Of a DNA stretch of 64,000 bases, positions 1 to 64,000 are shown one piece after another (the stretch's first letter is position 1; each line of letters opens with the position of its first letter). The DNA is from Azospirillaceae bacterium (GTDB lineage: Bacteria > Pseudomonadota > Alphaproteobacteria > Azospirillales > Azospirillaceae): assembly GCA_028283825.1 (NCBI GenBank), contig JAPWJW010000001.1, positions 1,860,001 through 1,924,000 on the forward strand, read 5' to 3'. Both the position numbers and the translations under genes were made by a program. The notes below the pieces were generated by a model, which ran no database searches, was not told where the DNA came from, and saw only the letters and a list, made by a program, of their open reading frames with translations.

Positions 1-113
1 CCGTTCAGGGTGGCGTCACCGATGCCGTACACACCCTCGTCGGTGCGGATCTTCAGCGTGACGAAATTCCGCGCCGGGCACGTGACGATGACGTAGGCGT
101 CCGTGATCTTCAT
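1..113 (-). CDS. ManD/RspA-type sugar-acid dehydratase, N-terminal fragment
   Basis: Only the first 37 codons lie in the window; the gene runs off the left edge. The visible N-terminus ([20 protein letters not shown], then a [12 protein letters not shown] stretch) is the characteristic opening of the enolase-superfamily D-mannonate dehydratase/RspA group. Family members dehydrate D-mannonate or D-gluconate to a 2-keto-3-deoxy acid in the cytoplasm; activity varies within the group and the active site is not visible here. A purine-rich GGAGTTGGAAAG lies just before the ATG. The neighbours are a LacI and a GntR regulator and a GH115 alpha-glucuronidase operon, so a role in metabolising released glucuronic acid fits well. 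Family assignment is fairly secure, substrate is inferred. Confidence 0.8.
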
Positions 114-370
114 GGGCTTTCCAACTCCGCGCAGGATGGCGGGCCGCGCCGATGCAGCAGGCCCCGTTTCATTTGGTCCGCGTTTGCGATCAGTCCCCGG
201 CCGGGGCGCCGGCGAATGGGCGGCGGGCCGTCGGTGACACTGCGATTTCCTCCCACGGGCGGCACCGCCGCCCTGTTCTGCCATTCATGTATGCTACCAT
301 ACCAGTTGAGGTCAAGAGGGTGTTTGCGGGGCCGTCGCACATTCATGCAATTTGGCCTTCGGGCTCATGT
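114..370. other. intergenic region upstream of manD
   Basis: No convincing gene is seen between the manD start and the structured repeat at 371. It contains the GTATG-N4-CATAC inverted repeat at 289-302 (listed separately), which probably belongs to the manD promoter region. Short open frames here are high-GC shadows without family resemblance. Confidence 0.5.
289..302. promoter_or_regulatory. candidate operator, GTATG-N4-CATAC
   Basis: A perfect 5-bp inverted repeat with a 4-nt spacer (GTATGCTACCATAC) lies about 175 nt upstream of manD. Its reverse complement matches GTATGGTAGTAT at 1775-1787, between the LacI and GntR genes, at 11 of the first 12 positions. The same odd sequence in two regulatory gaps of one sugar-acid locus suggests a shared operator. 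Which of the two regulators binds is not known. Confidence 0.45.
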
Positions 371-532
371 CAGCGGCACAAAATTCTGATTCGTGCCGCT
401 GTAGGCCGCGACTGCGGCTGCCGGGGCTTTACGGGGAGCGTAGCGGACTGGAAAGCGAGGAAGCCCAAGCCGACGGATATCGGCGCCCGGCGCATGAGGG
501 ACGGCATTTGAACGATCACGTTCAAATGCCGT
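371..532 (+). repeat. structured intergenic repeat, copy 1
   Basis: Copy 1 of a five-member family. Hairpins in order: CAGCGGCAC/GTGCCGCTG (371-379 with 393-401); GGCCGC-GACT-GCGGCT; a stem GCTTT/AAAGC around the conserved CGGGGAGCGTAGCGGACTG loop; a GGAT-loop hairpin with stem GCCGA/TCGGC; the conserved GCGCCCGGCG segment; and a perfect 14-bp terminal stem at 501-514 and 519-532 with loop ATCA. It sits between the 3' end of the LacI gene and the start of manD. It is the only copy not between convergent genes. Confidence 0.85.
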
Positions 533-537
533 GCGCA

Positions 538-1721
538 TCAGGCGCTATCGCGGGAAATCAGGGAAAAGCTGACATCCACCGTGCGGTGGCCGGGCTTGGC
601 GGTGCCGCAGCCGTCCAGCCGGGCCAGCAGCAGGCGGGCCGCCCGCCGGCCGATGCCGCGCGCGTCCACATGCACGGTACTGAGGCGGGGATGGGTATGG
701 GCGGCGAAATCGGCATCGCCGAAACCGAACACCGCCAGATCGTCGGGCACGCGCAAGGACCGGCTGGCGGCCTCCGCCAACACGCCCTGGGCCAGGGCGT
801 CGCTGCTGCACATCACCACGTCGGTGGTGGACGGGGCCTGATCCAGCAGGTCGGCCAGGGTCTCCCGGCCCAGGGCATGGGGATTGCCGCGGCCGGCACC
901 ACGCGGTGCGGCAAATGCCCCGGCACCATGGCGGACAGCGAGGCGAACCCGGCCCTGGCCCCCTCCAGCCAAGCTTGGGGGCCGCGTTCCTTTTCCACGA
1001 TCAGGAACGGCCGGCGATAGCCCCGGCCGGCCAGCAGCCGCGCCACGGCGTGGCCGGCGGCGAAATGGGAAAACCCCACGGCCATGTCGATGGGGTCGTC
1101 GGCCAGGTCGCCGGTTTCCACCACGACCACCCCCGCCTTGGCCAGGCGGCGGCGCAAATGCGGGTCGCCGCGCAGGCCCGCAAGGACCAATGCGGCGGGG
1201 TGATGGGCGAAGGCGGCCTCCGCCGCGCGCCGCAGACTGGCCTCATCGGCGCAGGCATGGGCCAGCAGGGCGGTGACGTTGTGCTGGGCCAGTTCCTCCA
1301 CCAGGCCGGCCACCGTTTCATCGGCCGGCCCCTGGCGCGTCAGCACCGCGACCAGGCCGGCGCGGCGGGCGCTGTGCGGCACCACCGGCGCCGATGGGGC
1401 TGCTGCCGCCTCCAGCGCCGCCAAGCCGCGCGGCGGCAGGCCCGAGGCTGATAGCGTCGGGGCCGCCTGCTGCCCCTGTGTCTCCCGCGTGCGGCGGTTG
1501 GCCAGGCCCACGGCCATGGCGTTGGGCACGAACCGGGTGGCGACGATGGCGTTGCGCACCCGCGCCGTGGTGTCGTTGGCCACCTTGTCCGGGTCGTTCA
1601 GCACCCGCGACACCGTGGCCGGCGACACGCCCGCCAGCCGCGCCACGTCCTGCAAGGTGGCACGCCCCGCGACGGCATCCTTCGATATGTCCGGTTCCGA
1701 TAAGATGGACTTCGTCGTCAT
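538..1721 (-). pseudogene. LacI-family regulator with 1-nt frameshift
   Basis: The N-terminus has a clear LacI helix-turn-helix (ATLQDVARLAGVSPATVSRV), followed by a periplasmic-binding-like sensor domain. Starting at the ATG at 1721 (GGGAGGGG ribosome site upstream) the frame reads about 280 residues, then the homologous protein continues in another frame (HALGRETLADLLDQ to the stop at 538). Adding one C to the CCCC run at 879-882 (GGGG on the plus strand) would restore a continuous protein of about 394 residues. This is either a sequencing error or a real inactivating deletion. An Ala/Pro-rich stretch of about 45 residues after the HTH is longer than usual for the family. Context implies control of the adjacent glucuronoxylan genes. 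Confidence 0.85.
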
Positions 1722-1774
1722 TCCGGCCCCTCCCGTTTTTACGACCGCCTCATCTGCGGCTTGTTTGTCATCTA

Positions 1775-1787
1775 GTATGGTAGTATG
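1775..1787. promoter_or_regulatory. candidate operator between lacI and gntR genes
   Basis: GTATGGTAGTATG lies 53 nt upstream of the LacI start and 130 nt upstream of the chosen GntR start, in the divergent gap. It matches the reverse complement of the inverted repeat at 289-302 at 11 of 12 leading positions. It may be a binding site for either regulator. The symmetry is weaker here than at 289-302. Confidence 0.4.
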
Positions 1788-1916
1788 TATGAAGGGGTGA
1801 GGCAATGATGTTCGTGTGCGGGCATTTGCGCTATGGAATGCGCCATGCGGATGCCGCACGCTGGATCGGGGTGGGAACGCCAGTCCCGAACAGCGGACGA
1901 CCGAGGGGTACAGTCG

Positions 1917-2636
1917 GTGATCGTGGAAAATGACCGTGTCGTCCTGAACCGGATTCAGCCCGACAGCGCCGAACCCGTGGCCCGCCAGGTCTTCCGGGAA
2001 CTGCGCCGCGCCATCGTCGCCATGCGCTTCCGCCCCGGCCAGGCCATTTCCGAACAGGACATCGCCGACCAGTTGGGCGTCAGCCGCCAGCCGGTGCGCG
2101 AGGCCTTCATCAAGTTGAGCGAGGCCGGGCTGCTGTCCATCCGGCCGCAGCGCGGGTCTTTCATCGTCAAGATTTCGGTGCGCCAAGTGTTCGACGCCCG
2201 CTTCGTGCGCGAGGCGGTGGAACTGGCCGTCGTCCGCCGCGCGGTGGCGGAAATGAAGAACCGCGACGTGGATTTGCTGCGCGACAGCCTGCGCGCCCAG
2301 AAGATGGCCGCCGACGACCGCGACCTGACCCGCTTCCTGGAACTGGACGAACGCTTCCACCGCGACCTGGCCCTGCATGTCGGCTGTGAATACGCCTGGC
2401 GGGTGGTGGAGGAAAGCAAGGCGCAGATGGACCGCGTGCGTTACCTCAGCATGCCGGACGCCACCCCCATGCCCCTGCTGATCAGCCAGCACCGTGCCAT
2501 CGTCGACGCCATCGCCGACCGTGACGCCGACAAGGCGGAAGGCGCCATGCGCCAGCATCTGCAGGAAATCCTGACCTCGCTGCCCCAGCTGGCGGCGCGG
2601 TATCCCGATCTGTTCACCGACGACCTACAGCGCTAA
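1917..2636 (+). CDS. GntR-family (FadR subfamily) transcriptional regulator
   Basis: A 239-residue cytoplasmic regulator. The N-terminal winged HTH shows the GntR signature (RQVFRELRRAIVAMRFRPG, then ISEQDIADQLGVSRQPVREA), followed by an all-helical FCD ligand domain (FLELDERFHRDLALHVG; QHRAIVDAIADRD). FCD proteins usually sense small organic acids; uronate-responsive UxuR/ExuR belong to this group. The GTG start at 1917 is chosen because GAGGGG at 1903-1908 is well placed, whereas an upstream ATG at 1833 would add 28 residues without domain content. It is divergent from the LacI gene and precedes the xylan-enzyme operon. Uronate response is inferred. Confidence 0.85.
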   Translation: MIVENDRVVLNRIQPDSAEPVARQVFRELRRAIVAMRFRPGQAISEQDIADQLGVSRQPVREAFIKLSEAGLLSIRPQRGSFIVKISVRQVFDARFVREAVELAVVRRAVAEMKNRDVDLLRDSLRAQKMAADDRDLTRFLELDERFHRDLALHVGCEYAWRVVEESKAQMDRVRYLSMPDATPMPLLISQHRAIVDAIADRDADKAEGAMRQHLQEILTSLPQLAARYPDLFTDDLQR

Positions 2637-2647
2637 AGTTCAAGGTA

Positions 2648-2664
2648 CCGCCCGCCCTGGGCGG
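2648..2664 (+). terminator. short hairpin after the GntR gene
   Basis: CCGCCC-GCCCT-GGGCGG starts 12 nt after the GntR stop. It has no clear U-tract, so it is only terminator-like. The rest of the gap to 2868 holds no recognisable gene. Confidence 0.35.
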
Positions 2665-2868
2665 ACATCCATGTCATCCAAGCAAAGAATAGTCAGGGAG
2701 TAGCCCCGGCGGGACCGGTTCCGGCCCCGCCCCAAGGCACGAAGTCGAATGGTATCGCTAACACCAATGCACCGGCGCCGCCCGGGCGTGGCCGGTGGCA
2801 CTTTGCCCACCGCGACCCGCCCCATAAGGCCGGCGCCGCGACCAAGAATAAGGGGAAAGGGAAACGCC

Positions 2869-5241
2869 ATGCTCAAGACCAACCTTCTCAACCGCCGCCT
2901 GCGCGGCGCCATCCTGGCCGGTGCCGCCCTGGTGGCGTTGACGGCCGGCGGGGCCGGCGCCGACACGGCCCCGATCTACAAGGACGCCAAGGCCCCGGTG
3001 GCGGCGCGGGTGGACGACCTGCTGGGGCGCATGACCCTGGATGAGAAGGTGGCCCAGCTGATCGCCGTCTGGGACCGCAAGGCGCAGATCTTCACCCCCG
3101 CCATGGATTTCGACCCGGCCAAGGCCAGCGCCCTCTACCCCAACGGCCTGGGCGAATTCACCCGCCCGAATGACGAGAAGGGCTCCGGCTCCCCCCGGGC
3201 GCAGCATTGGCGGGACGCGCGGGGCACCGTGGCCATGGTCAACGCCGTGCAGCACTGGGCGGTGGAGAAGACCCGCCTGGGCATCCCCGTGCTGTTCCAT
3301 GAGGAAGGGTTGCACGGCTATCCCTCCATCGGCGGCACCAGCTTCCCGCAGGCCATCGCCCAGGCCAGTTCCTGGGACCCCGACCTGGTGCGCGAGGTCG
3401 ACGGCGTGGTGGCCCGTGAGATCCGGGTGCGGGGCGCCAGCCTGGTGCTGTCCCCGGTGGTGGACGTGGCCCGCGACCCGCGCTGGGGCCGCATCGAGGA
3501 AACCTTCGGCGAGGATCCCTACCTGGCGGGTGAGCTGGGGGTGGCCGCCGTGCGCGGCCTTCAGGGCGACACCCTGCCCCTGGCCGACGGCAAGGTCTTC
3601 GCCACGCTGAAGCACCTGACCGGCCACGGCCAGCCGGAAAGCGGCACCAATGTCGGCCCGGCATCGGTGGGCGAACGCACCCTACGCGAGATGTTCTTCC
3701 CGCCGTTCGAACAGGTGGTCCAGCGCACCAACATCCACGCCGTCATGGCCTCCTACAATGAGATCGACGGCGTGCCCAGCCATGTGAACACCTGGCTGTT
3801 GCAGGATATCTTGCGTGGCGAGTGGGGCTACAAGGGCGCGGTCATCAGCGATTATTCCGCCATCGACCAGCTGGTCAGCATCCACCACGTCGTGCCGGAC
3901 CTGCCCGCCGCCGCCATCCGCGCCATCCAGGCCGGCGTGGACGCCGACCTGCCGGACGGCGATTCCTACCGCAGCCTGGGCGATTCCGTGCGCACCGGCA
4001 AACTGGACGTGGCGGTGGTGGACCGCGCCGTGCGCCGCATCCTGGAACTGAAGTTCCAGGCCGGGTTGTTTGAGCACCCCTACGCCGACGCCGCCCAGGC
4101 CGACGCCCTGACCGGCAATGGCGAGGCCCGCGCCCTGGCCCTAAAGGCGGCGCAAAAGGCCGTCGTCCTGCTGAAGAACGACGGCACCCTGCCGCTGAGC
4201 GTGGACAAGCTGAAGACCCTGGCCGTCATCGGCCCCAACGCCGCCGTGGCCCGGCTGGGCGGCTATTCCGGCATGCCGAAACAGACCGTCAGCGTGCTGG
4301 ACGGCATCAAGGCCAAGGTCGGCTCCAAGGTGAAGGTGACCTATGCCGAGGGCGTGCGCCTGACCAAGGACGACGACTGGTACGGCGACAAGGTGGAACT
4401 GGCCGATGCGGCGGAAAACGCCAAGCTGATCCACCAGGCGGTGGACGTGGCCAAGGGGGCGGACCAGATCGTCCTGGTCATCGGCGACAACGAACAGACC
4501 AGCCGCGAGGGCTGGGCCCCCAACCATCTGGGCGACCGCGACAGCCTGGATCTGGTGGGCCAGCAGAACGACCTGGCCGGGGCCCTGTTCGCCCTGGGCA
4601 AGCCCGTCACCGTCGTGCTGCTGAACGGCCGGCCGCTGTCGGTGGTGGATGTGGCCGCCCACGCCAACGCCCTGGTGGAGGGCTGGTATTTGGGGCAGGA
4701 GGGTGGCACGGCCATGGCCGACGTGCTGTTCGGCGACGTGAACCCGGGCGGCAAGCTGCCGGTGACCTTCGCCCGGTCGGTCGGGCAACTGCCCATGTTC
4801 TACAACAAGAAGCCCAGCGCCCGGCGCGGCTATCTGTTCGACACCACCGACCCGCTGTTCCCCTTCGGCTACGGCCTCAGCTACACCACCTTCGACGTCG
4901 GGGCCCCACGCCTGTCCACCGCCACCATTCCCAAGGACGGCAGCGTCGCCGTGTCGGTGGACGTGAAGAACACCGGCAGCCGCGCCGGTGACGAGGTGGT
5001 GCAGCTGTACCTGCACCAGCAGGTGGCCAGCGTCACCCGGCCGGTGAAGGAACTGAAGGGCTTCCAGCGCGTCACCCTGGCGCCGGGTGAGAGCCGCACC
5101 GTCAGCTTCACCGTGGACGCACACGCCCTGTCGATGTGGAACCAGCAGATGAAGCGGGTGGTGGAGCCCGGCGCCTTCGACATCATGGTCGGCGATAATT
5201 CGGTGGACCTGAAGACCGCCGTGCTGACGGTCAAGGACTGA
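2869..5241 (+). CDS. glycoside hydrolase family 3 (beta-glucosidase/beta-xylosidase)
   Basis: A secreted or periplasmic GH3 enzyme of 790 residues. It starts with a signal peptide (basic MLKTNLLNRRLRG, hydrophobic core, cleavage near AGA/D). The N-terminal TIM barrel carries the GH3 landmarks LLGRMTLDEKVAQL, KHLTGHG and GAVISDYS, with the catalytic nucleophile Asp at about residue 328. The alpha/beta sandwich domain follows (AVVLLKNDGTLPL) and a fibronectin-III-like C-terminal domain ends the protein. GH3 enzymes release terminal beta-linked glucose or xylose. The next gene, 5 nt downstream, is a GH115 alpha-glucuronidase, so action on xylo-oligosaccharides is the better guess. The start at 2869 is preferred over the 2749 frame start because it yields the signal peptide and has GGGAAACGCC before it. 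Confidence 0.92.
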   Translation: MLKTNLLNRRLRGAILAGAALVALTAGGAGADTAPIYKDAKAPVAARVDDLLGRMTLDEKVAQLIAVWDRKAQIFTPAMDFDPAKASALYPNGLGEFTRPNDEKGSGSPRAQHWRDARGTVAMVNAVQHWAVEKTRLGIPVLFHEEGLHGYPSIGGTSFPQAIAQASSWDPDLVREVDGVVAREIRVRGASLVLSPVVDVARDPRWGRIEETFGEDPYLAGELGVAAVRGLQGDTLPLADGKVFATLKHLTGHGQPESGTNVGPASVGERTLREMFFPPFEQVVQRTNIHAVMASYNEIDGVPSHVNTWLLQDILRGEWGYKGAVISDYSAIDQLVSIHHVVPDLPAAAIRAIQAGVDADLPDGDSYRSLGDSVRTGKLDVAVVDRAVRRILELKFQAGLFEHPYADAAQADALTGNGEARALALKAAQKAVVLLKNDGTLPLSVDKLKTLAVIGPNAAVARLGGYSGMPKQTVSVLDGIKAKVGSKVKVTYAEGVRLTKDDDWYGDKVELADAAENAKLIHQAVDVAKGADQIVLVIGDNEQTSREGWAPNHLGDRDSLDLVGQQNDLAGALFALGKPVTVVLLNGRPLSVVDVAAHANALVEGWYLGQEGGTAMADVLFGDVNPGGKLPVTFARSVGQLPMFYNKKPSARRGYLFDTTDPLFPFGYGLSYTTFDVGAPRLSTATIPKDGSVAVSVDVKNTGSRAGDEVVQLYLHQQVASVTRPVKELKGFQRVTLAPGESRTVSFTVDAHALSMWNQQMKRVVEPGAFDIMVGDNSVDLKTAVLTVKD

Positions 5242-5246
5242 CGGCC

Positions 5247-8117
5247 ATGAGGCGCCTGCTGTCCACCGCCGCCCTGACGGCTGCCCTGTTGTCCGCCGTA
5301 CCGGCCTGGGCCCTGGGCCAGGACCGCTATGTGGAGACCACCGCCGGCCCCGGCCGCTTCGCCATCGTGGCGGACGGCCGGGCCGCCCGCATCCACGTGG
5401 ATGGGGATGACTATGCCGGCGTGCGGCGGGCGGCAGGCGACCTGGCGGCCGACATCGGCCGGGTCAGCGGCGTGCCGTCCGCCCTAGCCGACACCGGCAC
5501 CATCCTGGTGGGCACGGTGGGACACAGCCCGACCATCGACCGGCTGGCGGCGGAGGGGAAGATCGACGTCACCCCCATCCAAGGCAAGTGGGAGGCGTTC
5601 CGCATCCAGGTGGTGGCCAACCCCCTGCCCGGGGTCGCCAGCGCCCTGGTGATCGCCGGCAGCGACAAGCGCGGCACCATCTACGGCCTGTACGATGTGT
5701 CGGAACAGATCGGCGTGTCGCCCTGGTCCTGGTGGGCGGACGTGCCCGTGCGCCACCACGACGCCCTGTACGTGACGCCGGGCGTCCATGGCGAGGATCC
5801 GTCGCCCGTCAAATACCGGGGCATCTTCCTGAATGACGAAGCGCCGGCGCTCAGCGGCTGGGCCAAGGAGAAGTTCGGCGGCCTGAACCACCAGTTCTAT
5901 GAGCACGTCTTCGAACTGATCCTGCGGCTGAAGGGCAATTACCTATGGCCCGCCATGTGGAACAACGCCTTCAACGAGGATGACCCGCTGAACCCCAAGC
6001 TGGCCGACGAATACGGCGTGGTCATGGGCAATTCCCATCACGAGCCCATGCTGCGCGCCCAGCAGGAATGGAAACGCCACGGCACCGGCCCCTGGAACTA
6101 TGCCGAGAACGGCGACGTGCTGCGGCGGTTCTGGGCCGAGGGCGTGCGCCGCAACCGGGACTATGAAAGCGTCGTCACCATCGGCATGCGCGGCGACGGC
6201 GACATGCCCATGACCGGTGAGGGCCGCGACGCCAACGTGGCCCTGCTGGAAAAGATCGTGGCCGACCAGCGGGCCATCCTGGCCAAGGAGGTCAACCCCG
6301 ACGTCACCAAAATCCCCCAGATCTGGGCGCTCTACAAGGAAGTGCAGGATTATTATGAAAAGGGCATGCGCGTGCCCGACGACGTGACCCTGCTGTGGTG
6401 CGACGACAATTGGGGCAACGTCCGCCGCCTACCCACCGAAGAGGAACGCAAGCGGCCCGGCGGGGCCGGCATGTATTACCACTTCGACTATGTCGGCGAT
6501 CCCCGGAACTACAAGTGGATCAACACCAACCCGCTGGCCAAGGTGTGGGAGCAGATGCATCTCACCCTGGAATATGGGGCCGACCGGGTATGGATCGTGA
6601 ACGTGGGCGATTTGAAGCCCATGGAACTGCCCATCGAGTTCTTCCTGGACTACGCCCGCGATCCCCAGCGCTGGCCCAAGGAGAAACTGCCGGAGTTCAC
6701 CCGGGCATGGGCGGAACGGGAATTCGGGCCCGATCATGCGGCCGCGATCGCGGATTTGGTCACGCGCTACGGCATGCTGATCGGCCGCCGCAAGCCGGAG
6801 CTATTGGACGCCGACACCTTCAGCCTGACCGATTACCGCGAGGCCGAACGGGTGGTGGCCGACTATCGCGATCTGGTGGCGAAGGCGGAGGCCATCAGCC
6901 AGGCCCTGCCAGCGGATGCGCGCGACGCCTTTTTCCAGCTGGTGCTGCACCCGGCCAGGGCCGCCGCCCAGGTGACGGAGATGTACGTGGCGGTGGGCCA
7001 CAACCGGCTGTACGCGGCGCAGGGCCGGGCATCGGCCAACACCCAGGCGGCCGAGGCGCGCCGCCTGTTCCAGGCCGACGCCGACCTGACAAAGGCGTAC
7101 CACGCGCTGAACGGCGGCAAGTGGGACCACATGATGGACCAGACCCACATCGGCTACACCTACTGGCAGCAGCCGCCGGCCAACGTGATGCCGGAGGTGA
7201 CGGACCTCACCCTGCCCCAGCCCGCCAATCTGGGGGTGGCGGTGGAGGGCAAGACCCAGGCCTGGCCAGCGGCAGACGGCGCGCCCCTGAAGGACGCCGC
7301 CGTCCTGCCCGACCTGGACCTGACCAACCAGCCCAGCCGTTACATCGACGTCTTCAACCGGGGCCAAACGCCCTTCGCCTATACCGCCAAGGCCAGCGCC
7401 CCCTGGATCAAGCTCAGCGCCACGAAAGGTACTGTCACGGATGAGACCCGCCTGTGGGTGTCGATCGACTGGGCCAAGGCGCCGGCCGGCACCAGCGGGG
7501 GCGGCGTCACCATCACCGGTGCCGGCGGCAGCGTCACCGTGCACCTGCGCGCGCTGAATACGCCCGTACCCAAGGACGGCGGCCCCGCCTTCATCGCCGC
7601 CGACGGCTATGTCGCCATCGAGGCGGCGCACTACACGGCCAAGGCGGACGCGGGCGGCGTGGCGTGGGAGACCATTCCCGACTACGGCCGCACCCTGTCG
7701 AGCGTCAGCCCCTTCCCCGTCACCGCCCCCAGCGTGGAACCCGGCCGGGGTGCGCGCCTGGACTATCGCGTCTATCTGCCGCAACCGGGGCCCGTGACCC
7801 TTCAGGCCATCGCCGGCCCCACCCTGAACTTCGTGCCCGGACGCGGCTTGCGTTATGCCGTCGCCATTGATGACGAGGCACCGCAAGTGGTTGACCTGCT
7901 GGAAAAAAACGGCGTCGCCGACTGGTACAAGTCGGTGGAGGATTCGGTTCGCGTGGGCGTCAGCCATCATGCCGTGGCCACGGCCGGTTTCCATACGGTG
8001 AAAGTCTGGATGGTGGATCCCGCGTTCGTGCTGCAAAAGCTGGTGCTGGACCTGGGGGGCCTGCGCCCCAGCTATCTGGGTCCACCGGAAAGCGCACGCA
8101 TCGGAATGGGGAAATGA
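5247..8117 (+). CDS. GH115 xylan alpha-1,2-glucuronidase
   Basis: A 956-residue exported protein with a signal peptide (MRRLLSTAALTAALLSAVPAWA). The body matches GH115: an N-terminal alpha/beta domain (GTIYGLYDVSEQIGVSPW), a TIM-barrel core (KYRGIFLNDEAPALSGW, NYLWPAMWNNAFNEDD, VVMGNSHHEPM), a helical region and C-terminal beta domains. Family members remove glucuronic acid or 4-O-methyl-glucuronic acid side chains from xylan. It sits 5 nt after the GH3 gene and overlaps the next gene by ATGA, so the cluster is one operon. The sugar acid released would feed the uronate route that the partial manD suggests. Confidence 0.93.
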   Translation: MRRLLSTAALTAALLSAVPAWALGQDRYVETTAGPGRFAIVADGRAARIHVDGDDYAGVRRAAGDLAADIGRVSGVPSALADTGTILVGTVGHSPTIDRLAAEGKIDVTPIQGKWEAFRIQVVANPLPGVASALVIAGSDKRGTIYGLYDVSEQIGVSPWSWWADVPVRHHDALYVTPGVHGEDPSPVKYRGIFLNDEAPALSGWAKEKFGGLNHQFYEHVFELILRLKGNYLWPAMWNNAFNEDDPLNPKLADEYGVVMGNSHHEPMLRAQQEWKRHGTGPWNYAENGDVLRRFWAEGVRRNRDYESVVTIGMRGDGDMPMTGEGRDANVALLEKIVADQRAILAKEVNPDVTKIPQIWALYKEVQDYYEKGMRVPDDVTLLWCDDNWGNVRRLPTEEERKRPGGAGMYYHFDYVGDPRNYKWINTNPLAKVWEQMHLTLEYGADRVWIVNVGDLKPMELPIEFFLDYARDPQRWPKEKLPEFTRAWAEREFGPDHAAAIADLVTRYGMLIGRRKPELLDADTFSLTDYREAERVVADYRDLVAKAEAISQALPADARDAFFQLVLHPARAAAQVTEMYVAVGHNRLYAAQGRASANTQAAEARRLFQADADLTKAYHALNGGKWDHMMDQTHIGYTYWQQPPANVMPEVTDLTLPQPANLGVAVEGKTQAWPAADGAPLKDAAVLPDLDLTNQPSRYIDVFNRGQTPFAYTAKASAPWIKLSATKGTVTDETRLWVSIDWAKAPAGTSGGGVTITGAGGSVTVHLRALNTPVPKDGGPAFIAADGYVAIEAAHYTAKADAGGVAWETIPDYGRTLSSVSPFPVTAPSVEPGRGARLDYRVYLPQPGPVTLQAIAGPTLNFVPGRGLRYAVAIDDEAPQVVDLLEKNGVADWYKSVEDSVRVGVSHHAVATAGFHTVKVWMVDPAFVLQKLVLDLGGLRPSYLGPPESARIGMGK

Positions 8118-9040
8118 CAAGCATGAAGTGTTGGTTGATGGCCTTGGCAATGGCCTGCCTGCCTGTGTCCGGTATCGCGGCGGAGGCACCCGTCACCATG
8201 GCCGTGACCGTGGACGATCTGCCGGTGCACGGCCCCCTGCCGCCGGGCGTCACCCGGTCGGACGTGGCGCGCCAGGTGACGGCCGATTTCAAGGCCGCCG
8301 GCCTGCCGCCGGTCTACGGCTTCATCAACGGCAAGGGCCTGGATGATGAGGGCGCGGACGCGGCGCAAGCGCTGGCGATCTGGCGGGGTGCCGGCAACCC
8401 GCTGGGCAACCACACCTTCGCCCATGACGATCCCAACAAGCAGCCGCTGGCAGCGTTCGAGGCGGCGGTGGCCGCCAATGAGCCCATCCTCAAGAAATAC
8501 ATGGGCGATGCCGACTGGCACTGGCTGCGCTTCCCCTTCCTCAATTCCGGCGCCACGCCGGAACGCCGCGCCCAGGCCGGCGCCTACCTGGCCGCCCACG
8601 GTTACCACGTGGCGGAAGTGACCCTGGGGACGGAGGATTACAACTACAACGCCCCTTACGTCCGTTGCCTGGCCAAGGGCGACAAGGACGCGGTGGCCAC
8701 GCTGCGCCAGACCTATCTGCAGCGCCTGGCGCAGGCGTTCGAGCGGTCGCGCCTTCAGTCCCAGGCCGTGTTCGGCCGGCAGGTCCCCCAGGTGCTGCTG
8801 CTGCATATCGGCGTGATCGAGACCCAGGTGCTGCCCGACACCCTGGCCTATCTGAAGGCCCAGGGCGTCACCTTCGCCCCCCTGGCCCAGGTGGAGGCTG
8901 ATCCCGCCTACGCCTACCCGCCGGACTCGCCCGAGACCGGCAACAGCAACCTGCTGGACCGGGCGGTCACCGCCCACCATGTCACCTCCCCCCCGCCGCT
9001 GCCGGACATCGCCGCCTGGCTGGACGGCCTCTGCCGCTGA
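8114..9040 (+). CDS. polysaccharide deacetylase (CE4-like)
   Basis: A 308-residue protein with a signal peptide (cleavage near GIAA/E). CE4/NodB motifs are visible: VTVDDLP (motif 1 Asp pair) and GNHTFAHDD (motif 2 H-x3-H metal ligands). The FPFLNSGATPERR region and LLLHIGVIETQVLPDTLAYL correspond to later motifs. CE4 enzymes remove acetyl groups from xylan, chitin or peptidoglycan. Its place as the third gene of the xylan operon, overlapping GH115 by ATGA, argues for acetylxylan or acetylated xylo-oligosaccharides. The sequence alone does not fix the substrate. Confidence 0.85.
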   Translation: MTSMKCWLMALAMACLPVSGIAAEAPVTMAVTVDDLPVHGPLPPGVTRSDVARQVTADFKAAGLPPVYGFINGKGLDDEGADAAQALAIWRGAGNPLGNHTFAHDDPNKQPLAAFEAAVAANEPILKKYMGDADWHWLRFPFLNSGATPERRAQAGAYLAAHGYHVAEVTLGTEDYNYNAPYVRCLAKGDKDAVATLRQTYLQRLAQAFERSRLQSQAVFGRQVPQVLLLHIGVIETQVLPDTLAYLKAQGVTFAPLAQVEADPAYAYPPDSPETGNSNLLDRAVTAHHVTSPPPLPDIAAWLDGLCR

Positions 9041-9046
9041 CAGGAT

Positions 9047-10282
9047 ATGCTCATGCGTCGCCTGACCTCCCTGTGCCTTGCCCTGATGCTGGCCCTGCCC
9101 GCCATCGCCCACGCGCAGGAGCCACATTGGGTGGGCAGTTGGATGGCCGCCCCCATCCCGGGCGACGCCGGCAGCACCCCGCCGGCCCTCGGCTTCAGCG
9201 ATGCCACCCTGCGCCAGGTGCTGCGCCTCACCTTGGGCGGCCGGGCCTTGCGGGTGCGCCTGTCCAACGCCTTCGGCACCGCACCGCTGACCATCCCGGC
9301 GGCGCACGTCGCCCTGGCCGCCAAGGGTGCGGCCATCCAGGCCGGCAGCGACCGCGCCCTGACCTTCGGCGGCCAGGCCGGGGTGACCATCCCGGCGGGT
9401 GGGGCCGTCTGGTCCGACCCGGTGGACATGGCCGTGCCCGCCTTCACCGACCTGGCGCTCAGCCTGCGCCTGAGGGATGTACCGGGCACGGCCACCACCC
9501 ATCCGGGTTCGCGCGCCACCTCCTACCTTCAGGCGGGCGACGCCCTGGCCGCCGACATGCCCGGCGCGGCCAAGGTGGCGCACTGGTACATCGCCACCGG
9601 CGTGGACGTGGCGACGGCACCGGACGCCGCGGCCCTGGTGGTGCTGGGCGACAGCATCACTGACGGCCGCGATTCCACCACCGACGGCAACGGCCGCTGG
9701 CCCGACGCCCTGGCCCGCAATCTGGCGCGGCGCATGTCCCCCGCCCCCTCGGCGGAGGATGCCACCAGCATCAGCGTGCTGAACGCGGGCATCGGCGGCA
9801 ACCGCCTGCTGCTGGACGGCATCGGCCCCAACGCCCTGTCGCGGGTGGACCGCGACGTGCTGGACCAGAGCGGCGTGCGCTGGCTGGTGGTGCTGGAGGG
9901 CGTCAACGACCTGGCCTCCGCCGTGCGCGCCGCTGACCGTAAGGAGGTGCCGGCGACGGTGGAGACCCTGGCCGCCGCCTACCGCCGCATCGTCGACCAG
10001 GCCCACGCGGCCGGCCTGAAGGTCTACGGCGCCACCATCCTGCCCTGCGCCGGGTCGGACTGGTGCCTGCCCGCCATGGAGCCGATGCGCCAGCGCCTGA
10101 ACGCCTGGATCCGCGCCTCCCGCACCTTCGACGCCGTCATCGACCTGGATCGCACCCTGGACGACCCCGCCCGCCCCGGCCATTTGCTGCCCGAGGCCGA
10201 CGGCGGCGACCATCTGCACCCCGGCGACACGGGTTACCGCCTGATGGCCGAAGGCGTGGACCTTTCCCTGTTCGCGCGCTGA
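9047..10282 (+). CDS. SGNH/GDSL-family esterase
   Basis: A 411-residue exported hydrolase with a signal peptide ending near AHAQ/E. All SGNH blocks are present: GDSITDG with Ser203 as nucleophile, GIGGNRLL (Gly), VVLEGVNDL (GxND), and DGGDHLHPGDTGYR with the catalytic Asp-x-x-His. A jelly-roll-like domain of about 180 residues precedes the hydrolase part. Such enzymes are often acetyl or aryl esterases, including acetylxylan esterases. It is 6 nt after the deacetylase and ends the xylan operon, so a deacetylating accessory role is likely. An alternative in-frame ATG lies two codons downstream. Confidence 0.88.
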   Translation: MLMRRLTSLCLALMLALPAIAHAQEPHWVGSWMAAPIPGDAGSTPPALGFSDATLRQVLRLTLGGRALRVRLSNAFGTAPLTIPAAHVALAAKGAAIQAGSDRALTFGGQAGVTIPAGGAVWSDPVDMAVPAFTDLALSLRLRDVPGTATTHPGSRATSYLQAGDALAADMPGAAKVAHWYIATGVDVATAPDAAALVVLGDSITDGRDSTTDGNGRWPDALARNLARRMSPAPSAEDATSISVLNAGIGGNRLLLDGIGPNALSRVDRDVLDQSGVRWLVVLEGVNDLASAVRAADRKEVPATVETLAAAYRRIVDQAHAAGLKVYGATILPCAGSDWCLPAMEPMRQRLNAWIRASRTFDAVIDLDRTLDDPARPGHLLPEADGGDHLHPGDTGYRLMAEGVDLSLFAR

Positions 10283-10328
10283 AGCCGGGCTATAGTGCCC
10301 GCCTTAACCAACCAAAGGGCCCAGCCTC

Positions 10329-10616
10329 ATGACCGCCTACGTCGTTTTCATCAAGGAACGCATCAAGGACCAGGCCGAACTGGACCTCTACGCCAGCAAG
10401 GTCCCCGCCGCCCGCGCCGGCCACGCCATGACCCCGCTGGCCCGCTACGGCACGCTGGAGGTCCTGGAAGGCCCCGCCATGGAAGGCGCCCTGATCGCCT
10501 CCTTCCCCACCATGGAAGAAGCCAAGGCCTGGTACCACAGCCCCGCGTATCAAGAGGCTGCCCAACACCGCTTCGCGGGTGCGGATTACCGGGTGTTCAT
10601 TGTGGAGGGGGTGTGA
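10329..10616 (+). CDS. DUF1330 family small protein
   Basis: A 95-residue cytoplasmic protein with the ferredoxin-like alpha/beta-barrel pattern of DUF1330 (AYVVFIKERIKDQAELDLY, then VLEGPAMEGALIASFPTMEEAKAWYHSPAYQEA and a final YRVFIVEG strand). The family is related to dimeric monooxygenase-like folds, but no reaction is established. It begins 46 nt after the esterase, so it may be read through from that operon or have its own promoter. Confidence 0.85.
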   Translation: MTAYVVFIKERIKDQAELDLYASKVPAARAGHAMTPLARYGTLEVLEGPAMEGALIASFPTMEEAKAWYHSPAYQEAAQHRFAGADYRVFIVEGV

Positions 10617-10640
10617 GAGCCCCCTCTACATCGCCCAGCG

Positions 10641-10853
10641 TCAACGCTTCCCAGACGTAAAGCAATCAACGATGCGGGCGCGACGCTCTTCGGCGCTCAA
10701 CCGATCACGGTCGAAACCATCCAGCATCGCCCGCATCTCCGCCGTCAGAACGATGCCCTCCACCGCGCTGATGCGGGCGAAACCAGTTCGCCCCAGGACA
10801 AAATCGTCCCGGCTGGTCATAGGGTCGCGGTTGGGGCGCTTCGATCGACGCAT
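10641..10853 (-). CDS. small hypothetical protein
   Basis: A 70-residue basic protein (MRRSKRPNRDPMTSRDDFVL, then GFARISAVEGIVLTAEMRAM and a helical FDRDRLSAEERRARIVDCF end). The amphipathic C-terminal helix and small size recall plasmid-type antitoxins or DNA-binding partners, but no toxin lies beside it and I cannot assign a family. Convergent with the DUF1330 gene and 9 nt downstream of the response-regulator gene, with which it could be co-transcribed. The start might instead be the ATG of MTSRDDF. Confidence 0.5.
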   Translation of the reverse strand: MRRSKRPNRDPMTSRDDFVLGRTGFARISAVEGIVLTAEMRAMLDGFDRDRLSAEERRARIVDCFTSGKR

Positions 10854-10862
10854 GGATGCCCG

Positions 10863-11499
10863 CTACAGCTCAATCACCCCCCGCCGCGCCGCGACCGTCA
10901 CCGCGTGGGTGCGGTCGTTGACGTCCAGTTTGGCGAAGATGCTTTTCAGGTGGGCCTTCACCGTGTCCTCGCTGATGCGCAGGCGGAAGGCGATCTGCTT
11001 GTTGGCGTTGCCCTGGGCCACCAGGGTCAGCACCTCGACCTCGCGTTCGGTCAGGGGGTCCATGGCGGCGTGCAGGGCGATGCCGCTGGCCACTTCCGGC
11101 GCCAGGTGGCGGCGGCCCTGGGCCACGTCGCGGATGACGGTCAGCAACTCATGCCGCAGGCTGCTTTTCAGCAGGTAGCCGGACGCCCCGGCCTTCAGGG
11201 CGCGGAGCGCCTGGGCGTCGCCGGCGTAGGTGGTCAGCACGACGATGCGGGCGGTGGGCGACAGGGCGCGGATGGCGGCGATGGCCTCCACCCCGCCCAG
11301 GCCGGGCATCTGCAGATCCATCAGGGTCACGTCGGGTTTCAGGCGGCGGAAGGCCTCCACCGCCGCCTCGCCGTCGCCGGCCATGCCGGCCCACCGCCAT
11401 GTCCGGCTCACCCTCGATGACGGCGGCGACGCCGTCGCGCAGCATGGGATGATCGTCGGCGATCAGGACGCGTATGACGGAAGGGGTCTCCGGCATCAT
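10863..11499 (-). pseudogene. NarL/LuxR-type response regulator with 1-nt frameshift
   Basis: The gene begins at ATG 11499, overlapping the upstream kinase stop by ATGA. It reads IRVLIADDHPMLRDGVAAVI as a normal receiver N-terminus, then runs into another frame after EPDMAV. The rest of the receiver (VTLMDLQMPGLGG with phospho-acceptor Asp; VLTTYAGDAQALRALKAGASGYLLK) and the LuxR HTH (LTEREVEVLTLVAQGNANKQ, ISEDTVKAHLKSIFAKL) continue in the shifted frame to 10863. Removing one G from the GGG at 11390-11392 (minus strand) restores a 211-residue protein, the normal NarL length. Either the sequence has an error or the partner of the adjacent kinase is inactive. Confidence 0.88.
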
Positions 11500-14400
11500 G
11501 GCTCCGCAAACAAACGGGAAAGGCCGCGCAGCCAGGCCGGCCGGCGCGGCCCGGCATAGGCCAGGCTGGCGGGAACGCCGATGCGCACGATGGTGCCGGC
11601 GGCACTCCCTGGCCCAGGGCCCGATGCCGGGGCGCTGCTTATATCCAGGCGGCCGCCGATGCGCGCCGCCCGTTCGCGCATCCCCGCCAGTCCGAAATGT
11701 CCGTCACGGCCGTGGGCCAGCAGGCCGGCATCGATGCCGCGCCCGTCATCGCGGAACACCAGTTCCAGGCGGCGCGCGCCATAATGGATGGTGATGTCCA
11801 CGGTGGCGGCGTCGGCGTGGTGGGCGATGTTGGCCAGTGCCTCCCGCGCGATGCGTTCCACCTCTTCCTCCACGATGCGGTCCAGGGGACGCGGCACGCC
11901 GTCCACCCGCAGGCCGACCAGCGGCGGCGCCTGTGGGAACAGGTGCTCCACCAGGCCGGCCAGCACGGCCTCCAGCGGTTCGGGCGCCGCATGCCGGCGC
12001 AGGCTCAGCACCCGGTCGCGCCCCTCCACCAGCACCTCGTCCGCCTGGTCCAGCGCCTTCAGCATCAGGGCGCGTTCCGCCTGGTCGGGGGCCAAACGGT
12101 TGGCGATGGCTTGGAAGCGCAGGATCAGGCCCTGCACACCCTGAAGCAGGGTGTCGTGCAGTTCGCGGGCGATGCGTTCCCGCTCCGCCACCTGGGCATC
12201 GATGCGACCCCGGATGCGGGCGGCAACCTGGCGCAGGCGCAGCCGGTACAGCCCCCACAGGGCCAGCAGCCCCAGCACGACGCAGGCGGCGATGAAGGGC
12301 CGCGTCTGCCAGAACAGGGGCAGGATGGTGAAGCTGGCCACGGCCCCGCTTTCGTTCCACACCCCGTCATTGTTGGCGGCGATGACGCGGAAGCGGTAAT
12401 CGCCGGGGCCCAGGTTGGTGTAGAAGGCCTCGCGCCGGTCGCCGGCCTCCACCCAGCGGGTGTCCACCCCCTCCAGCCGATAGCGAAAGCGCACCCGTTC
12501 CGGCACCGACAGGCTGGTGGCGGTGAAGTCCACCTGCACGCCGGTGGTGCCCTTGGGCAGGGTGGCGGCCTCATGCGGGTTGTAGCGCCGCCCGTCGGCC
12601 GCCAGCCGGGTGATGACCACCGGCGGCGGCAGGGCGTTATAGGTCAGGTGGTGCGGGTCGATCACCATGATGCCGGCGCCGGTCATGAACCACAGCCGTC
12701 CGTCACCGCCCCGCACCAAGCTGTTCTGCGGATAGGTGCCCACCAGGGGCGCCAGGCCGTCCAGGGCGTCGAGCATGAAGGGATGCAGCGGCGTGCCGGG
12801 GTGGTCGAAGGCGGCGTCCAGGTCGGCCGTCGCCACCCGGGCGATCTGGGAATTGCCTTGCAGCCAGGTCTCGCCATCCGGGGTCTGGACAATGCCCGTC
12901 AGCGACCGCAGCCAGGGATAGCCGGCCAGGTATTGGGTGCTGTCCCCCCGCAAGCGCACCAGGCCGCCGGTGGTGGCGACCAGGACATCGGTGGCGCCCC
13001 GGTACAGCAGGTAGATCTGCCCGCCCAGCGCGTCGGACTGTTTCCACAGCACCGTGTCGCCGGACGGGTCGATCCGGCGCAAATCGTGATAGGTGGAGAC
13101 CACGATGCGGCCCTGGTGGTCGGCGACCATGTTCACCGCGTCCAGGCCGCTGACGTAATCGCCCAGCCGCGTCCACTGCCCGTCCTGATAGCGCAGCAGC
13201 CCCTTGCGGATGGTGGAGAACCACAGGGCGCCCTGCCCGTCGGTGACGCAGTCGAAGTAGTTGTAGGGGCCGGGGTCCACCGGGGCCGGCGCGAACCGCC
13301 CGTCGGCATAGCGGAAGACGCCGGCATGCGTGCCCAGCCAGATGGAATGGTCCGCCGCCTCGCACATCGCCTGGGGGTTGGCGACGTCGTGCAGAATGGC
13401 CTCGGGCGTCCCGCCCGGCGCGATGCGATAGACCGTATCGGCATCGCCGGCGTAAACCGTGCCGTCGCCGGCGGCGGCCAGCAGATAGCCCATGGTGGAT
13501 TCGCGGCCGATGTGGAAATCGGGGATGACGTCGGCCGGCCGGAACCGGTCCAGCCCCGCCGAGGTCCCCACCCAGATGTTGCCCTCACGATCCTGGAACA
13601 GCGACAGGGCGACGTTGGATGTCAGGCCCTGGGCCAGGGCGTACCGCTCGATATCCCCTTCCGGGACGGGCTGGAGATCGGTGGCCGCCGCCGCCACGGA
13701 TCGGCGGATGCGGAACAGCCCTTTCCCGATCGACACCCCCCACAGGTCGCCGTCCTTGTCCGCCAGCAGGCCATAGCCATACTCGTGCGTCTTCGGCAGG
13801 GGCTCCGCCGGCGGCCAGGGCCGCGGCAGGCGGGGATAGTCGGGCAAGCGGACCATGCCGCGGTCACTGAACAGCCAGACGCGACCGTCGCCGTCCTCCA
13901 CCAACTCGCCATTGCCCGGAACAGGCTGCGGCATGGCCTGCCACTCGGCCTGCCCTTGAGGTCCGTCCCCCTGACTGGGCGTTTCCCGATCCTGCGTTTT
14001 TCGGCTTGGCGCGTCGGCGGGCAGGAAGAACACCCCACCCTCCGCCACCAGCCATATGGTCCCGTCGCGGGCCGCCAGCGGCGCGCCCCGGAATTGGTTG
14101 GGGCCGTGGGGGGGCGGGCCCGTCCGGGTCCAGGTGCCGGCATGGTAATGCAGGACCATTGCGCCGGGGCTGCCGGTTGAAAACCAGACGCCGCCATCCG
14201 CGTCCCCCGCGATACCCCCGACCGAGCCATCGCGGATGCCCAGGCCGGAATCCGTCACATGGCCGTCGCGCAGCATGGCGATGCGGCCCGTCCGCCCACC
14301 GATCCACAGGGTGCCGTCCCGGGCGCCATACAGGGCGGTGACAAATTGATCCTGGGTGGAGCCGTCGCCGCCGATGTCGATCTTCTCAAACCGCACGCCG

Positions 14401-14612
14401 TCGAAGCGGTACAGCCCGGTGGACGCCCCCAGCCAGAGGAAGCCGTCGGTGGTCTGGGCGATGGCGTTGACGTTCTGCGGCGCGCCGTCCTCGAACGTCC
14501 AGGCATGGTGCTTGTACTGCTGCAGGTCGCGCACCGGCCCCTCGGCCCGCGCCCCCGTCACATACAGGAACGCCAGCGCGATCATGATCGCGCGTGCCAA
14601 TCCCCCCACCAT
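11496..14612 (-). CDS. two-component sensor kinase with beta-propeller sensor
   Basis: A 1038-residue membrane histidine kinase. After a signal/anchor segment, the periplasmic part is a string of Reg_prop propeller repeats (DGFLWLGASTGLYRFDG, DGTLWIGGRTGR, EGNIWVGTSAGLDRF), then a Y_Y_Y domain (NLGPGDYRFRVIAANNDGVW) and one transmembrane helix (FIAACVVLGLLALWGLYRL). The cytoplasmic HisKA_3 domain has the phospho-acceptor His at residue 819 (ERIARELHDTLLQGVQGL), followed by an ATPase domain (DDGRGID, HFGLAGMRERA). This architecture is typical of carbohydrate-sensing kinases, usually paired with a LuxR-type regulator, as here with ATGA overlap. The sensed ligand is unknown; the xylan locus 1 kb away is a plausible target. 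Confidence 0.93.
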   Translation of the reverse strand: MVGGLARAIMIALAFLYVTGARAEGPVRDLQQYKHHAWTFEDGAPQNVNAIAQTTDGFLWLGASTGLYRFDGVRFEKIDIGGDGSTQDQFVTALYGARDGTLWIGGRTGRIAMLRDGHVTDSGLGIRDGSVGGIAGDADGGVWFSTGSPGAMVLHYHAGTWTRTGPPPHGPNQFRGAPLAARDGTIWLVAEGGVFFLPADAPSRKTQDRETPSQGDGPQGQAEWQAMPQPVPGNGELVEDGDGRVWLFSDRGMVRLPDYPRLPRPWPPAEPLPKTHEYGYGLLADKDGDLWGVSIGKGLFRIRRSVAAAATDLQPVPEGDIERYALAQGLTSNVALSLFQDREGNIWVGTSAGLDRFRPADVIPDFHIGRESTMGYLLAAAGDGTVYAGDADTVYRIAPGGTPEAILHDVANPQAMCEAADHSIWLGTHAGVFRYADGRFAPAPVDPGPYNYFDCVTDGQGALWFSTIRKGLLRYQDGQWTRLGDYVSGLDAVNMVADHQGRIVVSTYHDLRRIDPSGDTVLWKQSDALGGQIYLLYRGATDVLVATTGGLVRLRGDSTQYLAGYPWLRSLTGIVQTPDGETWLQGNSQIARVATADLDAAFDHPGTPLHPFMLDALDGLAPLVGTYPQNSLVRGGDGRLWFMTGAGIMVIDPHHLTYNALPPPVVITRLAADGRRYNPHEAATLPKGTTGVQVDFTATSLSVPERVRFRYRLEGVDTRWVEAGDRREAFYTNLGPGDYRFRVIAANNDGVWNESGAVASFTILPLFWQTRPFIAACVVLGLLALWGLYRLRLRQVAARIRGRIDAQVAERERIARELHDTLLQGVQGLILRFQAIANRLAPDQAERALMLKALDQADEVLVEGRDRVLSLRRHAAPEPLEAVLAGLVEHLFPQAPPLVGLRVDGVPRPLDRIVEEEVERIAREALANIAHHADAATVDITIHYGARRLELVFRDDGRGIDAGLLAHGRDGHFGLAGMRERAARIGGRLDISSAPASGPGPGSAAGTIVRIGVPASLAYAGPRRPAWLRGLSRLFAEP

Positions 14613-14785
14613 CCATGGCCCCCAGCAGGCAGTCCGTCATCCGCCCCATCCCGGCGACCGCCGCCCCGGATGGGTAGCTTCCATCATACAACCCTATCTG
14701 GCTGATAGCGCTTTCTTTTTCCGCACCAGCCCTTCCCACGACGATGTATGGCCCCTGACGATGCGCCCCCATAGGGGTGAAATCG

Positions 14786-14807
14786 ATATCACCCGTTTGG
14801 GTGATAT
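14786..14807. promoter_or_regulatory. perfect 9-bp palindrome, candidate operator
   Basis: ATATCACCC-GTTT-GGGTGATAT is a perfect inverted repeat with a 4-nt spacer in the 276-nt gap between the divergent kinase and AraC genes, 82 nt before the AraC start. A smaller repeat, CCCC-ATA-GGGG, lies just upstream at 14767-14777. Position and symmetry fit a dimeric regulator's site. The local AT content is higher than in flanking genes. The binding protein is unknown. Confidence 0.5.
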
Positions 14808-14888
14808 GCGCGCCCCCCGCCAGGGATGGGCCGCGACCCCGACTCCGTGGAATCATTCCAAACCGCGTAACTGCCGAGGAATGACACC

Positions 14889-15377
14889 ATGCTGCACATC
14901 GTGGCCGCGCCCGAAGATGACGCCCCGCCGCCGCCGGCTCATTCCGAAGGGATGGAACAGCAGGTTGAACGGGTGTGCCAGGGCGGCCTGGCCACCTGGC
15001 AATTACGGCTGTCGCAGCGGCGCATGGCGGAGAGCCTGGACGCCCCCATCCCGCTGAAGGACGTGGCGGAGGCCTGCCAGCTGTCGGTCTCGCAACTGGT
15101 GCGGGCCTTCCGGACCAGCGTGGGGCTGACGCCGCACCAATGGCTGATCAATCATCGCCTGGACCGGGCCAAGGTCCTGCTGGACGGCGGCCATCCGCTG
15201 GTGGACATCGCCGCCGCCTGCGGCTTTTCCGACCAGAGCCATTTCACCCGCACCTTCACCCGGCGATTGGGCATCGCCCCCGGCGCCTGGCGCCGATCCA
15301 CCCGCAAGCCGGCGCGCAGCCTGCCGGCTCTGGTCGCACCCTGGGCGATGTCAAGCGATTACGCCGTCAGCGCGTAG
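14889..15377 (+). CDS. AraC-family transcriptional regulator (short)
   Basis: A 162-residue protein, mostly the AraC DNA-binding domain with two HTHs (IPLKDVAEACQLSVSQLVRA and the signature HPLVDIAAACGFSDQSHFTR, FTRRLGIAPGAWRR). The N-terminal ligand domain of full-length family members is absent; only about 50 residues precede the HTHs. GAGGA is placed 8 nt before the ATG. Divergent from the sensor kinase and convergent with the CoA-transferase, overlapping its 3' end by 27 nt. Confidence 0.88.
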   Translation: MLHIVAAPEDDAPPPPAHSEGMEQQVERVCQGGLATWQLRLSQRRMAESLDAPIPLKDVAEACQLSVSQLVRAFRTSVGLTPHQWLINHRLDRAKVLLDGGHPLVDIAAACGFSDQSHFTRTFTRRLGIAPGAWRRSTRKPARSLPALVAPWAMSSDYAVSA

Positions 15378-16553
15378 GGCATCCAGCCGGCCGTCATCCA
15401 GGCCCAGCATCTCGGCCAGCACGGCGGCGGTGTCGGCGCCCAGATGGGGCGGCGCCGTGCCGGTGCCGATGGGCGTGCCCGACAGCTTGACGGGGCAGGC
15501 CACGCCGGGCACGCGGCCCAGCACGGAATCGGCAAGGTCCAGGGCCAGGCCCCGGTGGCGCACTTGCGGATCGGCGAAGGCCTGGCCCAGGGTGTTGATG
15601 GGGCCGGCCGGCACCTCCGCCGCCTCAAGCCTCTCCAGCCAATGGGCACTGCCGGCCGTGCGCAGCCGGTCGGTCAGCAGCGCCGTCAGATCGACACGGT
15701 TGGCCACCCGGGCGCTGTTGGTGGCGAAACGCGCATCGTCAGCCAGGGCCGGCACACCCAGCACGGCGCACAGGCGCTGGAACTGCCGGTCGTTGCCCAC
15801 CGCCAGGTTGATATGCCCATCGGCGGTGGGGAAGGTGTCGTAGGGCACGATGCTGGGATGGGCATTGCCCAGGCGCGCCGGGTCCCGGCCGCTGGCCAGG
15901 TGATTCAGCGCCTGGTTGGCCATGGCGGCCACCATGCAGTCCAGCAGGGCCACGTCGATGTGCTGCCCCTGCCCCGTCTTCTCCCGGTGGTGCAAGGCCG
16001 CCAGGATGGCGTTGCCGGCGTAGAGGCCGGTGATGATGTCGGCCAGGGCCACGCCCGCCTTCTGCGGGCCGCCATCGGGGGCGCCGGTCACACTCATCAA
16101 GCCCGACATGCCCTGGATCAGGAAGTCATAGCCCAGGCGCTGGGCATAGGGGCCGTCCTGGCCGAAGCCGGTGACTGAGCAATAGACCAGGTGCGGGTTG
16201 ACCGCCTTCAGGCTGTCGTAGTCCAGCCCGTACTTGGCCAGGCCACCCACCTTGTAGTTCTCCACCACCACGTCGGAGCGCGCGGCCAGGTCGCGCAACA
16301 GCGCCTGGCCAGCGGGGGTGGTGAAATCCACGCAAATGGATCGTTTATTGCGGTTGGCCGCCAGGAAATAGGCGGCCGGGCCGTCATCGCCCACGAAGGG
16401 CGGCCCCCAGCGGCGGGTGTCGTCGCCCTCACCCGGGCGCTCCACCTTGATGATCTCCGCCCCGAAGTCGCCCAGCATCTGAGTGGCCCAGGGCCCCGCC
16501 AGGATGCGGCTGAGGTCCAGGACGCGGATGCCCGACAAAGCCCCGCCCACCAT
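15351..16553 (-). CDS. CaiB/BaiF family CoA-transferase
   Basis: About 400 residues with class III CoA-transferase features: GIRVLDLSRILAGPWATQML at the N-terminus, KVERPGEGDDTRRWGPPF, NRNKRSICVDF, and the DFLIQGMSGLMSVTG segment. In this family an Asp forms the covalent CoA anhydride. The ATG at 16553 starts 1 nt after the stop of the glutaryl-CoA dehydrogenase gene, so the pair is one transcript. This arrangement is typical of succinyl-CoA:glutarate CoA-transferase, making glutaryl-CoA for the dehydrogenase. That substrate is inferred from context. An earlier in-frame start at 16583 would overlap the dehydrogenase. Confidence 0.88.
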   Translation of the reverse strand: MVGGALSGIRVLDLSRILAGPWATQMLGDFGAEIIKVERPGEGDDTRRWGPPFVGDDGPAAYFLAANRNKRSICVDFTTPAGQALLRDLAARSDVVVENYKVGGLAKYGLDYDSLKAVNPHLVYCSVTGFGQDGPYAQRLGYDFLIQGMSGLMSVTGAPDGGPQKAGVALADIITGLYAGNAILAALHHREKTGQGQHIDVALLDCMVAAMANQALNHLASGRDPARLGNAHPSIVPYDTFPTADGHINLAVGNDRQFQRLCAVLGVPALADDARFATNSARVANRVDLTALLTDRLRTAGSAHWLERLEAAEVPAGPINTLGQAFADPQVRHRGLALDLADSVLGRVPGVACPVKLSGTPIGTGTAPPHLGADTAAVLAEMLGLDDGRLDALRADGVIA

Positions 16554-16554
16554 G

Positions 16555-17745
16555 TCAGAACGCCGCCAGGCCGGTGATGGCACGGCCCAGGATCAGGGCG
16601 TGCACGTCGTGCGTGCCCTCATAGGTGTTCACGGTTTCCAGGTTGATCATGTGGCGCATCACCGGGAATTCGCCGGAGATGCCGTTGCCGCCGTGCATGT
16701 CGCGGGCCGCGCGCGCGATATCCAGCGCCTTGCCACAATTGTTGCGCTTGATGAGGGAGATCATCTCCGGCGCCACGCCGCCCTCATCGAACAGGCGGCC
16801 CACCCGCAGCGCGGCCTGCAAACCCAGGGTGATTTCCGTCTGCATGTCGGCCAGCTTCTTCTGGATCAGCTGGGTCGCCGCCAGGGGACGGCCGAACTGC
16901 TTGCGGTCCAGGGTGTATTGCCGGGCGGCGTGGAAGCAGGCCTCCGCCGCGCCCATGGCGCCCCAGGCAATGCCGTAGCGCGCCCGGTTCAGGCAGCCGA
17001 ACGGCCCCTTCAGCCCCGCCACGTTGGGCAGCAAGGTGCCTTCCGGCACCACCACGCCGTCCATCACGATCTCCCCGGTGACGGAGGCGCACAGGCTCAG
17101 CTTGTTGGCGATCTTGGGCGCCGACAGCCCGGCCATGCCCTTTTCCAGGACGAAGCCGCGGATGGCGCCATCGTGGGCGTCGGACTTCGCCCAGACGACG
17201 AAGACGTCGGCCAGCGGCGCGTTGGTGATCCACATCTTGGACCCAGTCAGGCGGTAACCGTCGGCCACCTTCTCCGCCCGGGTGCGCATGCCGCCGGGGT
17301 CTGAGCCCGCGTCCGGTTCCGTCAGGCCGAAACAGCCGACCCATTCGCCGGACGCCAGGCGCGGCAGGTAGCGCTGGCGCTGTTCCTCGCTGCCATAGGC
17401 GTAGATGGGGTGCATGACCAGGGAGGACTGGACGCTCATCATCGAGCGATAGCCACTGTCCACCCGCTCCACCTCCCGCGCCACCAGGCCGTAGGAGACG
17501 TAGTTGCTGCCCGCCCCGCCATATTCCTCCGGCAGGGTCATGCCCAGCAGGCCCAGGGCGCCCATCTCGTGGAAGATGGCGCGGTCGGTGTGCTCGGTCG
17601 CGAAGGCCTCGACCACGCGGGGGGCCAGCTTGTCCTGGGCATAGCCGCGCGCGGTGTCGCGGGCCAGCCGCTCCTCCTCCGCCAACTGCGCTTCCAGCAG
17701 GAAGGCGTCGTCCCACTGGAACTTGCCCGTTTCACCCTTGGCCAT
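16555..17745 (-). CDS. gcdH: glutaryl-CoA dehydrogenase
   Basis: A 396-residue FAD acyl-CoA dehydrogenase that oxidises and decarboxylates glutaryl-CoA to crotonyl-CoA in the last stage of lysine, tryptophan or 5-aminovalerate breakdown. Features include [13 protein letters not shown] at the start, the FAD segment [20 protein letters not shown], and the C-terminal [20 protein letters not shown] with the catalytic Glu of the YEGTHD motif typical of GCDH. The ATG at 17745 has GGAGGAA at ideal distance; an upstream extension to 17841 has no family homology. It is co-transcribed with the CoA-transferase and divergent from a LysR gene. Confidence 0.92.
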
Positions 17746-17897
17746 GGCCCATTCCTCCACACATCGATTTCCACCAGCGTTATCCCGCCAGCACCCGTCC
17801 GGCAAGCCAGGATGGGTCACAACATCATGCGGATTCCTCATGAAGTGCGCGCCGCCGCCCTTGCCGGTGCCCGGCGCCCATGATAGGGCCTGATCCC

Positions 17898-18800
17898 ATG
17901 TTCGCCCGCCGCCTCATCCCCAGCACCGCCGCCCTGACCGCCTTCGAGGCGGCGGCGCGCCGGGGCAGCTTCACCCTGGCGGCGGATGAGCTGAACCTGA
18001 CCCAGGGGGCCGTCAGCCGCCAGGTGGCGCAGCTGGAGGCGCAACTGGGCGTGGCCCTGTTCCACCGCGTGCGCCAGCGCGTGACCTTGACGCCGGCCGG
18101 CCAGTTCTATGCCGAGCAGGTGCGCGACATCCTGGCCCGTCTGGGCCATGCGGGCGCGCAGGCCATCGCCTATGACGGCGGTGGCGGATCGCTGGACCTG
18201 GCCATCCTGCCCACCTTTGGCGCCCGCTGGCTGATCCCGCGCATGGCCGACTTCTTCGCCCGCCACCGCGACATCAGCATCAACTTTTCCACCCGCGTGC
18301 GCCCCTTCGACCCCCGGGCGGAAGGACTGGACGCCGCGATCATGAGCGCCCTGCCCGCCGCCCCCGACCTGGTGTGCCAGCGCTTCATGGGGGAGGAGCT
18401 GGCGCCGGTGGCCGCCCCCGCCCTGGTGGCCAGCCTGGATCTGGCGGCACCGGCCGACCTGCTGCGCGCACCCTTGCTGTTGCAGGAAACCCGCATGGAC
18501 GGGTGGGACCTATGGTTCGGCGCGCAGGGCCTGACGCGCCCGGCGGGACAGCCGTCGCTGGTGTTCGAGCAATTCCTGCTGGTCATCCGGGCCGCCGTGG
18601 CCGGCCTGGGCTGCGCCCTGGTGCCCCGCTTCCTGGTGCGGGAGGAGATCGCGTCCGGCGAACTGGTGGTGCTGCCGGGGCAACGGTCGCCGGCGGAGAC
18701 GGGCTATTACTTGGTCTATCCGGCCAGCCGCCGCACTTATCGCCCCCTGGCCGTGTTCCGCGATTGGCTGGTGGCGCAGGGTAAAAACGCCGAGACCTGA
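17898..18800 (+). CDS. LysR-family transcriptional regulator (GcvA-like)
   Basis: A 300-residue LysR protein with an N-terminal winged HTH ([37 protein letters not shown]) and a substrate-binding effector domain ([20 protein letters not shown]). Divergent from gcdH, with about 150 nt between starts, which is the usual arrangement for a LysR regulator controlling its neighbour; glutarate or a related acid is the likely inducer (inferred). An alternative start at 17880 would add six residues. Confidence 0.88.
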
Positions 18801-18938
18801 CCCAGCACAACCGCAGGCTTGGTGCGCGGCGGGCACCAGGGGCGACGCCATTGACATCTTCCGTCCAGCATGACGCCGCGCGCACTATCCCAGTATGACC
18901 AAGCCCGCGAAGGGCGACACAGAAACGGGATCAGGGCA

Positions 18939-20378
18939 ATGGCGGTTCGGCAGGACAAGCGTCACATCATGGGCACGGTCAAGGGGCGGCGCGGCCGCCT
19001 GCTGAGGGCGGTCGCCGCCACGGGCTTGATGATGGCACCCCTGCTCGGGCATGCCCAGACCGCCGACAAGCCCGCCCCCGCCGCCACCAACCAGGACGCG
19101 CTGACGCCCGTGCTGAACAGCGGTGACACGCTGCTGCGCTTCGACTGGCCCATGGTGCGCATCGGCACCGGTGAATATGACGAGGGGCCGACCGGCGTCA
19201 CCGTGTTCAGCTTCGGCCGCAAGGTACTGGGGGCGGTGGACGTGCGCGGCGGCGGCCCCGGCACGGTCAACACCGATTACCTGCGGCTGGGCTACAGCAC
19301 GCCGGACCTGGACAGCGTCGTTTTCGCCGGCGGGTCCTGGTACGGGCTGGAGGCCACCACCGCCGTCGCCACCGCCATGATGGATGAGGGGCGCCGGGGC
19401 GGCGCCTGGGACAACATCGCCCTGTCGGTGGGCGCCATCATCTATGATCTGGGCGACCGCCGCCTGAACGAGGTTTATCCCGACAAGCGCCTGGCGCAGG
19501 CGGCCTATCACGCCGTGCGGCCCGGCACCTTCCCCCTGGGCGCCCACGGCGCCGGCCGCATGGCCCGCACCGGCGGCCTGTTCGGCTGCAACGCCCCGTC
19601 CGGCCAGGGCGGCGCCTTCCGCCAGATCGGTGACGTCAAGATCGCCGTCTTCACGGTGGTGAACGCCCTGGGCGTGGTGACCGACCGCGACGGCCGCATC
19701 GCCGCCTGTTACCTGGACAAGGCCTGGCCCAAGGGCGTGAAGGTGGACGATCTGATGCGCGGCCTGCCCGACAGCCGCAAGCCCGGCTGGGCCGGTCCCG
19801 CCGGCACGGCCGACACCCGCCACAACACCACCGTCAGCCTGGTGATCACCAACCAGAAGATGGAACCGGCGGAATTGCAGCGCCTGGCCGTGCAGGTCCA
19901 CACCTCCATGGCGCGGGGGCTGCAGCCCTTCTCCACCATCTTCGACGGCGACGTGCTGTACGCCGTCTCCACCGGCGAACTGGAAGCCGACAAGGGCTTG
20001 CCGTCCTTCGACCTGGCAACGGCGGCGGGTGAGGTGATGTGGGACGCCATCCTGGCCTCCGTCCCCACTCAGCCCACCGCCCCCAAGGCCCTGGGCAAAG
20101 AGGTGCTGAAGCCCGACGCCCTGGCGGCGCTGGCCGGCGACTATGTCTTCTCCCCCCATGTCACGGTGCATGTGACGGCGGAGGGCGGCAAGCTGTACGC
20201 CCAGGCGACGGGGGAGCGCCCGGCCTATGCCATCACCAAGGACAAGGTGCAGGAGGTGCTGCCCGTGTCGGACACCGACTTCACCTTGCCCGGCCGCTAT
20301 CCCCTGACCCTGCGGTTCGCCGCCCCCGGCACCCTGCTGATCAACCCCGGCCCCTATCAGCAGACGGGCCGGCGCTGA
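18939..20378 (+). CDS. P1-family peptidase/amidohydrolase (DmpA/BapA/NylC-like)
   Basis: About 479 residues with an export signal (basic GRRGRLLRAVAATGLMMAPLLGHA) and an N-terminal-nucleophile P1 hydrolase domain. Such enzymes self-cleave before a Ser or Thr; here the likely site is Asn-Thr in HNTTVSLVITN (Thr codon at 19827), the same residue pair used by the nylon-oligomer hydrolase NylC. The GCNAPSGQGGAF and GVVTDRDGRI segments fit the alpha chain. The last 80 residues (ALAGDYVFSPHVTVHVTAEG and on) resemble the small beta domain found behind some serine hydrolases and are unusual for P1 enzymes. First gene of an operon, 3 nt before a NylB-like hydrolase. Substrate (beta- or omega-amino peptides) is inferred. 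The start could also be 18969 or 18870. Confidence 0.85.
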   Translation: MAVRQDKRHIMGTVKGRRGRLLRAVAATGLMMAPLLGHAQTADKPAPAATNQDALTPVLNSGDTLLRFDWPMVRIGTGEYDEGPTGVTVFSFGRKVLGAVDVRGGGPGTVNTDYLRLGYSTPDLDSVVFAGGSWYGLEATTAVATAMMDEGRRGGAWDNIALSVGAIIYDLGDRRLNEVYPDKRLAQAAYHAVRPGTFPLGAHGAGRMARTGGLFGCNAPSGQGGAFRQIGDVKIAVFTVVNALGVVTDRDGRIAACYLDKAWPKGVKVDDLMRGLPDSRKPGWAGPAGTADTRHNTTVSLVITNQKMEPAELQRLAVQVHTSMARGLQPFSTIFDGDVLYAVSTGELEADKGLPSFDLATAAGEVMWDAILASVPTQPTAPKALGKEVLKPDALAALAGDYVFSPHVTVHVTAEGGKLYAQATGERPAYAITKDKVQEVLPVSDTDFTLPGRYPLTLRFAAPGTLLINPGPYQQTGRR

Positions 20379-20381
20379 GCC

Positions 20382-21587
20382 ATGGATCACTTCCCCACCC
20401 CCTTCGACACGCTGCCGCCCGCCGTGGCCGGCATCGACGGCACGGCACCGCCGACGGCCGACCTGGTGCGCGGCGCCTATTCCGGCACGCTGCTGCCCGA
20501 CCAGCTGGTGTCGGCCCTGCGCCATGGCGACCGGCTGTTCGCCACCCGATTGGTGCGCAAGGGTCACCAGGTGCGGCCCTTGGCCGTCCGGCCCCGGTCG
20601 CTAGCGGATCTGCGCTTCACCAGCGGCGGGCGCCCGGTCGACATCTACGACTACATCTCCCGCAACCGGGTCGCCGGCCTGCTGGTGCTGCACGATGGGC
20701 AGGTGGCGCTGGAGACCTATCAGCTGGGCAACGATGCCGGCACCCGCTGGCTGTCCATGTCCATGGCCAAGTCCATCAGCACCACGCTGGTGGGGGCCGC
20801 CATCCAGGACGGGCTGATCACCAGCGTGGACGACAACGTCGCCCGCTATGTCACGGAATTGCGCGGCAGCGCCTATGACGGCGTGCCCATCCGCGAGGTG
20901 CTGCGCATGACCTCCGGCATTGGCTGGGATGAGGCTTACGGCGACCTCGCCTCCGACCGCCGCCGCATGCTGGAGGCGCAGATCGCGCAGCAGCCGGGCG
21001 TCACCCTGGACCATCTGGCAGCCTGCCCCGGCATCGCCCCGCCGGGCCATCTGTTCAATTACAGCACCGGGGAGACGCACGTGGTCGGCGCCCTGGTGCG
21101 GGCCGCCACCGGTCGCTTCCTGGCCGATTACCTGGCGGAAAAAATCTGGTTCCCCTGCGGCATGGAGCAGGAGGCCCGCTGGTGGCTGGAGGCGCCCGAG
21201 GGGCTGGAGGTGGCGGGCAGCGGCCTGCACGCCTGCCTGCGCGACTTCGCCCGCTTCGGCCAGTTCATGCTGGAGGACGGCGTGGTCAACGGCCGCCGCG
21301 TCCTGCCGGAAGGTTGGGTGCGCGATGCCACGGCGCCCGGCGCCATGGCCGACGGTAGCCGCCTGGATTACGGCTACATGTGGTGGCCGCAGCCGGGGAC
21401 GGATGGCGGTTTCGATAACGGCGCCTATCGCGCCGGCGGCATCTTCGGCCAGTATGTCTATGTCAACCCAGCCCGCCGCGTGGTCATCGCCGTCAACAGC
21501 GCCCGGTCCAAGCCCAAGGGGGCGGAGGCCATACCCGACATCGATTTCTTCAACGCCGTGTCGGCCGCCTTCGCGGTGGAGGCCTGA
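20382..21587 (+). CDS. NylB-like serine hydrolase (beta-lactamase fold)
   Basis: A 401-residue cytoplasmic protein (no signal peptide) of the class C beta-lactamase/6-aminohexanoate-dimer hydrolase family. The SxxK motif is Ser127-Met-Ala-Lys130 (LSMSMAKSIS) and the catalytic Tyr is Tyr227 (FNYSTGETHVVG). The segment YVTELRGSAYDGVPIREVLR and the Ser-Tyr layout closely follow NylB as I remember it (catalytic Ser112, Lys115, Tyr215). NylB hydrolyses linear dimers of 6-aminohexanoate; many relatives are general esterases or D-peptidases. It lies between a NylC-like P1 hydrolase and a peptide transporter, with zero-gap junctions, supporting an amide or peptide substrate. Exact substrate unknown. 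Confidence 0.87.
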   Translation: MDHFPTPFDTLPPAVAGIDGTAPPTADLVRGAYSGTLLPDQLVSALRHGDRLFATRLVRKGHQVRPLAVRPRSLADLRFTSGGRPVDIYDYISRNRVAGLLVLHDGQVALETYQLGNDAGTRWLSMSMAKSISTTLVGAAIQDGLITSVDDNVARYVTELRGSAYDGVPIREVLRMTSGIGWDEAYGDLASDRRRMLEAQIAQQPGVTLDHLAACPGIAPPGHLFNYSTGETHVVGALVRAATGRFLADYLAEKIWFPCGMEQEARWWLEAPEGLEVAGSGLHACLRDFARFGQFMLEDGVVNGRRVLPEGWVRDATAPGAMADGSRLDYGYMWWPQPGTDGGFDNGAYRAGGIFGQYVYVNPARRVVIAVNSARSKPKGAEAIPDIDFFNAVSAAFAVEA

Positions 21588-22931
21588 ATGACCGGGACCA
21601 CCTTCCTGGGCCATCCGCGCGGCCTCGCCTACATCATCTTCACCGAAGCGTGGGAGCGGTTCTCCTTCTACGGCATGCAGGCACTGCTGGTGCTGTATAT
21701 GACCGGCCACCTGCTGAAGGGCGGCACCATCGACGGTGTGGTCGGGCTGGACGGCTTCCGCCAGGTGATGGAGGGGGTGGTCGGCCCCCTGCCCACCGCC
21801 GCCCTGGCCACGCAGATCTTCGGCCTCTACGGCGGCCTGACCTACCTGACGCCCATCTTCGGTGGCCTGGTGGGCGACCGCTGGCTGGGCCGGGGCCGGT
21901 CCGTGATCCTGGGAGCCGCGCTGATGGCGGCCGGGCACTTCGTCATGGTGGCGGAATCCGCCTTCCTGCTGGCCTTGCTGCTGCTGATCCTGGGCTGCGG
22001 CCTGCTGAAGGGCAATCTGGCGGCCCAGGTCGGCACGCTGTACGACCGCGACGACCACCGGCGCGACGCCGCCTTTTCCCTTTACTACATGGCCATCAAC
22101 CTGGGCGCCTGCATCGCCCCGCTGGTCTGCGGCACCTTGGGCGAGATCTACGGCTGGCACTACGGTTTCACCGCCGCCGGCATCGGCATGGTGGTGGGCC
22201 TGGTGATTTATCTGGCCGGCCGCCGCCACCTGCCGCCCGACGCCCCGGCGGCGGAACCGGCGGCGGGCGCCCAGCGCCTGGGCCGGCGCGACCTGCCGGT
22301 GATGGCGGCCCTGCTGCTGATCCTGGTCACCGTCACCCTGTTCTGGACGGTGCAGACCCAGGTGTGGACCACCTACGTCCTGTGGATCCAGGACCGGGTG
22401 GACCGCACGGTGATGGGCGGGCTGGAGATGCCCATCACCTGGTTCCAGTCGGTCGACACCTTCGCCGTGCTGGCCCTGGCCCCCGTCAGCCTGGTGGTCT
22501 GGCGCTGGCTGGACCGGCGGGGGCGGGAGCCGGGGGACCTGGCGAAACTGGCCATCGGTTACGCCCTGTTCGGCTGCGCCTGCCTGTGGCTGGTGCTGGC
22601 GGAACTGAGCAGCCACGCGAGTAGCAGCGGGCACGTCGCCATCGTCTGGCCGCTGCTGTTCCACTTCATCTGCGCCTCGGGCTACCTGCATGTGGCGCCC
22701 ATCGCGCTCGCCCTGTTCACCAGGGCCGGCCCGCCATCCGTCAACGCCATGATGGTGGGCGTCTATTACCTGTCCATCTTCGCCGGATCGCTGCTCAGCG
22801 GCTGGCTGGGCCGCTTCTACGACCCGGACGCCCCCGCCTGGTTCTGGCTGCTGCACGCCGCCATCGTCGGAGCCGGCGCCCTGCCCCTGCTGCTGTTCAA
22901 GCGAACACTGGGCCGCATCCTTTTCCCCTGA
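21588..22931 (+). CDS. POT-family proton-dependent peptide transporter
   Basis: A 447-residue inner-membrane protein of the major facilitator superfamily, POT/PTR branch. The family's ExxERFxxYG motif is present in the first helix (FTEAWERFSFYGMQALLVLY), and LTPIFGGLVGDRWLGRGR is the loop 2-3 signature. About a dozen hydrophobic helices follow. POT proteins import di- and tripeptides with protons. The ATG directly follows the stop of the hydrolase gene, so the two are translationally linked. In this context it probably brings short products of the exported P1 enzyme into the cell, where the NylB-like hydrolase can act. Confidence 0.92.
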   Translation: MTGTTFLGHPRGLAYIIFTEAWERFSFYGMQALLVLYMTGHLLKGGTIDGVVGLDGFRQVMEGVVGPLPTAALATQIFGLYGGLTYLTPIFGGLVGDRWLGRGRSVILGAALMAAGHFVMVAESAFLLALLLLILGCGLLKGNLAAQVGTLYDRDDHRRDAAFSLYYMAINLGACIAPLVCGTLGEIYGWHYGFTAAGIGMVVGLVIYLAGRRHLPPDAPAAEPAAGAQRLGRRDLPVMAALLLILVTVTLFWTVQTQVWTTYVLWIQDRVDRTVMGGLEMPITWFQSVDTFAVLALAPVSLVVWRWLDRRGREPGDLAKLAIGYALFGCACLWLVLAELSSHASSSGHVAIVWPLLFHFICASGYLHVAPIALALFTRAGPPSVNAMMVGVYYLSIFAGSLLSGWLGRFYDPDAPAWFWLLHAAIVGAGALPLLLFKRTLGRILFP

Positions 22932-22960
22932 CATCGCCTTTTCGCCTAAGGACCGACATC

Positions 22961-24349
22961 ATGCATCCCCGCAATCACGACATCGCGGCCTTGCGCCGCC
23001 TTGATGTCGCGCACCATCTGCCCGCCCAGCAGGACTATCGCCTGATCCGCGACCTGGGCGGCAACCGCATCATTGTCAGCGCCGAGGGCAGCACCATCCA
23101 GGACGGTGACGGCCAGCGCATCCTGGATGCCATGGCCGGCCTGTGGTGCGTCCAGGTGGGCTATGGGCGGGAGGAACTGGCCCGCGCCGCCTATGACCAG
23201 ATGCGCACGCTGGCCTACTACAACACCTTCTTCAAGACCGCCCCCGTGCCCACCGTGGAACTGGCGGCCCGCGTCGCCGGCCTGCTGGGCGGGGAGTTGC
23301 AGCACATCTTCTTCAACAACTCCGGCTCTGAGGCGATCGACACCGTCATCCGCCTGGTGCGCCACTACTGGCAGGTGCGCGGCCAGCCGGAACGCACGGT
23401 GATGATCGCGCGGGAGAACGCCTACCACGGCTCCACCATCGCCGGGGTCAGCCTGGGCGGCATGGGACCGATGCGGGCCCAGGGCGGGCCGCTGCTGGGC
23501 GACATCAGCCATGTGATGCAGCCGTACGCCTTCAATGAGGGCTTCGGTGAGGATGCCGACGCGTTCGCCGCCCGCGCGGCGGATGCCCTGGAGCGCCGCA
23601 TCCTGGAACTGGGGCCGGAGCGGGTGGCCGCCTTCATCGGTGAGCCGGTGCAGGGCGCCGGCGGCGTCATCATCCCGCCGCCCGGTTACTGGAAGCGGGT
23701 GGAGGCCATCTGCCGCAAGTACGGCATCCTGCTGGTGTGTGACGAGGTCATCTGCGGCTTCGGCCGGCTGGGCAGCTGGTTCGGCTTCCAGCACTACGGC
23801 ATCACGCCCGACATCGTGTCCATGGCCAAGGGCCTGTCGTCTGGCTACATCCCCATTTCCGCCGTGGGCGTGTCCAGCGCCATCGTGGAAACCCTGCGCG
23901 ACGCTGGCGGCTTTTTCCTGCACGGCTACACCTATTCCGGCCACCCGGCCGCCGCCGCCGTGGCGCTGCGCAACATCGACATCATTGAGGATGAGGATCT
24001 GGTGGGCCGCACCCGCGACGACACCGGCCCCCACCTGGCGCGGGCGCTGGCCACCTTGGCCGACCACCCGCTGGTGGGCGAGGTGCGGTCGCTGGGCTTG
24101 TTGGGGGCGGTGGAGATCGTGGCGGAGGCCGGCACCAACCGCCGCTTCACCGGCAAGGAGGGCAAGGCCGGCCCCATCGTGCGCGACATCTGCATCGAGA
24201 TGGGCGTGATGGTGCGCGCCGTGCGCGACACGCTGGTGATGAGCCCGCCGCTGGTCATCACCCTTGCGGAGATCGACCACATCATCGACACCATCCGCCG
24301 GGCGCTGGACCAGGCCACACGCAAGCTGCGGGCGCTGGAGGCGGCCTGA
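22961..24349 (+). CDS. class III omega-aminotransferase
   Basis: A 462-residue PLP enzyme. Family motifs include NNSGSEAIDTVIRLVRHYWQ, AYHGSTIAGVSLGG, LLVCDEVICGFGRLGSWFG and VSMAKGLSSGYIPISAV with Lys290 as the likely PLP lysine. The closest functional types I recognise are omega-amino acid, beta-alanine or putrescine:pyruvate transaminases, which turn terminal amines into semialdehydes. It follows the transporter by 29 nt in the same operon and ends the metabolic part. Given the preceding amide hydrolases, the expected substrate is the released omega- or beta-amino acid. Confidence 0.9.
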   Translation: MHPRNHDIAALRRLDVAHHLPAQQDYRLIRDLGGNRIIVSAEGSTIQDGDGQRILDAMAGLWCVQVGYGREELARAAYDQMRTLAYYNTFFKTAPVPTVELAARVAGLLGGELQHIFFNNSGSEAIDTVIRLVRHYWQVRGQPERTVMIARENAYHGSTIAGVSLGGMGPMRAQGGPLLGDISHVMQPYAFNEGFGEDADAFAARAADALERRILELGPERVAAFIGEPVQGAGGVIIPPPGYWKRVEAICRKYGILLVCDEVICGFGRLGSWFGFQHYGITPDIVSMAKGLSSGYIPISAVGVSSAIVETLRDAGGFFLHGYTYSGHPAAAAVALRNIDIIEDEDLVGRTRDDTGPHLARALATLADHPLVGEVRSLGLLGAVEIVAEAGTNRRFTGKEGKAGPIVRDICIEMGVMVRAVRDTLVMSPPLVITLAEIDHIIDTIRRALDQATRKLRALEAA

Positions 24350-24361
24350 GCGGGGCCCTTG

Positions 24362-24379
24362 CACGCACCCTGGTGCGTG
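24362..24379. promoter_or_regulatory. inverted repeat after the aminotransferase gene
   Basis: CACGCACC-CT-GGTGCGTG is a perfect 8-bp inverted repeat 13 nt after the aminotransferase stop and 148 nt before the TonB receptor start. Without a U-tract it is more operator-like than terminator-like, but it could be either. Confidence 0.35.
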
Positions 24380-24526
24380 AAAGTCACCATACGCCGCGTC
24401 CTTGGCATCTGTTCGGGGCATGGGCGCGCGCCATCATAGTCCTCGACACCGGATCGCGAAGAAGAGCCGTCAAACGGCCGCCGCATCGGTGCAATCAACA
24501 AACAATCAGATTGGACAGGGGGTCCT

Positions 24527-26866
24527 ATGCGTTCGTGTTTCATTTCCGGCCGCAAGCGGTTCATACGCCTTATGGCGGCGACGTCACTTGCCTGCCCGTT
24601 GCTGGCGCCCACCCTGGCACTTGCGGCCGCCGCCGACAACTCCAGCGACGGGCTGGAGGAAATCGTCGTCACCGCCACCCGGCGTGAGGAAAAGCTGTCG
24701 CAGGTCCCGGCCTCCGTCGCGGCCTTCACGCAGGAGAAGATGGACGTGCAGGGCGTGCGCGACATCGACGACATCGCCCGCCTGACGCCCGGCCTGAACT
24801 TCACCCGCCAGAACTATTTCACCGGCAGCAACACCAACATCTCCATCCGCGGCATCCAGTCGGACGTGGGGGCCGCCACCACCGGCATCTATGTCGACGA
24901 CGTGCCCATCCAGGTGCGGGCGCTGGGCTTCAGCTCGGCCAACACCTACCCCAAGATCTTCGACCTGCAACGGGTGGAGGTGCTGCGCGGGCCCCAGGGC
25001 ACGCTGTTCGGCGCCGGTGCCGAGGGCGGTGCCGTCCGCTTCATCACCCCACAGCCCGACCTGGAGAAGTACAGCGGCTATGCCCGCAGCGAGGTGGCGT
25101 TCACCGACGGCGGCGATCCCAGCTATGAGATGGGGGCCGCGGTGGGTGGCCCCATCGTGCAGGACAAGCTCGCTTTCCGCGCCAGCGCCTGGTACCGCCG
25201 CGACGGCGGCTGGGTCGACCGTGACGACCCCGCCACCGGCGCCACGCAGCAGGCCAACGCCAACTACCAGACCAGCAAGGCCGGCAAGCTGGCCTTGACC
25301 TGGGCGCCGACGGAAAACATCCGCGTCACCCCGTCGCTGTATTACCAGGACGTCTACACCAACGACACGTCGGGCTATTGGGAACAGCTGTCCAACCCAG
25401 GCGACGGCCAGTACCGCACCGGCTACACCCTGCAACAGCCGGCGCACGACCGCTATTACCTGCCCTCGCTGACCGTGAACGCGGATTTCGACGGCTTCTC
25501 CCTGACGGCGGTCACGGCCTATTTTGATCGCAACGAACATGAGACGCGCGACTACACCAACTTCGACGCGGAACTGATCGGCACGCCTTACGTCACCCTG
25601 CCGGGGCAGCACGCGCCCGGCTATTTCCAGGACAAGCAGGATAACTTCAGCCAGGAAGTGCGCCTGCAATCCACCGGCAGCGGGCCATTCACCTGGGTGG
25701 CCGGCGCCTATTACGGTCATGAGCACCAGGTCTCCACCCAGCTCAACCAAGACCACTACATGAACACGCTGATCGAGAACGCCACCGGCGGGCTCTACGA
25801 CGTGGCCAGCTGGTACGGCGTGCCCTACCTGGCGGGCGATTACCTCTACGACAGCCGCACCGAAAGCACGACGGAGCAGATCGCCGGCTTCGGCCAGGTC
25901 GACTACGCCATCACCGACGCGCTGAAGGCCACGGTGGGCGTGCGCGTCGCCCACATCCGCCTGACCCACAGCCAGGAGGCGGCGGGCCCCTTCGCCGGCG
26001 GCACCATCGACGAAAGCGGCGCCTCCACCGAAACACCGGTGACGCCCAAGTTCGGCCTGACCTACCAGGTCGATCCCGACAGCATGGTCTACGCCACCGC
26101 GTCCAAGGGCTTCCGCCCCGGCGGCGCGCAGACGGCGGTGCCCGCCAGCTTCTGCGGCGCCGACCTGACCAGCCTGGGCCTGACCAAGTCGCCCACCACC
26201 TACGACAGCGACACCACCTGGTCCTATGAGCTGGGCACCAAGAACAGCCTGCTGGGCGGCCGGGTGCAGACGGAGCTGAGCGGCTATTGGATCAACTGGA
26301 GCAACGTCCAGCGCTCCATCTACCTGTCCAAGTGCGGGTCCAGCTACATCACCAACGCCGGTTCCATCACCTCCAAGGGCATGGACTTGTCGGTGCAGGG
26401 CAAGGTCACCCACAACCTGACCCTGGGCGTGGTGCTGGGCTATAACGACGCCACCTTCGACCAGACGGTGCTGGGCGGGTCGGGTGCGGTCCTGGCGGAC
26501 AAGGGCGAGGCCGCCTACACCGGGCCGAAGTTCACCATGACCATCTCCGGCCAGTACGACTTCACCCTGTCCGACCGTTACGATGGCTACGCCCGCATCG
26601 ACTATTCCTACGCGGGCCCGTCGCCGCAGCAGGACACACAGATTTATTCCTACGACCCCATGCTGACGGTGGCGCCGGACATCAGCACCATCAACATCCG
26701 CACCGGTGTGAAGGTGGACGGCACCGATGTCTCCTTCTTCGTCAACAACCTGACGAACACCCACCCGTCGCTGGGCGCCTTCCACCAGTTCTACGGATCG
26801 CCCCTGCTGACCAACTCCACCCTGCGGCCCCGCACCATGGGCCTGACGGCGACCTACCGTTACTGA
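24527..26866 (+). CDS. TonB-dependent outer-membrane receptor
   Basis: A 779-residue outer-membrane protein with a signal peptide (cleavage near ALAA/A), a TonB box (EEIVVTATRR), a plug domain (VPASVAAFTQEKMDVQGV, NISIRGIQS, VEVLRGPQGTLFGAGAEGG) and a 22-strand-type barrel ending in aromatic TATYRY. These proteins import large or scarce solutes using TonB energy. It follows the aminotransferase in the same direction after a 177-nt gap, so it could have its own promoter. No siderophore genes are near; in this context an oligomer or peptide substrate is more likely than iron, but this is inferred. Confidence 0.92.
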   Translation: MRSCFISGRKRFIRLMAATSLACPLLAPTLALAAAADNSSDGLEEIVVTATRREEKLSQVPASVAAFTQEKMDVQGVRDIDDIARLTPGLNFTRQNYFTGSNTNISIRGIQSDVGAATTGIYVDDVPIQVRALGFSSANTYPKIFDLQRVEVLRGPQGTLFGAGAEGGAVRFITPQPDLEKYSGYARSEVAFTDGGDPSYEMGAAVGGPIVQDKLAFRASAWYRRDGGWVDRDDPATGATQQANANYQTSKAGKLALTWAPTENIRVTPSLYYQDVYTNDTSGYWEQLSNPGDGQYRTGYTLQQPAHDRYYLPSLTVNADFDGFSLTAVTAYFDRNEHETRDYTNFDAELIGTPYVTLPGQHAPGYFQDKQDNFSQEVRLQSTGSGPFTWVAGAYYGHEHQVSTQLNQDHYMNTLIENATGGLYDVASWYGVPYLAGDYLYDSRTESTTEQIAGFGQVDYAITDALKATVGVRVAHIRLTHSQEAAGPFAGGTIDESGASTETPVTPKFGLTYQVDPDSMVYATASKGFRPGGAQTAVPASFCGADLTSLGLTKSPTTYDSDTTWSYELGTKNSLLGGRVQTELSGYWINWSNVQRSIYLSKCGSSYITNAGSITSKGMDLSVQGKVTHNLTLGVVLGYNDATFDQTVLGGSGAVLADKGEAAYTGPKFTMTISGQYDFTLSDRYDGYARIDYSYAGPSPQQDTQIYSYDPMLTVAPDISTINIRTGVKVDGTDVSFFVNNLTNTHPSLGAFHQFYGSPLLTNSTLRPRTMGLTATYRY

Positions 26867-26884
26867 TCGAATCCACTCGAGCTA

Positions 26885-27041
26885 CCAGCGGCACGAGACT
26901 TTGACTCGTGCCGCTGTAGGCTGCGACTGCAGCCGCCGCAGGTTTCCGGGGAACGGAGTGGACTGGAAACCGAGGATTAGCCAAGCCAGCGGATGCTGGC
27001 GCCCGGCGCTTGAGGGGGGCTTTGACCGTGCCCGGTCAAAG
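26885..27041 (+). repeat. structured intergenic repeat, copy 2
   Basis: Best-preserved copy. Hairpin 1: CAGCGGCACGAG/CTCGTGCCGCTG (26886-26897 with 26905-26916). Hairpin 2: GGCTGC-GACT-GCAGCC. Hairpin 3: GGTTTCC/GGAAACC around a GGGGAACGGAGTGGACT loop. Hairpin 4: GCCAGC-GGAT-GCTGGC. Then GCGCCCGGCGCTTGAGG and a terminal hairpin CTTTGACCG-TGCC-CGGTCAAAG. It fills the gap between the convergent TonB receptor and EAL genes, just before a conventional terminator. Confidence 0.88.
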
Positions 27042-27064
27042 GCCACGCATATAACAGAGGGCCT

Positions 27065-27107
27065 GGCCCCCTGAACCCATCACCCGGTGGGTCCAGGGGG
27101 TCTTTTC
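27065..27107. terminator. rho-independent terminator, probably bidirectional
   Basis: A long stem, GGCCCCCTGAACCCA paired with TGGGTCCAGGGGGTC (one mismatch, one wobble), is followed by TTTTC on the plus strand. It lies between the convergent receptor and EAL genes and can serve both. Confidence 0.8.
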
Positions 27108-27110
27108 TCA

Positions 27111-28757
27111 TCACTTCCCGAAATCCTGCACGGTCGGCGTCCAGCGCGAGGGGCGGTTCAGGGCGGAAAGGTCCACGTCCCGCCGCTTCGGCTTGGACAG
27201 TTCCTTGGCGAAGAACCAGCCCTGGCCATAGGTGCAACCCAGGCCGCGCAGGCGCAGCAGCTGCTCGGCCGTTTCCACATGTTCGGCGATGGTGGGGACG
27301 TTCAGGCTGCGGCACAGCGCCAGCATGCCGATGACGATCGCCTCTTCCCGCCGGTCGCCGCACATGCGGCTGATGTAGGAGCCGTCGAGCTTCACATAAT
27401 CGAAATCCAGGGCGCGGATATAGGTGAAGGACGCCATGCCGGCCCCGAAATCATCCAGGCAGACGCCGTGGCCGCGACGGCGCAAATCGTTCAGCACGTT
27501 GCGGGCCCGGGGCAGATCCTCCAGCCGGCCGGACTCCGTGATCTCGAACAGCAGGCGGCCGGACAGCCTGGGCCGGGCGGCCAATTGCGCCGTCAGCGCC
27601 TGGATGAACAGGTCGGAGGCGATGGAGACCGCCGACAGGTTCACGGCCAATGAAATGTCGGAGGCCGCACTCTCCAGTTCCTTCATGGCCATGCCGCAGA
27701 CGGCCATGTCGATGTCGTTGATGATGCCGACCTCTTCCGCGAAGCTGATGGTCGGCCCCGGCCTTTCCCCATTGAAGCGGCACAGCACCTCCAGGTGGTG
27801 CATGCGGCCGCTGGCCAGGGCGACGATAGGCTCATAGGCCAGGCTGATGCGGTTGCCGGTGAGGTCGCTGCGCAGTTGGGAAAGCCGGCCCATGGCGTCC
27901 CGGGCATAGGCCGCGACAATGGAGGATGAGGACAGGCTGTCCACCGCCTTGATCCCATCCTCGGCGAAGCGGCGCAACGCGTACAGCATCAGGCGCGCCC
28001 GGTCGGCGCGGCTGAGATCCGGGCCGCAAGAACCCAGGGTGCGGGCATCGACGTCGATGGCCCGGTCCAGGCCCAGATCCTGGGCCAGTTGGACGATGTC
28101 CCGAATGATCAGGTCGCCCAGATCGACCGGCGTCATCACGCCGAAGCGGCTGTCGGACAGCCGGCCAGCGACCGCCTCGGGCCCGCTGTGCTGGCGGAGG
28201 ACAGCGCCGATCTCCGCCATCAGTTGGCGGTCCTCCTCCTGCGTCAGGTTGGCGCGAACCTCGTGCAGATTGTTCATCTGCAACAGGGTGATGGCGGGGC
28301 CGGCGCCGGCAGCCGTTCCCGGTTCCAGGCCGGCCATCGCCGCCTGGACGAAGGAATTGGACGCCAGCAGATGGGTGTCCGGATCCGTCGCCCCCACCGC
28401 CGGCGACGGGCCGTTCCCCGCCCATTGGCTGACCGTCACGTTCACCAGCGGCGAGTCCTGCAGACGATAGGCCGACAGGGTGCACGGCACCGCGACACCA
28501 TCGGGGCGCAGCAGGCGGATCATGCGGGGGGCGGCCCTGCCGTTACCGCCCAGGGTGTTGAAGATGCGCCGCAGCAGCGCCTGGTCCGCCGGCGTCACGA
28601 AATCATGGAACGAGCGGCCGATCAGGTCGGAATCGGGAACGCCGATCAGCGCCTGGGACGCACCGGCCGCGAACGCCAGGGTGCCGTCCCGGTCCACCTC
28701 CAGCAACAGGTCGGCATTGGCGAAAGCGAATCCAAGGTAACGCTTCGTGCGCTTCAT
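27111..28757 (-). CDS. PAS-EAL cyclic-di-GMP phosphodiesterase
   Basis: A 548-residue cytoplasmic protein. The N-terminal 110 residues form a PAS-like domain (LLLEVDRDGTLAFAAGASQA, GRSFHDFVTPADQALL), a middle region of weak similarity follows, and the C-terminal half is an EAL domain. Catalytic motifs are present: LEVLCRFNGE (EVL in place of EAL), NLSAVSI, FEITES, CLDDFGAG, VKLDG, AEHVET and YGQGWFFAKE. All metal and base residues appear intact, so hydrolysis of c-di-GMP to pGpG is likely. It counters the GGDEF cyclase at 38 kb. No clear operon partner. Confidence 0.88.
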   Translation of the reverse strand: MKRTKRYLGFAFANADLLLEVDRDGTLAFAAGASQALIGVPDSDLIGRSFHDFVTPADQALLRRIFNTLGGNGRAAPRMIRLLRPDGVAVPCTLSAYRLQDSPLVNVTVSQWAGNGPSPAVGATDPDTHLLASNSFVQAAMAGLEPGTAAGAGPAITLLQMNNLHEVRANLTQEEDRQLMAEIGAVLRQHSGPEAVAGRLSDSRFGVMTPVDLGDLIIRDIVQLAQDLGLDRAIDVDARTLGSCGPDLSRADRARLMLYALRRFAEDGIKAVDSLSSSSIVAAYARDAMGRLSQLRSDLTGNRISLAYEPIVALASGRMHHLEVLCRFNGERPGPTISFAEEVGIINDIDMAVCGMAMKELESAASDISLAVNLSAVSIASDLFIQALTAQLAARPRLSGRLLFEITESGRLEDLPRARNVLNDLRRRGHGVCLDDFGAGMASFTYIRALDFDYVKLDGSYISRMCGDRREEAIVIGMLALCRSLNVPTIAEHVETAEQLLRLRGLGCTYGQGWFFAKELSKPKRRDVDLSALNRPSRWTPTVQDFGK

Positions 28758-28885
28758 CCCACCCGTTCCCCGTAAGCCCGCCCGGATCGCGCCAGCGCCT
28801 TGAAACCGGTAGGCCTTTACGTCCGGACGGATAACACGCCATTGCGCTAAATCACTCGCCGATCCCTTCTATACGAATGGTTAGC

Positions 28886-28913
28886 GGACCCGGGAAGCTT
28901 TCTTCCCGGGTCC
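28886..28913. terminator. 12-bp hairpin between paiB and the EAL gene
   Basis: GGACCCGGGAAG-CTTT-CTTCCCGGGTCC is a perfect 12-bp stem 9 nt beyond the paiB stop. There is no strong U-run on the minus strand, but the stability and position suit termination of the gab/paiB transcripts. Confidence 0.6.
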
Positions 28914-28921
28914 ATCCATTT

Positions 28922-29527
28922 TCACGCCTGGGCCATCAGCTCCGCCAAATCGGCGGCCGTGCCCGCACCTGAGCGCAGCAATTCCAACATCACGTTCAGG
29001 CGATCGCCCGCCGGGTGCTTCTGGCTGAGCTTGGTGGCGCCCTCGATGCCGTCCACGGTCAGGCGGAAGGACCGGATCATGGGCAGCAGGAAGGCCACGC
29101 GGCCGGCCGGCGCTTGCTCCAGGTCCCAGGCGCCGGGGCGGTCGCCCTCCATCGCGCGGGCGGTGTGGCGCAGGATGGCAAGCTGGCCGGCATCGTCGTC
29201 GATGGGGGTGATGCGGCCGCGCACATGGGCCGCGACATAGTTCCAGGTCGGCACCTCCGGCTTTTCCCGGTACCAGGCCGACGAGATGTAGGCGTGCGGC
29301 CCCATGAACACGGCCAGGGCCGGCATGCCCGCCACCAGGCTGGTCACCTGGGGATTGTTGCGCGCCATGTGGCCGACCAGGGTGCCGCTGTCCCCCTCGT
29401 GCTCGAAATAAAGCGGGGTGGACGTGGCCTGGAGGTCGGCGCCGGTACCGGTGACCAGCAGGGCGAAGGGATACTGGCGGACCAGGCCGGCCGGGTCCGC
29501 CGCGCGATAGGCTTCGGGGATGTACAT
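28922..29527 (-). CDS. PaiB-like FMN-binding negative transcriptional regulator
   Basis: A 201-residue protein with the FMN-binding split-barrel of the PaiB family (MYIPEAYRAADPAGLVRQYP, HMARNNPQ, AVFMGPHAYISSAWY, VPTWNYVAAHVRG). PaiB was named for effects on degradative enzyme and sporulation genes in Bacillus; its molecular role in proteobacteria is unsettled and it may be a flavin-dependent enzyme. It starts 14 nt after the gabD stop, so it is co-transcribed with it. Confidence 0.88.
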   Translation of the reverse strand: MYIPEAYRAADPAGLVRQYPFALLVTGTGADLQATSTPLYFEHEGDSGTLVGHMARNNPQVTSLVAGMPALAVFMGPHAYISSAWYREKPEVPTWNYVAAHVRGRITPIDDDAGQLAILRHTARAMEGDRPGAWDLEQAPAGRVAFLLPMIRSFRLTVDGIEGATKLSQKHPAGDRLNVMLELLRSGAGTAADLAELMAQA

Positions 29528-29541
29528 GGACGGAATGGCCC

Positions 29542-31026
29542 TCAGCCCGCGGCCGGCACGTCGATGCAGACGGCCTTGATGTCCAGGTAATCGTCCAGGC
29601 CGTGGAAACCGCCCTCGCGCCCCAGGCCGGATTCCTTCATGCCGCCGAAGGGCGAGGCCTCGCTGGTCAGCAGCACGGTGTTGACGCCCACCATGCCGTA
29701 GTCCAGCGCGTCGGCCAGGCGGTGCGCCCGCGCCAGGTCACGCGTGTAGAAATAGGCGGCCAGGCCGGCGCGGCCGTCGTTGGCCAGGGCCACCGCCTCC
29801 GCCTCGGTGGTGAAGCGGCGCAGCGCCGCCAGGGGGCCGAACGTCTCCTCCCGGTTCAGGGCGGCGTCGGCCGGTACCTCCACCAGCACGGTCGGCTCAT
29901 AAAAGCGGCCGTCCGCGTCGGGCGTGGCGCCACCGGTCAGGACGCGGGCGCCCAGGCGTACGGCGTCGTCCACATGGCGGGCCACCTTCTGGATGGCGCC
30001 GGCGTTGATCAGGGGGCCCATCTCCGTCCCCTCCCGGGCGCCGTCGCCCAGCTTCAGGGCCCCGGCCCGCGCCGCCAGGCGCTGGGCGAAGGCGTCGTAG
30101 ACGGCGTCCTGCACCAGGAAGCGGTTGGTGGAGATGCAGGTCTGGCCGGCATTGCGGAACTTGCTGAACAAGGCGCCCTCGACCGCCGCATCCAAATCGG
30201 CGTCGTCGAACACGATGAAGGGCGCGTTGCCGCCCAGTTCCAGCGACACGCGCTTGACCGTTTCCATGCAGCGGGCGGCCAGCATCTTGCCCACGGCGGT
30301 GGAGCCGGTGAAGCTGAGCTTGGCCACGCGCGGGTCTTCCACCAGCACGTCGCCGATGGGGCCGGCCTGGCCGGTGACGATGCTGAACACACCCGGCGGC
30401 ACGCCCGCCTCCTCCGCCAGCACGGCCAGGGCCAGGGCGGAATGGGGCGTCAGGTCCGACGGCTTCAGCACCAGGGTGCAGCCCACGGCCAGGGCCGGCG
30501 CCACCTTGCGCGCGATCATGGACGAGGGGAAGTTCCACGGCGTGATGGCCGCCACCACGCCCACCGGCGTGCGGGTCACCAGCATGCGCTTGTCCGCCCG
30601 GTGGGCCGGCAGGATGTCGCCGTAAACCCGCCGCGCCTCTTCCGCGTACCATTCCAGGAAACCGGCGGTGGAGCGCACCTCGCCCAAGGCCTCGGCCAGG
30701 GGCTTGCCCTGCTCCGCCGTCAGGATCAGCGCCAGATCGTCCTCATGCCGGCGCACCGCCTCGCCCCAGCGGCGCAGGATGGCCCCCCGGTCCTTGGCGG
30801 CCAGCGCCCGCCAGGCCGGCAGGGCGGCCACGGCGGCGTCCACCGCCTGGACCGCCTCGGCCGCAGCCAGGTCGGGCACGGTACCTAGCACGGCGCCGGT
30901 GGCGGGGTTGGTGACGGTCAGCGTGCGCGGGGCATCGACCCAGCGGCCGGCGACATAGGCCTGCCGCCGGAACAGGTCGGCGCGGCGCAGGGGCAAGGGG
31001 GCGGTGGGGGGGGCGATGTCAGGCAT
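29542..31026 (-). CDS. gabD: NAD(P)-dependent succinate-semialdehyde dehydrogenase
   Basis: A 494-residue aldehyde dehydrogenase. GabD-type motifs are AITPWNFPSSMIARKVAPAL, KPSDLTPHSALALA, FTGSTAVGK, SLELGGNAPFIVFDDAD with catalytic Glu, and FRNAGQTCIS with catalytic Cys. It oxidises succinate semialdehyde to succinate; relatives also accept glutarate or adipate semialdehyde. The ATG at 31026 opens the conserved domain, while the frame extends upstream to 31254 without homology. It lies in a same-strand set gabT-lysR-gabD-paiB, and paiB follows by 14 nt. Confidence 0.9.
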   Translation of the reverse strand: MPDIAPPTAPLPLRRADLFRRQAYVAGRWVDAPRTLTVTNPATGAVLGTVPDLAAAEAVQAVDAAVAALPAWRALAAKDRGAILRRWGEAVRRHEDDLALILTAEQGKPLAEALGEVRSTAGFLEWYAEEARRVYGDILPAHRADKRMLVTRTPVGVVAAITPWNFPSSMIARKVAPALAVGCTLVLKPSDLTPHSALALAVLAEEAGVPPGVFSIVTGQAGPIGDVLVEDPRVAKLSFTGSTAVGKMLAARCMETVKRVSLELGGNAPFIVFDDADLDAAVEGALFSKFRNAGQTCISTNRFLVQDAVYDAFAQRLAARAGALKLGDGAREGTEMGPLINAGAIQKVARHVDDAVRLGARVLTGGATPDADGRFYEPTVLVEVPADAALNREETFGPLAALRRFTTEAEAVALANDGRAGLAAYFYTRDLARAHRLADALDYGMVGVNTVLLTSEASPFGGMKESGLGREGGFHGLDDYLDIKAVCIDVPAAG

Positions 31027-31147
31027 TGATGCGGCTTCCCGGATAGGTTCATCCGGTATCACCTTCGCAAAGCCACCCGCCGGCCGGGGAGATGCCAACC
31101 ACGCCGGGGACGGTGCCGTCCGGTCACCAGCCCTTTGGGAGTAGGGG

Positions 31148-32146
31148 CTAAACCCCTTTCCCCGCCGCCATGGCCTTGGGCAGTTCCTTCGCCACCTCCG
31201 CCAGCAGCCACTGGCGGTAGCGGGCGATGGGCGGCGCCTTCCAACGGTCGGCACGGGCGATGAACAGATAGGTGCCCAGCGGCATGTGCTCGAACCCCGG
31301 CAGGCCCACGCCCACCTCCACCAGCCGGCCGGCGGCGATGTCGGCGGCGGCGATCAGGTGGTTGCCCAGGGCGATGCCCCGGCCCCGGCGGGCGGCGTCC
31401 AGGGTCAGGTGGGCGTGCCACAGGCGCGGGCCGGTCAGGTCGCCGGCCTCCATCACGCCGTGCGACGACAGCCAGGTGCCCCAGACGTCGAAACTTTCCT
31501 CATGCAGCAGCTGGTGGCGCAAAAGGTCGGTCTGGCGGGCGATGGGCGGGGCCGAGGCCAGATAGGCCGGACTGGCCAGGGGTATGGTAGGCGGCTGTGC
31601 GATTTCCACCGACTGCACCCCCGGCGGCAGGATCAGGGGCGGGCCGTAGCTGGGGGACAGGCGGATGTCCACGTCCGCCTCATGCTTGGCGAAGTCGGGA
31701 CAGACGTCGGTGGGGCGCAGTTCGATTTCCAGGCCGGGGTTCGCCGCCTCGAACTGGCCCAGCCGTTCCATCAGCCAATGGAAGGCGAAGCCCGGCATGC
31801 ACCAGGTCAGCAGGCGGCTGTTGTCGCTGGTCTTCATCAGGTCCAGCGTGGCGCCGGCGATGTCGTCCATCGCCTTGGCGATGCGCTTGTGATAGCGGCT
31901 GCCCTCCTCCGTCATCACCGCACCGGCGCGCGTGCGTTCGATCAGCGCGGTGCCGGTCCAGGCCTCCAGCGTGCGCAGATGGCGGCTGATGACGGCGTGG
32001 TCCAGGCTCAGCACCTCCGCCGCCTTGCGCACGCCGCCCAGGCGCGCCACAGCGTCAAAGGCGCGCAACGCCGCGAACGGCGGCAGGGCCTTGCGGTTGG
32101 GAAGGCCGGTCATCAGGGGCTCAAGCGGCGGCTTCCCGTCGGGCAT
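31148..32146 (-). CDS. LysR-family transcriptional regulator
   Basis: A 332-residue LysR regulator with HTH (AFDAVARLGGVRKAAEVLSL, HAVISRHLRTLEAWTG) and a C-terminal effector domain (LLTWCMPGFAFHWLMERLGQ). It lies between gabT and gabD on the same strand, 142 and 121 nt from them, and is the likely local regulator of omega-amino acid catabolism. The ATG at 32113 (MTGLPNRKAL) is an equally plausible start. Confidence 0.85.
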   Translation of the reverse strand: MPDGKPPLEPLMTGLPNRKALPPFAALRAFDAVARLGGVRKAAEVLSLDHAVISRHLRTLEAWTGTALIERTRAGAVMTEEGSRYHKRIAKAMDDIAGATLDLMKTSDNSRLLTWCMPGFAFHWLMERLGQFEAANPGLEIELRPTDVCPDFAKHEADVDIRLSPSYGPPLILPPGVQSVEIAQPPTIPLASPAYLASAPPIARQTDLLRHQLLHEESFDVWGTWLSSHGVMEAGDLTGPRLWHAHLTLDAARRGRGIALGNHLIAAADIAAGRLVEVGVGLPGFEHMPLGTYLFIARADRWKAPPIARYRQWLLAEVAKELPKAMAAGKGV

Positions 32147-32288
32147 ATGTCGTCAAACCGATGTTGCTGGAATGTGAACGTTCTCTAACACTGCCACGAC
32201 TATCAGCCACCGAACAATCGGCAGCCCTGAGGAAAAGGGAACCCGCCCCCGGAAAACCAGCGCCGATCCCCGGGGGCGGGGCGGACCG

Positions 32289-33578
32289 TCAGCGCCGCAG
32301 CGCCTGGGCCAACAGGGTCAGGCCTTCTTCCAGCACCGCATCCGGCACCGTCAGGGGCACCAGGATGCGGATGACGTTGCCGTGGGTGCCGCAGGACAGC
32401 AGGATCAGGCTCAGGTCCGCCGCCCGGGCGGTGACCCGCCGCGTGGCGTCGGCATCCGGCACCAGGCCATCGCCATCCTTGAAAATCTCGAACGCCACCA
32501 TGGCGCCGGGTCCGCGGATGGCGCCCAGCGGCAGGGTGTCGCCACCGGCCGCCAGGTCCGCCAGGCGGGCCTTGATGCGATTGCCGATAAGGTCGGCGCG
32601 GGCGCACAGCCCCTCCTCCTCGATCACGTCCAGCACGGCCAGGGCGGCGGCGCAGGCGATGGGGTGGCCGCCATAGGTGCTGCCCAGGCCGCCCGGCTCC
32701 ACCTGGTCCAGGATGTCGGCCCGGCCGATGACGCCGGCGATGGGAAAACCGCCGCCCAGCGACTTGGCCACCGTCAGCAGATCGGGCGCCACGCCCGAAT
32801 GCTCGATCCCGAACAGGCGGCCTGTACGGGCGAAGCCGGTCTGCACCTCATCGGCGATCAGCAGGATGCCGTGGGTGTCGCACACCCGGCGCAGACCGCG
32901 CAGCAGGTCCGCCGGGGCGGGGTTGAACCCGCCCTCGCCCTGCACCGGCTCGATGATGATGGCGGCGACGCGCTCGGCCTCGATATCCACGCGGAACAGG
33001 GTCTCCAACGCCCGCAGGCTGTCGGCCACGGTGACGGCCGGGTGATCGCCGCGCGCATCGGCCGGGAACGGCAGATGGTAGATGTCGGCCGGCAGGGGCC
33101 CCAGCCCCTTCTTGTAGGGCAGGACCTTGCCGGTCAGGGCGCAGGTCATCAGGGTGCGGCCGTGGAAGGCGCCGCTGAAGGCGATGACACCGCTGCGGCC
33201 GGTGGCGATGCGCGCGATCTTCACCGCGTTCTCCACCGCCTCCGCCCCGGTGTTGAACAGCACCGTCTTGGGCCGCCCGGCGATGGGCGCCAGGGCGTTC
33301 AGCCGCTCCGCCAACGCCACATAGGGCTCATAGGCCATGACCTGGAAGGCGCTGTGGGTCAGGCGGTCCATCTGCGCCTGTGCCGCCGCCATCACCTTGG
33401 GATGCCGGTGGCCGGTGTTCAGCACGGCGATGCCGCCGGCGAAATCGACATAGCGCCGGCCTTCCACGTCCCAGATCTCCGCGTTCTCCGCCCGGGCGGC
33501 ATAGAACGGCGTGGCGTGGGCGACGCCCCGGGGAACGGCCGCCAGGCGGCGCGCGAGAAGATCGGCATTGGTCGGCAT
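32289..33578 (-). CDS. gabT: 4-aminobutyrate aminotransferase
   Basis: A 429-residue class III PLP transaminase. GabT features: ATPFYAARAENAEIWDVEGR, DFAGGIAVLNTGHRHP, FNTGAEAVENAVKIAR, IIIEPVQGEGGF, LIADEVQTGFARTGRLF and LLTVAKSLGGGFPIAGVIG with the PLP lysine. It moves the amino group of GABA to 2-oxoglutarate, giving succinate semialdehyde for GabD. Homologues also act on 5-aminovalerate, which would yield glutarate semialdehyde and connect to gcdH 15 kb away. The start at 33578 (MPTNADLLARR) is preferred to 33629. Confidence 0.9.
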   Translation of the reverse strand: MPTNADLLARRLAAVPRGVAHATPFYAARAENAEIWDVEGRRYVDFAGGIAVLNTGHRHPKVMAAAQAQMDRLTHSAFQVMAYEPYVALAERLNALAPIAGRPKTVLFNTGAEAVENAVKIARIATGRSGVIAFSGAFHGRTLMTCALTGKVLPYKKGLGPLPADIYHLPFPADARGDHPAVTVADSLRALETLFRVDIEAERVAAIIIEPVQGEGGFNPAPADLLRGLRRVCDTHGILLIADEVQTGFARTGRLFGIEHSGVAPDLLTVAKSLGGGFPIAGVIGRADILDQVEPGGLGSTYGGHPIACAAALAVLDVIEEEGLCARADLIGNRIKARLADLAAGGDTLPLGAIRGPGAMVAFEIFKDGDGLVPDADATRRVTARAADLSLILLSCGTHGNVIRILVPLTVPDAVLEEGLTLLAQALRR

Positions 33579-33807
33579 GGGGACAGGCTTTCCGGCAGGG
33601 TCGGGAATCAGGTGCCCGATCCTCCCCATCCCGCCCGTCCAGGCCTAGGGGCCAAGGGGGCCGGCTCTGGTGCGCCCGGGTCACCACCCCATGCCTGGAC
33701 CATCCGGTCAGGGTACCGGCACATCCGCACAAAACAGATGCCCGGTAACCATTTATTTGGGACTGTCTGCTAAGGTGGGGGCACCATCCAGGGGGATACG
33801 GACAACC

Positions 33808-36800
33808 ATGCACAGCGCCTTACGGCAAGAGGCCCCCGAGGCCGAGCGGCGCACGCATGGCGTCCTTCTCCCCGCATGGCGGAACGTGTGGCGACGGCTG
33901 GCCCGTCCGCCACGACATCCAGACAAAAAGCCTGAGGAATCCGGCGGTGTCGGGTTGGCCCCGCTGGCCATCCTGGCGGTGGCCATCGCCTTGGGGCTGA
34001 GCGCATCTCTGCTGGCCGCCGACCGCAATCGCACCGTCGTGCAGTCCAGCCTGGCCGACCGCACGGGGGAGATGACCAAGGTCCTGCGCGAACGCCTAAC
34101 CATCTTCCAGTACGGCCTGCGCGGCGCGCGCGGCGCCATCGTGGTGGCCGGCGTCGACAAGGTGACCCTGGCCGATTTCCGCCGCTACATCGGCACCCGC
34201 TCGCTGGACCAGGAGTTCCGCGGCGCCCTGGGTTTCGGCTTCATCCGCCGCGTGGCCGAGGCCGATCTGCCGGCCTTCCTCGACACCATGCAGCGCGACG
34301 GGCGCCCCTCCTTCGCCCTTAAGCAGTTCGCCCCGCACGCCGGCGAACGCTTCGTGACCCAGTTCCTGGAACCGGAGGAGCGGAACCGCCCGGCCCTGGG
34401 CGCCGATGTCGCGTCACACGACCCGCGACGGGCGACGGCCATCATGGCCATGCGGTCGGGTGAGGTGCAACTGACGCCCCCCCTCACCCTGCTGCAGGCC
34501 ACCGGCCTGGGCACCCAGGGATTCCTGCTGCTGCTTCCCGTCTATCGCCCGGGCGTCGACATCGCCACGCCGGAGCAGCGCACCCAGGCCGCCATCGGCT
34601 GGACCTTCGTGCCGCTGGTCGTCGGCGATGTGCTGGAAAAGTCCGACCTGATCCAGGACGACCTGCACTTCACCATCCGCGACGTGACCGACACGCCGGA
34701 CACGGAACCCTTCTTCCGCAGCCACCCCGGCGATGGGGCATCGGTGCCGGGTGACGCCCAGAACTGGGCGCGGGATGAGCGCGTCTTCCTGTTCGGCCGT
34801 TGGTGGGCCATCCATTTCCAGGCCTATCCCGCCTTCGCCCGGCCGCTGAACCTGACGCCGCCTTGGATTCCGGGCGTGGCTGTCACCGTCGGCGGCGCCT
34901 TGCTGTCCCTGCTGTTGCAGCTGCACCTTCAGAACCTGGTGCGGCAACGCCGCGCGGGTGAGGAAAAGGCGCGCCAGACGGCCCTGCTGGAGATCCAGGT
35001 GACCGCCCGCACCGCCGAACTGCGCGAGCGTGAGGAACGCTTCAAGTCCCTGACGGAACTGTCCAGCGACTGGTACTGGGAGGCCGACCGCGACGGGCGC
35101 TTCACCGATGTGTCCGCCGGCGTGGCCCGCATCGGCCTGGACCATGCCGCCATGGTCGGCCGGACGCGGCGCGACCTTGCGGCCGACACCAAAGACCCCC
35201 GCCTGGATGAGTATGAGGCCCTGGTCAAGGCCGGCATGCCCTTCCGCGACTTCGGGTATGACCTGATCGGCAATGACGGCGACATGCGCCACATCGTGGT
35301 CAGCGGCGCCCCTGTACTGGACCGCCGCGGCATCTGCATCGGTTTTCGCGGGTCGGGCCGCGACGTGACGGAACAGCGCCGGGCCGAACAGGCGCTGATG
35401 GCCAGCCAGCGTTTCATCCGCGCCATCGCCGACAACATCCCCGGCATGGTGGGATATTGGGACACCAACCTGCGCTGCCGCTTCGCCAACAAGCACTACG
35501 TGGAATGGTTCGGCAAGCGGCCGGAGGAGATCATCGGCGGCACCATGCGCAGCCTGCTGGGGGAGCGGCTGTTCGCTGAAACCAAGACCTACCTCAAGAT
35601 GGCGCTGGCTGGCCGGCCGCAGCATTTCGAACGCATGCAAACCAAGGCCGATGGCAGCGAGGGCTATATCTGGGCCCACTTCATCCCGGACATCGACATG
35701 GACGGCAACGTCCAGGGCCTGTTCGTCCTGGTCACCGACGTCACCGACATGAAGCGGGCGGAACAGGAACTGCGCGCCACCACCTCACGCCTGATCCTGG
35801 CCAGCAAAGCCAGTGGTATCGGCGTCTGGGTCTATGATGCCGCCACCGGCCATATCGACTGGGACGAGCAGATGCTGCAGCTTTATGAGCTGCCGAACGG
35901 CACCGCCGATTACATGGAGCACTGGGCCGCCCGCTGCCTGCCGGAGGACCGCATCCGGGTCAACGCGGAATTCGCCGAGGTCGTGGCTGGCAACGGCGAC
36001 CTGGACGCCGAATTTCGCATCTTCGCCCTGGACGGCAGCATCCGCCACATCAAGGGCGCCTCCATCACCGACTACGGCCCCGACGGCCGCCCGGTGCGCA
36101 TCATCGGCGTCAACTGGGACATCACCGACATCCGGGTGCGCGAGGCGGCACTGGTGGCGGCACAGACGGCGGCGGAAGGCGTCAGCCGGGCCAAGACCGA
36201 CTTCCTGGCCAATATGAGCCATGAGATCCGCACGCCCCTGAACGCCATCCTGGGCTTGGCCCACTTGATCGAGCGCACCGAGCTGTCACCGGACCAGCGG
36301 GGGTTCGCCGCCAAGATCTCCGCCGCCGGGCGCGGCCTGCTGGCCCTGGTCAACGACGTGCTGGACTTCTCCAAGGTGGAGGCGGGCAAGCTGGATCTGG
36401 AGCCGGCGATCTTCGACCTGCCCCGGTTGATCGACGGCGTCTCCTCCATCGTCGCCGTGACCGCCGCGGAAAAGAAGCTGCCGCTCTATATGGCGATCGA
36501 TCCCGGCACGCCGACGGCGCTGGTCGGTGACCAGTTGCGCCTGCAGCAGGTGCTGATCAATCTGGTGGGCAACGCCATCAAGTTCACCGAAAGCGGCAAC
36601 GTGGCCCTGGCCGTGCGCCGGGACGGCGGGGATGACAAGCGCCCCGTGCTGCGCTTCACCGTGGCCGACACCGGCATCGGCATCGCGCCGGAAACCGTAC
36701 CCACCCTGTTCGACGCCTTCACCCAGGCCGACACCTCCACCACCCGGCGCTTCGGCGGCTCCGGCCTCGGCCTGGCCATCAGCAAGCGCCTGGTCCGCCT

Positions 36801-37956
36801 GATGGGGGGGGACATCGGTGTGGACAGCGTGCCCGGCCAGGGCAGCACCTTCTGGTTCACGGTGCCGCTGGACCTGGCCGACACCACCGGCCAGCCGGCC
36901 TATGCCGCCCCCCAGCCCGCCGCGCCGGCCAGCGGGCAGCGGCTGGCCGGCCTGATGCTGCTGATGGTGGAGGACAACACCATCAACCAGGAGGTGGGCC
37001 GCCTGATCCTGGAAAGCGAAGGCGCACACATCGCCATCGCCGGCAACGGACGCGAGGCGCTGGACCGCCTGACGCGCGAACCCCGCACCTTCGACCTGGT
37101 GCTGATGGACATGCAGATGCCCATCATGGACGGGTATGAGGCGACGCGCCGCCTGCGCCAGGAATTGGGCCTGACGACCCTGCCCATCATCGCGCTGACC
37201 GCCGGGGTGTTGAGCGGGGAGCGGGAGCGCGCCTATGAGGCCGGCATCACCGACTTCCTGACCAAGCCCTTCGACCTGGAACAGATGGTGCAGACCATCC
37301 GCCAACGCCTGGCCCTGCCGGAGTTGGACGCGGTGCCCGCTCAGGCCACGGCCGCGGCGCCCGGCTTCGCAACCATCCAGGGGCCCCTGCCCGGCATCGA
37401 CCTGCGCCAGGCGGCCATGCGCCTGAACGGTGACGGCGTCATGTTCACCGACCTGCTGCGGCGCTTCGCCCGCGAGTTCGGGGACAACGCCCCGAGGATC
37501 CACGACGCCATCCGCGAAGGCCGGGTGGACGAGGCCGCCGCCCGCCTGCACACCCTGCGCGGGGCCGCCGGCCACATGGCGGCGAACGCGGCGGCCGACA
37601 GCGCCCGCATCATCGAAACCGCCCTGCGGGGCGGGGAGGCCATCGACCTGGACGCCCGTATCCTCGACCTAGACGGGGCCCTGAAAGTCCTGGTCGATAC
37701 GGCCGCCGGCCTGGCGCCGGCGTCGGCCGAAGAGGCGGTGCCGGAAGCGGCCGGCGACCTGGACCGGGCCGATCTGGAGGCCCTGGTTCAGGGGCTGGAC
37801 GCCGGGCGCATGGACGCCCTGGATCTGTACGACCGGCTGCGCCCCGCCCTAGCCGGCGCATTGGGCGCCGACGTGCTGGCGCTGTTGCAGCGCGACCTGG
37901 ACGACCTTGCCTTCGACGCCGCCGCCGACCGGCTGCGGCCCCTTATCAATCCTTGA
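33808..37956 (+). CDS. CHASE-PAS hybrid sensor histidine kinase
   Basis: A 1382-residue membrane hybrid kinase. Order: transmembrane helix (LAPLAILAVAIALGLSASLL), periplasmic CHASE domain (FQYGLRGARGAIVVAG, FRGALGFGFI), second helix (VAVTVGGALLSLLLQLHLQ), three PAS domains, HisKA with phospho-His805 (FLANMSHEIRTPLNAILGL), ATPase domain (NLVGNAIKFTESGNV, DTGIGIAPE, GGSGLGLAIS), receiver with Asp1101 (LVLMDMQMPIMDGYEA) and a C-terminal Hpt with His1248 (LHTLRGAAGH). This is a complete internal phosphorelay. The stop overlaps the possible TTG start of the GGDEF regulator next door, which may be its output. The ligand is unknown. Confidence 0.92.
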   Translation: MHSALRQEAPEAERRTHGVLLPAWRNVWRRLARPPRHPDKKPEESGGVGLAPLAILAVAIALGLSASLLAADRNRTVVQSSLADRTGEMTKVLRERLTIFQYGLRGARGAIVVAGVDKVTLADFRRYIGTRSLDQEFRGALGFGFIRRVAEADLPAFLDTMQRDGRPSFALKQFAPHAGERFVTQFLEPEERNRPALGADVASHDPRRATAIMAMRSGEVQLTPPLTLLQATGLGTQGFLLLLPVYRPGVDIATPEQRTQAAIGWTFVPLVVGDVLEKSDLIQDDLHFTIRDVTDTPDTEPFFRSHPGDGASVPGDAQNWARDERVFLFGRWWAIHFQAYPAFARPLNLTPPWIPGVAVTVGGALLSLLLQLHLQNLVRQRRAGEEKARQTALLEIQVTARTAELREREERFKSLTELSSDWYWEADRDGRFTDVSAGVARIGLDHAAMVGRTRRDLAADTKDPRLDEYEALVKAGMPFRDFGYDLIGNDGDMRHIVVSGAPVLDRRGICIGFRGSGRDVTEQRRAEQALMASQRFIRAIADNIPGMVGYWDTNLRCRFANKHYVEWFGKRPEEIIGGTMRSLLGERLFAETKTYLKMALAGRPQHFERMQTKADGSEGYIWAHFIPDIDMDGNVQGLFVLVTDVTDMKRAEQELRATTSRLILASKASGIGVWVYDAATGHIDWDEQMLQLYELPNGTADYMEHWAARCLPEDRIRVNAEFAEVVAGNGDLDAEFRIFALDGSIRHIKGASITDYGPDGRPVRIIGVNWDITDIRVREAALVAAQTAAEGVSRAKTDFLANMSHEIRTPLNAILGLAHLIERTELSPDQRGFAAKISAAGRGLLALVNDVLDFSKVEAGKLDLEPAIFDLPRLIDGVSSIVAVTAAEKKLPLYMAIDPGTPTALVGDQLRLQQVLINLVGNAIKFTESGNVALAVRRDGGDDKRPVLRFTVADTGIGIAPETVPTLFDAFTQADTSTTRRFGGSGLGLAISKRLVRLMGGDIGVDSVPGQGSTFWFTVPLDLADTTGQPAYAAPQPAAPASGQRLAGLMLLMVEDNTINQEVGRLILESEGAHIAIAGNGREALDRLTREPRTFDLVLMDMQMPIMDGYEATRRLRQELGLTTLPIIALTAGVLSGERERAYEAGITDFLTKPFDLEQMVQTIRQRLALPELDAVPAQATAAAPGFATIQGPLPGIDLRQAAMRLNGDGVMFTDLLRRFAREFGDNAPRIHDAIREGRVDEAAARLHTLRGAAGHMAANAAADSARIIETALRGGEAIDLDARILDLDGALKVLVDTAAGLAPASAEEAVPEAAGDLDRADLEALVQGLDAGRMDALDLYDRLRPALAGALGADVLALLQRDLDDLAFDAAADRLRPLINP

Positions 37957-38015
37957 GGAAACCGGCGCCCGAGCCGCCGCCGTTTCCCCCGCCTTGCCGA
38001 CCACGGGAGCTTACC

Positions 38016-38984
38016 TTGGCCACACCCAGCACCGCCCCCTTCCGCATCCTGGTGGTGGACGATGACGTCGCCAGCGTCCGCGTCCTGTCATCGATCCTGA
38101 ACGAAATGGGCGAGGTGTTCTTCGCCACCAATGGTCCGGCCGCCCTGAAGCGCGTGCACGGCGAACGGCCGGACCTGGTGCTGCTGGACGCGGAGATGCC
38201 GGGCATGGACGGTTTCGCCGTCTGCGCCACCCTGAAGTCCGACCCGCAGTTCCAGGACCTGCCCATCCTGTTCGTCACCGCCCATTCGGATATCGAGTTC
38301 GAAACCCGGGCCCTGGAGCTGGGGGCGGTGGACTTCATCTCCAAACCCTTCAGCCCGGCCATCGTCAAGGCGCGGGTCAAGACCCACCTGACCCTGAAGC
38401 AACGCACCGACGCCCTGAACCGCCTGGTGTCGCAGGACAGCCTGACTGGCATCGCCAACCGCCGCGCCTTCGATAAGGCCCTGGACGCGGAGATGCGCCG
38501 GGCCCACCGCGCCGGCGGCATGCTGTCGCTGCTGATGATCGATGTCGATTTCTTCAAGCGCTACAACGACCATTACGGTCATCCGGCGGGCGACGACTGC
38601 CTGCGCCGGGTGGCGTCCGCCTTGGCCGGGGTCGTCAAGCGGCCGGGCGAACTGGTGGCCCGCTTCGGCGGGGAGGAGTTCGCCGTCGTGCTACCGGCCT
38701 GCACCGCCAGCGGCGCCATCCTGCTGGCGGAAAAGCTGCGCGCCGCCGTGGCCGACATGGAAATCCCCCATGCCCAGTCCGACGTCTGCAGCACCGTGAC
38801 CATCAGCCTGGGCATCGCCAACCACACCTTCGGACCGGATGAGGACGCCACCGTGCCCACCTTGGTGCAGGATCTGCAAACCGCCCTGCTGCTGGCCGCC
38901 GACCACGGCCTGTACCAGGCCAAGCGCACGGGGCGCAACCGGGCCGTGCTGGCGGAAATGACCGAGGGTGGCGCCACGGCGTGA
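38016..38984 (+). CDS. response regulator diguanylate cyclase (REC-GGDEF)
   Basis: A cytoplasmic protein of 322 residues: receiver (FRILVVDDDVASVRVL, LVLLDAEMPGMDGFAV with acceptor Asp, LPILFVTAHSD, FISKPFSP) and GGDEF domain (DSLTGIANRRAFD, LMIDVDFFKRYNDHYGHPAGDD, ARFGGEEFAVVLPA). The active-site GGEEF is intact, so it should make c-di-GMP. The inhibitory I-site reads R-P-G-E instead of R-x-x-D, which could weaken product inhibition. The TTG at 38016 is chosen because GGGAG lies 6 nt before it; a TTG at 37953 overlaps the kinase stop. Very likely phosphorylated by the adjacent hybrid kinase. Confidence 0.88.
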   Translation: MATPSTAPFRILVVDDDVASVRVLSSILNEMGEVFFATNGPAALKRVHGERPDLVLLDAEMPGMDGFAVCATLKSDPQFQDLPILFVTAHSDIEFETRALELGAVDFISKPFSPAIVKARVKTHLTLKQRTDALNRLVSQDSLTGIANRRAFDKALDAEMRRAHRAGGMLSLLMIDVDFFKRYNDHYGHPAGDDCLRRVASALAGVVKRPGELVARFGGEEFAVVLPACTASGAILLAEKLRAAVADMEIPHAQSDVCSTVTISLGIANHTFGPDEDATVPTLVQDLQTALLLAADHGLYQAKRTGRNRAVLAEMTEGGATA

Positions 38985-39101
38985 GCGCCGTTACAGCCAG
39001 CCTTATCAAGCGCTTGGTCTGATGGAAACGGCGGCTTGACGGGCCGGTCAATGCCGTCACAAATGCATGTTCGTTTCCATGCCGAAAGGTCCCCGGCGCC
39101 C

Positions 39102-40481
39102 ATGCACCCGCGCGATTTGCCGTCCATCACCGCCGTCCTGGGCAGCCCCGCCGCCGCCGCCCTGCTGGAACGCCATGGCCGCGCCGCCGCCACCGATGCC
39201 GCGCGCGCCGTGCTGGCCGACCTGCGCGCCGCCCTGCTGGCCAGTCAGGTGCCCAGCGGCGGCACCGACGCGGATGCCGTCGCCGCCCTGGCGCTGACCC
39301 GGGTGGAGGCGGCCGACAGGTCCAAGCTGCGGCCGCTGTTCAACCTGACCGGCACCGTGCTGCACACCAACCTGGGCCGGGCCTTGCTGGCGCAAGAGGC
39401 CATCGCGGCGGCGGCCGCCGCCATGGCCGATCCGGTGGCCCTGGAATTCGACCTGGAGGACGGCGGCCGGGGGGAGCGTGACGACCATGTCCGCGCCCTG
39501 CTGTGCGAACTGACGGGGGCGGAGGACGCCACCCTGGTCAACAACAACGCCGCCGCCGTGCTGCTGACCCTGAACACCCTGGCGCGCGGCCGCGACGCCA
39601 TCGTCTCACGCGGGGAACTGATCGAGATCGGCGGCGCCTTCCGCATGCCCGACATCATGGCCCAGGCCGGCGCCCGCCTGGTGGAGGTTGGCACCACCAA
39701 CCGCACCCACGCCAAGGATTACAAGGCGGCACTGGGGCCGGACACCGGCGTGGTGCTGAAGGTCCACACCTCCAACTACCTGATCCAGGGCTTCACCAAG
39801 GAAGTTACGGCCCCGGAACTATCGGCCCTGGCCAAGGCCGCCGGCGTGCCGCTGCTGAACGATCTGGGGTCCGGCACCCTGGTCGACCTGTCGCGCTATG
39901 GCCTGAAGCGGGAACCGACGGTGCGCGAGGCGGTGGCGGAGGGGGCGGACCTGGTGACCTTCTCCGGCGACAAGCTGCTGGGCGGGCCGCAGGCGGGCTT
40001 CATCGTCGGCCGCCGCGACCTGGTTACCGCCGTCAACCGCAACCCGATGAAGCGGGCCCTGCGCGTGGACAAGATCCGCCTGGCCGCCATCGAAGCGACG
40101 CTGAAGCTGTACCGCGATCCCGACCGCCTGGCCCAGCGCCTGCCCACCCTGTTCCTGCTGGCCCGACCGCAAGCCGAGATCGCCGAGCAGGCCCGCCGCC
40201 TGGCCCCGGCCCTGGCGGCGGCGCTGGGCGACGGTTACGCGGTGGAGGTGTGCGCCTGCGACAGCCAGATCGGCTCCGGCGCGTTGCCGCTGGACACGCT
40301 GCCCAGTGCCGGTCTGGCCATCACGGCCGGCGGCCATGCCCTGAACGCCCTGGCGGCCGCCTTCCGCGCCCTGCCCCGCCCCGTCATCGGCCACATCACG
40401 GAGGGGCGCCTGGTGCTGGACCTGCGCTGCCTGCGCGATGAGGACGCCTTCGTCGCCAACCTGGCCGGGCTGTCCGTATGA
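39102..40481 (+). CDS. selA: L-seryl-tRNA(Sec) selenium transferase
   Basis: A 459-residue PLP enzyme converting seryl-tRNA(Sec) to selenocysteyl-tRNA(Sec) using selenophosphate. Diagnostic segments are [70 protein letters not shown] and [14 protein letters not shown] with Lys291 binding PLP (Lys295 in E. coli). The start at 39102 (MHPRDLPSI) is preferred; ATGs at 39036 and 39063 are in frame. The stop overlaps the selB ATG, so the two are translationally coupled. Confidence 0.96.
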
Positions 40482-42445
40482 TCATCGGCACCGCCGGCCA
40501 TATCGACCACGGCAAGACCGCCCTGGTCCGCGCCCTGACCGGCGTGGACGGCGACCGCCTGAAGGAAGAGAAGGCGCGCGGCATCACCATCGACCTAGGG
40601 TTCGCCTACCTGCCCACCGAGGGCGGGCCGACCCTGGGTTTCGTCGACGTGCCGGGGCATGAGCGTTTCGTCCACACCATGGTGGCCGGCGCCGGCGGCA
40701 TCGACTACGCCCTGCTGGTGGTGGCGGCCGACGACGGCCTGATGCCGCAGACCCGGGAACATCTGGCCATCATCGACCTGCTGGGCATCCGCCGGGGCAT
40801 CATCGCCCTGACCAAGGCCGACATCGCCCCGCCCGGCCGTATCGAGGCGCTGACCGCCGAGATCGCCGCCACCCTGGCCGATAGCAGCCTGGCGGGTGCT
40901 GAAATCCTGCCCGTCTCCGCCTTGACCGGCCAGGGTGTGGACACCCTGCGCCGGCGCCTGGAGGATGCGGCCAAGGACATGGCCCAGGGGCAAGACCGCG
41001 GCGGGGATGGCGCCTTCCGCCTGGCCATCGACCGCGCCTTCACCCTGACGGGCGTGGGCGTGGTGGTCACCGGCACCGTACTGTCCGGCGTGGTGCGGGT
41101 GGGCGACACGGTGACCGTCAGCCCGTCCGGCCTGACCGCCCGCGTCCGCTCCCTCCACGCCCAGAACCAGGTGGCGCAGGAGGGCCGCGCCGGTGACCGC
41201 TGCGCCCTGAACCTGGCGGGACCGGACATCACCAAGGACGCCCTGCACCGGGGCGACATGGTGCTGGCCCCCGGCCTGCACGCCCCCACCGACCGCATCG
41301 AGGCCACGCTACGCCTGCTGCCCCGCGAGACCAAGGGGGAGGGCGCGCCCAAGCCGCTGGGCCAGTGGTTCCCCGTGCGCCTGCACCACGCGGCGGCGGA
41401 GGTCGGTGGCCGCATCGTCCTGCTGGGCGACGACGCCCTGGCCCCGGGGGCGGCGGCGCCGGTGCAACTGGTGCTGGACCGGCCGATCGCGGCGGCGGCC
41501 GGCGACCGCTACATCATCCGCGACGTATCAGCCCAGCACACGCTGGGTGGCGGCCGTTTCATCGACCTGCGCCCACCCGCCCGGCGCCGGCGCACGCCGG
41601 AACGCGCGGCACAGCGGGCGGCCCTGGCCATCCCTGACGCGAAAGTGGCGCTGACCGCCCTGCTGGCCGCCCCGCCCTTCCTGGTGGACCTCTCAGCCTT
41701 CGTCCGCGACCGCGCCCTGCCGCCCGGCACGGCCGACGCCCTGGCCGCCGAACTGGGCCTGGTGGTGCTGGAACAAACCGCCCTGTCGGCCGACAGCTGG
41801 GCCGCCTTCCTGGCGCAACTGGCGGAGAAACTGGCGGCCTATCACGCTGAGAACCCGGACCTTCAGGGCCTGGGGCGGGAGAAACTGCGCCTGGCACTAC
41901 AGCCCCGCCTGCCGGCCGCCGTCTTCATGCCGGCGCTGCAACGGGCGGTGGCCCAGGGGCTGGTGGCGCTGGACGGGTCCTTCGTCCGCCTGGCCGGCCA
42001 CACCGTGCGCCTGGCCCCGGTGGATGAGGAATCGTGGGAAGAACTGGCCCCCCTGCTGGGCGGCGAGGTCCGCTTCCGCCCGCCGCGCGTGCGCGACATC
42101 GCCGAGGCCACCGGCCGAACGGAGGCGGAAGCGCGCCGCCTGCTGAAGCTGGCCGGCCGCATGGGCTGGGCGGATGAGGTGGCGCACGACCATTTCTTCC
42201 TGCGCGACACCGTGCGCGAGATGCTGGCCCTGGCGGTGGACGTGGCGGCCAACGCCCCCGACGGCACCTTCGTCGTCGCCCCCTTCCGCGACCGCATGGA
42301 CAACGGCCGCAAGGTCGCCATTCAGATCCTGGATTTCTTCGACCGCCACGGCATCACGCTGCGCCGGGGTGACCTGCGCCGCATCAACCCGCACCGTCTG
42401 GACTTGTTCGGCCCGCCTGTGCTTTTGTCTGGCGAGCGGCCGTAA
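40478..42445 (+). CDS. selB: selenocysteine-specific elongation factor
   Basis: A 655-residue GTPase that carries Sec-tRNA to the ribosome and binds the SECIS hairpin. G-domain motifs are [52 protein letters not shown] and [10 protein letters not shown]-Tu-like beta-barrel domains follow, and the C-terminal third holds the winged-helix repeats that contact SECIS RNA ([40 protein letters not shown]). It overlaps selA by ATGA, and tRNA-Sec begins one base after its TAA stop. Confidence 0.97.
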
Positions 42446-42446
42446 C

Positions 42447-42542
42447 GGAAGGGAATCGCCCCTGGTGGGGCGTCCGGACTTCAAATCCGGGTGAGGCAGC
42501 GAGACTGTCTCGGGTGGGTTCGACTCCCATTCCCTTCCGCCA
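42447..42542 (+). tRNA. selC: tRNA-Sec (anticodon UCA)
   Basis: A 96-nt tRNA including an encoded CCA end. The acceptor stem is 8 bp (GGAAGGGA with TCCCTTCC) and the discriminator is G. The anticodon stem CCGGA/TCCGG encloses the loop CTTCAAA, with UCA at 42481-42483. A long variable arm follows (GTGAGGCAGCGAGACTGTCTC), diagnostic of selenocysteine tRNA, then the T-arm GGTTCGACTC. It starts only 1 nt after the selB stop, so it must be processed from the selAB transcript or use a promoter inside selB. Confidence 0.97.
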
Positions 42543-42591
42543 CTTCCCCGGGGAACGACGGTGCAGCCGGGGTGATGGGCCCCTTATACGC

Positions 42592-42753
42592 GCGGCATTT
42601 GAACGTGACCGCTCAAATGCCGCCCCTCAAGCGCCGGGCGCGCCCATCCGGTCGCTTGGCTTCCTCAGTTTCCGGTCCACTTTGTTCCCCAGAAACTTCC
42701 GGCGGACGCGGTCGCGTCCTACAGCGGCACGAGTCAGCGTCTCGTGCCGCTGG
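42592..42753 (-). repeat. structured intergenic repeat, copy 3 (minus orientation)
   Basis: Copy 3, read on the minus strand. Hairpin 1 is CAGCGGCACGAG/CTCGTGCCGCTG at 42722-42752. Hairpin 2 is GGACGC-GACC-GCGTCC. Hairpin 3 is AGTTTC/GAAACT around TGGGGAACAAAGTGGACCG. Hairpin 4 is GCGACC-GGAT-GGGCGC with one A-G mismatch. The terminal hairpin (42592-42623) has a GCGGCATTTGA stem. It lies between the convergent selC and the unknown gene ending at 42756, which starts its TAA 3 nt beyond the repeat. Confidence 0.86.
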
Positions 42754-42755
42754 TA

Positions 42756-43847
42756 TTAGTCCGGATACTCAAGCATCCACGTGTTGACGCATACCTTTTC
42801 CCAAGCGTCCGCATCAATTGTCGACATATTGGCCAAGGGGGAGAATTTCCCTATCCGACCATGAAGCAGGCCGGATTCATACCTTAACACGCTTCCGCTC
42901 GGGTTATTTTCATCCGCCAAGCCAACCCATAGCAACTTTGCCGGCCCAATGGACTTCAATAATGAATTGAGTTCCTCCACTTGGGCCAAATCGACGCCCT
43001 CCTGATGGAAGACGAATATCTTTTCCCCATCCTGGATGTCCTCCCGAAGCTTCCTAACGAGAAAGGCCAGACGTCGTCCCTGTTGAGCGAGAACCTTCTC
43101 CGGCGTGGATTCTTGAGCGGTTATAAACGTATGAAAATTAAATTCATAATCAAGATGATCAATCAAATACTCATTACTGTCAGACAGGTGCGTGCTTAAT
43201 TTTGAAGGATCGCCCACCCCATCAAAATCTGCCCTTATCATTCTAAGCAATTGATCGAGATTTATTCCGGCGAGCCGAAGAAGCCCAAGTGGATCTATCC
43301 CACAACGACGCTGAAATAGACCAAACTCACAATTATACCCCAGGCTTTCAAATCTTCCCGCTATCTGCGCACGGCCATCTGCGGCAGTAGATATCGCTTT
43401 CCCTTGAGAAACATTAGTCGATTTTTCTACTGACTCAAAAATCATCTCAAACAAACTAAGACTAATAGGGCGCCAATCGCCGCTATCGGTAATCTCCATG
43501 GGCACCACGAAGTCAGGGTGATATAGTGTAAGTTCGTCCTTGCCATCCGCCCCCAATACTCCGTCGGGAATTTCAAATATAACTCTGCCCCCCTCTGCAA
43601 TGCTTTCGAATTCCACTTGCCCAAACTTAATATCATTAATCAACACCTGAAGTCGCTGAACCGGCCTGATGCGGTGCAGGAACGGGGCAGCGTATATGAT
43701 GATATTCAGTGGGCCGCGAAGATCGGGTAATTTAAGCCTTGAATGAGAACCGGTCATCCAAGTGAACCCATCTTCAGGCCAAGACCAACCATCGACAGTA
43801 TGGTCGCCGGAGTTGCCTTCGCGGCCAAATTTGATGGAAAAAGCCAT
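42756..43847 (-). CDS. unknown protein with SLGYNCEFG motif
   Basis: A 363-residue protein with no signal peptide and no transmembrane segment. The N-terminal 130 residues are beta-rich (WSWPEDGFTWMTGSHSRLKL, VFEIP-type strands). The C-terminal part carries FESLGYNCEFGLFQRRCG, then PLGLLRLAGINLDQLLRMI. I recall similar S-L-G-x-N-C-E-F-G motifs in poorly characterised proteins of surface-polysaccharide clusters, with Cys as a possible functional residue, but no reaction is known to me. Base composition is clearly more AT-rich than its neighbours, which suggests transfer. It follows the ACP and FkbH genes in one direction. ATG 43847 has GAGGG at good spacing; ATG 43865 has none. Confidence 0.72.
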   Translation of the reverse strand: MAFSIKFGREGNSGDHTVDGWSWPEDGFTWMTGSHSRLKLPDLRGPLNIIIYAAPFLHRIRPVQRLQVLINDIKFGQVEFESIAEGGRVIFEIPDGVLGADGKDELTLYHPDFVVPMEITDSGDWRPISLSLFEMIFESVEKSTNVSQGKAISTAADGRAQIAGRFESLGYNCEFGLFQRRCGIDPLGLLRLAGINLDQLLRMIRADFDGVGDPSKLSTHLSDSNEYLIDHLDYEFNFHTFITAQESTPEKVLAQQGRRLAFLVRKLREDIQDGEKIFVFHQEGVDLAQVEELNSLLKSIGPAKLLWVGLADENNPSGSVLRYESGLLHGRIGKFSPLANMSTIDADAWEKVCVNTWMLEYPD

Positions 43848-43919
43848 GCCGAAACCCTCATTCATAACTTAGCGCGTTATGAGATTTTGAAAATTTTGCC
43901 CGCGACCGAATTGTCCGGA

Positions 43920-44171
43920 CTAGACCTTGGCGGTCCCTTTCTCACGGATGACCCGGACCAGATCACCCACATTCCGCAGGCTATCAAGATCACGGGTGTG
44001 GAACTTGAAGCCGAACTCCGCCTCAGCAGCGATGATGATTTCAATCTGCTTAAAGGAATCCCAACCAGCGACGTCCTTCGCCGACAGGTCAGGCATCAGG
44101 ACGAGATCATCCCGCATGAACACCTCTTCGAATATGGGCGCCAGGGCGGCGTAAATTGCGTCATCTTGCAT
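43920..44171 (-). CDS. acyl carrier protein
   Basis: An 83-residue four-helix carrier protein. The phosphopantetheine attachment Ser39 lies in GWDSFKQIEII, a variant of the D-S-L motif. A typical acidic N-terminus and C-terminal VGDLVRVIREKG helix are present. It is separate from the housekeeping fatty-acid ACP and sits 3 nt after the FkbH gene, so it is most likely the carrier that FkbH loads. AT-richer than the surrounding genes. Confidence 0.9.
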   Translation of the reverse strand: MQDDAIYAALAPIFEEVFMRDDLVLMPDLSAKDVAGWDSFKQIEIIIAAEAEFGFKFHTRDLDSLRNVGDLVRVIREKGTAKV

Positions 44172-44174
44172 CTT

Positions 44175-46061
44175 CTACTCCGAAACCATGGTTATCGCCG
44201 TCGGCCTCGGTGCGAAGCCTTCGATGTCCAACTCGCCGCGGCACCCTTGTTCATCGGCGTGAACGACGGTGAAGCCTAAATTCCGATAATGCTCCCGCAC
44301 CATGCCGTTCTTGTCGGTGGCAATATATTGCCCCACCAGGCGGCGGGCCCCCAGGGCGCGGGCGCGTTCGGCGACCAGGTTCAGGGTGGTGACCTCCACC
44401 TGTCGTCCCAGCACCCGGCAACTCATCAGCCAAGTGTCGATGACGAAATCGTTCCCCTCAAGGCGCCCGATGATGATGCCGATGATGCCGTTGTCGCCGA
44501 ACCGGTCGGTGAGGCGAAGCTGCAACCCGACGGCAGCGCCATCTTCCATGACGCCCTGCACCTGGGCGTCGGTGTAGCGGCGGGTGGTCAGGTTGAACTG
44601 GTTCGTCTTGTTGATCAGCTGCACGATGCGCTGCAGGCCGATCCGGTCGAAATCGCGGCTGACCAGACGCATTTCCAGGCCGGCCAGATATGAGGCCATG
44701 TCCGTGGCCTGGGTGCGGAATGAATCGCGCAGCTGGTTGCCCGCATACTGGGTGGTGCGGGCCAGATCATCCTCGGTCACCGCCAGCCCTTCGAAATATC
44801 CGGCGGCGGCCAGGATCTTAGGAAAAAAGGTGGGGTCGTCCGATACTTCGGGCACCGCCACCATGGGCAGTTCCTGGCGCACGAGGTTGCGTTCGAACGG
44901 GTTGTCGTCAACGAACACGATGCTGTCGATGCCGATGTTCAGTTCCTTGGCGATGTGCCGCAAATTGGTGGCCTTGTCCGTCCAATTCGCGACGAAGCAG
45001 GCGATGTCCGGCAAATGCAGGATCATGTCGGGATGCCGCTCGAACGGCTCACGCGCGTTCTTGTCATCGTTCTTGGAACACACGGCCAGAATGACACCCC
45101 GGCGCGAAAGATCGCGGGCATAGGCCTGGAAGGCGACGTAGGCCTCACCCAAGGCGCTGCCCTGGCCCAGGGTGATGCCCTCAAGCCCGTCATCGCCGAT
45201 GACGCCGCCCCAAAGGGTGTTGTCCAAGTCCAAGGCCAGGCACTTGAACGACCGCCCCTGCTTGGCCGCCATCAGGCGCGCGACCAGATCCCCGTATAGG
45301 GGGGCCGCGGTCAACGCCACCTCCTGCTTCGAACGGTGCCAAAGGCCCTCGCCGTGCCAGGCGCCCAGTCCGTGTTCGGCGGCCTGGGCATCCACGGCCA
45401 GGATGTCCACACCCTCCTCATCCGCGATGGCGCGCAAGCGGTCATTGAGGTACGTGACGCCCCAGGCGCGTGAGCCGGGCAGCCGGTGCTCGTTATTGCC
45501 CAACAGGGCGGGAAACACCGGCAGGCAGGCCTGCTGGATCACCAGGCCCCCGAACGCCCGTCGCGCCAGCCGCCAGCAATGCCGCACCTCTTCCAAGGTG
45601 GCATCCAATGTCCCCCGCGCCTCCGCCGCCGTCTGGCCGATGCGCAGGCTGCTGGTCAGCGTCACCGCGTCCAGGGCGAACAGCACGACCGTCGGGCGGA
45701 AGGCGTACAGGGCGGAGCCCTCGTCCTCCAACTCCTGGCGATACTGGCCATAGTCGTTCTCGTAGACCGAAACATGAAGGCCGCGGCGCAAACCGCCGAT
45801 CCGGATGCCGGGCTTCAGGTGCGTCAATGTGGCACTGCCAAGGATGGCGAGCCTGACGGGTTTGCCGGTGATCCCGTCTGGAACGGTTTCCCCCCAACGA
45901 CGGACCACCATCTCATCCAACGCGTTGGTTTGGGAAAAGCCCAGGCGGGCATTGGCCAGGGTGACGGCCTGGACCCAGGCCGCGTCGGGCGTCTTGGCAA
46001 AGTCCTTAAGCGCCGACCGCCAGCCATCAACCTCGGGGAGCCACGACAAGTCAGTCATCAT
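44175..46061 (-). CDS. FkbH-like HAD-IIIC phosphatase/acyl-ACP loading enzyme
   Basis: A 628-residue enzyme in three parts: an N-terminal SGNH-like domain (LAILGSATLTHLKPGI), a central HAD domain (LALDLDNTLWGGVIGDDGLE with the catalytic Asp-x-Asp, CSKNDDKNA, IVFVDDNPFERNLV), and a C-terminal GNAT-like domain (RFGDNGIIGIIIGRLEGNDF, YRNLGFTVV). Characterised FkbH proteins dephosphorylate 1,3-bisphosphoglycerate and load a glyceryl group onto an ACP. The adjacent ACP (3 nt away) fits this reaction. The final product is unknown; relatives act in polyketide extender synthesis or surface-glycan acylation. It lies between selC and selD but has no evident link to selenium. Confidence 0.88.
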   Translation of the reverse strand: MMTDLSWLPEVDGWRSALKDFAKTPDAAWVQAVTLANARLGFSQTNALDEMVVRRWGETVPDGITGKPVRLAILGSATLTHLKPGIRIGGLRRGLHVSVYENDYGQYRQELEDEGSALYAFRPTVVLFALDAVTLTSSLRIGQTAAEARGTLDATLEEVRHCWRLARRAFGGLVIQQACLPVFPALLGNNEHRLPGSRAWGVTYLNDRLRAIADEEGVDILAVDAQAAEHGLGAWHGEGLWHRSKQEVALTAAPLYGDLVARLMAAKQGRSFKCLALDLDNTLWGGVIGDDGLEGITLGQGSALGEAYVAFQAYARDLSRRGVILAVCSKNDDKNAREPFERHPDMILHLPDIACFVANWTDKATNLRHIAKELNIGIDSIVFVDDNPFERNLVRQELPMVAVPEVSDDPTFFPKILAAAGYFEGLAVTEDDLARTTQYAGNQLRDSFRTQATDMASYLAGLEMRLVSRDFDRIGLQRIVQLINKTNQFNLTTRRYTDAQVQGVMEDGAAVGLQLRLTDRFGDNGIIGIIIGRLEGNDFVIDTWLMSCRVLGRQVEVTTLNLVAERARALGARRLVGQYIATDKNGMVREHYRNLGFTVVHADEQGCRGELDIEGFAPRPTAITMVSE

Positions 46062-46293
46062 GCCCCCTCACCATGTTCCGCAGAATGCAAAATCCCCATT
46101 CGAATTCAATGACATCGCTGAAGCCGGGCGACGCCCGCCAACATGTTGAAACCATATCCACTTCCATCAGAACCGTTTGTGAAATTACGGATAGGTTCCT
46201 GGCGATGGCACGGGCCGGTGCGGATCAAGCTGGCGACGTGGCTGAAGCGGCCTCCGTTCGGTGAAATATGGACAGACCTCCCCCTATAACGAC
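46062..46293. other. intergenic region upstream of the FkbH gene
   Basis: No convincing gene. A 63-codon open frame at 46073-46264 on the plus strand lacks a ribosome site and family resemblance. The area is moderately AT-rich and probably holds the promoter of the FkbH-ACP islet on the minus strand, but I cannot pick a clear -35/-10 pair. Confidence 0.4.
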
Positions 46294-46317
46294 CTGGGGG
46301 GCCTTACGGCCCCCCAG
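46294..46317 (-). terminator. terminator-like hairpin after selD
   Basis: A perfect 10-bp stem CTGGGGGGCC-TTAC-GGCCCCCCAG lies 46 nt beyond the selD stop. It lacks a U-run on the minus strand and so may act as a processing or stability element. Confidence 0.6.
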
Positions 46318-46362
46318 AAAATGTCAGGCGGCCGCGACCGCAGCCTATTGAAAGGGCAGGTG

Positions 46363-47409
46363 TCAAAGAACCCGCAGCACCGGCTCCCCTTCCGTCACCC
46401 GGCCGATGATGGTGGCGCGGGGATAACCCGCCGCCACGATCCGCCGGCAAATTTCCTCCGCCCGTTCCGGCGCCACCGCCACCAGCAGGCCGCCGGAGGT
46501 TTGCGGGTCGGTCACCAGGGCGCGCTGCCAGTCGGGGAAGCTTTCGGGCAAGCGGATCTCATCACCATAGCTGGCCCAGTTGCGGTGGGAGGCACCGGTG
46601 ATGAAGCCGCCCTGGGCCAGGGCGTGGGCCTGGGACAGGAAAGGCAGGCGGTTCCATTCCACCTCGAGCGTCAGCTTGGCGCCGCGCGCCATTTCCAGGC
46701 CGTGGCCGCCCAGGCCGAAACCGGTGACATCGGTGATGGCGTGCACGTCCGGATCCTGCGCCAGGGTGGCGCCCACGGCGTTCAGCAGGGTGGTGCTGGC
46801 CACCATCTCCGTATAACCGGCGGCGTCCAGCTTCTGCTTCTTGAAGGCGGAGGAATAGACGCCCACGCCCAGGCCCTTGGTCAGGATCAGGACGTCGCCG
46901 GCCCTGGCGGTGGCGTTGCGGCGGATGGCGGCCGGCGGGGCGATGCCGATGACGGCCAGGCCGTAGATCGGCTCCACACTGTCGATGGAATGGCCGCCGG
47001 CCACGGGGATGCCGGCCTCGGCACAGACCGCGGCGCCACCGGCCAGGATCTCCCGCACCACATCGGTCGACAGCTTGCCCAGCGGCATCCCCAGGATGGC
47101 CAGCGCGAAGATGGGCCGGCCGCCCATGGCGTAGACGTCGGACAGGGCGTTGGTGGCGGCGATGCGGCCGAAGTCGCGCGGGTCGTCCACCACCGGCATG
47201 AAGAAGTCGGTGGTGGCGATGATGCAGTGGCGGTCATCCAGCTGCCACACTGCGGCATCGTCACCCGTCTCCGTCCCCACCAGCAGGTTGGCATAGGGTG
47301 CCGCCTGCGGCTGGCCCGCCAGCAGCTGTTGCAGCACGGCCGGCGCCAGCTTGCAGCCACAGCCGCCGCCATGTGCCAGGTCGGTCAATCGCAGGGGGGT
47401 GTCGGACAT
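46363..47409 (-). CDS. selD: selenide, water dikinase
   Basis: A 348-residue ATP-dependent enzyme that makes selenophosphate, the selenium donor for SelA. N-terminal [11 protein letters not shown] holds the catalytic Cys and Lys (Cys, not Sec, in this homologue). Further family motifs: [57 protein letters not shown] and [13 protein letters not shown]. The ATG at 47409 is chosen because GGAAGG is 8 nt before it; an ATG two codons earlier is too close to that site. Divergent from a membrane permease; about 4 kb from selC. Confidence 0.96.
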
Positions 47410-47682
47410 CTTCATCGCCTTCCATAATCAGGGCTGTTGCGCGAAGTGGGCGACCGCCATGCGTCGCGTGCGTCAACATTGCCAACAATGGATAGCGCCG
47501 TTAAGACTGTAATCGTTCCACCGATGATGCCCGTCACCCATGCGTTCCACACCTGTTGCGCAACGGGGAAGGCAGGAGGCGTCTCGGTTCCGGAACCGTG
47601 GCCCGGTCGGGTCCAACCCCACGCGGGACGGCAGGGCCGTTTCGCGCGGGTTCGATCACGCCCACGGAATGCGATCCTTCGA
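47410..47682. other. selD-permease divergent intergenic region
   Basis: This 273-nt gap should contain both divergent promoters. An open frame from 47437 joins the permease but has no hydrophobic or conserved content, so I treat it as non-coding. No clear operator or riboswitch was recognised. Confidence 0.4.
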
Positions 47683-48729
47683 ATGACCACGCAGAAGACC
47701 CACAAGCTTAACCCGATGACCGGCGCGCTGATCGTCGCCCTCATCGCCATCGCCGGCCTTTTCTATGTGAAATGGTCGCCCTATTACGCCCGCGCCTTCG
47801 TGGCAGCCAGCAACCACGCCATCGGCAAGTCCATCCTGATGGGCAATGACGCCGCCGCCCCCGTCCCATCCTGGGACGCGGCGGTGGGCTACGCGCTGGC
47901 CTACGGCAAGGCCATCTGGCAGGCCATGGTGCTGGGCCTGCTGCTGGGCTCCGCCATCCAGGCCTTGCTGCCGGTCAACTGGGTGGCGCGCGCCCTGGGC
48001 CGCACCGGCTTCGGCAGCGTGCTGGCCGGCGGCCTGCTGTCCCTGCCCGGCATGATGTGCACCTGCTGTGCCGCCCCCGTGGTGGTGGGCCTGCGCCGGC
48101 AGCAGGCGTCCCCCGGGGCCGCCATGGCCTTCTGGCTGGGCAACACCGTGCTGAACCCGGCGACGCTGATCTTCATCGGCTTCGTCCTGGGCTGGCAGTG
48201 GACGGGCCTGCGTCTGGCGCTGGGCCTGGTGATGGTCCTGGGCCTGGGCGCGCTGGTCAACCGCTTCAGCCCCATCGCCGACCAGGGTGCCGCATTGCTG
48301 GCGCTTCAGGCGGAGGCGGAAGCCGAGAACCCCTTCGCCCGCTGGCTGCGCATCCTGGGCCGCATGGCCCTGCGCCTGATCCCGGAATATGTGGTGATCG
48401 TCCTGGCGCTGGGGGCCGCCCGCGCCTGGCTGTTCCCCGCCATCGGGCCGGACATCGGCAACAGCTTCATCTGGATCGCCGCCTTCGCCATCGCCGGCAC
48501 CCTGTTCGTCATCCCCACGGCGGGTGAGGTTCCCATCATCCAGGCCATGCTGTCGCTGGGCATGGGGGTCGGCCCCGCCGGCGCCCTGCTGATGACCCTG
48601 CCACCCGTCAGCCTGCCGTCCGTCGCCATGCTGGCCCGGTCCTTCCCGCCCAAGGCCATGGTCATCACCGTCAGCGCCGTGGTGGTGCTGGGCATCGTCA
48701 GCGGCTACCTGGCCGTGGCGCTGTTCTGA
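47683..48729 (+). CDS. COG0701-type inner-membrane permease
   Basis: A 348-residue polytopic membrane protein with about eight helices in two halves. The first half holds LLSLPGMMCTCCAAPVVVGL and GAAMAFWLGNTVLNPATL; the second repeats the pattern (LFVIPTAGEVPIIQAMLSLG). This matches the DUF318/ArsP-related permease family, some members of which export organoarsenicals. The Cys pair C-T-C-C in a membrane segment is notable. It is divergent from selD. A function in moving selenium or other metalloid compounds is possible but only inferred from position. The start at 47683 (MTTQKTHKLNP) precedes the first helix. Confidence 0.8.
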   Translation: MTTQKTHKLNPMTGALIVALIAIAGLFYVKWSPYYARAFVAASNHAIGKSILMGNDAAAPVPSWDAAVGYALAYGKAIWQAMVLGLLLGSAIQALLPVNWVARALGRTGFGSVLAGGLLSLPGMMCTCCAAPVVVGLRRQQASPGAAMAFWLGNTVLNPATLIFIGFVLGWQWTGLRLALGLVMVLGLGALVNRFSPIADQGAALLALQAEAEAENPFARWLRILGRMALRLIPEYVVIVLALGAARAWLFPAIGPDIGNSFIWIAAFAIAGTLFVIPTAGEVPIIQAMLSLGMGVGPAGALLMTLPPVSLPSVAMLARSFPPKAMVITVSAVVVLGIVSGYLAVALF

Positions 48730-48734
48730 GTTTA

Positions 48735-48895
48735 CCAGCGGCACGAGGGTGCACCCTCGTGCCGCTGTAGGCCCCGACGGGGCCGCCGGAGCCTTTCGGG
48801 GAACGTTAGTGGACTGAAAGGCGAGGAAGCCCCAAGCCAGCGGATGCTGGCGCCCGGCGTTTGAGGGGGCCTTTGATCGGTCAAGATCAAAGGCC
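48735..48895 (+). repeat. structured intergenic repeat, copy 4
   Basis: Copy 4. Hairpin 1 is a perfect 32-nt palindrome with 16-bp arms (48736-48767). Hairpin 2 is GGCCCC-GAC-GGGGCC. Hairpin 3 is GCCTTTC/GAAAGGC around CGGGGAACGTTAGTGGACT. Hairpin 4 is GCCAGC-GGAT-GCTGGC. The terminal hairpin GGCCTTTGATC/GATCAAAGGCC (48868-48895) covers the stop codon of the convergent CPBP gene (48887-48889). It begins 5 nt after the permease stop. Confidence 0.88.
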
Positions 48896-49786
48896 GCGCG
48901 GTACCCGCACTTTGGCCACGCCGCGCGGCGTGGTCACCGTCAGCGCCGCGAAAGCGCACAGCACGGCGATGAAGGCGAAGACGCTGCCTTCCGGGCCGAC
49001 GGCGCCGCCGGTGATCCAATCGGACCCGGCGGGGGTGAAATCCAGCAAGTGCCCCCGATCCAGATAGCCGCTGCCGGCCGCCCCGAACAGCGGCGCGCTG
49101 GCCCAGTTCCAGCCGGTGTGATAGCCGGTGGACCACCAGAACGATCCCGTGCGGTAGACGGCATAGGCCAGCAGCGCGCCTTGCAGGAATAGCCGCACCA
49201 GCCAGATCGTGGTGGCGCCGGGATTGCCCAGGTGCAGGACGGAAAACATCAGGCCGGACACCAGCACGGCGCCGCGCCAGCCGACGAAACGTTCGGCGAT
49301 CAACACCACGGCCACGCGGCCGAACAGTTCCTCGCCCATGGCGCCGATGAAATCGAACACGAACCAGCCGGTGCCGTTCAGCACGGCGGCCCCCGCCGAT
49401 TGCCGCCCCACCGCCACCGTGGCGCTACCGGTCGCGAGGATGGCCAGGATGGCGGCGATCATCACGGCAAGGCCGGTGACGATGCCGATTCCGGCGAACC
49501 GCAGGGCCTTGGGCGCCAGCAGCGGCGGCCCGTCCAGGCGATAGCCCAGGATGGCGCACACCCCGGCGACGACCGCCATGTCCAGGATCAGCCGCACGAT
49601 CATCCGCACCGCATAGGGCGGCAGGCCCATGGCGCCATCGGTGATGGTGTGCAGGTCGAACGCCACCGCCAGGGGGTGGTAGAGCGCATGTTCAACCGTA
49701 TCGAACAAGAAATAGGCCGCGACTAGGAACACCAGCCCCAGCCATCGCCGCAAGGGCCCCCATTCGACGGCGACGGATGATGCCAT
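48887..49786 (-). CDS. CPBP-family intramembrane metalloprotease
   Basis: A 299-residue membrane protein with about eight hydrophobic segments. The CPBP (Abi/CAAX protease-like) motifs are GEELFGRVAVVL (EExxxR), MFSVLHLGNP (FxxxH) and GYHTGWNWASAP (HxxxN-type). Roles in bacteria range from protein processing to bacteriocin immunity; no target is visible. The ATG at 49786 (MASSVAVEWGPLRRW) directly precedes the first helix; an extension to 49960 has no features. The last codons and stop lie in the terminal hairpin of repeat copy 4. Confidence 0.85.
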   Translation of the reverse strand: MASSVAVEWGPLRRWLGLVFLVAAYFLFDTVEHALYHPLAVAFDLHTITDGAMGLPPYAVRMIVRLILDMAVVAGVCAILGYRLDGPPLLAPKALRFAGIGIVTGLAVMIAAILAILATGSATVAVGRQSAGAAVLNGTGWFVFDFIGAMGEELFGRVAVVLIAERFVGWRGAVLVSGLMFSVLHLGNPGATTIWLVRLFLQGALLAYAVYRTGSFWWSTGYHTGWNWASAPLFGAAGSGYLDRGHLLDFTPAGSDWITGGAVGPEGSVFAFIAVLCAFAALTVTTPRGVAKVRVPRGL

Positions 49787-49996
49787 GGCGGAGCCTGCCT
49801 TTGATCGTGAGAGTGCGTACCGGCTGTCAGTAGCCGGCACCGGCGCCGAACGCCAGTGCCGCATGATGGGAGGCGCACTGGGGCCACGGCCATCCCGGAA
49901 CGGTTGGTCCGGAGTGTCCCGCATTTCACGCCATTTATCTTCAGCAAGGCGCATCCCCATCTTCAGTCACACCAATCAATCTGGAGTGACGGCCAA

Positions 49997-50989
49997 ATGG
50001 CACGCGTCGTTCGTTTTTGCGAGTATGGGGGACCGGAGGTCCTGCGCATCGAGGATGTGGACGTTCCCGCCCCCAAGCCGGGACAGGTGCAGATCCAGGT
50101 CAAGGCGCTGGGCCTGAACCGGGCGGAATCCATGCTGCGCACCGGCCACTATGTCGAGGCGCCGAAATCCTGGCCCTGCGGCCTGGGGTATGAGGCGGCG
50201 GGCGTGGTGGCGGCCCTGGGCGCGGATGTCTCGGGCTTCACCGTCGGCGACGCCGTCAGCGTGGTGCCGGCGGACTCCCAGATCGGCTGGCCGGCTTATG
50301 GCGAACTGGCCAATTTCGAACAGCACCTGGTGGTGAAGCATCCACCGACGCTCAGTTGGGAAGAGGCGGCCGCCACCTGGATGCAGTACGTCACGGCCTA
50401 CGGTGCGCTGATCGACCTGGCCGGGCTGGGCAAGGGCGATTTCGTCGCCATCACCGCCGCCAGCAGCAGCGTCGGCCTGGCCGCCATCCAGATCGCCCGC
50501 ATGGTGGGCGCCACCCCCATCGCCGTCACCCGCACCCATGCCAAGTGCCCGGCCCTGCTGGACGCCGGTGCCGCCCACGTCGTGGCCAGCGCGGAGGAGG
50601 ATCTGGAGGCACGGCTGAAACAGATCGCGGGCCCCACCGGCGTGCGCGTGGTGTTCGACCCCATTGGCGGCCCGGCCTTCGTGCCCCTGACCGCCGCCAT
50701 GTCCCGGGGCGGCATCCTGATCGAATACGGCGCGCTGAGCCCGGAGGCGACACCCTTCCCCCTGTTCAACGTGCTGGGCAAAAGCCTGACGCTGCGGGGC
50801 TATCTCTACAATGAGGTCACCAGCGATCCGGAACGGCTGAATGCCGCCAAGGCCTTCATCGTGGACGGCCTGGCATCAGGCGCGTTGAAACCCATCATCG
50901 CCCGCACCTTCGCCTTCGACGACATCGCCGAGGCCCACCGCTACCTGGAATCGAACCAGCAGTTCGGCAAGCTGGTCGTGAGGGTGTAG
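49997..50989 (+). CDS. zinc-type alcohol dehydrogenase-like quinone oxidoreductase
   Basis: A 330-residue medium-chain dehydrogenase/reductase. N-terminal GroES-like domain (VVRFCEYGGPEVLRIEDVDV, LGYEAAGVVAALGADVSGF) and a Rossmann domain (AASSSVGLAAIQIARMVGAT). The structural zinc cysteines are absent, so it belongs to the quinone oxidoreductase branch; it probably reduces quinones or enones with NADPH. The stop codon TAG is supplied by repeat copy 5 (TGTAGGCTGCGAC), so the C-terminus ends exactly at the repeat junction. Confidence 0.88.
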   Translation: MARVVRFCEYGGPEVLRIEDVDVPAPKPGQVQIQVKALGLNRAESMLRTGHYVEAPKSWPCGLGYEAAGVVAALGADVSGFTVGDAVSVVPADSQIGWPAYGELANFEQHLVVKHPPTLSWEEAAATWMQYVTAYGALIDLAGLGKGDFVAITAASSSVGLAAIQIARMVGATPIAVTRTHAKCPALLDAGAAHVVASAEEDLEARLKQIAGPTGVRVVFDPIGGPAFVPLTAAMSRGGILIEYGALSPEATPFPLFNVLGKSLTLRGYLYNEVTSDPERLNAAKAFIVDGLASGALKPIIARTFAFDDIAEAHRYLESNQQFGKLVVRV

Positions 50990-51089
50990 GCTGCGACCGC
51001 AGCCGCCGGAAGTTTTCGGGGAGCGTAGCGGACTGAAAACTGAGGATAAGCCAAGCCAGCGGATGCTGGCGCCCGGCGTTTGAGGGGGC
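50985..51089 (+). repeat. structured intergenic repeat, copy 5 (partial)
   Basis: A shortened copy lacking hairpin 1 and the terminal hairpin. It retains hairpin 2 (GGCTGC-GACC-GCAGCC), hairpin 3 (AGTTTTC/GAAAACT around CGGGGAGCGTAGCGGACT), hairpin 4 (GCCAGC-GGAT-GCTGGC) and the GCGCCCGGCGTTTGAGGGGG tail. Its first bases contain the stop codon of the quinone oxidoreductase gene. A normal terminator follows 16 nt later. Confidence 0.85.
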
Positions 51090-51104
51090 ATGATCAAATA
51101 AAAA

Positions 51105-51131
51105 CGGCCCCGGTTGCGCCAACCGGGGCCG
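51105..51131. terminator. bidirectional rho-independent terminator
   Basis: CGGCCCCGGTT-GCGCC-AACCGGGGCCG is a perfect 11-bp stem. It has AAAA before it and TCTTCTTTTCC after it, giving a U-rich tail on both strands. It separates the convergent quinone oxidoreductase and fdhE genes. Confidence 0.85.
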
Positions 51132-51144
51132 CTCTTCTTTTCCG

Positions 51145-52071
51145 CTACGCCAACAGCAACGGGTTGGGTGCGTGGCGCAGCCAGCCGACTTCGGCCACCA
51201 TCAGGTCCAGGCCCAGGCTGGCCAGATCGTCGGCGTAGGGGTCCAGGTTGGTGTCCTTGCCCACATACAGCATCTTCGCATAGGTGTGGCAGTCGTCGCA
51301 GGTTTCCACCTGTACCGCCCCATTCTCACCCTCCACGCTTTTCAGCGACAGGTGGCCCGACTGGCCGCAGGTGATGCACACCGCCCGCACATGGTTCCAG
51401 GCGGTGGAGCAGAGGGAGCAGAACAGGTACCGCACCCCCGGCGTCTTGCCCGAGGCGGTGATGACACCCGACACCGCCGTGGAACCGCAGCAGGGGCACA
51501 AATTGCGCTCCGGCAGCAGGGGCACGTCGGCCGCGTCCAGGCCGGCGGCCAGCTTGGTGAAATAGACCTGCAAGGCGGCGGCGATGAACACGGCGCGGCC
51601 GGCATCGTCGGGGTTGACCTCACCGTGCAGGAAGTCGTCCGCCAGCCGTTCCAGCGTCTCCTCATCCACGTCGTTCAGGCTGTCGATGACGGCGGCCACC
51701 AGTTCCGGCATGTCGGGCAGCCGGTCGAAATAACGCAGGATCAGGGTCAGCGCCTCACGCCAGGCCCCATCGCGGTCGTGGCCGTCGGCGGCCAGCGGCG
51801 GCATGCCGGCCCCCGTGGCCTTGGCCATGTCGTCGGCGTCCGGCTCGGGCACGTCGATCATGTCGGCGGCCTCATGCTGGGCCTGCGACAGCTCGCTCAG
51901 GAAACCCAGCCACTCGCCCATGGGGTGGTCGATGGACAGCACGCCCAGCCGGCCGGAGGTTCGGGCGAAACGGGTGGCCGGATCGGGCAGGATCACGGGA
52001 TCGGGCGTGCTGACACCACCCTGCGGGTTCCCTATCCACGGCGCCTTCGGCGCCACTTCACCCTGTCTCAT
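51145..52071 (-). CDS. fdhE: formate dehydrogenase accessory protein FdhE
   Basis: A 308-residue cytoplasmic protein needed for assembly of respiratory formate dehydrogenase. Rubredoxin-like metal sites are visible as four Cys pairs: NLCPCCGS, FCSLCSTAW, VCITCGQSG and TCDDCHTY. The C-terminal DLASLGLDLMVAEVGWLRHA is typical of the family. CAGGAG lies 7 nt before the ATG. It is last in the fdoGHI-fdhE order, separated from fdoI by a hairpin. Confidence 0.93.
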   Translation of the reverse strand: MRQGEVAPKAPWIGNPQGGVSTPDPVILPDPATRFARTSGRLGVLSIDHPMGEWLGFLSELSQAQHEAADMIDVPEPDADDMAKATGAGMPPLAADGHDRDGAWREALTLILRYFDRLPDMPELVAAVIDSLNDVDEETLERLADDFLHGEVNPDDAGRAVFIAAALQVYFTKLAAGLDAADVPLLPERNLCPCCGSTAVSGVITASGKTPGVRYLFCSLCSTAWNHVRAVCITCGQSGHLSLKSVEGENGAVQVETCDDCHTYAKMLYVGKDTNLDPYADDLASLGLDLMVAEVGWLRHAPNPLLLA

Positions 52072-52094
52072 GGGTCCAACTCCTGAAAAGCAAT

Positions 52095-52124
52095 CGGGGC
52101 GCGGCCTTCCCAGGCCACGCCCCG
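52095..52124 (-). terminator. hairpin between fdoI and fdhE
   Basis: CGGGGCGCGGCC-TTCCCA-GGCCACGCCCCG forms a 12-bp stem with one mismatch; on the minus strand it is followed by ATTGCTTTTC. It may attenuate transcription into fdhE. Confidence 0.6.
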
Positions 52125-52147
52125 TGATAGATAGGCGCTGATGCCGT

Positions 52148-52822
52148 TCAGTGCTCGCGGAATTTCGCGGTGGAGGTCGGCGTCGGGCCGGGGGAGCCGC
52201 TGGCGGCCAGGCTGCGGAACCACTTGCGATGGTGCCGGAAGGCCCAGCCGGGCGTGACCCAGCCGTGCAGCATGGCCCGCATGGAGCCCTTCACCCACAG
52301 CGCGGCATAAACGTGCACAATCCAGATCAGGATGGCGCCGATGGCCCCCAGGCTGTGGATCAGCACGGCGACGCGCTGCGTCTCGATGGAGGTGGAATGG
52401 CCGAAGTACACTTCCCAGATCAGGATGCCGGTGACGAACAGCACCGGGATGATCAGGGCCATGCCCCAGAACACCACCTTCTGCCCGGCGTTGAAGCGGG
52501 CAACCTCGGGCACGCCCTCTTCCCGGTTATCCAGGATCTGGTCCAGCTTCTTGGCCCATTCCAGATCCTCGCGCTTCCACAAATTGTCCCGCCAGAACTG
52601 GATGAACAAACCTAAGAAGCTGACGATCAGGCACACGCCCAGCCAGGGATGGACCGCCCGCATCCACTGCCCGCTGCCGAACAGGTTCGACAGCGCGAAG
52701 AAGATGGGGTGGAACATGGCCAGGCCCGACAGGGTCAGCAGCACGAAGCACAGGCCGGTGATCCAGTGGTTGATCCGGGTCACCGTCGAGTTGCGGACGA
52801 TGGTTCCCTTCGGGTAGCTCAT
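52148..52822 (-). CDS. fdoI: formate dehydrogenase gamma subunit (cytochrome b556)
   Basis: A 224-residue inner-membrane cytochrome b with four helices ([76 protein letters not shown]). Histidines in these helices (RINHW, HPWLG, IHSLG, VHVYA) are candidates for haem b ligands. It takes electrons from the beta subunit and reduces quinone. The ATG overlaps the fdoH stop by four bases. Confidence 0.93.
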
Positions 52823-53736
52823 GGCTTGTCCTTCCCCTTATTGGAAAGCACGTGCTGGGCCTCCGCCTCGTCCTCTTCCGTGGTCTCGTTGGGACCGGAG
52901 ACGACGGAATGGACGAAGGCGCCGATGGCGGCGAAGGCCAGGCCCGCCAGGGCCACCGGCTTCAGGAAGCCCTTCCAGGCGCCGACCAGGGCGCTGATGT
53001 GGGGCTTGTCCGGAAGGCCGGAATAGAGCGACGGCTTGTCCGCGTGGTGCAGCACGTACATGACGTGCGTGCCGCCCACCTCATGCGGGTCGTACAGGCC
53101 CGCGTTCTGGAAGCCGCGTTCCTTCAGCTCGGCGATGCGTTCGCCCGCCCAGTCCTTCATGTCGTCCTTGGAGCCGAACATGATGGCGCCGGTCGGGCAG
53201 GTCTTCACGCAGGCCGGTTCCAGGCCCACGCCCACGCGGTCGGAACACAAGGTGCACTTGTAGGACTTGTGGTCCTCGGCACTGATGCGCGGGATGTTGA
53301 AGGGACAGCCCTTCACGCAATAACCGCAACCGATGCAGTTCTCGCTGATGAAGTCGACGATGCCGTTGGCGTACTGGACGATGGCGCCGGGGGCCGGGCA
53401 CGCCTTCAGGCAGCCCGGATCCTCGCAATGCATGCAGCCATCCTTGCGGATCAGCCACTCCAGGTCCCCCTGCTCGTTCTCATACTCGGCGAACCGCATC
53501 AGGGTCCAGGTGCCGGGGTTGAGATCGTGCGGGTTCTCGTACGCGCCGTGGAACTCCTCCATCTCCGGTCGCAGGTTGTTCCATTCCATGCAGGCGGACT
53601 GGCAGGCCTTGCAACCGATGCAGCGGCTGACGTCGATCAGCTTGGCCACTTCCAGTTCATGGTTGCGGACCTTGGGCGGCGTCAGGTTGGTGGCCGACCG
53701 GCGGATGTAGTCTTGGGATTGCAGGTCGGCCATCAC
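52819..53736 (-). CDS. fdoH: formate dehydrogenase beta subunit (4Fe-4S ferredoxin)
   Basis: A 305-residue electron-transfer subunit with four [4Fe-4S] sites: [35 protein letters not shown] and [22 protein letters not shown]-terminal transmembrane helix ([19 protein letters not shown]) anchors it to the periplasmic face next to the gamma subunit. It overlaps both fdoG (ATGA) and fdoI. Confidence 0.94.
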
Positions 53737-56700
53737 GCGGTCCCCACCTTCTTGTTACGCGGCCCCTGGGCCACGTCGATCGCCGGCGGCGGGCTGGTCT
53801 TCTCGATGTTCAGCAAGAAGGCCTTGAACTCCGGCGTGTTGGTGTTGGCGTCACCGACGAAGGGCGTCAGCGTGTTGGCGCCGTAGCCCTTGCGCGCGAC
53901 ACCGGTGAAGCCCCAGTGGATGGGACAGCCGATGACGTGCGTCGCCTTGCCGTCCACCATCAGCGGCTTGATGCGCTTGGTCACGAAGGCCTTGCAGATC
54001 ACCTGGCCGCGCTTGGACGACACCTTGACCCAACCGCCCTGCTCGATGCCCTTCTCCTTGGCCAGGACCTCGCCGATCTCAACGAATTCCTCCGGCTGGA
54101 GGATGGCGTTGATCAGCGAGTGCTTGGTCCAATAGTGGAAGTGCTCCGTCAGGCGGTAGGTGGTGCCGACGTAGGGGAAGTCCTGCGAGTTGCCCATCTG
54201 CTTCCGGTCGGAAGCGAAGACGCGGGCGGCCGGGTTGGACTTCACCTTGGGGTGCAGCACGTTTTCCGACGGGCTCTCGAACGGCTCGTAATGCTCGGGG
54301 AACGGACCTTCCACCATCATGCCACGGGCGAACAGGCGACCCTGCCCTTCCGCGTTCATGATGAACGGGCCGACGCTGTCCGACGGCTTCACCGTCGGGC
54401 CATAGTCGGGCACGTCCAGCCCCACCCACTTGGACCCGTTCCAGTGGATGATGGGCTTTTCCGGATTCCACGGCTTGCCGTCCAGGTCCGCGCTGGCGCG
54501 GTTGTACAGGATGCGGCGGTTGGCCGGCCAGGCCCAGGCCCAGTTGGGGGCGATGCCCGCCTCACGGGGGTCCGACGCGTCGCGCCGGGCCATCTGGTTG
54601 CCCTTTTCCGTCCAGCAGCCGGCGAAAATCCAGCAGCCCGACATGGTGGTGCCGTCGTCGCGCAGCTGGGCGAAACCGTCCAGCAGCTGCCCGGCCTTCA
54701 TCACCACAGCCCCGGTGTCGTCCTTGATATCGACCAGGGCCCGCCCGTTCATCTCCTTCGCCAGTTCCTCCGGGGAGGGTTCGCCCGGATCGGTGTAGGA
54801 CCAGCTCAAGTTCAGGATGGGGTCGGGGAAGGCGCCGCCGTCCTTGGCGTACATCGCCTTCATGCGGTTGTAGATGCCGGCCATGATCCACAGGTCGGGC
54901 TTGGCCTCGCCCGGCGCGTCGGCGGCCTTCCAGTGCCACTGCAGCCAGCGCGCGGAGTTGACGAGCGAGCCGTCCTCTTCCGCGAAGCAGGTGGTGGGAA
55001 GCTGGAACACCTCCGTCTGGATTTCATCCGGGTTGGCCGGGTTCTGCGGACCGTAGTCCTGCCAGAAGTTGGCCGTCTCGGTATCCAGCGGATCCATGAC
55101 GACCAGGTACTTCAGCTTCGACAGACCCCGGCGGATCTTGCCCCGGTCGGGGAAGGCCTGCATGGGGTTGAAGCCCTGGCAGATGTAACCGTTCATCTGC
55201 CCGTTGTTCATCATCTCGAACGCGCGCAGCACGTCGTAGCCGTCCACGTCCAGCTTGGGCAGCCAGTCGTAGGCCCAGTTGTTCTCGGCCTTGGCGGCGT
55301 CGCCGTACAGGGCCTTCTGGAAGCTGACGAAGAACTTGCGGTAGTTCTGCCAGTAGCTGGTCTGTCCAGGCCGCAAGGGCTTGAACAGCTTGGTTTCCAT
55401 GTACTTGTCCAGGGTGACTTCGCTGTCCTTCGGGATGTTCATGTATCCCGGCAACAGGTTGGACATCAGGCCGACGTCCGTCAGCCCCTGGATGTTGGAA
55501 TGGCCGCGCAACGCGTTCATGCCGCCGCCGGCGATGCCGATGTTACCCAGCAGCAGCTGGATCATCGCCATGGCGCGGATGTTCTGCGCGCCCACCGAGT
55601 GCTGCGTCCAGCCCAGCGCGAACAGGCTGGTCAGGGCCTTGTGCGGGCTGGAGGTGGCGGCGATGATCTTGCAGATCTCCAGGTACTTGTCCTGGGGCGT
55701 ACCGCAGATGCGGGACACCACCTCGGGCGTGTACCGATCAACATGCTTTTTCAGCAGGTTGATGACGCAGCGCGGGTGCTGCCAGGTGTCGTCCGACTTG
55801 GCGAACCCTTGCTCGTCCAGCTCGTAATCCCAGCTGGCCTTGTCGTAGGTGCGCTTTTCCTCGTCATAGCCGGTGAACAGGCCATCCTCGAACCCGAAGC
55901 CTTCCTTCACGATCAGGCCGGCATTGGTATAGGCCTTGGTGTAGGCGTGCTGGATCGCATCGTTCTCCAGCAGATAGCGCATGACGCCACTGAGGAAAGC
56001 GATGTCGGTGCCCGGCCGGATGGGGGCGTAGACGTCGGCGACGGACGCCGTGCGGGTGAAGCGGGGATCGACAACGACCAGCTTGGCCTTGTTCTCGATC
56101 TTGGCCTCGATCACCCATTTGAAACCGCAAGGATGCGCCTCGGCAGCATTGCCGCCCATGACAAGCACGACATCAGCGTTCTTGATGTCCTGCCAGGTGT
56201 TGGTCATCGCACCGCGACCGAATGATGGGGCCAAACTGGCCACCGTCGGTCCGTGTCAGACACGCGCCTGGTTGTCGAACGCAAGCATGCCCAGCGAACG
56301 GGCGACCTTCCAAGTGGCGAAGGCCGTCTCGCTGGAGGAAGCGGAGGCAGCCAGCATGCCGGTGGACAGCCACCGGTTGACGGTGGTGCCCGACGCGTTC
56401 TTCTCGATGAAGTTGGCGTCGCGATCCTGCTTCATCAGCGTGGCGATGCGGTCCAGGGCGAAGTCCCAGGACACTTCCTTCCACTCATGCCCGCCGGCGG
56501 CGCGGTACTTCGGCATGGACAGGCGGCCCGGGGCGCGCACGATATCCAGCAAGCCGGCACCCTTCGGGCACAGCGTGCCGCGGTTCACGGGATGGTCCGG
56601 ATCACCCTCGATATGGATGACCGAGGACTTCACGTTCTTCGCGCGGTCGCCCTGGCTGTAGATCAGAATGCCGCAGGCCACCGAGCAATAGGTGCAGGTG

Positions 56701-56849
56701 TTGCGGGTTTCGGTGGCGGCGGTCAGCCTGAACGGCCGGACGGAGGCCGCCAGCGCGGAGCCCGCCAGGCCGAAGCCCAACGCACCCAAGCTGGAAGCCG
56801 CAAGTCCCGCGCCGGTCAGCTTCATAAAGCCGCGACGACTGAGATCCAT
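53733..56849 (-). CDS. fdoG: formate dehydrogenase alpha subunit, selenocysteine-containing
   Basis: A 1038-residue molybdopterin selenoenzyme that oxidises formate to CO2 in the periplasm, passing electrons to FdoH and FdoI. The Tat signal is [12 protein letters not shown]. The [4Fe-4S] site is [15 protein letters not shown] with GTLCPKG. An in-frame TGA at 56258-56256 is residue 198, between QARV and [21 protein letters not shown], exactly where Sec occurs in E. coli FdnG/FdoG. Reading through joins two frames that otherwise would look like separate genes (53733-56243 and 56256-56849). The C-terminal domain ([20 protein letters not shown]) is complete. The presence of selA, selB, selC and selD in the window supports true Sec insertion. 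Confidence 0.96.
56227..56258 (-). promoter_or_regulatory. bacterial SECIS element in fdoG
   Basis: Begins with the UGA (56258-56256). After a 12-nt spacer is a hairpin: GG (56244-56243), a bulged U at 56242, stem GGCC (56241-56238), loop AGUUU (56237-56233), stem GGCC (56232-56229), CC (56228-56227). E. coli fdnG, as I recall it, has the same plan with stem AGCA/UGCU and loop AGUCU. The bulged U and the GU in the loop are the contacts known to matter for SelB. The stem bases differ but stay paired, while the coded protein remains the same. Confidence 0.85.
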
Positions 56850-57287
56850 GTCTCATACGCTCCCGTGAAAATCGGTTCCGCCCGTTACGCCGCCATCGTC
56901 ATTGCGGGACGAATAGCGACGCTCAAGCGGATCACACATCATAGAACCTGGTGCGTTAAGGTCAAGTTATCGGCGGCGAATTTGTCAGCGACGGAATGAT
57001 ACCAATTTGACTAAACGCGTAAAATTTCGTTGCCGGAAAGACAAAGCAAATTATCCAACTTATGGTGTTCTATATTGGTTAACGGCTTCGCACTTTACGA
57101 GAGCGTTATATTTAAGAAAGCATAACGCCTATTTTTCCGCATCCGGTGCCTGACCTGACGCGGGACGGGCGGAATAGGGTGGCGGAAGTGAGGTGGCGTC
57201 CCCATTTTCCAGGTTCCCGGCCACGCCCGGCCAGGTACACTGGACGGCCCGGCCATCCGGTCGCCCCGCCAACAGATGGCACCCGAA
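56850..57287. other. fdoG-ogt divergent intergenic region
   Basis: About 440 nt with no recognisable gene and visibly AT-rich in the middle (57000-57130). It should contain the fdo and ogt promoters. I see no clear FNR-type TTGAT-N4-ATCAA site. One sigma-70-like promoter is listed separately. Confidence 0.5.
56938..56965 (-). promoter_or_regulatory. candidate sigma-70 promoter for fdo operon
   Basis: On the minus strand TTGACC (56965-56960) and TATGAT (56943-56938) are separated by 16 nt, 89 nt upstream of the fdoG start. Both boxes are good matches to housekeeping consensus. The lack of an obvious anaerobic site suggests a FdoG-like (broadly expressed) pattern, but this is tentative. Confidence 0.5.
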
Positions 57288-57824
57288 ATGTCCCATGTCT
57301 TCAAATGGATCGCCTCTCCCGTGGGCCAGCTTCAGCTGGTGGCGGAAGCCGACGCCCTGGCCGCCATCCTGTGGCAGGACGACCGGCCGGGCCGGGTGCG
57401 GCTGGACCTGCCGACGCAAGCGCCGGACCATCCGGTGTTGCGGGAAACGGAACGGCAATTGGCGGAATATTTCGACGGCCAGCGCCGGGTATTCGACGTT
57501 CCCCTGGCCTTCCGCGGCACGGATTTCCAGAAGGCGGTTTGGGCGGCGCTGTTAACCATTCCCTATGGCGACGTGCGCAGCTATGGCGACATCGCAAGGC
57601 AGATCGGCAATCCCGCCGCCGTCCGCGCGGTGGGTGCAGCCAATGGCCGCAACCCCATTTCCATCATCGCCCCCTGCCATCGCGTCATCGGCACCTCCGG
57701 CGCCCTGACCGGCTTCGCCGGCGGGCTGGAGACCAAGCGCCACCTGCTGGCCCTGGAAGGCCACGCGCCCAGCTGGCAGGAGTCCAACCGGCAGGGCGAT
57801 TTGTGGGATACGGCGGCCGAATAA
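57288..57824 (+). CDS. ogt: methylated-DNA-[protein]-cysteine S-methyltransferase
   Basis: A 178-residue DNA-repair protein that removes O6-methyl groups from guanine by irreversible transfer to its own Cys. The active-site motif is IIAPCHRVIGTSG; the DNA-binding helix is YGDIARQIGNPAAVRAVGAA. The N-terminal domain is short. Start at 57288 (MSHVFKWIASP) or four codons earlier at 57276. Convergent with the NodT gene, ending 5 nt from its stop. Confidence 0.9.
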   Translation: MSHVFKWIASPVGQLQLVAEADALAAILWQDDRPGRVRLDLPTQAPDHPVLRETERQLAEYFDGQRRVFDVPLAFRGTDFQKAVWAALLTIPYGDVRSYGDIARQIGNPAAVRAVGAANGRNPISIIAPCHRVIGTSGALTGFAGGLETKRHLLALEGHAPSWQESNRQGDLWDTAAE

Positions 57825-57845
57825 CCCGTTCAGGGATTGGCCGCC
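57812..57845. terminator. hairpin across convergent ogt and nodT stops
   Basis: GGCGGCC (57812-57818) and GGCCGCC (57839-57845) form a 7-bp stem enclosing both stop codons. A weak terminator or incidental pairing; no U-tract. Confidence 0.3.
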
Positions 57846-59257
57846 ACTTCCGGCGCCACGGCCCAGCCGCCGCCCAGCGCGCGGTAGGCCGCCACCATGT
57901 CCTGGGCCACCTGGATACGGCTTTGGGCCTGCTGGTCCTCCGCCTCCAGCTGGGTGCGCTGGGCGTCCAGAACGGTGAGGAAATTGTCGGCGCCGTAGCG
58001 GTAGCGGGTGCCGGCCAGGGTGGCCGCCCGGGTGCTGGCGATGGCGGCGGTGTCCAGGGACGCACTGCGCGCCCGTTCGCGGGTGTAGCGGATCAGGGCG
58101 GTCTCCGCCTCCTGCCAGGCGGTCAGCACCGCCTTCTGGAAGTTGGCCGACGCCTGCTCCGCATCCGCGTTGGCGCCCCGGATGCGGGCGTACACGGCGG
58201 CATCGAAGATCGGCAGGCTGAGGCTGGGCCCGATGCCGTAGGTGAAGGCGCCGCGCGACCCCAGATCGCCGGGCTGCAAGGCCTCCACCCCCACCGAGCC
58301 CATCAGCGAGATGTGGGGGTATAGGTCGGCCTTGGCGACGCCGATGCGGGCGGTCGCCGCCGCCAGCGCCCGTTCCGCCGCCGCCACATCGGCGCGGCGG
58401 CCCAGCAGGGTGGCCGGCGTGCCCACGGCCAGCACCTCCGGCGGGGTGGGCAAGGCCCCTTCCGCGTCCAGCAGGTCGCGCAGCGCGCCGGGGTCGCGGC
58501 CCGTCAGCACGGCCAGGATATGCTCATCCGCCGCAACCGTCGCCTGCAGGGGCGGGATGGAGGCCAGCGTGGTTTCCAGCTGCGCCTGGGCGCGGGCAAT
58601 GTCCAGGTCGGTGCCCCGGCCGGCATCGCTGAGGGTCTGGGTCAGGGCGAAGGTGCCGCGCTGGTTTTCCGCGTTACGTAGCGCCACCGACAGGCGCAGT
58701 TGCGCGCCGCGCAGGTCGATATAGGTGCTGGCCACGTCGGCGGTGATGACGGTCAGCACCTGGTGGCGCAGGGCCTCCGCCCGCGCGGTGTCGGCCTGTG
58801 CCGCCTCAACCGCCCGGCGCACCTGGCCGAACAGATCAATCTCCCACGCCAGGTTCAGGCCGGTGGAGGTGAGGTTGCTGTCCGGCAATTGCTGATCAGG
58901 CAGGCCCTGCTGCACGGCGGAACTGGCACGCGTCCGGCTGTAGGCGGCGCTGCCGTCCAGCGAGGGGATCTGGCGGGCGCCCACCACGGCCAGTTGGGCC
59001 CGTGACGCCCGGACCGAGGCGTCCGCCGCCTTCAGGTCCAAATTGGCGGCGACGGCGTCGGCCACCAGCCGGTCCAGCACCGGGTCGCCCAGCAGGCGCC
59101 ACCAATCCTGCACCGGCTCCTCCGTCTTGAGGGCGGCGTCGGCGCGGATGAAACCAGCCCCGGCGGCGGGCGGATCGGCCGGCTTCTGGTAATCCGGCCC
59201 GACGGTGACGCAGGCGGACAGGGTGAACAGCAGGATCAGGGCGGGTGCGGCGCGCAT
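57830..59257 (-). CDS. outer-membrane efflux lipoprotein (NodT/OprM family)
   Basis: A 475-residue TolC-type outer-membrane channel lipoprotein. The lipobox is LSAC (ILLFTLSACVTVGPDYQKP). Two repeats of long coiled-coil helices follow (LDRLVADAVAANLDLKAADA; SYIDL-type and RYRYGADNFLTVLDAQRTQL). It forms the exit duct for the RND pump. The ATG at 59257 has GAGGGGG upstream. It begins 13 nt after the stop of the RND gene. Confidence 0.92.
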   Translation of the reverse strand: MRAAPALILLFTLSACVTVGPDYQKPADPPAAGAGFIRADAALKTEEPVQDWWRLLGDPVLDRLVADAVAANLDLKAADASVRASRAQLAVVGARQIPSLDGSAAYSRTRASSAVQQGLPDQQLPDSNLTSTGLNLAWEIDLFGQVRRAVEAAQADTARAEALRHQVLTVITADVASTYIDLRGAQLRLSVALRNAENQRGTFALTQTLSDAGRGTDLDIARAQAQLETTLASIPPLQATVAADEHILAVLTGRDPGALRDLLDAEGALPTPPEVLAVGTPATLLGRRADVAAAERALAAATARIGVAKADLYPHISLMGSVGVEALQPGDLGSRGAFTYGIGPSLSLPIFDAAVYARIRGANADAEQASANFQKAVLTAWQEAETALIRYTRERARSASLDTAAIASTRAATLAGTRYRYGADNFLTVLDAQRTQLEAEDQQAQSRIQVAQDMVAAYRALGGGWAVAPEVAANP

Positions 59258-59270
59258 GGACTCAACCCCC

Positions 59271-62200
59271 TCAAACCGTGTGCGGGCCGGGTGCCGGCAA
59301 CGGCGCCGGTTTGGGATTGCCGGTGAAACGGATGGCCAGCCAGCGGCAGACGACATAGAACACCGGCGTGAACAGCAGGCCGAAGAAGGTGACGCCCAGC
59401 ATGCCGAAGAAGACGGCGGTGCCCAGGGCCTGGCGCATCTCCGATCCCGCCCCTTGCGCCGTCACCAGCGGCACCACGCCCAGGATGAAGGCGAAGGAGG
59501 TCATGAGGATGGGACGCAGGCGCGTCTGGGCCGCCTGCACGGCGGCGGTGTAGCGATCCTTACCCTCCTCCTCCGCCTGCTTGGCGAATTCCACGATCAG
59601 GATGGCGTTCTTGGCCGCCAGTCCGACCAGCACCACCAGGCCGATCTGGGTCAGGATGTTGTTGTCCATGCCGCGGAACAGCACGCCGCTGAGCGCCGTC
59701 AGCAGACACATGGGCACGATCAGGATGACCGACAGCGGCAGCATCCAGCTTTCATACAGGGCGGACAGCAGCAGGTAGACGAACACCACGGCCAGGCCGA
59801 AGGCGATGGGGGCGGTGTTGCCGGCGATGATCTGCTGATAGGTCAGCTCCGTCCATTCGATGGCGAAACCGTCGGGCAGGTGCTCCTTGGCCAAGGCCTC
59901 GATGGCGGCGATGGCCTGGCCGCTGGAGGTGCCGGGTGCCGGGGAGCCCTGAAGCTCCGCCGCCGGGTACAGGTTGTAGCGCGGCACGCGGTAGGGCCCG
60001 GTGATGTCGCGGAAAGTGGCGACGGAGCCCAGGGGCACCAGGCCGCCGTTGTCGGACCGCGTCCGCAGATAGGCGATGTCGCGCACATCCATGCGGCTGA
60101 CACCGTCGGCCTGCGCCGTCACGCGGTAGGTGCGGCCCAGCAGGTTGAAGTCGTTGACAAAGGCCGACCCCAGATAAACGTTCAGGGTGTCGAAAATGCG
60201 TGAGGGCGGCACGCCCAGCATGTCGGCCTTCACCCGGTCGATGTCGGCGTACACCTGGGGCGTGCGGGTGTTGTACAGGCTGAAGACGCTGCTCAGACCC
60301 GGTGTCTGGTTGGCGACGCCCATCATCTCCTGCGTCGCCGCCGCCAGGGCCTGAAGGCCACGCGACCGCCGATCCTCGATATACAGCTTGAACCCGCCCG
60401 ACGAGCCGATGCCCGGCACCGTCGGCGGCGGGATCAGCAGGATCAGCGCGCCGTCGATCTGTTGCAGCGTCTTTTGCAGGTCGCCGAAGATGCCCCGGGT
60501 GGTCAGCCCCTGCTTGGCGCGCTCCGCGAAGGGGGCGGTGCGGACGAAGACGGCGCCGGCGTTGGGGGCGTTGGTGAAGGTGGCGCCGTCGAACCCGGCG
60601 AAACCCACCGTGTGGGTCACCCCCGGCCGCGCCGCCAGCAGATCCTGGACATGGCGCAGGATGGCATCGGTGCGGGAGATGGAGGAGCCGGGCGGCAACT
60701 GGATGACGGTGATGAAATAGCCCTGGTCCTGGTCCGGAATGAAACCGGTGGGGGTGCGGGCGATGACGCCGCCGCCCAGCACGATCAGCCCGGCATAGAC
60801 CAGCAGCACCACCGTGGCCAGCCGCACCAGATGGCCGGTCAGGCGGCCGTAGCGGTCCGACAGCCAGTCGAAACCCCGGTTGAAGCCGGCGAAGAAGCGG
60901 GCCACGGGGTGAAAGCCGCGCCGGGGCCCCTCATGCACATGCTCATGCGGCTTCAGCAGCAGGGCCGCCAGCGCCGGGCTGAGCGTCTGGGACACCAGCA
61001 TGGAGATGATGGTGGCGGCGGCGATGGTGATGCCGAACTGGCGGTAGAATTCCCCCGAAATGCCGGTGAGGAAGGTGGTGGGCAGGAAGACGGCGGTCAG
61101 CACCACGGCGATGGCGATCAGGGCGCCGCCCACCTCGTCCATGGTCTTGTGCGCCGCCTCGCGCGGCGTCAGGCCCTGGCCCAGGTTGCGCTCCACATTC
61201 TCCACCACCACGATGGCGTCATCGACGACGATGCCGATGGCCAGCACCAGGCCGAACAGCGACAAATTGTTGAGGGAGAAACCCGCCGCCGCCATGATGG
61301 CGAAGGTGCCGATGAGCGAGATGGGGATGGCCACGATGGGGATGAGGGCCGCCCGCCACGATTGCAGGAAGACGATGACGACGATGACCACCAGCACCAC
61401 CGCCTCGAAGATGGTGTGGTAGACCTCGTTGACCGATTCCGCGATGTATTCGGTGGGGTTGTAGACCACCTTGTAGGCCATGCCCTTCGGCATGTCGTGG
61501 CTCATGGTTTCCATGGACGACAGCACGTTGGCCGCCGTCTTCAGGGCGTTGGACCCCGGCCGCTGATAGATCAGGATGGCCGCCGCCCGCTTGCCGTCGA
61601 CGTAGGAATAGGTGTTGTAGTCCAGGGCGCCCAGTTCCACCCAGCCCACGTCCCGCACCCGGGTGACGCGGCCCTGGGCGTCGGACTTGATGACAATGTC
61701 GGCGAACTGGCTGGGGTCGGTCAACCGGCCCAGGGTCTGCACCTGCACCTCGAAGGCGCCGGGCGTGGGGATGGGCGGGTGGTTCAGCTGGCCCGACGCC
61801 ACCTGAACGTTGTTGCCCTGCAAGGCCGTCACCACCTCCGCCGTGGTCAGGCCACGGGTCTGGACCTTTTCCGGATCCAGCCAGATGCGCATGGAATAGT
61901 CGCCGGCGCCGCGGATGCGGGCGTCGCCCACGCCGTCGATGCGGGCCAGGGGATCGCGCACCTGCAAGGTAGCGTAGTTGGAGATGTAAAGCTGGTCCAG
62001 GCTGTCATCCGGTGAATACAGGTGGATGACCATCATCAGGTTGGGGGAGTTCTTGCGCGTGGTCACCCCCAGGCGGTTGACCTCATCCGGCAAATGCGGC
62101 TGGGCCACCGACACGCGGTTCTGCACCAGCACCTGGGCCTTGTCGATGTCGGTGCCCAGCTTGAAGGTGATGGTCAGGGACAGGCCGCCGTCGCCGGTGT

Positions 62201-62450
62201 TCTGCGACACCATGTACAGCATGTCGTCGACGCCGTTGATCTCCTGCTCCAACGGCGCCGCGACGGTGTTGGCCACCGTTTCGGCCGAGGCGCCGGGATA
62301 TGTCGCCGTCACCACCACGGTGGGGGGTGCGACCTCCGGATACTGCGCCACCGGCAGGGCGAAATAGGCCAGCGCCCCCACCAGCGTGATCAGGACGGAG
62401 ATGACGGCCGCGAAGATGGGCCGGTCGATGAAGAAGTGCGAGAACCTCAT
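59271..62450 (-). CDS. RND efflux transporter permease (HAE1 family, AcrB-like)
   Basis: A 1059-residue inner-membrane proton-driven pump. Opening MRFSHFFIDRPIFAAVISVL and GALAYFALPVAQYPEVAPPT are characteristic. The proton-relay Asp pair is in GIVVDDAIVVVENVERNLG. Duplicated six-helix halves and large periplasmic loops (GFIPDQDQGYFITVIQLPPG) are present. It probably exports hydrophobic drugs or solvents. Operon order is MFP, RND, outer-membrane factor, all on the minus strand; no adjacent TetR or MarR regulator is visible. Confidence 0.95.
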   Translation of the reverse strand: MRFSHFFIDRPIFAAVISVLITLVGALAYFALPVAQYPEVAPPTVVVTATYPGASAETVANTVAAPLEQEINGVDDMLYMVSQNTGDGGLSLTITFKLGTDIDKAQVLVQNRVSVAQPHLPDEVNRLGVTTRKNSPNLMMVIHLYSPDDSLDQLYISNYATLQVRDPLARIDGVGDARIRGAGDYSMRIWLDPEKVQTRGLTTAEVVTALQGNNVQVASGQLNHPPIPTPGAFEVQVQTLGRLTDPSQFADIVIKSDAQGRVTRVRDVGWVELGALDYNTYSYVDGKRAAAILIYQRPGSNALKTAANVLSSMETMSHDMPKGMAYKVVYNPTEYIAESVNEVYHTIFEAVVLVVIVVIVFLQSWRAALIPIVAIPISLIGTFAIMAAAGFSLNNLSLFGLVLAIGIVVDDAIVVVENVERNLGQGLTPREAAHKTMDEVGGALIAIAVVLTAVFLPTTFLTGISGEFYRQFGITIAAATIISMLVSQTLSPALAALLLKPHEHVHEGPRRGFHPVARFFAGFNRGFDWLSDRYGRLTGHLVRLATVVLLVYAGLIVLGGGVIARTPTGFIPDQDQGYFITVIQLPPGSSISRTDAILRHVQDLLAARPGVTHTVGFAGFDGATFTNAPNAGAVFVRTAPFAERAKQGLTTRGIFGDLQKTLQQIDGALILLIPPPTVPGIGSSGGFKLYIEDRRSRGLQALAAATQEMMGVANQTPGLSSVFSLYNTRTPQVYADIDRVKADMLGVPPSRIFDTLNVYLGSAFVNDFNLLGRTYRVTAQADGVSRMDVRDIAYLRTRSDNGGLVPLGSVATFRDITGPYRVPRYNLYPAAELQGSPAPGTSSGQAIAAIEALAKEHLPDGFAIEWTELTYQQIIAGNTAPIAFGLAVVFVYLLLSALYESWMLPLSVILIVPMCLLTALSGVLFRGMDNNILTQIGLVVLVGLAAKNAILIVEFAKQAEEEGKDRYTAAVQAAQTRLRPILMTSFAFILGVVPLVTAQGAGSEMRQALGTAVFFGMLGVTFFGLLFTPVFYVVCRWLAIRFTGNPKPAPLPAPGPHTV

Positions 62451-62462
62451 GGCCGGTGCCCC

Positions 62463-63629
62463 TTACTGGTCGGCGGCGGGGGCGAAGGTCCCCGGCTGGG
62501 GCGTCACCTTGGCGCCGGGCCGGGCCCGCATCAGGCCGCTGATGATGATGCGGTCGGTCGGCGCCAATCCTGACTTCACCACGCGCAGGCCGTAGGCCAG
62601 GTTGCCCAGTTCCACCGGCTTAGGATTCACCGTGCCATCCTCGGCCACCGTCATGACGACCTTGTGCGACTGGTCCGACGCGATGGCCTCATCCGGGATC
62701 AGCAGGGCGTCGTATTCACCGGAGCCCAGCAGGCGCATGCGGCCGAAGGTGCCGGGCACCAGGAAGGCGCCGGGGTTGGGGATGACGGCGCGCCCGCGCA
62801 CCGTGCCGGAATTGGGATCCAGCCGGTTGTCGACGAAGTCCATCTCGCCCTTGCGGGTCCAGGTGGTCTCATCCATCAGCCGGACATAGACGGGGTTGGG
62901 CGTGTCGCGCGACGACCCGCGCTTGCCCTCCAGCGCCAGGCGGTTATAGCGCAGGAAGTCCGCCTCGCTGCCGTCGAACAGGAAGTAGATGGGGTCCTGG
63001 GTGACGATGGTGGCCAGCAGGGTGCTTTGCGCCGTGCCGCCGCTGACCAGATTGCCGATGTCGATGCGGCGGTCGCCGATGCGCCCGCTGATGGGTGACC
63101 GGATCTGGGTAAATTCCAGGTCCAGGCCGGCGGAGCGCGCGGCGGCGGTGGCCGATGCCACGGCGGCCGCACTTTCCTGCTCGGCTTGTGCCCGGGTGTC
63201 GTATTCCTCCTGGCTGATGGCGCGGGCGGCCAGCAACTGCGCCGCGCGCTTCAGTTCGGACACGGCCAGGGCCTGGCGGGTCTTTTCCCGCTGCACGTCG
63301 GCATTGGCCTTGTCCAGCGTGGCCTGGAAGGGGCGCGGGTCGATGACGAACAGCAGGTCGCCCTTCTGCACCAACTGGCCGTCGCGGAACTTGATCTGGT
63401 CCAGATAGCCCGACACGCGGGCGCGCAGTTCCACCGACTGCACCGCCTCGAACCGGCCGGTGAATTCATCCCAATCGGTGATCTTATGCGGCAGGGGCTG
63501 CGCCACCGTCACCGGCGGCGGGCCGGCGGCGGCCTGGGGGGGCTTACGGTCGCCGCAGCCGGCCAGCGCCACGGCAATCACAAGTGGCAACATGCGCGCG
63601 GCGCGCGGCATATCGGTGACAGATGGCAT
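62463..63629 (-). CDS. RND efflux periplasmic adaptor (AcrA-like lipoprotein)
   Basis: A 388-residue membrane-fusion protein with lipobox VALAGC. Barrel-sandwich, hairpin and beta-barrel domains are seen in order (ELRARVSGYLDQIKFRDGQL, VQKGDLLFVIDPRPF, coiled-coil AVSELKRAAQLLAARAISQE, FTQIRSPISGRIGDRRIDIG). It links the RND pump to the NodT channel. The start at 63629 has a second ATG six codons later (MPRAARMLPL), which would give a tighter signal peptide. First gene of the efflux operon, 12 nt before the RND gene. Confidence 0.92.
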   Translation of the reverse strand: MPSVTDMPRAARMLPLVIAVALAGCGDRKPPQAAAGPPPVTVAQPLPHKITDWDEFTGRFEAVQSVELRARVSGYLDQIKFRDGQLVQKGDLLFVIDPRPFQATLDKANADVQREKTRQALAVSELKRAAQLLAARAISQEEYDTRAQAEQESAAAVASATAAARSAGLDLEFTQIRSPISGRIGDRRIDIGNLVSGGTAQSTLLATIVTQDPIYFLFDGSEADFLRYNRLALEGKRGSSRDTPNPVYVRLMDETTWTRKGEMDFVDNRLDPNSGTVRGRAVIPNPGAFLVPGTFGRMRLLGSGEYDALLIPDEAIASDQSHKVVMTVAEDGTVNPKPVELGNLAYGLRVVKSGLAPTDRIIISGLMRARPGAKVTPQPGTFAPAADQ

Positions 63630-63890
63630 CCTTGATTCCCCCCAAGGCCCCTGGGCAGCGTTGGGAAATGCCCCTGGCCGCCAGGCCGCCGGATCACGAC
63701 CCTGGGTGGAAGATTATTCGGTCGGTGAAGTAAGCGCTTGGCCAGGAATGTCCTGATTTGCCCAATCACGCCGTGTTCGGCGCCAACGGCCATGAAGTTT
63801 TTTCGCCGCCACCCGGGAACCTGCCGCCGCGCCCGGCACTTGGATCAGCGCCACCCCATCCATAGTTCCCCACCCAGAGGAGAGTGCGCC
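63630..63890. other. efflux operon-cyoA divergent intergenic region
   Basis: About 260 nt, no gene recognised. It should contain both divergent promoters. GAGGAGAG at 63878-63885 is the cyoA ribosome site. Confidence 0.45.
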
Positions 63891-64000
63891 ATGGCCCGAC
63901 CCGCCACAGCCGCCGCCATCCTGTGCCTGGGTCCGGGCCTGGCGCTTACGGGTTGTTCGGGCGGGGTGATGGATCCGCAGGGGCCGGTGGCGTCGGCCGA
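63891..64000 (+). CDS. cyoA: ubiquinol oxidase subunit II, N-terminal fragment
   Basis: Only 36 codons are in the window. MARPATAAAILCLGPGLALT is a lipoprotein signal with lipobox ALTGC, followed by SGGVMDPQGPVASA, the highly conserved start of mature CyoA. The enzyme is a proton-pumping quinol oxidase (cytochrome bo3 type). GAGGAGAG precedes the ATG. The gene continues past the right edge, where cyoB, cyoC and cyoD are expected. Confidence 0.85.
   Translation, partial: MARPATAAAILCLGPGLALTGCSGGVMDPQGPVASA

Follow-up and report, generated by a model that had tools for sequence, protein, structure and literature searches.

Judging from the portions of the literature drawn on here, the described systems nearest to the repeat of this work are the REP/RAYT elements (PMC8266576), the CGTC REPs of Alphaproteobacteria (PMC3733652), and, more generally, MITEs (PMC10969869). 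In the relevant passages of PMC3733652, REPs are single palindromes of 20-40 bp. The same passages characterize the CGTC REPs as mostly alphaproteobacterial sequences that lie at gene ends, form head-to-head dimers, and have no associated transposase; their hairpin combines a CGTC tag, an 8-9 bp stem starting with AT, a 4-5 nt loop, and a CCA tail. How REPs spread without a RAYT is an open point raised there for the CGTC REPs. According to an excerpt of another paper, RepRanger counts many REPs in an alphaproteobacterium (PMC12306157).

We analyzed a stretch of 64 kb (C1:1860001-1924000, hereafter the window) from a host genome of 7.16 Mb in five contigs. An earlier note on this DNA had described five copies of a repeat consisting of a chain of hairpins. 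All five are present where it placed them, and a covariance model (R1; 159 positions, 47 pairs) built from 11 copies of the own genome gives five strong matches in the window. The hairpin chain, with its loops and stem variants, can be read in the sequence of the copies, which are organized as follows.

368..537, plus strand: copy 1, full form (R1 match 369-529); ends TGTCAGCGGC...GTGCGCA
26883..27051, plus strand: copy 2, full form, the copy at the center of this study (R1 match 26884-27043); ends TACCAGCGG...GCATA
26886..26916, plus strand: hairpin 1 of copy 2, 12 bp
26919..26934, plus strand: hairpin 2 of copy 2, GACT loop
26941..26971, plus strand: hairpin 3 of copy 2, internal loop GGGGA/GGACT and an apical mini-hairpin
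26985..27000, plus strand: hairpin 4 of copy 2, GGAT loop
27010..27015, plus strand: conserved TTGAGG of copy 2, which closes the core
27020..27041, plus strand: last hairpin (H6) of copy 2, arms CTTTGACCG/CGGTCAAAG; found in the full form only
42587..42755, minus strand: copy 3, full form (R1 match 42595-42754); ends TACC...GCGTA
48733..48903, plus strand: copy 4, full form (R1 match 48734-48894); ends TACC...GGTA
50986..51089, plus strand: copy 5, core (R1 match 50955-51107); hairpin 1 absent, end degenerate

The R1 scan of the window gave no sixth strong copy. Its weak additional matches at E <= 0.01, 26735-26918 (34 bits) and 48869-48973 (19 bits), are both on the minus strand and both overlap real copies. 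The fold of copy 2 (26885-27050) has a z-score of -5.58, and 0 of 200 shuffles fold as well. The flanks differ from copy to copy. A TCA duplication, read directly in the sequence, borders copy 1 (365-367 and 538-540), and TAA is found on both sides of copy 3 (42756-42758 and 42584-42586). The left TAA of copy 3 is the end of a 369-aa ORF (42756-43865, minus strand) that has a weak coding score and was not called as a gene; because this ORF codes weakly, copy 3 was kept out of the 21 stop-codon cases given below. Copy 2 is flanked by AGC on the left and TAA on the right and thus has no intact duplication. Copy 4, the first base of which lies 3 bp past a stop codon, is without a TNA duplication, and the TAG stop of the ORF next to copy 5 (49856-50989) comes from the copy's own GTAG. 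A selenocysteine tRNA (42447-42538, plus strand) adjoins copy 3, and a SECIS_3 element lies at 56203-56261 (minus strand).

The full form spans ∼170 bp. It starts with TACCA and hairpin 1, followed by (G)TAGG, hairpin 2 (loop GACY), hairpin 3, and the segment GAGGA..GCC.AAG. The 3′ part comprises hairpin 4 (loop GGAT), C(C)GGCG NN TGAGG, and the last hairpin, and ends in ...GTAT. The core that is common across Alphaproteobacteria is composed of a GACY-loop hairpin, a variable hairpin, AGCCAAG, a CGGA-loop hairpin, and C(C)GGCGNNTGAGG. In this genus, hairpin 3 is interrupted by the internal loop GGGGA/GGACT and topped by an RC(GNA)GY hairpin, in which one of the two pairs shows changes on both sides among the 11 own-genome copies. 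This apical mini-hairpin and the last hairpin with its ...GTAT ends are additions to the earlier description. A core-only form is without the TACCA and last-hairpin ends, and both forms were recognized by eye in this genome. Core-only copies possess an A-rich tail at their 3′ side (at least 6 A in 12 nt in 93/160 copies versus 13/160 further downstream; 160 of 295 copies were used for tail and flank statistics), which is independent of the orientation of the next gene. At two loci of genome G030 (L386 and L390), full-form ends (TACCAAGCGCAT...GATCAACGGC) accompany a rearranged or replaced core; therefore, ends and core can separate.

That the shape is conserved by compensating changes, as the earlier note had claimed, is supported by the covariation in the family. 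The ten strongest APC-corrected covarying column pairs among 171 non-redundant copies are all located in hairpins 2, 3, and 4. These 171 were drawn from 337 copies, 219 of which had a recognized hairpin 2; because hairpin 2 was located by pairing, its signal is partly selected for. In the 11 own-genome copies, 98.1% of the pairs in the 47-pair structure are standard, 16 pairs show both-side changes (8.0 in shuffles), and the covariation score is 0.291 versus 0.122 +/- 0.012, a value reached by 0/500 shuffles. The score rises to 0.544 versus 0.130 +/- 0.017 in 37 diverse copies (set A6), 35 of which were chosen for at least 5/6 hairpin-2 pairs and a short hairpin 3, a choice of rows that favors hairpin 2. 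Hairpin 4 was located by its flanking words and GGA, not by pairing, and only the loop length was chosen for best pairing; here, 95.2% of the pairs are Watson-Crick (330 copies, 133 distinct hairpins, GGA loop), compared with 59.6% when the arms are shuffled among copies. Taken together, these comparisons show a multi-helix fold that is kept by compensating changes. A long-range stem, GCCGG/CCGGC, was also considered. Its cells are 94.5% paired in the genus, yet it has no compensating change there, and it is missing from the listed 45 strongest pairs of the wide set; it was dropped.

The earlier note further proposed that the shape is selected as RNA or as extruded DNA. The part on shape stands, whereas the evidence on RNA or DNA is divided: the scarce G.T pairs and the equal folding of both strands argue against a plain RNA reading, and tandem G.A points to one strand. 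The mismatches in hairpin 4 include 23 G.T in 1,975 pairs and 11 A.C, so that G.T is rarer there (1.2%) than G-U in the stems of 30 tRNAs from the retrieved loci (35/635, 5.5%). The idea that the sense strand is more stable than the antisense strand was rejected; both fold equally (mean difference 0.77 kcal/mol), with the sense strand lower in only 75/160. Tandem 5′-GA/5′-GA pairs number 17, spread over 14 loci outside this genus, against 0 tandem TC/TC pairs, which suggests that one strand is the folded one. The type of mismatch and the loops thus single out one strand.

The covariance-model search of the genome and its relatives that had been proposed earlier returned at least 150 own-genome copies, all at E <= 8.2e-22, and R1 matches in 37/99 relatives, among them each of the 7 genomes of the genus. 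In two contiguous stretches of this genome (864 kb), 90 copies were counted, 60 of them on C3 (400 kb sampled) and 30 on C1 (464 kb sampled) (matches of at least 43.8 bits, out of 111 at E <= 0.01). At this density of one copy per 9.6 kb, a rough extrapolation gives ∼750 copies per genome if the stretches are typical. The core pattern was found in at least 120 stretches of bacterial genomes and in 69 of viral contigs. Going by known names, we take the titles of the bacterial stretches to be all alphaproteobacterial, except for metagenome bins (isolates B17T1B10 and SKS4.bin33) whose titles say no more than "Proteobacteria bacterium". A wider model, R2, matched 15/397 genomes of the phylum, the own genome included, and all 15 belong to the same class; because 12 candidates per genome were scored, its misses are weak evidence. 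Plasmid records with a match numbered 2 and 9, and no feature of the (incomplete) gene table lies under the matches listed. No match to the L225 pair (see below) was found in phages, and a search for related loci by neighboring gene found nothing. One 47.9-kb viral contig (L209, L249, and L252) holds 22 pattern matches (6, 9, and 7, respectively), several of them in tandem arrays of 108-116 bp units.

Two MITE traits, terminal inverted repeats and a target-site duplication, are found in the full form only: comparison of the flanks shows that complete copies have TACCA...TGGTA as their ends and a 3-bp TNA duplication around them. TNA is present on both sides of 30/60 full-form candidates, and its middle base is equal in 27 of these 30 (9.5 expected); 33 of the 60 TACC-hairpin candidates are without a demonstrated equal TNA pair. 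A strict pattern recovers both ends in 5 copies of the 864 kb, 4 of them with an equal TNA, so in most own copies the ends are decayed or variant. Around core-only copies, no clear duplication was found (shared words of at least 8 nt in 12.5% versus 7.2% of controls, partly from tandem arrays), nor was there an excess of inverted flanks.

Two copies are shown to be missing from syntenic sites in six congeners. After the gene at 47683-48729 of the window, the copy at 48735 is absent in 6/6 congeners as judged by eye, one of which carries an independent inverted core at this site. At trxA (named by eye), a TGA stands on either side of the own copy, and the first of the two is the stop codon of the gene; 6/6 congeners have the gene without a copy. 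The flank past the gene is not alignable, so the absence at the two sites is not base-exact. The duplications, the terminal repeats, the syntenic absence, the stop-codon site described next, and the A-rich tail were missed by the earlier note, and they speak for a mobile element and against a group of RNA genes.

The TNA coincides with the stop codon of a coding frame in 21/47 full forms (as judged with an own-genome codon model), compared with 609/5,510 non-coding TNA sites (11.1%) in the 864 kb that are stop codons. Copies are shown to be located at the 3′ ends of genes, in many cases precisely on a stop codon, which is preserved by the duplication. The preference for stop codons could be a matter of survivorship. 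Within the own genome, 50/90 copies lie between convergent genes and 5/90 between divergent genes, whereas convergent and divergent pairs flank 50/285 and 88/285 of the intergenic gaps of at least 150 bp, respectively (gap classes from gene calls made in this analysis). A called gene is overlapped by more than 20 nt in 12/90 copies. At genome loci elsewhere, the flanking genes are oriented (-,-) in 33, (+,-) in 32, (+,+) in 22, and (-,+) in 14 cases, and the orientation is mixed; 32/101 classified copies are convergent versus 54/312 gaps. The corresponding numbers in viral contigs are 46 (-,-), 10 (+,-), 36 (+,+), and 6 (-,+). These counts cover 101/131 genome copies and 98/112 viral copies.

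Where neighboring copies lie less than 400 nt apart, 12 cases are head-to-head and 24 are in tandem; many of the tandem cases come from one viral contig. No tail-to-tail arrangement was found. Five loci (L222, L225, L258, L268, and L215) contain head-to-head core pairs amid phage- or GTA-like structural genes; the families HK97 portal, capsid, and "phage/gene transfer agent" baseplate were identified in L225, the one locus tested. In four of these viral-contig loci, the pair occupies a shared site adjoining the portal gene, and we take the four GTA-like clusters to be sphingomonad. The left copy of this pair has four different sets of hairpin-4 arms, each complementary, and the right copy is paired in three loci and broken in L258. 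From these arms, the pair looks like one maintained in situ.

The combination of a TNA duplication with terminal inverted repeats suggests that a DDE transposase is involved. A 3-bp TNA target is typical of IS5/IS1031-type elements, and genes of family PF13340, which we take to be an IS5-type transposase, are present in 7/7 genomes of the genus. The own genome harbors an IS5-type insertion sequence in three copies (L424, L427, and L428) with an identical stretch of 936 bp, ends GAGCCTGG...GGACTC, and TNA duplications TTA, TAA, and TCA. This insertion sequence was rejected as the autonomous partner of the repeat, as it has GAGCCTG ends and not TACCA. No autonomous partner was found in G030, where all 15 exact left ends belong to short elements (13 by coordinates, 2 read). 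Two other helpers were dismissed. The Y1 transposase (PF01797) of a HUH/RAYT system occurs in 0/7 genomes of the genus (27/99 relatives have one), and a reverse transcriptase (PF00078), found in 4/7 genomes of the genus including the own genome, is absent from the other 3 and was rejected as a general helper.

The repeat is probably, and we say so with moderate confidence, a non-autonomous REP/MITE-like element of which a single strand must fold, this folded strand serving as the recognition unit, and which is moved in trans by a putative DDE transposase. This reading is favored because of the TNA duplication and terminal inverted repeats, the lack of Y1, the partial occurrence of the reverse transcriptase, and the absence of a partner in G030. 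A putative DDE transposase with a 3-bp stagger would act on the repeat in trans, the TNA chemistry being that of IS1031-type IS5 enzymes. Insertion at a TNA (TAA, TGA, or complements) at gene ends would be tolerated, since it restores the stop codon. Either the helper or a factor of the host may bind the folded strand (ssDNA at the fork, or RNA), and such binding would conserve the loops and single-stranded words but let the stems drift. We consider it doubtful that the repeat represents a new kind of mobile element, with a multi-helix folded nucleic acid instead of just terminal hairpins as the recognition unit, SINE-like or folded as ssDNA, A-tailed at its core, spread via Alphaproteobacteria and GTA/prophage clusters without a HUH transposase, and harmless by landing on stop codons.

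A host-selected, cis-acting RNA of mRNA 3′ ends (stabilizer, processing site, or terminator aid), for which mobility would only be the source of copies, appears unlikely. It agrees with the conserved loops, the one-strand tandem G.A, the stem compensation seen at one site of the GTA-like clusters, and the location at gene 3′ ends and in convergent gaps of the own genome, a location that is less pronounced elsewhere (32/101 versus 54/312). However, outside the genus, orientation is not tied to transcription (33 (-,-) versus 22 (+,+) in genomes, 46 versus 36 in viral contigs), orthologous gene ends at two sites do without a copy in 6/6 congeners, G.T in hairpin 4 falls short of G-U in tRNA (1.2% versus 5.5%), and the core-only tail is A-rich, not U-rich. 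Neither the constant loops and single-stranded words (AGCCAAG, CGGA, and TGAGG) across families nor the substitution of tandem G.A for pairs on just one strand (17 versus 0) are explained if palindrome arms copy each other by template switching (quasi-palindrome correction) without selection. Such a mutational origin of the covariation is distinctly unlikely, even though it fits the rarity of G.T intermediates relative to tRNA stems, the dominance of C-G to G-C swaps, and the equal folding of sense and antisense. Strand-specific structure and a 3′ tail that is A-rich (93/160 versus 13/160) irrespective of the orientation of the next gene are reminiscent of a SINE-like retroposon, the folded RNA of which, with its A-rich 3′ end, is reverse-transcribed into new sites. 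This origin is very improbable: PF00078 is absent from 3/7 genomes of the genus, every one of which has at least 30 copies, the full forms combine terminal inverted repeats with a TNA duplication of constant length (3 bp), which fits DDE transposition, and no clear duplication of variable length surrounds core-only copies. That the repeat belongs, as a divergent case, to one of the palindromic families already described (GTAG REP/RAYT, CGTC REP, or ERIC) is scarcely credible from a comparison with the REP/RAYT elements and the CGTC REPs. GTAG does precede hairpin 2 in the own-genome core, and the CGTC REPs, in the passages mentioned, have similar habits (gene ends, head-to-head dimers, and no dedicated transposase; PMC3733652). 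Yet, by the same passages, single 20-40 bp REP palindromes are opposed to 4-6 helices here, and the 8-9 bp CGTC stems with CCA tails are unlike this anatomy (PMC3733652); the Y1 transposase of REP/RAYT systems is missing from 7/7 genomes of the genus.

No repeat copy of the window or of 10 loci matched any of 4,227 Rfam families at gathering score, in agreement with the earlier view that the repeat is not a known Rfam family. In E-value mode, run on three copies or pairs, the best match was Pseudomon-groES (27 bits, E 0.003) on the opposite strand, below the gathering score of that family (50). A described family with this core was not found in open-licence PMC text; the repeat matches no described family found in Rfam or open PMC text. 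It shares covarying helices and fixed loops with the structured RNAs of Rfam and differs from them in that no family matched among the copies tested. Its density in the 864 kb sampled (one copy per 9.6 kb) makes it one of the major intergenic features of this genome, and no Rfam family describes it. It offers, in each genome, a natural set of many stem variants with fixed loops that is suited to R-scape, SHAPE, and binding tests.

Like IS5/IS1031-type MITEs, the repeat is short, bounded by terminal inverted repeats, without a visible gene, and flanked by a TNA duplication, and an IS5-type element with a TNA duplication exists in the own genome. In contrast to such MITEs, its TACCA/TGGTA is not matched by the own-genome insertion sequence, and its interior fold covaries across families, a trait that we do not know from ordinary MITEs. 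It resembles REP/REPINs with their RAYT (TnpAREP) in its numerous intergenic copies next to the 3′ ends of genes, in its folded strand, and in its head-to-head pairs. It is not a REP/RAYT element: it folds into several helices where a REP has a single 20-40 bp palindrome, 0/7 genomes of the genus have the Y1 HUH transposase, and it carries terminal inverted repeats with a TNA duplication; HUH enzymes, to our knowledge, leave no duplication. A single short GTAG-tagged palindrome was not found; GTAG stands before hairpin 2 in own-genome copies but is missing there from most of the diverse ones. The CGTC REPs, as far as the passages on them go, are likewise mostly alphaproteobacterial, form head-to-head dimers, and have no associated transposase; they are set apart, by eye and by that description, as single hairpins without the GACY/CGGA/TGAGG core, and the consensus of this core has no CGTC tag, no 8-9 bp stem starting with AT, and no CCA tail. 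The repeat could show how REP-like repeats spread without a RAYT.
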